Shown here piece by piece: positions 1-36,486 of a DNA stretch of 36,486 nucleotides. Origin of the DNA: Verrucomicrobiia bacterium (GTDB lineage Bacteria; Verrucomicrobiota; Verrucomicrobiia; Verrucomicrobiales; DEV007). The position numbers and the translations under genes are program-made. The stretch covers positions 2,097 to 38,582 of the forward strand of contig JAGROX010000055.1 of the NCBI GenBank assembly GCA_020440025.1, written 5' to 3'. The notes under the pieces were generated by a model. It was not told the DNA's origin and searched no databases. It worked only from the letters and a program-made list of their open reading frames with translations. The number at the start of each line of letters is the position of its first letter. Within the stretch, counting starts at the first letter, position 1.

Positions 1-75
1 TCGCGCGAGTATGCTGAAATGACCGTTCCCAATTTGCAGGCCTTCGGCCGAGCGGTGCGGGAGGTCGGTGCGTGA
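1..75 (+). CDS. 3' end of an unidentified CDS (partial)
   Basis: An open frame enters from the left window edge and ends at TGA 73-75. It contributes 24 residues ending in AFGRAVREVGA. The codons look like real coding sequence for this GC-rich genome, and the next gene begins about 50 bases later. Too little is present to assign a family. The tail has an amphipathic helix, as at the end of many TIM-barrel or epimerase-type proteins, but that is only a guess. Confidence 0.5.
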   Translation, partial: SREYAEMTVPNLQAFGRAVREVGA

Positions 76-125
76 ATCCGGATGTGGGATTTCAATGCGA
101 ATCGGCTATCCTCCAGAGTACTACG

Positions 126-2582
126 ATGTTGTCTTTTCCACTACCTTCTTATCGGAGATCAGCATGGGCGGGCCTGATAGCCCTCGCGCTTTTTTCCGGG
201 AACGCCGCCTCAGCTGCCGAGCCTCTGCCCGAAACGTTCACCACTTTTTTCAACACCTACTGCATCGATTGCCACGACACGGAAACAGCGAAGGGAGATT
301 TTCACATCGATTTCCTGAAAGAGGTGGAGACACCGACTGATGCAGAATACTGGCAACTGACCCTGGACAATCTCCACCTCGGCGAGATGCCGCCGGAGAA
401 AAAGAAGCAGCCCAGCGCCGCCGAAATCGAGGCAATCACCACCTGGATCGAGGATCGACTCGCCGGGGCCGCGACGAAGCTGCGAGGCCACACCGGCGAA
501 GTCGTCTTGCGACGCCTCAACCGGACGGAGTATGAACATACCATCGAAGATCTGTTCGATGTGCGAGGCGATTTTGCCGAGGGTTTTCCCGAGGACGCGA
601 AAGAAGACGGCTTCGACAACATCGGTGCGGCCCTGATGATGTCGGCGGAGCAGTTGGACTCCTATTTCGCGGCGACGGATTTCATTCTCGATCGAGCCAT
701 TGTGACGACCGATCGACCAGAGACGAAGTCGGTGTGGTTTACCCTTCGAGACATTCGCCAACGGGAGGAGGAAAAGCGCAAGGAACGCGAAGCCCGCGAA
801 AAAGAGAAGGGCTACACGCCCACCAAGACGGAACTCGAGCGGCAAAAAAAGGCGAAGGAAAGTGGCAACTATGGCAGCCCCTACTTTCCCGATCATGGTG
901 AGGAGGACGCGCTCATCGCAGTGAAATACACCAAGCCCTCGACTCAAGATGATTTTCGAGTGCGCGAGCCGGGTTGGTATCGTTTCGCTTTTGCCGGTTA
1001 TGCTGTCCGCAGCCCGGACAAGCCGGTGCGGGTGCAAGTGGTCCATGGATCGGCCAACAAGGAGGAGATTCCGACCATTGCTGACGTGGTCCAGTTGGTG
1101 GAGGGCGAAGCGTCGTCCCACGAGTATCGGGTTTATCTTCAGCCGAATCAGCGGGTCTGGCTCGAATTGGTCGATGGAACCAACTGGCTGCCTGGCTCGC
1201 GTATTCTGGAGAGCGAGGACGTTGCCGCAGCCATCCGCTTCATCGAAATCGAGGGGCCGCTTATCGATCAATGGCCGCCGCGTGGGCATCGGTTGCTGCT
1301 GGGTGAGCGTGAGGCGGATTCCTTTTCGGACGACGAAATGCCGAACATCATCGGAGACCTCGCGCCGCACCTTTTCCGCCGTCCCGTTGCTGAATCGGTG
1401 GTGCACGACTATGCCAACTTTTATCAGTCCATGCGCGTTGCAAATGAAGCACCGCTCAGTGCCTTCAAGCTCACCGTCAAAGCCATGATGGCCTCTCCGC
1501 TTTTTCTCTACCACGTCGAGCCCGGGGAAAGTCCCGACGCCTATGCCCTCGCCAATCGGCTGTCGTATTTCCTGTGGCGATCCTCGCCTGACGCGAAGCT
1601 CCTGCAACTTGCCGCCAGTGGAAAACTCACCGAACCGGAAACCCTGAAGGCCGAGGTCGAACGCCTTCTCGCCGATGACAAAGCGGAACGTTTTCTCGCG
1701 GATTTCGTCGGGCAGTGGCTCAAGGTCGACCTCGTCGGCGAAATGCAACCGGACTCGAAACTCTACCCGGAGTATGATCCGCAGTTGGAGATGGCGATGG
1801 TCGAAGAGACGCGAACTTTTGTCCGCGAAATGCTGGAGAAAGATGAACCGCTCTCGAACCTGATCGATTCGGATTGGGCCATGCTCAACGATCGTCTCGC
1901 CGAGCACTACGGTATCCCCGGCGTCGCGGGCAACCATTTCCGCCGCGTCTCTCTTGATAAAACAAAAACGGTCCGTGGCGGATTGCTCACCCAGGCGAGC
2001 CTTCTCAACGTGACTTCCAACGGCACGACCACTTCGCCCGTCGTTCGTGGTGTCTTCGTGCTCGATCACCTTCTCGGCAACCCCGCGCCTCCGCCGCCGC
2101 CTGACGTCCCGCCGATCGAGCCCGATATCCGGGGTGCTACCACGATTCAGGAACAACTGGAGAAACATCGTGAAATCGCCCAGTGCGCCAGTTGCCACCA
2201 GAAGATCGACCCCTACGGTATCGCTCTGGAAAATTTCGATGTCATCGGAGGATGGCGGGAGAACTACCGTGCTCTCGATCCGTCCAACAATCCCAAATAC
2301 CCAAAGCTGGTCGACGGCAAACCGGTCTCCGCCAGCGACACCATTCCGCGGCTGGGCGCCTTCGCCGATTTCCGGGAGTTTCGGCAACTGCTGCTCCAGG
2401 ACGAAGGACTGGTTTATGAAAACCTCGCCCACAAGTTGGCCACGTATGCGCTCGGCAGAAAGATGGATTTCGCCGACGAGCCCGACCTGCGTGCCATTGC
2501 CACCGATACAAAAGGAAGTGGTGGCGGGATGCGGACGATGATCCACGGGTTGGTAGCAAGCGAACTCTTCCGACGACCGTGA
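126..2582 (+). CDS. Exported Planctomycete-type cytochrome c protein (PSCyt1/DUF1587/DUF1595/DUF1592/DUF1588/DUF1585), pair 1
   Basis: An 818-residue periplasmic protein of the PSD/PSCyt family, of unknown biochemical activity. A Sec signal peptide (LIALALFSGNAASAA) precedes a first haem c site, C46-I-D-C-H50, followed by the family's MPP motif (GEMPPEKKKQP). A DUF1587 segment (LRRLNRTEYEHTIEDLF) follows near residue 135. A beta-rich domain lies at about 280-380, then DUF1595 (LFRRPVAES), DUF1592 ([17 protein letters not shown]), and DUF1588 with a second site C687-A-S-C-H691 in the typical CHQKIDPYG context. The C-terminus is DUF1585 (LATYALGRK). The ATG at 126 is preferred over an upstream GTG at 72 because it places the signal peptide close to the N-terminus and avoids overlapping the preceding stop. 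It is 26 bases upstream of its DUF1552 partner, probably one transcript. An electron-transfer role is inferred from the two haem sites. Confidence 0.9.
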   Translation: MLSFPLPSYRRSAWAGLIALALFSGNAASAAEPLPETFTTFFNTYCIDCHDTETAKGDFHIDFLKEVETPTDAEYWQLTLDNLHLGEMPPEKKKQPSAAEIEAITTWIEDRLAGAATKLRGHTGEVVLRRLNRTEYEHTIEDLFDVRGDFAEGFPEDAKEDGFDNIGAALMMSAEQLDSYFAATDFILDRAIVTTDRPETKSVWFTLRDIRQREEEKRKEREAREKEKGYTPTKTELERQKKAKESGNYGSPYFPDHGEEDALIAVKYTKPSTQDDFRVREPGWYRFAFAGYAVRSPDKPVRVQVVHGSANKEEIPTIADVVQLVEGEASSHEYRVYLQPNQRVWLELVDGTNWLPGSRILESEDVAAAIRFIEIEGPLIDQWPPRGHRLLLGEREADSFSDDEMPNIIGDLAPHLFRRPVAESVVHDYANFYQSMRVANEAPLSAFKLTVKAMMASPLFLYHVEPGESPDAYALANRLSYFLWRSSPDAKLLQLAASGKLTEPETLKAEVERLLADDKAERFLADFVGQWLKVDLVGEMQPDSKLYPEYDPQLEMAMVEETRTFVREMLEKDEPLSNLIDSDWAMLNDRLAEHYGIPGVAGNHFRRVSLDKTKTVRGGLLTQASLLNVTSNGTTTSPVVRGVFVLDHLLGNPAPPPPPDVPPIEPDIRGATTIQEQLEKHREIAQCASCHQKIDPYGIALENFDVIGGWRENYRALDPSNNPKYPKLVDGKPVSASDTIPRLGAFADFREFRQLLLQDEGLVYENLAHKLATYALGRKMDFADEPDLRAIATDTKGSGGGMRTMIHGLVASELFRRP

Positions 2583-2608
2583 GTATTGGAATTCAGCAAC
2601 GATCGAAT

Positions 2609-3835
2609 ATGAACAGAAGAACCTTCCTCAAAGCCTCCGGAGTCACTCTCGGACTTCCTTGGTTCGAGTCCCTAGCCAATGAAGCGAGGAGCGGCGATAC
2701 GCCCCAGCGACTTCTCCTGTTCTGTCTGCCGCTGGGCCTCTATCGCGATGCGATCATTCCCTCCGAAACGGGGGCAGGATACCAAACCAGCGAGTATCTC
2801 TCCATCATCGACGAGTTCCGCGATCATTTCACGATCTGCTCCGGTCTCGAGCATCCCGACGTGAACGGCGGGCACTCGGCCGAGGCGCGGATCTTTACCG
2901 GAGTTCCCTCGAACAAGCGGAATGTCCGATCGCTCGATCAGTATCTCGCCGGAAAAATCGGCAGCCAGACCCGTTTTGACTCACTGCCGCTTTCGGCGGG
3001 ACGCAATATTTTCAGCTGGACCGACGGGGGAACGATGGTCCCGGCGGAGAGCAAGATGTCTCAGGTTTACGCCAGGCTTTTCGTCGACGAAGGCGGTGCC
3101 AATGCCGAAAAAATGTTGCGCGAGATTGGCCACGGGAAAAGCATCACCGATCTCATCCGTCGTCAGGCCGAAGCTCTGCAGCCGAGTCTTTCCGATTCCG
3201 ATCAAAACAAGCTGGAGGAATACTTCGAGTCAGTCCGGGAGACTGAGCGGCGCCTCGTGAAATCAGAGAGTTGGGTCCACACCCCGAAGCCCACGGTTGA
3301 TGTGCCGATGCCACAGGATCCCGCCAGCAGCGCCGAGATCGTCACCCAGATGCGCAACGTCTGCGACATGATCCATCTCGCCTTCAAGACTGACTCGACC
3401 CGGGTCATCACGTCGGGCTGGTTTCAGCAGAACAACGTCAACATCCAAGGTGTCAGCAACGGTTATCATCCACTCTCACACCACGGGATGGACCCCAACA
3501 ATATTGGCCAGCTGAAACTGATTGAGAAAGCCTTCTTTGAGGAGTTGAAGATTCTGCTGACCAATCTGATAAACGACAGGGAAGGTGACCGGACTTTGCT
3601 CGACAGGACCACCATCGTAGTGACCTCAAATCTCGGCAACGCTTCGAACCACTCCAACAAGGATCTGCCCGTGCTGCTGATTGGTGGGAACTACGATCAC
3701 GGCCAACACCTCGCCTTCGAACCAGGCACTGAGCCCTTGAGCAATCTCTACCTCAGCGTGCTGAATCAGTTCGGTTTCGCCGACAAGGAATTCGGTAGCT
3801 CGACCGGCCCGTTGAAAGGGCTCGAATTTTCCTGA
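2609..3835 (+). CDS. Tat-exported DUF1552 (HXXSHH) protein, pair 1
   Basis: A 408-residue protein of the DUF1552 family. It starts with a textbook twin-arginine signal (NRRTFLKASGVTLGLP), so it is probably folded in the cytoplasm, perhaps with a metal, before export. The family motif is intact: H287-P-L-S-H-H292. Conserved family segments include LLLFCLPLG near residue 40 and ICSGLEHPDVNGGHS near 90. The start at ATG 2609 places the RR pair at residues 3-4; a GTG ten codons earlier would overlap the previous stop and is less likely. It directly follows the two-haem cytochrome protein, the usual arrangement for this family in Planctomycetes and Verrucomicrobia. Its activity is unknown. Family members are thought to resemble alkaline-phosphatase/sulfatase-fold proteins, which I cannot test here. 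Confidence 0.88.
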   Translation: MNRRTFLKASGVTLGLPWFESLANEARSGDTPQRLLLFCLPLGLYRDAIIPSETGAGYQTSEYLSIIDEFRDHFTICSGLEHPDVNGGHSAEARIFTGVPSNKRNVRSLDQYLAGKIGSQTRFDSLPLSAGRNIFSWTDGGTMVPAESKMSQVYARLFVDEGGANAEKMLREIGHGKSITDLIRRQAEALQPSLSDSDQNKLEEYFESVRETERRLVKSESWVHTPKPTVDVPMPQDPASSAEIVTQMRNVCDMIHLAFKTDSTRVITSGWFQQNNVNIQGVSNGYHPLSHHGMDPNNIGQLKLIEKAFFEELKILLTNLINDREGDRTLLDRTTIVVTSNLGNASNHSNKDLPVLLIGGNYDHGQHLAFEPGTEPLSNLYLSVLNQFGFADKEFGSSTGPLKGLEFS

Positions 3836-3947
3836 CCTTTTCGAATGAGCGGTAAGACGACTGAAGAGGGTTAAGTCGCGAACCCAACAGGGTTGACTCA
3901 AATGGTTGCCACACCGTTTTTTCCGAATTTGCAGCCTGTTTTCCAAC

Positions 3948-4427
3948 ATGAACAAGATCAACCTGTCCCAAGTCCCCGTCGAACATCGCCGATCGCCAAA
4001 AGGTCGTTTTGAAATGGAGCGACAGCACGTCTCGCTCGCCCTCGGAGGAACGAAGAACATCGGTCCATGGGGAGGCGGACATCCTTTCGACATCGAACTG
4101 GCGACATTGCTTCCGGGCAAGGCCAATTATCCGATGCACTCTCACGCGGCGCAGACGGAATACTACATCATTCTCTCCGGCAGTGGCCTGCTTCACAGTG
4201 CCGAAGGCAAACCGGAAGAACTGGTGGCCGGCGATCATGTCATCTGCCATCCGGGCGACGGCCATCAGATCGAGAATGTTGGTTCCGAGCCGCTCGTCTA
4301 CTATGTGATCTCCGACCACCACCCAGCCGATGTCGGCACTTACACCCGCACTGGGAAACGCTGGCTCCACCCCGAAGGACGAGTCGTTTCGACCGAGGAC
4401 GTGGACTATTATGCCGGTGAGGAATGA
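3948..4427 (+). CDS. Cupin-domain protein
   Basis: A 159-residue small cytoplasmic protein with a single conserved-barrel cupin (Cupin_2 type) in its centre. The metal-binding pattern is visible: PMHSHAAQTEYYIILSGSG supplies two His and the Glu of motif 1, and GDHVICHPGDGHQIENVG supplies motif 2 with its His. No signal peptide is present. The ATG at 3948 is chosen because residues encoded upstream (from 3906) do not look like cupin sequence. It lies 112 bases after the DUF1552 gene and 29 bases before the BNR protein. Such stand-alone cupins often bind a sugar, sugar acid or small carboxylate, fitting a catabolic cluster, but no substrate can be read from the sequence. Confidence 0.8.
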   Translation: MNKINLSQVPVEHRRSPKGRFEMERQHVSLALGGTKNIGPWGGGHPFDIELATLLPGKANYPMHSHAAQTEYYIILSGSGLLHSAEGKPEELVAGDHVICHPGDGHQIENVGSEPLVYYVISDHHPADVGTYTRTGKRWLHPEGRVVSTEDVDYYAGEE

Positions 4428-4456
4428 GCTCATCTTGACCGCCATCCACCTTTGAA

Positions 4457-5623
4457 ATGAGAACGACCTCGGTTTCCTTCCATCTCCTCGCGATTTTTCT
4501 CGCAATCGCTCCGCTGGCCAATGCTGCCGATTTACCGCCTGAGTTCGTCGCGGGTGCTGAGAAACGCCGCTCCGAAATTCCACTTGGTGGCGACTTCAAA
4601 CCCGACCCGAAAGTGCCGGTCTTCGTCGCCGTCGGGCATGGCGGAAGGATTCTCCTTTCTCGCGATGATGGAAAGACTTGGTCCCAGGGTTTCTGGGGCT
4701 ATCCCGGTTCCGATCACGGAATGTGGGCCTGCAAGTCGGTCGCGTATTCGGAGGGCGTCTTCGTCGTCCCGGTCGGCTGGGGCGCCATCACCTCTTACCT
4801 TGCCTCCGAAGATGGCGTGAACTGGCGACACCTCACCGACGGATCGACGACGCTTGCCGGTGTGAAGGAAGCCAAGGAAGATCCGACCGCGATGCCGATG
4901 ACATATGGCATGGCGGGAGGGAAGGGCACCTTTGTCGCCACCGGCTACATGAGCACGGCCGCGACCTCGGATTTCGGTAAAACGTTTTCCACCTTCTTCC
5001 TGCGTGAATTCAAAGACGACCCGCGAACACGCAAACTGGTGACCCACCATGTCGATCCCCTCTATTGCGGCGATACGACGGGACGTTTTCTCGCCCTCGG
5101 AAATGACCGGTCGAAGGAGAATCCGGTCTTTGGCAACCTTTTCGCCTCGGACGATCTCGGGAAGACGTGGACCTGGCTGGAACCGAAGACCTTGAACGAA
5201 AAATGCCAGGGATACAGCGGCATGGATTCCAACGGATCGCTTGTCGTTCTCATCGACAAGACGGCGGAGAATGCGTTCGTTTCCGCCGATGCCGGAAATA
5301 CCTGGCACGGCCCATTTCCTACTGGAACGACACGGGCCCAGCTCAGCGTGGTGAACGGCGAGTTCTGGCTGACCGGTGTTCCCCCACGCGCAAGCAGCGA
5401 CGGGAAATCGTGGAGGGATCTCCCCGACAAAGTTCCTGCCGGGCGAATCGTCGCCTCCCCCGGAGGTACGCTGATCAGCATCGACCGCCAGCGTTTCAAC
5501 ATTCTACGGAGCGGCGACGGTGGCAAAAGTTGGGACCAAGTTTACACCTTCGAGCCGGAAACGAAGCACGTTCACGGCGCCCAGGGACTGCGGGACATTG
5601 CCTTCGGTTTTGTGCGGGAGTGA
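4457..5623 (+). CDS. Secreted sialidase-like BNR/Asp-box repeat protein
   Basis: A 388-residue exported protein with a clear Sec signal peptide (LLAIFLAIAPLANAA, cleavage near residue 24). At least five Asp-box (BNR) motifs punctuate the sequence: SRDDGKTW (68-75), SDDLGKTW, SADAGNTW, SSDGKSW and SGDGGKSW. These indicate a six-bladed beta-propeller of the sialidase/photosystem-II-assembly-factor type. The catalytic arginine triad of true sialidases is not evident, so the activity may be different, or the protein may only bind. It sits 29 bases after the cupin gene and 20 bases before the sulfatase gene, suggesting one operon and a role in handling complex or acidic glycans outside the cell. 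Confidence 0.8.
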   Translation: MRTTSVSFHLLAIFLAIAPLANAADLPPEFVAGAEKRRSEIPLGGDFKPDPKVPVFVAVGHGGRILLSRDDGKTWSQGFWGYPGSDHGMWACKSVAYSEGVFVVPVGWGAITSYLASEDGVNWRHLTDGSTTLAGVKEAKEDPTAMPMTYGMAGGKGTFVATGYMSTAATSDFGKTFSTFFLREFKDDPRTRKLVTHHVDPLYCGDTTGRFLALGNDRSKENPVFGNLFASDDLGKTWTWLEPKTLNEKCQGYSGMDSNGSLVVLIDKTAENAFVSADAGNTWHGPFPTGTTRAQLSVVNGEFWLTGVPPRASSDGKSWRDLPDKVPAGRIVASPGGTLISIDRQRFNILRSGDGGKSWDQVYTFEPETKHVHGAQGLRDIAFGFVRE

Positions 5624-5643
5624 AAAAGGCCGATCTGTAAACA

Positions 5644-7872
5644 ATGAAAGCCACCTGCACACTGCTCGCCGTCCTGTTGCTCGTACCGCTCACCACGCTT
5701 TGCGCAGCAGACCCCGGGCCTGACAAACGCCCCAACATCATCGTCATCCTCGCGGATGATTTCGGTGTTGGTGACATCCAGTCGCATTACCCGGACAACA
5801 AAATCGCTACACCGAATCTGGATCGGCTCGTGAGCGAGGGCATGAGCTTCACCGATGCCCACAGCCCGTCCGCTGTCTGCTCGCCGACGCGCTATGGTCT
5901 GCTTGCCGGACGCTACGCCTGGCGCACCCGGCTTCAGGAATGGGTGGTCGCCGCCTACGAGCCGCCCCTGATCGACGACCTGCGCCCGACGCTGCCCGGA
6001 TTCCTGCGTGAGCATGGCTACCACGCCGCCTGCATCGGCAAATGGCATCTCGGCTGGAACTGGGTGGGACCGCAACCGAGTCAGATGACGGCGAAGCCGA
6101 ATGGGCAAAAGAATCTGAAATGGGACTTCGAAAAGCCGGTGGCCGGTGGCCCGGTGGATCGCGGGTTTGACCACTTCTTCGGCGTCGATCTTCCCAACCT
6201 CCCGCCCTTTACCTGGATCGAAAACGATCACGTCGCGATCCTGCCGACCGAGGCCTATCAGGTAGATCCCGAAGAAGGCATCGCGCTTCCGGTGGCCTTC
6301 AACGGCAGTCCGTCGGCACCGGGTTGGCGACTGCAGGCCATTTTGCCGGAGATCACGAAGCGTGCGGTCGACTACATCCACGATCGTGCCGAAAAGGAAG
6401 AGCCCTTCTTCCTCTACTTCGCGCAAACTTCACCGCACGAGCCCGTCGTTCCGTCGGCGGCTTTTCGCGGGAAGAGCGGCATCGCGCCGGTGGCGGATTT
6501 TGTCATGGAAACGGACTGGTCCGCCGGGCAGGTGATGGAGGCCGTGGAAGAGGCGGGCATCGCGGACAACACGCTCGTCGTCTTCACGGCGGACAACGGT
6601 CATTCGCACTACACCGGCTGGGACGATTTGATCAAAGCCGGGCATCAACCGAGCGGTCCGTATCGTGGTCACAAGGGCGACATCTGGGAGGGCGGGCATC
6701 GTGTGCCGCTGGTCGTCCGCTGGCCGGGGAAAGTTGCCGCCGGATCAGCGAGCGATCGCACGGTGTCACTGACCGACTTGTTCGCGACTTTCGCCGGAGT
6801 CGTGGGCGATCCCTTGCCTGCCGATGGCGCAGAAGACAGCATCAGCTTCCTGCCTGACCTCCTCGGCGAGGGAGAAGGCACCCGCACAGGACTCGTGAGC
6901 CACTCGAATATGGGCGAGTTCGCCTTGCGCGATGGTTCATGGAAGATCGTCTATCGCATGGCCGGGAAAAACGTCGAAGCCTCGCGCGGACAGGCCACTA
7001 TCGCCGAGCTATACGATCTGGAACACGATATTGCCGAGGCAAACAACCTCGCCGACCAGCACCCTGACATCGTCGCCACGCTGACCGCGAAACTCAACGC
7101 CGTCATCCATCGCGGTGCCACCCGAGAGAACATCTCCGCGCACAACGACTGCGATGTCGACTTCCGCAAGACCCAGACCGAGCGCTGGGCTCCCGTGGCG
7201 GCAAGCGACACGACCACCGCGCCCAAAGGCTTCACGCCACTCTTCGATGGCAAAACCTGGGCCAACTGGGATCATCCTGCACATCTCGACGGCGTGTGGG
7301 AGATTGCCGATGGCGTGATCCGACTGCGCACGGACGAACCTCCGCGTGAGAAAGGCAGGGACTACAACCTCGCCACCGAGAAGCACTTCAAGGACTTCAC
7401 GTTGATGATCGATTGGCGTCTCACCGGCGAACCGCACGTCAGGCCGCATCAATGGCTCAAGGACGACGGCACCTTTTACACCGACGCCGAGGGCAAGACG
7501 ATCATGAAGGACAATCTCACCTGGGGCGACAGCGGTATCTACCTGCGTGGCGCACGTCTCGCGCAGGTGAACATCTGGTGCCAGCCCTGCGGCAGCGGCG
7601 AGGTCGGCACGAAGTTCAAAGACCTGCAAGCCACCCAGGAAGAACGCCTCAAAACCATGCCCTCGACCCGCGCCGACAAAGGCCTGGGAGAGTGGAACCG
7701 CTTTGTGATCACGCTGCGCGTCGATCGCGTAGACGTGTCGCTCAACGGCGCACAAGTGATCCAAGGTGCCCGAGTGAAGGACATCCCTGCCGAGGGGCCC
7801 ATCACCTTGCAGAATCACAAGGATGCGGTGGAGTTCCGCAACATCTTCATCCAGGAGATCACCCGACCATGA
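5644..7872 (+). CDS. Secreted arylsulfatase fused to a C-terminal DUF1080 domain
   Basis: A 742-residue exported two-domain protein. After a signal peptide (LLAVLLLVPLTTLCAA) comes a type I sulfatase domain of about 480 residues. It has the metal-site start NIIVILADDFG (31-41), the formylglycine motif C79-S-P-T-R83 followed by GLLAGR, the GKWHLG segment, the second metal site FTADNGHSHY, and the lysine region HKGDIWEGGHRVP. From about residue 530 there is a DUF1080 (PF06439, 3-keto-disaccharide hydrolase / concanavalin-like) domain: GFTPLFDGKTWANW, VWEIADGVIRL, DSGIYLRG. The cysteine must be converted to formylglycine by a maturase that is not in this window. The fusion suggests desulfation coupled to recognition or cleavage of the same saccharide. 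Its stop overlaps the start of the next, broken gene (ATGA). Confidence 0.9.
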   Translation: MKATCTLLAVLLLVPLTTLCAADPGPDKRPNIIVILADDFGVGDIQSHYPDNKIATPNLDRLVSEGMSFTDAHSPSAVCSPTRYGLLAGRYAWRTRLQEWVVAAYEPPLIDDLRPTLPGFLREHGYHAACIGKWHLGWNWVGPQPSQMTAKPNGQKNLKWDFEKPVAGGPVDRGFDHFFGVDLPNLPPFTWIENDHVAILPTEAYQVDPEEGIALPVAFNGSPSAPGWRLQAILPEITKRAVDYIHDRAEKEEPFFLYFAQTSPHEPVVPSAAFRGKSGIAPVADFVMETDWSAGQVMEAVEEAGIADNTLVVFTADNGHSHYTGWDDLIKAGHQPSGPYRGHKGDIWEGGHRVPLVVRWPGKVAAGSASDRTVSLTDLFATFAGVVGDPLPADGAEDSISFLPDLLGEGEGTRTGLVSHSNMGEFALRDGSWKIVYRMAGKNVEASRGQATIAELYDLEHDIAEANNLADQHPDIVATLTAKLNAVIHRGATRENISAHNDCDVDFRKTQTERWAPVAASDTTTAPKGFTPLFDGKTWANWDHPAHLDGVWEIADGVIRLRTDEPPREKGRDYNLATEKHFKDFTLMIDWRLTGEPHVRPHQWLKDDGTFYTDAEGKTIMKDNLTWGDSGIYLRGARLAQVNIWCQPCGSGEVGTKFKDLQATQEERLKTMPSTRADKGLGEWNRFVITLRVDRVDVSLNGAQVIQGARVKDIPAEGPITLQNHKDAVEFRNIFIQEITRP

Positions 7873-8289
7873 AATCCGTCCTGTTCAGTCCTGATCACAT
7901 CCATCTCACCTTCCTTGCCGCCCTGCTACTGACACCGCTGTCTGCGCTTCCTGCCGACGACGCGCCGCAGGAGACGTTCTCCGTGCGGGAGGACTTCGGA
8001 CCCGAATCACCCGCTCCGCCAGAACAAGCGGCCGGCTGATCCGGTCAGCAAGGTTTACCGCACCAACGAGCACTTCCCGCCCGAGAAGGTGGACCTTTCC
8101 GCGAACACCTGGCGCACCGTGAATCTCATATTCAAGGGCGACACGGTGGACATGTTGGTGGACGGCGTCTGGTCGCGCCAACTCACACGCGCGAATTTCG
8201 ACGCCACCAAGCGCAAACTCCTCTGGATGCAGAACGGCGGCGAAGCCGGCATCGAGATCGACGACATCGTCGTTACGCCGACCTCCTGA
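7869..8289 (+). pseudogene. Broken secreted DUF1080/LamG-like protein gene (signal peptide and C-terminal remnant)
   Basis: An ATG at 7869 overlaps the sulfatase stop and opens a frame with a convincing signal peptide (LTFLAALLLTPLSALPA). It continues as QETFSVREDFG and then stops at 8037-8039 after 56 codons. The adjacent +1 frame is open from before 8000 to TGA 8287-8289 and encodes a typical C-terminal half of a beta-sandwich protein (WRTVNLIFKGDTVDMLVDG, then AGIEIDDIVVTP). The two parts look like one gene with a frameshift near 7995-8036 and probably a central deletion, since intact relatives with these two ends are usually longer. Alternatives are a sequencing error at the junction or a very short intact protein. 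The remnant resembles the DUF1080 half of the preceding sulfatase only in general fold. Confidence 0.6.
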
Positions 8290-8388
8290 ACGATGATGAG
8301 ATCCATTCTGGCGAAGGGCTGGTAGCGTCCGACCGACGAGGCTGGTTTTCGAAACATTTGGGCACTTCCGGAGTTTCATGCAGCCAGT

Positions 8389-9657
8389 ATGAAGGTTTGC
8401 CGTTTTTCGATTCCGTCTTTCTTCGCCCTCTCGCTGCTGACCCTGGCCGCTTCCGGGCAAACGGAAACGTTGCCCGGGCGACTGCCGCTCCTCGACCGCG
8501 ATGGCGACAACCGGATCTCGCTGGAAGAAGCGGGCGACCGGCCATTTCTCCGTGCCGCGGACAAGGACAAAGACGGCTTCGTCACAGCAACCGAGGCAGC
8601 GCAGATGATGAGCCGAACTGCGGTGCCTAACCCGCCTCCAGGGGAACCCGCCACTCTTGCCCCCGATGCCGCGACCTACAAGAAAGCCGCCGATTACTCC
8701 GCCGAAAACAACGGCCGTGCTGTTCTCGTCATGAGAAAGGGTGAAGTCGTCTTCGAGCGCTACGACAACGGGTTCGACGCCGAAACGAGCACCCACCTGC
8801 ACAGCGCCACCAAGGGCTTCTGGGGTCCGGTTATCGCGGCGATGATCGAGGACGGCCTCATCGAGTCTTTCGACGAACCCGCCTCCAAGACCCTGACCGA
8901 ATGGGCGAACCATCCGCGGAAGAGCAAGATCACCCTCCGTCACCTCCTCACTCTGAGCGCGGGCCTGGTGCAGGATGTGGAAAACCTCCAGGGGCACGAA
9001 CGCGAAACCCTTGCCCCTGATCTCTACCGGCACGCGATCGGCGTCATGGCGCTGCGCGAACCGGGAGTTCAATTCCAGTATGGTCCGAGCTGCTACTACG
9101 TGCTGGGAGAAATCATGAAGCGCAAGCTGACCGTGAAGCAGCAGACCCCGCTCGACTACCTGAAGCAACGCATTCTCAACCCCATCGGGGTGACGACCGG
9201 GGAATGGGTCCACGACGCGTCCGGTAACCCGCACATTCCCAACGGGGCCTTCCTCCGGGCGAAGGAGTGGGCCAAATACGGCCAGTGGCTTCTTCAGGGA
9301 GGTGAGTGGGAAGGGAAGCAGATCGTAAGGAAAGACCTCCTCGAAGAGTTGATCGTTCCCAGCAAGGCGAATCCGGGACACGGGCTCGCCCTCTGGCTCA
9401 ACCATCCGGAGGGACAGGGATCGCATCCCCTGCAAGCAACCCCGAAAGGTTCCCCCGGTGGATGGATTTTTCACGACGGATGCACCGACCTTTTCGCCGC
9501 ACTGGGTGCGGGGAAGTGCCGGATGTATGTGATTCCCTCCCTCAACATGGTCGCTCTCCGCATGGGGGATAGTGAGCGGGATCGATTTTCTGATGATACC
9601 TTCCTTCGTCTGCTATTGACCGCGGATACGCCGGTCGTGAAGAAAAGCGAACCCTAG
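8389..9657 (+). CDS. Secreted serine hydrolase (beta-lactamase/esterase class) with N-terminal EF-hand pair
   Basis: A 422-residue exported protein. A signal peptide (FFALSLLTLAASGQ) is followed by two EF-hand calcium loops, DRDGDNRISLEE (36-47) and DKDKDGFVTATE (58-69). A serine-hydrolase domain of the class C beta-lactamase/penicillin-binding-protein family then begins near residue 95. The catalytic S139-x-x-K142 motif is present (HSATKGFWG), with the typical helix ITLRHLLTLSAGL. The second motif is YGPSCYYVLGE instead of the canonical YxN, and the third motif is HDG (IFHDG) instead of KTG. This favours an esterase or peptidase-like hydrolase over a beta-lactamase. It lies 99 bases after the broken gene and may still belong to the glycan cluster, with calcium as a structural ligand. 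Confidence 0.85.
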   Translation: MKVCRFSIPSFFALSLLTLAASGQTETLPGRLPLLDRDGDNRISLEEAGDRPFLRAADKDKDGFVTATEAAQMMSRTAVPNPPPGEPATLAPDAATYKKAADYSAENNGRAVLVMRKGEVVFERYDNGFDAETSTHLHSATKGFWGPVIAAMIEDGLIESFDEPASKTLTEWANHPRKSKITLRHLLTLSAGLVQDVENLQGHERETLAPDLYRHAIGVMALREPGVQFQYGPSCYYVLGEIMKRKLTVKQQTPLDYLKQRILNPIGVTTGEWVHDASGNPHIPNGAFLRAKEWAKYGQWLLQGGEWEGKQIVRKDLLEELIVPSKANPGHGLALWLNHPEGQGSHPLQATPKGSPGGWIFHDGCTDLFAALGAGKCRMYVIPSLNMVALRMGDSERDRFSDDTFLRLLLTADTPVVKKSEP

Positions 9658-9923
9658 GGGTGCCGGAAGTCGCTTCCCATCCGATGTGTCGATTTTTCTC
9701 CGGATGAAGTTGGCTGCCTGACTCGTTCTCTCAAAAGGCATGCACCAACCGGTCACCTGCTCTTCCTGAAGAAAGAAACCAAACCCTGTCAGGTCACTGG
9801 CTTGACCCTGTTGAGTCTGGTGGTAACGGACGCCTCTATCTGAAAAGCACGATTTTGACGCAGAACCACACCATGCCACTTCCTGAGCGTGGGATTTGTT
9901 TTCGTGGCGCTATCTATGGTTCG

Positions 9924-10850
9924 ATGATTTCACGCCTGACTCACCTTCTACTCCTGCTCACCGCGGGCCCGCTCTCAGCGCAGAATCTTGATCCCGACGG
10001 TCAGCAGAGCCTCGCCCGCGAACTCGGGGCCAAGGCGCAGCGATTTGAAATGTGGACCGACGACGATGGCCATGTCACCGGTCTCATTTTTATCAATCAT
10101 CAGGGGCTGAACAAAGAAGCTGGCGAAAAGCCGGGTATCAATGATGACGATCTCGCGAAGCTCTCGCAGTTTCCGAAACTCACGGCGGTGAATTTTGAGG
10201 CCCAAGCGATCGGCGACAAAGGACTCGCGATCTTGAAGGAGATGCCGCAGCTGAAACAGATCGGCTTCCACTACATGGCGAAGAATCCCGGCGCCTCAAC
10301 GACGCCGGATTGTGCCGCGGTCGTCGATGGCAAGCCGAATCTCGAGATCCTCGAGATCAAACACAACTTCAGGATGGATGGGTTCGCGATTGAGAAGATC
10401 ACGACCCCGATGCCGAAGGTTTGGCGACTGGTGTTGGATACACCCCTGACGCCGGAGCAGACCATGCACCTGATTCGCCTTTGTCCCAATGTCAGGGATC
10501 TGCAATTCCATCGGACGAATTGCACGGCGGATCAATTGGCGGAGATCGGACGTCTGCTGCCAAAGCTGGAACTGCTTTGGTGGAAGCCGAAGGACGGTTT
10601 GCAGGCGGACCATCTTGTCGCGTTGCAAGGGTTTGAGAAACTGCGCATCTTCAGCCCGCAGCAATTCAGGAATCACCTGCCGTTCGCGAATGGCTGGGAC
10701 GCGTTGTTGAAACTTCCTTCGTTGGAGCGGGTCGAGGTCGAAATCAAGGACGATGAGAACGGCAAGGCCCTGAAGCAACTTCTCGCGGCCCGGCCTGGGC
10801 TCGAAATCGATGGCAAGCTGACTCGCAGTCGCAATTACGACGGACTTTGA
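9924..10850 (+). CDS. Secreted leucine-rich-repeat-like protein
   Basis: A 308-residue exported protein with a signal peptide (LTHLLLLLTAGPLSAQ). The middle contains irregular leucine-rich repeats of the bacterial/planctomycete kind, e.g. DLAKLSQFPKLTAVNF, IGDKGLAILKEMPQLKQI, AEIGRLLPKLELLWW and DALLKLPSLERVEVE. No enzymatic motif or haem site is visible. ATG 9924 is chosen because it places the hydrophobic segment at the very N-terminus; upstream in-frame codons from 9855 look like leader. Only one base separates its stop from the ATG of the downstream DUF1552 gene, so the two are probably translationally coupled. A scaffolding or recognition role for the adjacent DUF1552/cytochrome pair is an inference from position. 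Confidence 0.75.
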   Translation: MISRLTHLLLLLTAGPLSAQNLDPDGQQSLARELGAKAQRFEMWTDDDGHVTGLIFINHQGLNKEAGEKPGINDDDLAKLSQFPKLTAVNFEAQAIGDKGLAILKEMPQLKQIGFHYMAKNPGASTTPDCAAVVDGKPNLEILEIKHNFRMDGFAIEKITTPMPKVWRLVLDTPLTPEQTMHLIRLCPNVRDLQFHRTNCTADQLAEIGRLLPKLELLWWKPKDGLQADHLVALQGFEKLRIFSPQQFRNHLPFANGWDALLKLPSLERVEVEIKDDENGKALKQLLAARPGLEIDGKLTRSRNYDGL

Positions 10851-10851
10851 G

Positions 10852-12144
10852 ATGAACCTCTTGACGCACCAATCACTTTCAAGACGGAGACTACTTCGTG
10901 GTGCCGGCGCGATGCTGGGCCTGCCATTGCTTGAAGCGATGACGCCCGCTCGTTCGATGGCTGCCGTCGCGAATTCGCCGAAGCGTCTCGCGTTTTTCTA
11001 CATCCCCAACGGAGTGGTGCAGGATGCCTGGCATCCAGAAAAGACGGGGACGGATTTTGAATTTACGTCTTCGCTGGAACCGTTGCGGGAACTGCGGGAT
11101 CACGTCAGCCTTTTCACCGGACTCGACCGCGAATTCCGTGGTGGAACCGGTGTGCACGCGCAGGCGGCGTGCTCGTGGCTGAGCAGTTCTCCACCGACCG
11201 AAGCGCTTGATGGGGCTTTTCCAACCAACATCACCCTCGACCAGTTGCTTGCCGGGGAATTGGGAACCAATTCGCCGCTGCCTTCTCTGGAGTTGAGTTG
11301 CAACAACCACACCAACAGCCGCGAGACCAAGTATTTTGAGACCGTGTCCTGGCTCGCTCCGGGATATGCCTCAACGCCGGAAAAAGACCCGCGCGAGGTC
11401 TGGCATCGGCTCTTTGGAAAACCGAATCCAAAGGACAAGAGCGTGCTCGACCTCGTGCTCGAAGACGCGAAGCGCCTGAAACGGGAGCTGGGCACCAATG
11501 ATCAATCGAAGCTGGAAGAGTATCTCGATTCCGTTCGTTCGGTGGAAAGCCGGATCGAGCGGGCGACGGATGCCGCGGAACAAAGAGGAGCCCCACCGAT
11601 GGCGCAACCTCAGGGGATACCCGAGCACCGCGATGACTATATTCGCCTCATGGGCGATCTCATGATCCTGGCCTTTCAGCAGGATATCACACGCGTTTCG
11701 ACACTCTTGATCGACCCGGAACGCTGGGACACGCCGCGGATGTATCACGGGGTTTTTGATCAACCGCAGAACCATCATGTGCTGACTCATACCCAGGGTG
11801 ACGAAGCGAAAGAGAAACTGAAGAAGATCGATCACTTCCACGTTCAGCAGTTCGCCTACGTGGTCGAGAAGATGAAGTCGATCCGAGAGGGCGAGGGTAC
11901 CCTGCTGGACCATTCCGCTATCCTCCTCGGCTCAGGCATGGGGGATGGGAGAGTTCACGACTACAACAATCTTCCCATCGTCCTCGCCGGAAATCTTGGC
12001 GGAAAACTGAAATCGGGTCACCACTGGAACTACGAAGGCAAGCGCCCGCTGGCCGATTTGTGGTTGGCATTGCTGCAGGCGACGGATAACCAACGGGACC
12101 GCTTCGCCGACAGCACCGGAGTTTTAAAAGATGTACTGGTGTGA
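10852..12144 (+). CDS. Tat-exported DUF1552 protein, pair 2 (altered HXXSHH motif)
   Basis: A 430-residue DUF1552 protein with a twin-arginine signal (SRRRLLRGAGAMLGLP). Family landmarks include KRLAFFYIPNGVVQDAW near residue 45, VSLFTGLDREF near 85, and a C-terminal LLDHSAILLGSGMGDGRVH. The HXXSHH signature is altered to H309-V-L-T-H-T314: the first and fifth positions remain His, but Ser is Thr and the last His is Thr. It is sandwiched between the LRR-like gene (1 base upstream) and the DUF1592 cytochrome (4 bases downstream), so the three are almost certainly one translational unit. Activity is unknown. The altered motif could change metal or substrate binding compared with the pair 1 paralogue. 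Confidence 0.88.
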   Translation: MNLLTHQSLSRRRLLRGAGAMLGLPLLEAMTPARSMAAVANSPKRLAFFYIPNGVVQDAWHPEKTGTDFEFTSSLEPLRELRDHVSLFTGLDREFRGGTGVHAQAACSWLSSSPPTEALDGAFPTNITLDQLLAGELGTNSPLPSLELSCNNHTNSRETKYFETVSWLAPGYASTPEKDPREVWHRLFGKPNPKDKSVLDLVLEDAKRLKRELGTNDQSKLEEYLDSVRSVESRIERATDAAEQRGAPPMAQPQGIPEHRDDYIRLMGDLMILAFQQDITRVSTLLIDPERWDTPRMYHGVFDQPQNHHVLTHTQGDEAKEKLKKIDHFHVQQFAYVVEKMKSIREGEGTLLDHSAILLGSGMGDGRVHDYNNLPIVLAGNLGGKLKSGHHWNYEGKRPLADLWLALLQATDNQRDRFADSTGVLKDVLV

Positions 12145-12148
12145 TCCG

Positions 12149-14959
12149 ATGAAAGTTTCTCGTTTTCAACTGCGCCTTGTGGCGATCATCAATGCGTTGC
12201 TCATCGTCTCGTTCACCTCTGCCGACGAGTTCCAGGATAAGATCTATCCCGTTCTTGAGATCTATTGCTTCGACTGTCACGATGGAGATGCAGGCAAACC
12301 CAAAGGCGATTTCGATCTCTTTCCCTTTCTTACAGGAGCTGATGCCAAGGCCGATCCAGAGGCCTTTCGGCATGTTCGCGACGCGCTCCATTTTCTCGAA
12401 ATGCCCCCCGAGGAAAAGAAACAGCCGAGCGCGGAACAAAGGGAATTCGTCATCGATTGGATCAATCGCGAGATACTCCGCCAGCCGACCTATCGCGGCG
12501 CGCGGGATCCCGGTCCGCCGGTAATGCGGCGGATGACACGACTGGAATACAACAACACCGTGCGGGATTTGCTCGGTCTGGAGTCTGACGTGTTTTCTTT
12601 TTCGGAACGGCTCATGGCCCGGCGCGATTACTTCGACCCGTCAGTCGGTAAAGTTCCTGACGAACTGGATATTTTCATTCGCGAATACGGAGCCAAAGTT
12701 CCCGCGCTTCTGAAGATTGCCAACCTCCCCGGTGACAATGGAGCGGAACACGGCTACCTGAATCAGGGCGACACGCTCAACGTGACACCCCTGCTGATGG
12801 AACGTTATCTGTCTGTTGCCAGTAGCCTGGTGCATCACGAGGATTTTGGAAACGAGGCCTCCAAAGTGGCGGCGCTGCTGGGGATCGAGCCGCGTCCGAA
12901 AACGACAGCACCGACGCTGTCTCAGAAGAGCGATACCGGTATCTTCCCGGCGATTGCCGGACGCGATTTTGCTCCGGTCGACAACATCAAGGGGGATGCC
13001 CCAGGTGGCTCTGATCAGTCTTGGCTGTTTCGCGATCACATTTCTTCGGCTTTCGATGAAGGCATCGGCGGCGTGTTTCAGCATCCAGAACAGGTCGGTG
13101 CACGGGTGCCTGGGAAGGGAGGTGTGATCCGGGCTGCGTTTGGAAGGAATCAGGAAAAGGCACTCCTGATCAACCCAACCGAAGACCTCTGGTTCGTCGA
13201 TTTCGCCACCGCCCACGAAACGTCACCACCCGCGAATATTGCCAACGGCCTAAAGGGCGTGAAGTCGTTCCGGCTCGGGCTGAAACTCGATGGAGTTCGG
13301 GAGAATGAGGGAATCACTTCGCTTGGTGTTGTCGTTTTGAGTCGTTCGAAGCAATCGCAGGGGCCAGTCACGCTGACCGTTCGCTTCAGCAACGGGGAAT
13401 CGGCTTCGCTGACCGATGAAATCGAGACCGGGGCGGGGGAGGACAACACCTTCTTTTCCTGGCAGGCGCCTCCGGGAGAAGCGATCACGGATCTCTCCGT
13501 CGATGGCTCGAAGTTCACCGGAGATTACGTGCTGCTTGATGATCTGGGCTTCATCACCGGCAAGGTGGCCCTTCCCGAGGATCGTGCGGCAGTGGTTGTC
13601 TCCGAGACGAGAAGGAAAGAAAGCCTCCCGGTCGAGGCGGCGCAGAAGGAGCTGAAAACCCAGTTCGCCGAATTTCTGGCTCGCGCCTTCCGCCGCGAAG
13701 TTTCGGACGAGGAAGGGGCGCTGTTTTTTTCCTTCTACGAAAAGGGAATCGCAGACGGACAGTCGCGACAGGAATCCATGGCCGAGGCGATCCGGGCGGT
13801 GTTAAGTTCGCCCCGCTTTCTTTTCCTCACCGAAAAGGCGAGTTCCAATGCCGGACCCATTCGAACACTGCGGGGCCACGAACTCGCGAATCGACTCTCC
13901 TACTTTCTTTGGAGCAGCATGCCTGACGAATCTTTGATGGCAGCCGCGCGCTCCGGAGAACTGAATGATCCCGCACAACTAGAAGTCCAGATCCAGCGAA
14001 TGCTGCGCGATCCCAAAGCCAAGGAACTCTCCGAGTCATTTGCCTATCAATGGTTGCAACTAAACGTTCTGTTGGGATCGCAGCCGGACCCGAAGCGCTA
14101 CGCGTCGTTTTACAGCGGACCGAAGGGCAAGGAGACGCTCGCCGCGCCGCTGCTGCAGGAGGCGCTGTTGCTGTTTGAAACCGTGTTAATCGAGAATCGT
14201 CCCCTTACGGATTTGATAGATCCCGATTTCACGTGGCTCAATTCGGAACTGATCAAGTTTTACGGATTCGAAAAGGAGTTTGCTACCCAACTGAGATCGG
14301 CGCAGATGATCGACAAAAATGGGAAATTGCGACAGGACAACGGTAAGTGGTTTCGTTGTCGGCTCCCCAACCGAACCCGCGGCGGTGTGTTGTGCATGGG
14401 TAGCACGCTCACACTCACCTCGCTGCCGTTGCGAACCAGCCCAGTCTACCGGGGAGCCTGGGCCACAGAAGTCGTTTTCAACCGGCCCCCGCCGCCCCCG
14501 CCCGCGATGGTCGGTGAACTGGGGGCCGACGATCAGCAGATGCAGGAGGTAGGAATGACGCTGCGGCAAAAATTGTCCCTTCATCGCGAGAAAGCCGCCT
14601 GCGCGGGCTGCCACAGCCGCATTGATCCCTTGGGATTCCCTTTGGAAAACTTCGACGCCATCGGCCAGTGGCGGGAATCCTATGGCAAGTTCCCGGTCGA
14701 TTCCGGCGGTATCCTGATGCGCGAGCACGACTACGCGGGGATCGTTGAGTTCAAAGATGCCCTACGGCAACGGGATGGAGATTTTCATCGTGGCTTCATC
14801 CGTCATCTTTTGGCCTACGCATTGGGCCGGCATCTCGAATCCTACGATGAATGGACGATCGATGAACTGGCCGAAGAAGTCGATGGCAAGGGGCTGCAGG
14901 ATCTGATCATGGCGATTGCCAAATCCTATCCCTTTCTGCATACACGCAACGCTGAGTGA
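12149..14959 (+). CDS. Exported Planctomycete-type cytochrome c protein (DUF1587/1592/1588/1585), pair 2
   Basis: A 936-residue exported protein, the largest of the three DUF1592-type paralogues here. The signal peptide ([16 protein letters not shown]) is followed by C40-F-D-C-H44 and the motif [14 protein letters not shown]1587 ([18 protein letters not shown]) lies near residue 125. An extended region at about 150-350 and a beta-sandwich-like domain at about 370-475 ([34 protein letters not shown]) come before DUF1595 ([12 protein letters not shown]), DUF1592 ([16 protein letters not shown]), and DUF1588 with C818-A-G-C-H822 in the [16 protein letters not shown] context. DUF1585 ([15 protein letters not shown]) ends the protein. 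ATG 12149 follows the DUF1552 stop by 4 bases; an in-frame ATG at 12131 would overlap it. Electron transfer is inferred from the haem sites only. Confidence 0.9.
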
Positions 14960-15119
14960 GCCGGTTGCTCCGATGGTCTCAAAACCCGGTCTGATCGAAC
15001 CGAACGGCACCGAATTGGCATGACGCTCGCCCTCTCTCGACTCTCAACAACAGCGCCTCATCAGGTTTACCAAGTTGCGATTTCGACGATGACGTTTTCT
15101 TGGCTCTCAGCGAATCGCT

Positions 15120-17708
15120 CTACTTTTTGTCCTCCTCGCGGCGATACAGAAAAGCATCGGAGGTCACCAGAGAAGTGATCAGTGCGTTCATGCTGCCGCC
15201 ATTGTCGCGATAGGCCTTGTGTGCGGCCTGCAGGACCGGGGCGTCGTTGAGCGTCTCGTTGCGGCCCATCCAGAAGCGGAAAGCGTGGCGGACGAAGACC
15301 TGCTCGACGCGTTCGCTTTCGGAAAGCTTCTGGATCATTTCCAGGGCATTTCCAACAGGGCCATCGAGCTCGGGATCGCCCGAGTCGATGATCTCGCCTG
15401 AGGCATCGACGGGTTCATCCAACTCGGTGGTGCGGAAGAGACCGGCGTGATTGTACATTTCAAAAGGAAGACCGAGTGGATCCATTTTCTCATGGCAGGT
15501 CCAACAGTATTTCTCCCGGGTGACACGCATGCGTTCACGAAGGGAGTTCTGCGGTTCATCGGGGAGCTGGGCATTGACGGTGATCGGAACGTCGGGGATG
15601 CCGCCGCCGAGAAGTCGCGTGCGGATCCAGATACCGCGATGGATGGCATGGTTGTCCATCGCATCGGACTGCGAGACAAGCCAGCTGGGGTGCGTGAGAA
15701 TGCCGAGTCGCTGTCCTTCTGGCGCTGTTGCTAGGATGCGCTCAGGCTTCATCGAGCCGGCCCCGAAGGAACGACGGCTGACACGGGCGTAGATGGCCGG
15801 ACCGGTGAGCTTCGCCCCGGCCACGTTGACATTGGCGTTATCTCTTCTAGTTCTGGCGGCGGCTTTGATTTTGTTCTTCATCGCCTCCACCGCTTTCTTT
15901 TGTTGATCAAGCGCCTTCTTTATCTGCTTATCCTCAGGGGCGGCTTTTGCCTGTGCTTCCAGGGCTGCTAGCTTACTCTTCCCGGTCTCAAGTTCGGCCT
16001 GTTCCTGTTGGGTGGCGGCCTGATCCGCTTTCTTTTTCGCCGCCATGGCCGCCTCGCTCTCTTCTTTGGTGAGTCTCCTTCCGAAGTAGGTGCTGTCCCT
16101 TGGCGTGGCCACGACCTGCTGTGTGGTGAGCAACTGCTTGAGGACGTCTTTATCTTCCTCAAGAATCAACTCGATGAGGCGGTCCGTGCTTGCCGTCGCA
16201 TCGAACATGGCGCTGTAGTGGGCAGTGCCTGCCGGGGCACCGGTTTTCCCGAGGGCGGCGTTGTCTTTGCAAATATAGCCGCCCAGATCGTAGTCGAAGT
16301 AGTCGCGGAAAAAACGCAAGATGCGTGGCTTGCGGATGCTGTCATCAGCGAGCATTCGGGTGACTTCCCGCTCCACATCCTCCGGCGTGCGCATGCGGCC
16401 TTCTGTAATCGCCTGATGAAGTGCCTCGTCTGGTTTGAGGTAGCGGAGAGCGTGATTCACCGCGAGCCCGAGTTCCCAGTCCTGCAGCATGATGCGGCCA
16501 TGCTCATCTGCCTTTCCGGTTTCAGCCAATTCCGGTCGAAAGAGGGCGTCGCGATCGAGAAAGATGGCTGACAGGCCCATGAAGACGCCGTCTTCTTTCC
16601 CCACTTTGGCGACGGAATCTTTGACCAATATCACGTAGTCGTCGGACTCCTTCGTCGAGGGCGGGCGGAAGGTCAGCGCCTCGAAGAGATAGTTCACCGC
16701 GTCCCTCAGACCCTGGTCTGTGAATTCGGAACCCTCTTTCATCAGCTCGTAAACCGGTGTCAGTTCGCGAGCCACTTTTGTGCTGTAGACGATCGCGGTG
16801 GGGAGTCCACGGAGATCTCCGGGAGGCTTGACCTTGTCATAGGTTTTGGGGTCGTCAGTGATTTGTTCCGGCATGCCGACGATGCTCAGCGGTCCGTAGG
16901 CCATGTAGCGCAGAATGTTCTCGGCAAGATCGAGGATCTGGGTCGCTTCGGCGCTGTTGACGGTGTAGAAATCGGGGTAGTTCTCAAAGCCGGTTTTTCG
17001 GGCTGAGGAGAGGACCACGGGAATGCTTTTCACGGCGGTGGCGTAGGCCACTGTCCCGCCTTCCCAGCGAAGGATCCGGTCGGTCCCGAAGTAGAGTTTC
17101 AGTTCGCCGCCATGGTTGGTCGGGACGACATCCCCGCGGGTGCGAAGCCCCGGTTTTTCGGGGTCAAAAGCCGGCTCGATATTGATCAGTTCGTTGAGCC
17201 GCGTGATGTGCTCCTGAGGTGTCACTCGCCAGATGCGGGTGGGCGAGGAAGTCGGCACGAGTTTGATGCCGTCCGGCAGAGGCCCGAAGAGCAGGTCGTG
17301 ATCGATGAAGTTGCCCTTGTTCGGATCGAGGTGGGCGGTGAAGCCGCCCTTATCCTCCATGACGCGCTGCAGTTCGCTGACGATCCAATCGGAGAAGCGA
17401 AGACGCTCGATGACATCCGGTTGCTCCTGCTTTTTGGGCGGCATCTCCTGAAGCGCGACCTGGGCCCAGAGCGACTTCCAAAGCGCGGCGTTGGTCTCGT
17501 CGACCGGGCCGAGGTCAAGGAGGTTGAGATCGCCCTTGGTCGAGACGTCGTCATGGCACTCGAGGCAATGTTTATCGAGAAAGCCCTGCGCAAAATTCTC
17601 GAAGTCCCCGCGCACCGGTGCGCCGGGCGTGTAGGTCTCTTCCGCCCGGGAGGTCGCGCCGAGCAACACAACCGCCGCTAACGCGAGGGGCAATGTCATC
17701 CGGCTCAT
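15120..17708 (-). CDS. Exported cytochrome c protein (DUF1588/DUF1585 family) with coiled-coil insertion, pair 3
   Basis: An 862-residue exported protein related to the other DUF1592-type cytochromes but divergent. The signal peptide ([17 protein letters not shown]) is followed by C48-L-E-C-H52 and [13 protein letters not shown]. The DUF1587-like stretch ([18 protein letters not shown]) is weak. DUF1588 carries C735-W-T-C-H739 with the [13 protein letters not shown] context, and DUF1585 ([13 protein letters not shown]) ends the protein. Between the DUF1592 and DUF1588 regions, at about residues 550-630 (DNA 15820-16060), lies a highly charged Lys/Ala/Gln/Glu segment with heptad spacing, predicted to form a long coiled coil; the two paralogues lack it. 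Its start overlaps the stop of the upstream DUF1552 gene by four bases (ATGA), so the pair is translationally coupled. It is convergent with pair 2, across 160 bases without a clear terminator. Confidence 0.88.
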
Positions 17709-19024
17709 ACCAGAATCTCTTTGAGTGGGCCGCTGCCGGAATCGTATTTGGCGGCCATTTGCTCAGACATGTTGAAGCGGTCGACTTCGACACCGGCCGT
17801 TTTCAGAATGGAAGCGTAAAGCGCATTGATGGGGCGCGTGCCGTCCAACTGCGTGAAGCAGCCCGTCTTGAAAGCACCATTGCAGTTGCCGAGAAGCATC
17901 ACCGGCCAGTTCGCCCCGTTGGTGTGCTGCTTGTCGGCGTTGTTGCTCGTGTAAACGATGAGGGTGTTGTCCATCATCGTGCCGCTGCCTTCGGGAACGC
18001 TTTCCAGTTCCTCCATCAGCTTCACGAGCATGCGGCTGTTGTATTGGCGAATTTTGATCCAGATCGGATTGTTCTCCTGCACCATGTGCCCGAGATTGTG
18101 ACCCTGTTCCGTCACACCAAGTCCTTTCCAGGAACCGAAGATTTCACCGCGGCCTGAGCCAATCGTGAGCACGCTCGTGATGCCCGATTTCAGAGCCGAT
18201 ACCCCGAGGTCGAGAAGCGTGTCATGCCAGTCCGTCTCAAACTCCGGGTTGTTGTAGCGGTCGTCTACCTCGGGCGCGAACTTGCGCAGATGGTCGGAAG
18301 CGCCATTGAGGCGCTCGCGGAGGTCGTTCATGTCGTTGAATCCCTGAACAAACTCGCCGTATCGCTCCCGGTCAGCCACCGGCAGGGCTTTGCCCTCAGC
18401 CGAAGCCATTTGCTCAATGCGGTCGAGCATGCCGGAACAGGCCTCGTGATGACTCCGGATTTCACCACTGGAAATGCCACCGTAGAGCATTTGATAGAGG
18501 TGATTCGGGTTCGAATGCATGAAGATCGGGCTGCCTGCTCCGCGCGCGGAGAGATTGGCGACGGTGGGCTTGGCCTTCATGTTCTCCATCGAATCCATGC
18601 CGATGCAAAGATGAGGCAGAAGCGTCTCGGGAAGGACTTTGCTCAATTCATAGTCGATCGTCGGCCCGCTCGGTGCCACGCCATCACTGCCGCGATAGCC
18701 GCCAAGCGCACCGAAAAAGGCACTGTGCGACGGGCTGGTGTGGATGCCGTGCAATCCACTGATGATGTGGAGCTTTTCCTTGAAAGGCTCCAGGGCCGCG
18801 ATTGGCTCGGGCAGAACGGCCTTTGCGAGCGATCCGCTGTTCACCATTCCCGCGGGGATACAGGTCGCAGGTTCGAATCCCTGATTCTGCATGAAGAAGA
18901 TCACCCGTTTCGGTCCCCCCGACGAAGCGGAGGCGGCCCGGCTGATCTCTGGAAAGAGAGCGGATCCAAAGGCAGCACCAATACCGGAGGCAAGCGTCTG
19001 GAGAGATTTTCTGCGACTAATCAT
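17705..19024 (-). CDS. Tat-exported DUF1552 protein, pair 3 (degenerate HXXSHH motif)
   Basis: A 439-residue DUF1552 protein with a twin-arginine signal ([18 protein letters not shown]). Typical segments are [34 protein letters not shown] and the C-terminal [18 protein letters not shown]. The HXXSHH signature is reduced to H309-N-L-G-H-M314, keeping only the two outer-spaced His residues. It precedes its cytochrome partner with a four-base overlap, the reverse gene order of pair 1 and the same as pair 2. The region from 19025 to 19130 separates it from the upstream same-strand gene and probably holds its promoter. Function unknown. The retained pairing in spite of motif decay suggests the partnership matters more than the motif. 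Confidence 0.86.
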
Positions 19025-19130
19025 GGGGTAGCTAAGCGGATATGCGAGAGGGGAGCAATTGGCGCATACGAGTGGTGAGATTGGGGGGCGGTGATATGCT
19101 TGGCAGAGCCCAGAGAGAGATCCTGCCGGG

Positions 19131-19781
19131 CTAGTCTTCCTCGGCGTTGATTTTCGACAAGGGAATCAGCGGACCAGGAACTACCTTGGTTTCTTTTTCG
19201 GCTCGGACTCCATTCTCATCGGTAGAGATCTCGATCACTCGACCGGTAATCAGATTCTCGTCTTTTTTGAATGACTCGGCGCTGAGAGTGTCTTCGGTCA
19301 GGGTCGTGCGGCCGATCAGGAACCAACCATCGTTTTGGAATCGGTAGCGATGGCTGAAGCCCCATCGGTCACGTGAGCCGGCGTAGTGAGTGATTACAAA
19401 GGTGCCACGTTCGATCTTCAGCTCTTGAAAAGGATCGCCCAGTATCCCTCCGGTATGATGGGATCTCACTGCGGTCTGGCTGACGGTGTTCAACTCGAAA
19501 CCCTTGTCGGTGGCCAACAACACGACGAGGATGCGCTGATACTGCGGATTCTCTGGGCTTGAATCAGAGTGAGTCAGGATCACGACGGCGTCGGACTTCT
19601 GATCCTGATTCAGGTCTCCTTTGGCTTCGGCGAGGATCACCCAATCACGGGGTGCAATGTCATCAGGGGTGTCGACATGGCGAGGGAGGGCGGGAGCCTC
19701 GGGGGTGGACAACTTGTCTTCCTGAGAAAATCCCGAACGAAGCAGAGGTGCCAAGAGGAGGTAAATGAAGATTCGTGGCAT
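19131..19781 (-). CDS. Secreted protein of unknown function with FG-GAP/VCBS-like aspartate motif
   Basis: A 216-residue protein with an N-terminal signal sequence ([16 protein letters not shown]). The mature part is predicted all-beta and includes [18 protein letters not shown] (about 56-73), resembling the calcium-binding DxNxDxxxD loops of FG-GAP/VCBS repeat proteins. A later segment, [19 protein letters not shown], is typical of small periplasmic proteins of this sort. It has no catalytic motif that I recognise. It is encoded on the same strand and 106 bases upstream of the pair 3 DUF1552 gene, but the spacing suggests a separate transcript. The start is the first ATG and places the hydrophobic segment correctly. 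Confidence 0.65.
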
Positions 19782-20025
19782 GACTGAATGGAAAATGTTT
19801 GTGTGAATCGGAAAGAAATCGAACGGTTTTGTAAAGGGCCAAGCGGTTGGAAGTTAGCTCAGTCCTAGCATTTTGGTTTCGATTTTTGAGAGGACATCGC
19901 TTCGGGTTGATGCCAACAGAGAGGTTTTGCCTCATTTGGGAAAGAACCTCCCCTTGGTAGACCGCTGTGGCATCGATTCATCATTGCTTGCCCAAAAGGT
20001 AGAAATATTCTTCAATCGTTCCCTT

Positions 20026-20580
20026 ATGGGGATTCATGATCGTGATTACATGAAGGATGGGAAGGGGAAATCCAATGCCTCGGGGCAGGATCACGTCATC
20101 AGATTGAGCGAGGTCCTGATCGCTCTGGCGAAACTGGGTGTGCTTTTTGTTCTCTTGATCCTGAGCCTTCGGTTTCCATTGATCTGGATCAAGATTCCTC
20201 TCGCGATGGCGGTTCTCTTTTTCGGTTGGCGTTGGCTATTCCGATCAGAAAAAAAGCAAGGGCAAGGCACCGCTGCCTCGATTGATTCGAAGCTTCCCGA
20301 GAAATCTGTCCCGGCAGAAAGGATCAATCCTCGTCGGTCCAACCTGGAAGCCTACGAGGCTGCAGTGGGTCGAGCTTCCAAGCCGGATCATAATGTGGTT
20401 CGACTGTTGATCGCCTATGACGCGGCGGGTGAATTCGGAAAGGCAAAGGCCCTGATTCAACGAATGGACGGCCAGGAGTTTTCCGCTTCTGTAGGGGAGG
20501 AGTTTCGGGCTCTGGCAAAAAACTATTTCCCCATCGAGTTGGAGCCAACCGAAGCAGGCGTTCGCTTCAGGCTCGCATAG
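20026..20580 (+). CDS. Small membrane protein with two transmembrane helices and a helical C-terminal domain
   Basis: A 184-residue protein of unrecognised family (176 residues from an alternative ATG at 20050). Two closely spaced transmembrane helices are visible: LIALAKLGVLFVLLILSL and KIPLAMAVLFFGWRWLF. They are joined by a very short turn, giving a hairpin with both ends probably in the cytoplasm. A charged linker follows, then a roughly 75-residue helical domain (SNLEAYEAAVGRASK, then VVRLLIAYDAAGEFGKAKALIQRM) that resembles a TPR pair or the tetratricopeptide-like tail of membrane scaffolds. The frame stays open upstream to 19873, but that part looks non-coding. No Shine-Dalgarno sequence decides between the two starts. 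It is divergent from the secreted protein at 19131-19781 and 213 bases ahead of the next cytochrome gene. Confidence 0.6.
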   Translation: MGIHDRDYMKDGKGKSNASGQDHVIRLSEVLIALAKLGVLFVLLILSLRFPLIWIKIPLAMAVLFFGWRWLFRSEKKQGQGTAASIDSKLPEKSVPAERINPRRSNLEAYEAAVGRASKPDHNVVRLLIAYDAAGEFGKAKALIQRMDGQEFSASVGEEFRALAKNYFPIELEPTEAGVRFRLA

Positions 20581-20793
20581 ATCATGGGCGATTCGGATCG
20601 GTTGCGGGTTTGAGCTCTCCGTTGTTCAGTCTGGAATTGGGGTATCGATGATTTCGCCGTTTTCGGTCAGCAAGGAAGGGCACCGCGGATTCAGGGTAAT
20701 TGCGCTCCGCCGGATCTGTGATTTTCTTGTGAGAGCCAAGCCATCGCAAGCCCAAGGCAAGATGCCAAAGAACTCGAGCTGATTAGCATCCCC

Positions 20794-23493
20794 ATGAAGT
20801 CGACTTTCTCTTTATCCTTGGCACTTGCCCTGACCGCGTCGCTACTGTCTGCGGAAGAGGTGCCGGAGGGGGAAAAACTTTTTGCGCTGAAGGTAAAGCC
20901 GCTCTTCGCAGAGAAATGCCTGGCCTGCCATGGTGACGAGCCGGACAAGATCAAAGGCGACTTTGACATGCGTTCCAGAGAATCCGTTCTGCGGGGTGGT
21001 GAGTATTTTGGAGAGGAAGTTCTTGTGCCTGGAAAAGGCGAGACGAGTTATCTTTATCTTACGACCACGCGGACTGAGGAGGACTACGAGATGCCGCCCA
21101 AGGAAGCGGATCAGCTCGCCGAAGAGCAGCAGTGGTGGATCCGAGACTGGATCAACGCGGGCGCTCCCTGGGTGAGTGACGAGCGGGTCGCGCGGATCCA
21201 GGAGCAACATGCGGAAGGCGAGCAGGTGGCGACTTCGTTGGCCCTTTCGGAGGACTGGCAGAAGCGGCGGTATGTAACGGAAAAACTATGGGCTTATCGG
21301 CCACTGCAGGTCGAAGCGGTTCCGGAAGGAACGCATCCGGTTGATTGGTTTATTGGGAAAAAGCTGAAAGCCGCGGAATTGAATTCCGCCCCGGATGCAG
21401 ATGCGGAGCAGTTGGTCAGGCGGATGAGCTTTGGCTTCACCGGGTTGCCACCTGAGCCGGAAGAGGTGGAGGAGTTTGCCGCCGAATACCAGAAGGACCC
21501 AGAGATGGCGGTGCGAGATTTCGCCATCGAGTTGATGGCTTCGCCTCACTACGGGGAACAGTTTGGCCTCCATTGGATGGACGTGGCGCGCTATGCGGAC
21601 TCGGCAGGGTTCGCGAACGACTACAGTCGACCGAATGCTTGGCGATATCGCGACTATGTGGTTCGTGCCTTCAATGAAGACAAGCCCTACGATCAGTTTG
21701 TCCGGGAGCAGGTGGCAGGCGATGAGATCGATGATTCGGACCCTGAGCTTCTCATCGCGACGGGTTTTCTCAGGATGGGACCGTGGGAGCAAACCAGCAT
21801 GAGTGTTTTCAAGGAAACTCGCCAGCAATGGTTGGATGATGTCACGGATTCGGTCGGTCAGGCCTTTCTCGGCCATGCGCTGCAATGTGCCAAGTGTCAC
21901 GATCACAAGTTCGATCCGGTACCTACTCGCGATTACTACCGGATGATGGCGGTGTTCTCCACCACCCAGTTTGCGGAGCGTGACGCGCCCTTTCTTGAAG
22001 TCGAAAATCGCAAAGGTTTCGAGCGATCGGACGAGTGGGTCAAGGCCAAGATCGCTGCCTATGCACAGCAGCAGAAAGCGCTGGATGAAAAGGTCGCCCA
22101 AGCCCGCAAGGACGAAAAGGAACGTGCCGCGAAGGTCGGTGACAACGGCCTCGATCCGGGAGATGAAGCGTCTCTCGCTCGGATGAAAAAAAACATGTCC
22201 CGCCACAAGTGGGAGCTGGAGCGCACCCAGCCTATTGCTTTCGGGGTCTACACCGGGAAAACGATTCAACGAAACAACGTCGGCAGCCGGATACCCTTGC
22301 CGGACGCTCCCTGGGGAAAGGGCGTGCTGGAACCTGACACCATCTTAGCGGGTGGCAGCGCCTACTCTCCGAGCGATCCGGTCGAGCCGGGAGCGCTGAG
22401 TGCGGCGGAATCCCTCGGCGAGATGGAGCCGGTTGCCTTTCCGAATGGTCAGGGAAAGCGCCGAATGGCCTTGTCCGAATGGATCGTGAATCCGAAGAAT
22501 CCACTGACCGCCAGAGTCATGGTCAATCGCGTTTGGTCCTGGCATTTCGGCCGGGGACTGGCGGGAAACCCGAATAATCTGGGTGGCACCGGAGCTCTTC
22601 CCACCCACCCCCAATTACTCGACTACCTGGCGAATTGGTTCATGGAGAACGGTTGGTCGATCAAGAAGCTGAATGAGTTGATCGTCACTTCGAAAACCTA
22701 CCGCCGAAGCTCTGTTCACCCGGATCCTGCGCTTCAGGTGAAACGCGATCCCAAGCTGGAGCTCTACGCCTCGTTTCTCCCGCGTCGCCTGACGGCTGAA
22801 GAGTTGCGTGACGCGATGCTGGCGGCCACTGGGGAACTCAATCGGGAGATCGGGGGAATTCCAGCCCGGCCCGATATGGATCTTGAGGTGGCGTTTCAAC
22901 CTCGCCAGATCATGGGAGGCACTGCGTCCGTCTACGAGCCCGACCCTCTGCCGGAGCAGCGAAATCGCCGCAGTCTATACGCCGAGAAGATCCGGGGATT
23001 GCGAGATCCCTTTTTTGAGTCCTTCAATCAGCCCGGCCCGGATAAATCCTGCGAATTGCGGGAGACTTCGACGGTGACGCCCCAGGCGTTGACGCTTTTT
23101 AATGCGGAGGAGGTTTATGACCGCGCGCTTGGATTCGCTGTTCGATTGTTGAGGGAACAACCGGAGAAGGAAGCGACCATCGACCGAGCGTTTGAGTTGG
23201 CGCTCGGCCGGACTCCTTCGGAGAGTGAAAGGGCCGTCTGTCTCGAACATTGGAACGATGCGATCTCGGAAGAGGAAGGGAAGCCTTACCAGGAGAGGCG
23301 GTTTCCCAATAAAATCAGCCGAACTGTGATGGCGGAGAAAACGGGTGAACCGTATACTTTTGAAGAGATCCTTCCCGCCTATAACGGATACCAGCCAGAC
23401 ATCCAGCCTGCCGATGTGGATGCCCGGACACGCGGCCTCGCGCAGCTTTGTCTCGCGCTCTTCAACCTGAACGAGTTTGCCTATTTGGACTGA
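20794..23493 (+). CDS. Exported PSCyt1/DUF1549/DUF1553 cytochrome protein, pair 4
   Basis: An 899-residue exported protein of the second Planctomycete cytochrome type. The signal peptide (LSLALALTASLLSA) leads into PSCyt1 with C42-L-A-C-H46, GDFDMRSRE, the site-flanking PGKGETSYLY, and YEMPPKE. DUF1549 (PSCyt2) spans about 150-370 and carries a second haem site, C365-A-K-C-H369 (CHDHKFDPVPTRDYY). A helical linker (about 410-470) leads to DUF1553 (PSD1) at about 545-870, with LSEWIVNPKNPLTARVMVNR, HPQLLDYLANWF and TAEELRDAM. The C-terminal LCLALFNLNEFAYLD is the usual end of this family. It is followed after 2 bases by its DUF1501 partner, the standard gene pair across Planctomycetes and Verrucomicrobia. 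Enzymatic function remains unknown. Confidence 0.92.
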   Translation: MKSTFSLSLALALTASLLSAEEVPEGEKLFALKVKPLFAEKCLACHGDEPDKIKGDFDMRSRESVLRGGEYFGEEVLVPGKGETSYLYLTTTRTEEDYEMPPKEADQLAEEQQWWIRDWINAGAPWVSDERVARIQEQHAEGEQVATSLALSEDWQKRRYVTEKLWAYRPLQVEAVPEGTHPVDWFIGKKLKAAELNSAPDADAEQLVRRMSFGFTGLPPEPEEVEEFAAEYQKDPEMAVRDFAIELMASPHYGEQFGLHWMDVARYADSAGFANDYSRPNAWRYRDYVVRAFNEDKPYDQFVREQVAGDEIDDSDPELLIATGFLRMGPWEQTSMSVFKETRQQWLDDVTDSVGQAFLGHALQCAKCHDHKFDPVPTRDYYRMMAVFSTTQFAERDAPFLEVENRKGFERSDEWVKAKIAAYAQQQKALDEKVAQARKDEKERAAKVGDNGLDPGDEASLARMKKNMSRHKWELERTQPIAFGVYTGKTIQRNNVGSRIPLPDAPWGKGVLEPDTILAGGSAYSPSDPVEPGALSAAESLGEMEPVAFPNGQGKRRMALSEWIVNPKNPLTARVMVNRVWSWHFGRGLAGNPNNLGGTGALPTHPQLLDYLANWFMENGWSIKKLNELIVTSKTYRRSSVHPDPALQVKRDPKLELYASFLPRRLTAEELRDAMLAATGELNREIGGIPARPDMDLEVAFQPRQIMGGTASVYEPDPLPEQRNRRSLYAEKIRGLRDPFFESFNQPGPDKSCELRETSTVTPQALTLFNAEEVYDRALGFAVRLLREQPEKEATIDRAFELALGRTPSESERAVCLEHWNDAISEEEGKPYQERRFPNKISRTVMAEKTGEPYTFEEILPAYNGYQPDIQPADVDARTRGLAQLCLALFNLNEFAYLD

Positions 23494-23495
23494 CC

Positions 23496-24893
23496 ATGAG
23501 TAAGATTTCCTTTCATTCCTTTGCCACTCCCACCCGACGCGAAGCGCTCTTTGGCCTCGGTGCGGGACTCGGATCCGTGGCTCTGACGTCGCTACTTCGT
23601 GGCGCAGAAATTCGTGAGGTGCATCATCCGGCACGGGCGAAGCGCTGTATATTCCTCATGATGGAGGGCGGACCGTCGCATATCGATACCTTCGATCCCA
23701 AGCCAGAACTCGCCAGGCAACATCTCAAGGCGTTCACCCGGAGCGGCGAAAAGGAGAGTGCCATGTCCTCGGGGAAGCGCTACTTCGTGAAGAGCCCTTT
23801 CGACTTCGAGAAGGCGGGCAAGAGCGGTGCCGACATCTCCACGGAGTGGGTTCATCTCAAGAAGCAGGTCGACGACATTTGTTTCTACCGCGGCGCCCAG
23901 GTAGATTCCGTCAATCATCCAACTGCTTGTTATCAACTCAACACCGGCAACCAGTTCGGTGGTGACCCGGGGGTGGGAGCTTGGGTCACTTACGGCCTCG
24001 GCACCCTCAATGATAATCTGCCCGGTTTCGTCGTTCTCCCAAGAACCAGCTATCCTCAGGGTGGCGCGGGAAACTGGTCGAACGGCTATCTCCCTGCGGA
24101 GTTCCAAGGAACGCCACTGCGCCCGGAGGGCAGTCCCATTCTCAACTTGAATCCACCGGCTGGCGTCACCTCTGAACGCCAGCGCAAGAATCTCGATCTG
24201 ATCGGTACGCTCAATCGTCAGCACCTGGCCGGACGTCCCGGTCGCGGCGAGTTGGAAGCCCGCATGGCGAGTTACGAACTGGCATACCGAATGCAGACTG
24301 AGGTGCCCGGTGTCCTTGATCTTGCTGGAGAAAAGCCAGGCACTCTGGAAGCCTACGGGATCGGGGATGCCAAGACCGACGACTTTGGGCGCAAATGCCT
24401 GCTGGCGCGGCGTCTGGTGGAAAAAGGAGTGCGATTTGTTCAGGCCTATGCCGGAAACTGGGACAGCCACGATTACATTCAGAAAGCGCATGGCGCCCTC
24501 ATTCGATCCGTCGACAAACCGATCGCGGCCCTGCTTCAGGACTTGAAGGAACGAGGCATGTTGGACGACACCCTGGTGGTTTGGTGTGGAGAGTTCGGAC
24601 GGACACCCGACAACGGATTGCGCGGAGGCGATCAATCCTATGGCCGCGATCACAACGCCAAGGCGATGGCGATGTGGTTTGCCGGCGGAGGAGTCAACGC
24701 GGGGCACACGGTCGGGGCGACCGATGACATCGGGGCCGAAGCTGTCGACTGTGTTCATCACATTCGCGATGTTCACGTGACGCTTCTTCATCTGCTGGGA
24801 CTCGACGACAACCGCCTGACCTACTTCCATGCGGGCCGTCACAAGCAGCTATCGCAGTTTGGTGGAAAGGTGATTGGGGAACTGTTGGCTTAG
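23496..24893 (+). CDS. Tat-exported DUF1501 protein, pair 4
   Basis: A 465-residue DUF1501 protein, a family related to the alkaline-phosphatase/sulfatase fold. A twin-arginine signal (TPTRREALFGLGAGLGSVAL) is present. Diagnostic segments are CIFLMMEGGPSHIDTFDPK (near 50-70), LARRLVEKGVRFVQAYAG, LDDTLVVWCGEFGRTPD and the late GRDHNAKAMAMWFAGGG. ATG 23496 lies 2 bases after the stop of the DUF1553 cytochrome; an upstream in-frame ATG at 23448 would overlap that gene and move the RR motif away from the N-terminus. Like the DUF1552 proteins it is exported folded through Tat while its haem partner uses Sec, so the two would meet in the periplasm. No substrate is known. Confidence 0.92.
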   Translation: MSKISFHSFATPTRREALFGLGAGLGSVALTSLLRGAEIREVHHPARAKRCIFLMMEGGPSHIDTFDPKPELARQHLKAFTRSGEKESAMSSGKRYFVKSPFDFEKAGKSGADISTEWVHLKKQVDDICFYRGAQVDSVNHPTACYQLNTGNQFGGDPGVGAWVTYGLGTLNDNLPGFVVLPRTSYPQGGAGNWSNGYLPAEFQGTPLRPEGSPILNLNPPAGVTSERQRKNLDLIGTLNRQHLAGRPGRGELEARMASYELAYRMQTEVPGVLDLAGEKPGTLEAYGIGDAKTDDFGRKCLLARRLVEKGVRFVQAYAGNWDSHDYIQKAHGALIRSVDKPIAALLQDLKERGMLDDTLVVWCGEFGRTPDNGLRGGDQSYGRDHNAKAMAMWFAGGGVNAGHTVGATDDIGAEAVDCVHHIRDVHVTLLHLLGLDDNRLTYFHAGRHKQLSQFGGKVIGELLA

Positions 24894-25113
24894 GCCTTCC
24901 CGCTTTGTCGCACACTCTTTGGAGAGGCTCGTGGTGGAGTTGAAACTTCCTCGGGCGTACGCGGCAACAGGGAATCAGTTCGTCATCGGCAGATAGTCGC
25001 CGGATACGTCAGTCCGGGACTGAGCGCCAACGAGTCGACACCGTCGCCACCATTGCTGCCTTCAAGGGAGTTTCAGCGCGGATGTTTTCCGCTTTTCCTT
25101 TATTGGAATTATC

Positions 25114-25158
25114 AGACCGAGTCTTTTTCTGGACATTGTCTAAAAAACGATCTAGTCT
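25114..25158 (+). promoter_or_regulatory. Three tandem GAC-N3-GTC-type sites, 17 bp apart: likely Fur-family operator
   Basis: Just before the fur-type start codon (25165) three related short inverted repeats occur in register. AGAC-CGA-GTCT is at 25114-25124, GGAC-ATT-GTCT at 25131-25141, and CGAT-CTA-GTCT at 25148-25158. Their centres (25119, 25136, 25153) are exactly 17 bases apart, and every copy keeps GTCT on the right. The last copy ends six bases before the ATG, which would let a bound protein block transcription or translation start. Autoregulation by the adjacent Fur/PerR-type protein is an inference; the sequence differs from the Escherichia coli Fur and Bacillus PerR consensus boxes. 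Confidence 0.5.
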
Positions 25159-25164
25159 AGAAAA

Positions 25165-25581
25165 ATGCACGACCCGGCCACCCTGCTTCGCGAGCATCGC
25201 ATTCCCGTCACTGCCCAGCGCTTGGCGGTGCTTCGGGCGGTTTCCCGACGACCCCATAGCACGGCGGACGCCATCGCCGAAGTCGTTCGAGCAGACATCG
25301 GTGCCATTTCGCGCCAAGCCGTTTACGACGCCTTGGGAATGATGGTGAACAAAGGGCTCCTCCGGCGCATTCAACCCGCCGGGTCTCCGGCCCTCTACGA
25401 GAATCGAGTGGGGGACAATCACCATCACGTCATCTGTCGTTCCTGCGGAAAAACAGCCGATGTCGATTGCGCGGTTGGAGAAAGGCCATGCCTGACGGCA
25501 GCCGACGACTCGGGTTTCCAGATCGATGAGGCAGAGGTGATCTACTGGGGCACCTGCCCTGATTGCCTCTCGTCGAAGTAA
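25165..25581 (+). CDS. Fur-family transcriptional regulator (PerR/FurA-like, linked to katG)
   Basis: A 138-residue metal-dependent repressor of the Fur family. The N-terminal winged helix spans about residues 1-80, with the recognition region [20 protein letters not shown]. The metal region [13 protein letters not shown] (84-96) follows. Two CxxC pairs, C91/C94 and C131/C134, form the structural zinc site. Position directly upstream of katG (51 bases) matches FurA-katG in actinobacteria and PerR-catalase units elsewhere, so a peroxide-sensing role (metal-catalysed His oxidation releasing repression) is more likely than iron-uptake control; this is inference. Regularly spaced inverted repeats at 25114-25158 are probable binding sites. 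Confidence 0.88.
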
Positions 25582-28017
<2,436 letters not shown>

Positions 28018-28039
28018 TCTTCGATTGACCTGCGGTGCT

Positions 28040-28075
28040 CATCGCCTGCACGGGGAATTCTTCGTGCAGGTGATG
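28040..28075 (+). terminator. Strong hairpin after katG (probable terminator)
   Basis: Twenty-three bases after the katG stop, CATCGCCTGCAC at 28040-28051 pairs with GTGCAGGTGATG at 28064-28075, with one G-T pair. The stem extends inward, with two more G-T pairs, to a four-base AATT loop, giving about 16 pairs. No U-tract follows, so it is not a canonical intrinsic terminator on +, but its position between convergent genes fits termination or 3'-end stabilisation. Confidence 0.5.
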
Positions 28076-28091
28076 GCCTGAGGTCTCCCGA

Positions 28092-28119
28092 GTCAGATCT
28101 TTGCTTTTGAAAGTCTGAC
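28092..28119 (-). terminator. Second hairpin between convergent katG and DUF3500 genes
   Basis: GTCAGA (28092-28097) pairs with TCTGAC (28114-28119). After a one-base bulge, CTTT pairs with AAAG around a GCTTTTG loop. It lies 26 bases beyond the stop codon of the minus-strand DUF3500 gene and could end that transcript. With the 28040-28075 hairpin it makes a plausible two-sided terminator region. Confidence 0.4.
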
Positions 28120-28145
28120 GATTCGGCTTTGAAACGAGAGTCTAT

Positions 28146-29126
28146 TCAAGCCGCCAGATGGAAATAGCCGTGAATGTGCGGCACGCCGCGGAAGTACCAG
28201 ACCATCTCCGGGCCTTCGATTTGCCAGGTGTCCCAGACTTTGTCGTTACCGATGTCGTAGGGGCCGCCGTAGCAGGAGACGAACAGACGATCGATGATCT
28301 TCTTGTCCTCGATGGTCTTCATGGTGGCCGTCACGTCGTCGGGTCGAAAACAAGCCAACATGCGGCGCATGGTGTCGAGTAACTTGGCTTTTTGATCCGG
28401 GCTCAAATCCGCGCCACTGAGGCCGGGTAAATCGGTTTTTCGTTTCAGGATGACCTCGGCAGGTTTCTCATTCCGAGGCTCTCGTCCGACCAGGATACGT
28501 TCCTGCTGTTTCCCGTCCAGCGAGCTGACGAATTCATTGAAGATCAGCCCTTGATACCAGAACGGGTTGCCTTCGTGGTCCTTTGATTCCCGGAAGGCCT
28601 TGGCGAAATTTCCGTAAAAGATCGGCGCGCCACCAAAGCCGAGTCCTTTGTCGGTGTGGGCATTGCAGCGTCGCGTCACGTGATGTCCGGTGTAGATGAA
28701 TTCGAAATCTGGATCCTCCGGGGTGCCGAAAAACCCGACCGAAGGCGTGTTCTTGATTTGTCCCATGAGATCCTTCTGCACCTGCCAGTTCATCTTCTCG
28801 CGATGCTCGGGGTGATGCAACGACTCGAAGATCTGCTTCACCAGGTCCTGTTGCTCTTCGGTATAGAACGTGTGAAGGCGTTGGTCGGGGCAGATGTACC
28901 ACCAGTTGCTGACGAATTGTCGCTTGGGGTGGTTCAAGGGAAGAATGATTTTACCGATCTGCTCTTCGGACAAACTTTTGTAGAACTGCATCGGTAGGGA
29001 ATCCGTTTCCGCCCCCAACCCTCGAAAGGTGGGAACGGCGGCCATCGCGGCAGCTGATCCGAGGGTGCGAAGGACTTCACGACGGCCCCAAGGCTGAAGG
29101 TGAATGGCGGATTCGATCAGTTTCAT
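28146..29126 (-). CDS. Exported DUF3500-family protein
   Basis: A 326-residue protein resembling DUF3500, a family of unknown function common in Planctomycetes, Verrucomicrobia and some other bacteria. A twin-arginine-like signal (GRREVLRTLGSAAAMAAVPTF) starts at about residue 14 from the chosen ATG at 29126; an open frame extends upstream to 29234 but would bury the signal. The middle has EFIYTGHHVTRRCNAHTD, with clustered His residues that could bind metal, and the C-terminus has WQIEGPEMVWYFRGVPHIH, a typical family ending. It is encoded 58 bases downstream of the esterase gene on the same strand, so the two may be co-transcribed. The family has no assigned reaction. Confidence 0.72.
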   Translation of the reverse strand: MKLIESAIHLQPWGRREVLRTLGSAAAMAAVPTFRGLGAETDSLPMQFYKSLSEEQIGKIILPLNHPKRQFVSNWWYICPDQRLHTFYTEEQQDLVKQIFESLHHPEHREKMNWQVQKDLMGQIKNTPSVGFFGTPEDPDFEFIYTGHHVTRRCNAHTDKGLGFGGAPIFYGNFAKAFRESKDHEGNPFWYQGLIFNEFVSSLDGKQQERILVGREPRNEKPAEVILKRKTDLPGLSGADLSPDQKAKLLDTMRRMLACFRPDDVTATMKTIEDKKIIDRLFVSCYGGPYDIGNDKVWDTWQIEGPEMVWYFRGVPHIHGYFHLAA

Positions 29127-29184
29127 GGCGCTATTTTCTCTGGAGTCGGAAGAAAACACCAGTGCGAAATCGCGGCGACAAAGC

Positions 29185-30837
29185 TCACGGTTTTCCCTCG
29201 ATGGGGTAGCCCTGCCAGAGCCATTCAAGGGCATGGGGAAGGATCTGCGGTTTTGCGTTGCCGACGCCGTGTCCGGAATCGAGGCAGTAGAGATACTGGT
29301 AGTGATAACCCTTTTCCTTCAAAACGGTGGCCATCCGGTTGTTGGCTTCCACCCAGTCGTGCATCCCGTCGCGCATGACGTTGGGATTGTAGTTGTCCCG
29401 GTCACCCACGGCCATCCAGATGCGCAGCGGTTTCGGTTCGCTCTCGGGGATGAGTTTGTTGTGAAATCCCCAGGCTCCGTCTGGAGTCTCGGGATTGAAC
29501 GGCCATTGCTGATTCACGAACGTTCCCGAAAAGGTCAGCACGCGATGATACCACTCCGGGTGATACCAGGCCATGATGAGTGCGGCCGAGCCGCCGGAAC
29601 TATTGCCCATCGTCGCGCGTCCCTCGGGATCCTTGGTCAAGGTGACGCCGTAGTTTTTCTCCACCAGTGGCAGCACTTCATGTTCGATAAACTCGGCATA
29701 GAGTCCCGACATGGTGTCATACTCGCGTCCACGCTCGTGGCCCTGGGCGTCACCACCTCCACTGGCGATCATGATCGCGATCATGGCGGGCACGCGCTTC
29801 TGTGCGATGAGATTGTCGAGGATCTGAGGTAGGCTCTTGTCGGGCTTGCCCACGAGCTTGGGCCCATCGTGGGTGACGATGAAAGGCGCTTCAGTGCCGG
29901 GGACGTACTGTGCCGGAATGTAAACGGTGACGGTTCGCTGATAGTCGATGGGATGCGTCTCCACGATCAGGGTCTTGGGGTTGTCGGGATCGACCGTTCC
30001 AAAAACGTCCCGGGCGATCCCGGGGTTGAACCGCTCGCAGTCTTTTGAGTCGATGACGAACTGCTCGACTTTGCCTTGTGGCACGCCTTCCACCGCTTTC
30101 GTTTCCGGTGCCGCGACATACTCCGGTCCGATCAGAAAATCGCCCTCGGCATCCACGGGGGGATTCACTCCTGGTTTGCCGTCGAGCCGGATGAACTTTG
30201 GTGCGCCGGGAGCATCGAAGGGACGCGTCGGCGGCTGGGGGCGTTCGGTTTTTTTCTCTTGGGCCAAGCCTGGTACCTTCGTCGCGTCATAGGTGGCCCC
30301 TTTGGACACCTGGATCATGGTGACGCGGATCTTGGTGGGGAAAAACTTCTCCGGGTCAGGGCGGAGATGAGCGTGACCTTTTCCGCCGCTGTCGTCCTTG
30401 ATCACGAGTGCCATCTGCTTGATGCCCTCGGTCCAGATGATGGAATCGTTGTTCCAGAACTCCGTCATTTTGACGTCCTTCTCGTAGACGCCAGGCTTGG
30501 TGTAGACGGGCGTATTGGTGCAACCATAGCCGTTTTTCTGTCCTTTGTTGGGGAGGTAGCAGAGGCTCCAAGTCGTGGGGGCATCTCCGGCGGGTTTTTT
30601 TAGCACTTCGATCCGGACATGGACGCTTCCGTTGCGGTAGTCGATTGGTGCGGTCCAATCCGTTGGGCAGTCCTTTCCGAAATCCTCAGCTTTCACAAAG
30701 AGATGCGACTTGGAGGGGATGGCCTCCTCGAGGGTGAAATCGAAGGTTTTGTCAAAGAGCACGAACTGCTCGGCGAACGCGGATTTCGTCACTGACGAGG
30801 CAGTAAAGAAAATCAGAAGAAGGGAGAGTTTTTTCAT
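29185..30837 (-). CDS. Secreted esterase, enterochelin-esterase/esterase-D-like alpha/beta hydrolase
   Basis: A 550-residue exported protein. The signal peptide (KKLSLLLIFFTASSVTKSAFA) is followed by an N-terminal beta-rich domain (residues about 25-185), probably carbohydrate-binding: FVLFDKTFDFTLEE, WSLCYLPNKG, VTMIQVSKG. After a Pro-rich linker comes an alpha/beta-hydrolase domain (about 245-550) of the esterase D/enterochelin esterase type, with TVYIPAQYVPG. The catalytic triad can be proposed as S413 in G-N-S-S-G, Asp479 or Asp481 in AVGDRDNYN, and H523 in CLDSGHGVGN. The start at ATG 30837 places the signal at residue 1; ten upstream codons are not needed. It is divergent from the hydrolase at 30932. 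Likely substrates are acyl or aryl esters on polysaccharides, inferred from the domain order. Confidence 0.82.
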   Translation of the reverse strand: MKKLSLLLIFFTASSVTKSAFAEQFVLFDKTFDFTLEEAIPSKSHLFVKAEDFGKDCPTDWTAPIDYRNGSVHVRIEVLKKPAGDAPTTWSLCYLPNKGQKNGYGCTNTPVYTKPGVYEKDVKMTEFWNNDSIIWTEGIKQMALVIKDDSGGKGHAHLRPDPEKFFPTKIRVTMIQVSKGATYDATKVPGLAQEKKTERPQPPTRPFDAPGAPKFIRLDGKPGVNPPVDAEGDFLIGPEYVAAPETKAVEGVPQGKVEQFVIDSKDCERFNPGIARDVFGTVDPDNPKTLIVETHPIDYQRTVTVYIPAQYVPGTEAPFIVTHDGPKLVGKPDKSLPQILDNLIAQKRVPAMIAIMIASGGGDAQGHERGREYDTMSGLYAEFIEHEVLPLVEKNYGVTLTKDPEGRATMGNSSGGSAALIMAWYHPEWYHRVLTFSGTFVNQQWPFNPETPDGAWGFHNKLIPESEPKPLRIWMAVGDRDNYNPNVMRDGMHDWVEANNRMATVLKEKGYHYQYLYCLDSGHGVGNAKPQILPHALEWLWQGYPIEGKP

Positions 30838-30931
30838 GAAGTTGTTTTTAGAAATAGAAACCAAGGAATTTCACGGGGATGGCGGTTTTCGGCGAATTGA
30901 CGGGAGGTGGGAAGATCGACATGATCCTTAA

Positions 30932-32446
30932 ATGAAAAAACAACTCCTGGCGATTCCCTTTTGGGCCTTGGGAATGGGGCTCGTAGGGCTTTCTGCGGTG
31001 AAAGCTGCGGACGCGAGCGATGAGATATTCCTCGCCGCTACCAAGGCCGCGGGCAAATGGCTCAATACTGATGCCAGGGGACGATCCGAGCTGGAGTCTG
31101 TTCTGGAGAGGTATGACGGCGACATCGACGCGATCATCGAATCGATCAGGCCCAAGGGAAGTCCGGAATTTGCCGACATCAAGGGGAGGGAGATCAAGGG
31201 CGATACCTTCGTGGTTCCCCGGTTACTGGCTCGCAACGAGGATCACCCGTTCAATTTTTTCGTGCCATCGCATTACGACCCGACCAAAGCGATGGGGCTC
31301 ATCCTTTGGATGCATGGGGGCGGGACATACAAACCGGGAGCCAACGTCAAGAGACGGTCCAGTGAAGGGAATCGGAAGGAACTGGAATCCGGCGACTACA
31401 TCCTGGTGGCAGCCGAGGCCTGCCATGGCGTGAACTTTCCCGAAGGCGCGGTCCTTGATGAGATGGCAGGGCGCTGGTCAGTTCCGGCGGCGGAGCGATA
31501 CCTGTCCGATCTGACAAACGAGTTCATGCACCGTTATCACATCGATCCGAATCGAGTCGTCCTGAAGGGCTATTCGATGGGGGGCATCGGTGCCTACAAT
31601 CACGCGATGCGCACCGACCGCTTCGCGACCGTGGGGATTGGTGGCGGATCGTGGACTTGGGGGACTTTCGACACGATGGTGAACACGCCGGTTTTTATCT
31701 GGCATGGAAAGAACGACTCCTACTGGAACAGCCCCAAGGACTGTCGCAATCGCATGACCGATGTCTCCCATGCCCGCTTCGCCCACGAGATCCTGACCGA
31801 GTTGGGATACGATCATGTCTATCTGGAGACGGATGGTGGGCACAATGATGTGAATCGATTGGATGGAAAATGGTTCAGTCCGACGGACCAATTCTACAGC
31901 GGGAAGACGGGATACATTCTCGACAAGGTTCGCGACCCCTACCCGAAGCGAGTGATCGCAATGACTCCTCGGGGGAACTATGAAATGATCGATCCGAAGA
32001 CCAGCGGTGATCCTTTCCGCCAAGCCGAATCGCTCCACGATCATTGGGTTAGCATCGAGACCTACACGGCAGGTCCCGTGCCGGTGGATCATCTCATCAA
32101 AGAGGGCATTATTCAGAAAGCGAAGACTCGGGAGGAGTGGCTCAACTACTCGTCCACCCGCTCCAAGAGCACCTTTCAAGGGGCTCGGATCGAAATCGAA
32201 AACCTCGGCAACAATCGCTTCAACGCCACGACTCAACACGTGGATTCCTTCAGCATCTGGTTGCATCCGAAGATGGGAATTGATTTCACCCGTCCCATCG
32301 TGGTCACGACCAATGGGAAGGAAGAGGAATTCAAATGCCAACCCAATCTGTTGACGGCGTTGCGGAGCTTTGATCGCAAAGAGGATTGGGGCCTGATTTA
32401 TTCGGCCAAGGTGATGGTCAGCGTGAATGGAAAGGCCTCGAAATGA
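30932..32446 (+). CDS. Secreted alpha/beta hydrolase
   Basis: A 504-residue exported protein with signal peptide (AIPFWALGMGLVGLSAVKA). A helical N-terminal section (about 25-95) precedes an alpha/beta-hydrolase core: oxyanion-hole region LILWMHGGGTY (near 130), nucleophile S215 in G-Y-S-M-G-G, acid D262 in WHGKNDSYW, and H304 in TDGGHNDVNR. From about residue 390 there is an additional beta-rich C-terminal domain (FQGARIEIENLGNNRF, FSIWLHPKMGIDF). The architecture resembles planctomycete dienelactone-hydrolase/poly(3-hydroxybutyrate)-depolymerase-like 'phospholipase/carboxylesterase' proteins. It starts 94 bases from the divergent esterase gene. A TTGACG hexamer at 30897 with a 17-base spacer to CATGAT would start transcription almost at the ATG. 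Substrate unknown. Confidence 0.82.
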   Translation: MKKQLLAIPFWALGMGLVGLSAVKAADASDEIFLAATKAAGKWLNTDARGRSELESVLERYDGDIDAIIESIRPKGSPEFADIKGREIKGDTFVVPRLLARNEDHPFNFFVPSHYDPTKAMGLILWMHGGGTYKPGANVKRRSSEGNRKELESGDYILVAAEACHGVNFPEGAVLDEMAGRWSVPAAERYLSDLTNEFMHRYHIDPNRVVLKGYSMGGIGAYNHAMRTDRFATVGIGGGSWTWGTFDTMVNTPVFIWHGKNDSYWNSPKDCRNRMTDVSHARFAHEILTELGYDHVYLETDGGHNDVNRLDGKWFSPTDQFYSGKTGYILDKVRDPYPKRVIAMTPRGNYEMIDPKTSGDPFRQAESLHDHWVSIETYTAGPVPVDHLIKEGIIQKAKTREEWLNYSSTRSKSTFQGARIEIENLGNNRFNATTQHVDSFSIWLHPKMGIDFTRPIVVTTNGKEEEFKCQPNLLTALRSFDRKEDWGLIYSAKVMVSVNGKASK

Positions 32447-32494
32447 CCGAGAGTTTCTCTTGGATTTGGACTCGGATCTGCCTTTGTTTCGGGA

Positions 32495-33241
32495 ATGCCG
32501 GAAAGTCAGTCAGAGGTCACGCCTGCGGAGTCGCCGATCATCGTTCTGGTCGAGACTCAACTGGGTGAGAATATTGGGATGTGCGCGCGGGCAATGCTGA
32601 ACTGTGGGCTGGATCGGCTGCGCCTGGTGACGCCTCGGGACGGCTGGCCAAATGCTCGGGCGGTGGCAACGTCAGCTGATGCAGAACGGGTGATCGCGGG
32701 AGTGAAGTGCTTTGATACCGTGGCGGCAGCGGTGGCGGATTGTCGGCGAGTCTATGCGACGACGGCGAGATCACGCGAACTCCAATTGCCCGTGGTGGAA
32801 GTTGGCGAAGCGGCCCGGGAAATTCGCAGGGGAGTGGGGCCGTGTGCGATTCTCTTCGGGCCGGAGGCCTCCGGCCTGGATAACGAGGCCTTGTCGCATG
32901 CCGACCGATTGCTGTCCATCCCGGTAAATCCGGAATTCAGCTCCCTGAATCTGGCGCAAGCGGTGTTGCTGTTTGGATGGGAATGGTGGCAGGGGAGGGA
33001 AGCGGAAATGGTGGAAGCCACTCAGGAATTGGAAGCGGCGTCAAAGCAAGATTTGGGCGCATTTCTCGATCGATTGGAGGGCGAACTGGAAAGCGGGGGA
33101 CGTTTTTTCAATTCGCCGGAACTGAAACCAGACACGGTGCGGAATCTGCGGGCCATCTTCAATCGTTCCGCGCCCAGTGATCGGGAAGTGCGGATGTTGC
33201 ATGGGGTCGTGACGGCCCTGATCGCAAAATCGGACAAGTGA
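32495..33241 (+). CDS. trmJ: tRNA (cytidine/uridine-2'-O-)-methyltransferase, TrmJ-like SPOUT enzyme
   Basis: A 248-residue cytoplasmic methyltransferase of the SpoU/TrmH (SPOUT) class. It opens with the family signature IIVLVETQLGENIGMCARAM (about 15-34), which includes the RNA-binding NIG..R motif. The knotted SAM site is formed by ILFGPEASGLDNEAL (near 130) and IPVNPEFSSLNLAQAV (near 150). The C-terminal helical extension (ELKPDTVRNLRAIFNRSAP) is characteristic of TrmJ rather than TrmL. TrmJ methylates the 2'-OH at position 32 of tRNA anticodon loops using S-adenosylmethionine. It begins 48 bases after the hydrolase gene and is followed 75 bases later by the CvfB-like gene. It is likely housekeeping and independent of the secreted-enzyme cluster. 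Confidence 0.87.
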   Translation: MPESQSEVTPAESPIIVLVETQLGENIGMCARAMLNCGLDRLRLVTPRDGWPNARAVATSADAERVIAGVKCFDTVAAAVADCRRVYATTARSRELQLPVVEVGEAAREIRRGVGPCAILFGPEASGLDNEALSHADRLLSIPVNPEFSSLNLAQAVLLFGWEWWQGREAEMVEATQELEAASKQDLGAFLDRLEGELESGGRFFNSPELKPDTVRNLRAIFNRSAPSDREVRMLHGVVTALIAKSDK

Positions 33242-33316
33242 AGCGTGTTGGGACGGTAAGAATGATTATTCTGGTGGGAACCCTAGGCGAGGCCGCGTAA
33301 ACTGGCGGTCAAACGC

Positions 33317-34165
33317 ATGGCAAAAATAGGAAAATGGAACACGCTGATGGCGGTGGAGATGTCGGACTACGGTCTCCTGCTGGACGGCGGGCCGCATGGG
33401 CTCATTCTCGCACCGACGAAGTATCTCCCGGAAGATGCCGAGCCGGGAGAGGAGTTTCGGGTGTTCGTCTATCTCGACTCGGAAGATCGAATCATTGCCA
33501 CGACAGAGGAACCGCTGGCGCAGGTCGGTGAGTTTGCCTGTCTGGAAGTCGTCAGCGTGAACCCGAGGATTGGCGCCTTTCTCGACTGGGGGCTGGCCAA
33601 GGATTTGCTGCTTCCCTTCGGCGAGCAACTCGCTCGGGCGAAAGTCGGTCAGAAGGTCGTCGTTGCGATTCTGGTGGACGATCGGTCGAATCGGATCATC
33701 GCCTCCATGCGAACGAATCGGCAGTTGGACAAATCGCGCCCCCTCTACGACGACGGCCAACCGGTCAGTTTGTTGATCACGGAGAGAACTCCTCTGGGAT
33801 ACAATGCCATCGTGAATCACCGACACCTCGGGCTTCTTCATCATTTCGGCCTGGCCTCTCCCGTGGAAATTGGCCAGACCTTGGAAGGATTCGTCCGCCG
33901 GGTGCAGCCGGATGGAAAAATCGACCTGAGTCTGGATGCCTCCGGCTACGGGCGAGTGGCTTCATTGACGGATGACATCATCGAGGCTCTGCAAAGCAAC
34001 AGTGGATATCTCGGGATCGGTGACAAGAGCACACCCGAGGAAATCCGACGCGTCTTTGGCGTCAGCAAAAAAGCTTTTAAGCAAGCCGTCGGAGCGCTCT
34101 ACAAACAGCGTCGCGTCGAGATCGAAGGGCGGGGGATTCGTCTGATCGATTCACCAGAAATCTAG
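33317..34165 (+). CDS. CvfB-family S1-like RNA-binding protein
   Basis: A 282-residue cytoplasmic protein of the CvfB/YitL family. It is built from tandem S1-like OB folds: residues 5-60 (GKWNTLMAVEMSDYGLLLD), 65-125 (LEVVSVNPRIGAFLDWGLAKDLLLP) and 140-210 (ITERTPLGYNAIVNHRHLGLLH). A winged-helix domain closes the protein (LGIGDKSTPEEIRRVFGVSKKAFKQAVGALYK). The order S1-S1-S1-wHTH matches CvfB, an RNA-binding protein affecting virulence gene expression in Staphylococcus. Its role here is unknown, probably in RNA metabolism or translation. The stop overlaps by four bases the 3' end of the convergent DUF2293 gene. Confidence 0.85.
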   Translation: MAKIGKWNTLMAVEMSDYGLLLDGGPHGLILAPTKYLPEDAEPGEEFRVFVYLDSEDRIIATTEEPLAQVGEFACLEVVSVNPRIGAFLDWGLAKDLLLPFGEQLARAKVGQKVVVAILVDDRSNRIIASMRTNRQLDKSRPLYDDGQPVSLLITERTPLGYNAIVNHRHLGLLHHFGLASPVEIGQTLEGFVRRVQPDGKIDLSLDASGYGRVASLTDDIIEALQSNSGYLGIGDKSTPEEIRRVFGVSKKAFKQAVGALYKQRRVEIEGRGIRLIDSPEI

Positions 34166-34848
34166 GCTCTTTTTGCCAAGGCTTTGCTCAGAGGGCAAGC
34201 GTCCTCATCGATCTCATCGGGGTGACGACGATAGCGTTCCAGTAATTGCTTGGAGCGTTTCGCCAACAGGCGGCGAATCTCCCGTCGCTTTCCTTTTTCC
34301 CGCGGAATCACCATGTTGTCATAGGCGGTGGTCTGGTGTCGCATCCAGGCAATGGTCGCGGCCTCTGCCCGCTGCTCGATCGGAATCCGTTGCGTTCGCG
34401 CCACTGTCCCGCTGCCGACGGGGACCGCGTGGTCTGTGATCGCCTGGGCGAGACGATCAGCGAGTGACGCATGAGCCGGAGCAAAATCGAGAAATGCCAA
34501 CACCCCGGCTTTGAATTCCCCGATATAGATTTCCTGCTCACGGGCTCGGCGCGCTCGACCCGCCGCCAATTTTTTTTCGTAGGCCGGATCTTCCCTTTCT
34601 TGATTCAGTTCGGATCTCAGGGTTTCGATGCGATCAGTGGGAGCCCAGATTCCTTGAGAGAATCGCTTTCGTCCCTTCTTCTCCACTACGGTCCAGGTCG
34701 GTCCATCTTTTTTGATCCGCCGACTCAGGGCGGCGTCTCCCGGTTTCAGCAGGCTCCAGCCCGCAGGCACCGTCAGCGTCTTTCCGTCAGGGGAGATTAC
34801 CTGCCGGGCCATGGAAGTGGGGCGAACTTCGAGAGATTCGTGAGCCAT
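34162..34848 (-). CDS. DUF2293-domain protein
   Basis: A 228-residue cytoplasmic protein. The N-terminal part (QVISPDGKTLTVPAGWSLLKPGDAALSRRIK) is a small wHTH-like or beta domain, and the C-terminal half matches my memory of DUF2293: GSGTVARTQRIPIEQRAEAA, then MRHQTTAYDNMVIPREKGKRREIRRLLAKRS. The latter is a strongly basic helical stretch that could contact nucleic acid. ATG 34848 is preferred; an upstream in-frame ATG at 34881 would add only 11 residues. It is convergent with the CvfB-like gene with a four-base overlap of the coding ends. The function of the family is not known. Confidence 0.75.
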   Translation of the reverse strand: MAHESLEVRPTSMARQVISPDGKTLTVPAGWSLLKPGDAALSRRIKKDGPTWTVVEKKGRKRFSQGIWAPTDRIETLRSELNQEREDPAYEKKLAAGRARRAREQEIYIGEFKAGVLAFLDFAPAHASLADRLAQAITDHAVPVGSGTVARTQRIPIEQRAEAATIAWMRHQTTAYDNMVIPREKGKRREIRRLLAKRSKQLLERYRRHPDEIDEDACPLSKALAKRA

Positions 34849-35005
34849 GAGGCAAAGGGCCGCTTCTTTGGCGAAGTGCAAATCAGGAATCGCCTAGGCA
34901 CGGCATCTGCTGAAATGATGGAGTAGAGCTTTTTTATGATGAGGTTCAGTTTGATTTCACCTCGGAACGGGCGTTAACAAGCCGAGGAACGTCAATGTCT
35001 TCGTC

Positions 35006-35653
35006 ATGAGACCCATTTATCGACTCGGATACCTGCTCTCGAATTTCTTCGCGAAGTTCTATTTTCATCGAACCGTGATTCACCCGGAGAAGCTCGCCGT
35101 TCCCGGAGGGTGCCTGGTGGTGGCGAATCACACCAGTTTTATTGATCCGCCAATGATTGGATCGGCCTTTCCCGAGGCGATTCATTACATGGCGCGAAAG
35201 ACGCTTTTCAGCAATGCGTTCGCCAGATGGGCATATTTGGGGGCAAACGCCATTCCCGTGGATCAGGAACGCCCGGAGATCGGAACCATCAAGAAGATTC
35301 TCCGATTGGTGAAAGAAGGTCAGAAGGTGCTCATTTTCCCCGAAGGCGAACGAACCTTTGATGGAAAACTCAAGGAAAAGGGCGCTCCCGGAATTGGAAT
35401 GTTGATCGCAAAATCCAAGATGCCGGTGCTACCGGTTCATCTCTACGGTGCCTACGAAGCCTTTCCCCGGGGGGCCAGTTTCCCCAAGCCCGCCCGATTG
35501 ACCCTGGTGGTGGGAGATTTGCTCGATCTCAATCATCTGTTGGAAAACTCGGGATTGAGTGGCAAGGAACTTTATCAGGCATTGAGTGACCAAGCCATGC
35601 AGGCGATTGGCAATCTCAAGCTGCCAGAATCCGAAATTGCCATTGACGCCTGA
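35006..35653 (+). CDS. plsC: 1-acyl-sn-glycerol-3-phosphate acyltransferase (PlsC family)
   Basis: A 215-residue membrane-associated acyltransferase that makes phosphatidic acid from lysophosphatidic acid in phospholipid synthesis. The catalytic HX4D motif is N41-H42-T-S-F-I-D47, and the substrate-binding motif FPEGERTFDG lies near residue 113. Two more family segments are visible: an alanine-rich stretch ending NAIPVDQERPE (block II) and the late MPVLPVHLYGAYEAFPRG (block IV). An N-terminal amphipathic or hydrophobic stretch (YRLGYLLSNFFAKFYF) probably anchors it to the inner membrane. It is flanked upstream by the divergently oriented DUF2293 gene and downstream, after 171 bases, by actA. 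It appears monocistronic. Confidence 0.88.
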   Translation: MRPIYRLGYLLSNFFAKFYFHRTVIHPEKLAVPGGCLVVANHTSFIDPPMIGSAFPEAIHYMARKTLFSNAFARWAYLGANAIPVDQERPEIGTIKKILRLVKEGQKVLIFPEGERTFDGKLKEKGAPGIGMLIAKSKMPVLPVHLYGAYEAFPRGASFPKPARLTLVVGDLLDLNHLLENSGLSGKELYQALSDQAMQAIGNLKLPESEIAIDA

Positions 35654-35776
35654 TTTTGAGGGAGGGCTGTCGAATCTTTTCGCTGTCACATTGAAGGATG
35701 AAACAAATACACGCCAATTTTTTCCCCGGAGTCTCCTAACCCTTCATTTGAGCGTAATTTTTCTAGCAAAAACCGC

Positions 35777-35794
35777 TTGTGAAATTTTTCACAA
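35777..35794. promoter_or_regulatory. Perfect CRP/FNR-type palindrome before actA
   Basis: TTGTGAAATTTTTCACAA is a perfect 18-base palindrome with 8-base arms. It contains TGTGA-N6-TCACA, the exact half-site pattern of CRP-type regulators. It lies 31-48 bases before the actA ATG. Its left arm can also serve as a -35 element (TTGTGA) 16 bases from TTAAAT (35799-35804), so binding there would more likely repress than activate this promoter. Which regulator binds is not known from this window. Confidence 0.5.
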
Positions 35795-35824
35795 AGTCTT
35801 AAATAGCCGCCGATCACTTCACTC

Positions 35825-36486
35825 ATGGGAAACATCTTTCCACGCTGGACCAATTTTTTGCCGCTACAGGTTCTTGTCGCCCTCGGGGGACTTGGAACGC
35901 TGGCGATCGCTGTGATCTGGTATTCGTTCACCCCCAAATACACTCAGGTGGGATACGAGCCGCAGCAGCCGATTCCGTTCGATCACAGTCTCCATGCGGG
36001 GCAGTTGGGGATGGATTGCCGATACTGCCATAGCAATGTGGAGGTTTCCTCTCACTCCAATATTCCTAACGCGCAGGTCTGCTGGAATTGCCACGGTCCC
36101 GGGAAGGTGAAGTCCGATAGTCCCAAGTTGGAGTTGCTTCGTCAGGCGATGGATACCGCTTCGGACGATTACACGGGTGAGCCGCTTCGCTGGGTTCAGA
36201 TCCACGAGACCCCGGACTACGCTTACTTTAATCACTCGGTTCATGTGAATCGCGGAGTGAGTTGTGTCGAGTGTCACGGTAAGGTCAATGAGATGGATGT
36301 GGTGAGTCGGCAGAAGACCCTCAGCATGAGTTTCTGTCTGGATTGTCATCGGAATGTTGAATCCAAGCTTCGTCCGCTGGATGAGATCACCAATCTCGAC
36401 TGGGCTGCTCATGATTTAGATCGCGATGAATTTTATGCCTACCTCGCGGACAAGACCGGCGAGTCGGTGGATGATTTGAAGGCCGA
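35825..36486 (+). CDS. actA: Alternative complex III multihaem cytochrome c subunit ActA (partial, cut by window end)
   Basis: The first 220 residues of the membrane-anchored multihaem cytochrome of alternative complex III, the quinol:electron-acceptor oxidoreductase that replaces cytochrome bc1 in many Bacteroidetes, Chloroflexi and Verrucomicrobia. One N-terminal transmembrane helix (about 13-33, LPLQVLVALGGLGTLAIAVI) is followed by IPFDHSLHAGQLGMDCRYCH, typical of ActA. Four CxxCH haem sites are visible: C65/C68/H69, C86/C89/H90, C147/C150/H151 and C171/C174/H175. Characterised ActA proteins have five or more, so at least one more is expected beyond the edge. The start is the first ATG after a clear promoter-like region, and actB-F should follow. 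It links the periplasmic cytochromes of this window to a quinol-oxidising respiratory chain, by inference. Confidence 0.9.
   Translation, partial: MGNIFPRWTNFLPLQVLVALGGLGTLAIAVIWYSFTPKYTQVGYEPQQPIPFDHSLHAGQLGMDCRYCHSNVEVSSHSNIPNAQVCWNCHGPGKVKSDSPKLELLRQAMDTASDDYTGEPLRWVQIHETPDYAYFNHSVHVNRGVSCVECHGKVNEMDVVSRQKTLSMSFCLDCHRNVESKLRPLDEITNLDWAAHDLDRDEFYAYLADKTGESVDDLKA

Follow-up and report, generated by a model that had tools for sequence, protein, structure and literature searches.

A FurA-like box with abutting partner sites 17 bp away: a probable autoregulatory operator of furA-katG in a Verrucomicrobiia bacterium and its relatives

Autorepression by FurA has been reported in the literature, and the closest described systems are those of furA in Mycobacterium tuberculosis and furA1 in M. 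smegmatis. In the accessible portions of the reports used here, the mycobacterial FurA box is given as TCTTGACT-N-ATTCCAGA (PMC4218801), the 5′ end of the furA transcript of M. tuberculosis was mapped to the furA start codon (PMC2358910), and the furA transcript of M. smegmatis is leaderless, with a FurA site overlapping its promoter (PMC12713383). The locus of the present study shares with them the 8-1-8 dyad and the furA-katG gene order, and may also have the promoter overlap and a leaderless furA transcript. However, one box is described for mycobacterial FurA in those portions, whereas here there are abutting partners at -17 and/or +17, and the mycobacterial box has T at +2 where most of our loci have G (AGTCC). 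The FurS-CpeB and CatR systems of Streptomyces, described in the text available as Fur-like repressors of a catalase(-peroxidase) gene that are released by H2O2, also resemble furA-katG, but most Actinomycetes loci analysed here are without flanking sites. Stacking of Fur-family dimers on one operator, as proposed below, is known for Zur (PMC6103462, PMC5472717, PMC11077047), with three dimers at zitB of S. coelicolor and two at znuABC of Escherichia coli; in the accessible parts of these accounts the dimers occupy one shared box on 31–33 bp of DNA, or extend upstream with no defined repeat, whereas the array reported here consists of three separate, abutting 17-bp boxes. The arrays of E. coli Fur also give multi-dimer coverage of promoters, but are described, in the portions available, as overlapping 6-bp steps rather than abutting steps of 17 bp. 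Modelling of a PerR-like protein gave dimer contact at 18–21 bp and none at 14–16 bp, 17 bp being unlisted in the part of that report available (PMC3293774). No 17-bp FurA array was found in the accessible portions of the literature on multi-dimer arrangements, footprints and motif comparisons, and an earlier account, dealing with FurA autoregulation or with S. coelicolor furA-catC, is possible.

The window, that is, the whole stretch of 36,486 nucleotides that was analysed, carries furA and katG downstream of DUF1501 and PSD1/PSCyt genes, with the predicted operator region directly 5′ of furA (Table 1). FurA is most PerR-like in NCBIfam, and its nearest solved chains are PerR. It is a Fur-family member in which the CxxC pairs for structural zinc are present, together with histidine and acid ligands like those of PerR, as in a FurA/PerR-type sensor. 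The functional residues of FurS (Y59, H92, H93, C96 and C99) align with Y54, H87, H88, C91 and C94 of FurA, which are invariant in 13/13 aligned FurA proteins, as are the aligned H31, E79, H86, H88 and D99. The latter five correspond to the PerR ligand positions. The N-terminus of KatG (window 25633–25830) resembles a signal peptide, with a basic start, a hydrophobic run and AEAQ, and similar starts occur in L002, L003, L004, L006 and L007, which suggests that the catalase-peroxidase may be exported in this bacterial family; a simple hydrophobicity cut-off gave no clean separation of such starts (4/31 own-phylum loci).

Table 1. Features of the furA-katG region, in window positions
Feature	Position	Strand	Basis or remark
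S1, upstream flanking FurA-like dyad	25111..25127	+	centre 25119, contains AGACCGAGTCT
S2, main FurA box TCTGGACATTGTCTAAA	25128..25144	+	centre 25136
-35-like hexamer TGGACA in left arm of S2	25130..25135	+	inferred
S3, downstream flanking FurA-like dyad	25145..25161	+	centre 25153
-10-like hexamer TAGTCT inside S3, 17-bp spacer	25153..25158	+	inferred
furA, 138 aa Fur-family repressor, FurA/PerR type	25165..25581	+	Pfam FUR PF01475, 1e-16
katG, catalase-peroxidase, 51 nt 3′ of furA	25633..28017	+	TIGR00198, NF011635 above cut-offs

Three dyads with GTCT right arms (25121–25124, 25138–25141 and 25155–25158) lie at exact 17-bp intervals, centred at 25119, 25136 and 25153, all of them 5′ of furA and katG, as the initial annotation had stated. 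Their cores are AGACCGAGTCT (25114–25124), GGACATTGTCT (25131–25141) and the weak CGATCTAGTCT (25148–25158). In an 8-1-8 register they form 17-bp sites that abut, rather than overlapping in steps of 6 bp, so that the likeness to overlapping Fur polymer binding, drawn at first, is unsupported. By our own arithmetic, 17 bp corresponds to about 1.6 turns, which would place adjacent dimers about 140 degrees apart. The three sites are unequal, S2 being the main box and anchor: with a symmetrised matrix derived from orthologous main boxes, S2 ranks first among 36,469 window positions, S3 ranks 68th with a score of 1.6, and S1 ranks 234th with a score of -2.1, exceeding the 99% null threshold of -3.2. 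As a triple they score 17.9; among unrelated 17-bp triples of the window the highest score is -14.6. The pattern AGAC-N3-GTCT, which had been recommended for scanning the genome, was rejected as a genome-wide box: with up to one mismatch it has 16 matches in the window against 12.8 expected, and genome-wide it occurs at 44 sites, fewer than the 100 of its reversed control. Relaxing the pattern to TTGACNNANTCNA produced 806 and 772 matches, where the control had 607 and 574, and the resulting list was of no use. The lack of enrichment of AGAC-N3-GTCT speaks for a triple that arose by chance, with random flanking repeats; it makes the single-sequence claim weak, and the case had to rest on relatives. 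A hairpin resembling a terminator, GCGGATGTTTTCCGC plus a T-rich tail, lies at 25078–25092, after the DUF1501 gene and before the operator, and is weak (one found, 0.7 in shuffles). There was no Rfam match within window positions 24800–25800, and no relative was found among viral contigs.

Relatives were represented by 151 furA loci from the family, order and phylum and from named genomes, which gave 136 distinct upstream regions, of which 135 were usable (L060, truncated, was left out). An iteratively refined 17-column matrix found the box TCTTGAC[A/T]NAGTCCAGA at a score of at least 6, the value counted as a box, in 132 of the 135; L134, L145 and L169 fell below it and were left out, and L183, a filler region, was unused. 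The operator-like array proposed at the outset for fur-katG is supported, and in the window the orthologous box coincides with the middle repeat, S2. In every locus that allowed the test (112/112), katG lies next to furA, 3′ of it and in the same orientation. Across loci the box has the form of a FurA operator, an 8-1-8 dyad that differs little from TCTTGACTNATTCCAGA and is positioned at the promoter of furA, directly 5′ of furA and then katG. TCTTGACTNATTCCAGA is the consensus of our Actinomycetes set and is identical to the published mycobacterial FurA box. This set was drawn from furA matches in 135 Actinomycetes genomes, using 29 loci (L195–L223) and 40 further regions; L239, L242 and L254 had no tblastn match, and 64 of the 73 scored reached 6. 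In the sets from beyond class Actinomycetes the typical form has G at +2 (AGTCC) instead of T. The window's own S2 has diverged, with 10/16 positions matching the mycobacterial consensus, a value reached by 11% of shuffles. The box type is already known, being nearly the published mycobacterial FurA box; the box itself is thus not new, and the proposal of a new box for the peroxide regulator of this lineage gives way to a form of the known one. What these loci would add is range, taking the FurA operator beyond Actinobacteria and into Verrucomicrobiota, Planctomycetota and Acidobacteriota.

The consensus strings of the classical Fur and PerR boxes are TGATAATNATTATCA or TTATAATNATTATAA. Against these, the best fits of the window sites were 7/14, 7/14 and 9/19, no better than shuffles, at least 99% of which reached each of the 7/14 scores; the mismatch to both classical boxes that had been noticed at the outset therefore holds. 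This bears on whether the sites might instead belong to a further Fur paralogue or to a protein of the OxyR type, for the genome contains three further Fur-family matches (E 1e-8 to 2e-6). Such a protein is nevertheless a very improbable occupant: besides the poor fit of the classical boxes, it is furA that the box accompanies in different phyla, its sequence is similar to that published for FurA, and a sequence-only array model found no other such sites in the genome (150 of 447 candidates scored), the furA-katG operator being the only one at E<=10. That model was built from 63 loci, the 64 own-phylum rows less one row that contained an N. A FurA-type protein is the preferred occupant, and it looks to be a regulator dedicated to furA-katG.

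Conservation of the spacing in orthologous promoters had been set beforehand as the test by which the proposal could be refuted, and the 17-bp distance is kept, both in an offset scan and in site counts. When offsets of -45 to +45 were scanned with a symmetrised matrix built from main boxes only, -17 and +17 alone were clearly raised. Their mean scores were -9.9 and -12.6 (z 4.4 and 3.8), whereas the other offsets lie at about -31, and flank shuffling, repeated 100 times, left means of -29.6 (sd 0.8) and -29.9 (sd 0.9) at the two positions. Smaller rises at +-11 (z 2.3–2.4) we attribute to self-similarity of the box. A site was counted when its score passed a threshold set at the 99th percentile of those found at the remaining offsets. 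By this measure the own phylum (n=64) has S1 in 34 loci, S3 in 35, both in 11 and either in 58. The corresponding counts are 33, 16, 5 and 44 for the named set of mixed phyla (n=68) and 12, 3, 1 and 14 for class Actinomycetes with plasmids (n=64). The full triple is the exception, and the window belongs to that minority of 11/64. In class Actinomycetes, where FurA was studied, the main box is kept and the flanking sites are mostly absent. By the phylum given in record titles, which can be wrong for MAGs, either partner occurs in 15/19 Planctomycetota, 9/13 Verrucomicrobiota, 6/9 Acidobacteriota and 9/21 Actinomycetota loci. A further copy at +-34 was not found, scores above threshold occurring in 1 and 2 of 64 and in 4 and 2 of 68 loci. 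Since the 17-bp spacing in orthologous promoters lies far above shuffles, a chance origin is contradicted for the population, and it would be an exceedingly improbable account of the triple in the window.

It could also be argued that S2 is the sole operator, with a -10 element behind the +17 signal and, behind that at -17, an upstream promoter element rich in A/T. The columns of S1 and S3 are indeed far less conserved than those of S2, and TANNNT starts at +16 or +17 in 43/68 other-phyla loci, giving a 16–17 bp spacer. Yet in the own phylum TANNNT stands there in just 3/64 loci while a box-like S3 occurs in 35/64, so that S3 in that phylum is better called a FurA box than a -10 element. Offsets +-16 and +-18 are almost empty, with 0 to 2 loci in every set, and the S1 columns carry the dyad letters GA...TC, beyond plain A/T. 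A matrix-free measure of palindromy (base complementarity round each centre) has its maxima at -17 (z 3.5) and +17 (z 3.2) in the own phylum, and at -17 (z 5.3) in the other-phyla set, where there was no peak at +17 (S3). Taken with these observations, an operator consisting of S2 alone is unlikely.

A promoter may underlie the array. TTGA[CT] starts 6 bp 5′ of the box centre in 50/64 own-phylum and 44/68 other-phyla loci, and a strict sigma-70 promoter scan accepted no promoter in the window region, including the TGGACA / TAGTCT pair of Table 1. The start codon lies 28–30 nt 3′ of the box centre in 50/64 own-phylum and 55/66 other loci, and Shine–Dalgarno-like motifs are scarce (8/64 and 5/67, respectively). 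This spacing and the rarity of such motifs suggest that the furA-katG transcript may be leaderless, like the mycobacterial furA transcripts cited above, with its -35 and -10 regions lying under the predicted FurA dimers; the furA start codon (25165) would then be the likely 5′ end.

S1-S2-S3 probably forms the operator through which a peroxide-sensing repressor of the FurA type regulates its own gene, with dimers on S2 and on the abutting S1 and/or S3. Metal-bound FurA dimers would occupy the main box S2, overlapping the -35 region, and would also bind one or both of the weaker abutting boxes that lie 17 bp away, S1 on the upstream side and S3, which covers the -10 region, on the downstream side. 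One neighbouring dimer, bound cooperatively with the aid of the strong S2, would suffice to shut the leaderless furA-katG promoter, and peroxide, by inactivating FurA, would vacate the array, allowing FurA and KatG to be produced. The strengths of S1 and S3 are anticorrelated (Spearman -0.61 in the own phylum, n=64; -0.35 in the others, n=68; -0.21 to 0.15 at control offsets), which suggests that, as a rule, the main box acts together with a single partner. After tree correction the contrasts have r -0.36, a value as low in 0/500 tip shuffles, with a sign test p of 0.065, and the anticorrelation is then suggestive only. Its simplest reading would be that a strong main box requires one abutting neighbour, with either side sufficing. 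Whether this amounts to a fixed-geometry code undescribed in the Fur family, in which a strong FurA box is paired with a weaker abutting box exactly 17 bp away on interchangeable sides, is a more tentative matter, on which we lean slightly to the doubtful side; such a code would imply that dimers on different DNA faces touch across the 17-bp step, and that the partner has changed sides during evolution. The array would predict the number and position of bound dimers, and could serve as a simple test system for cooperative binding by Fur-family proteins where the spacing differs from the 6-bp overlap.

Genes for FurA of this type (E <= 1e-30) occur in 15/74 family, 65/386 order and 14/387 phylum genomes and are absent from the three other genomes of the genus, a patchy distribution that points to transfer or repeated loss. 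Two matches in other genomes of the family, G473 C414 (inspected for ORFs only) and G031 C17 (inspected for letters only), were rejected as extra array sites, being weak (E 0.004 and 0.008) and probably due to chance. In genome G056, also of the family, the same array is found at C52, as one further good site, 5′ of a second katG (L274, about 1500–3037) that has no recognisable full furA and is 65% identical to the window katG over the part seen. This second katG is possibly a decayed furA-katG copy, and the residues VTAQR there, on our own inspection, may be a remnant of furA.
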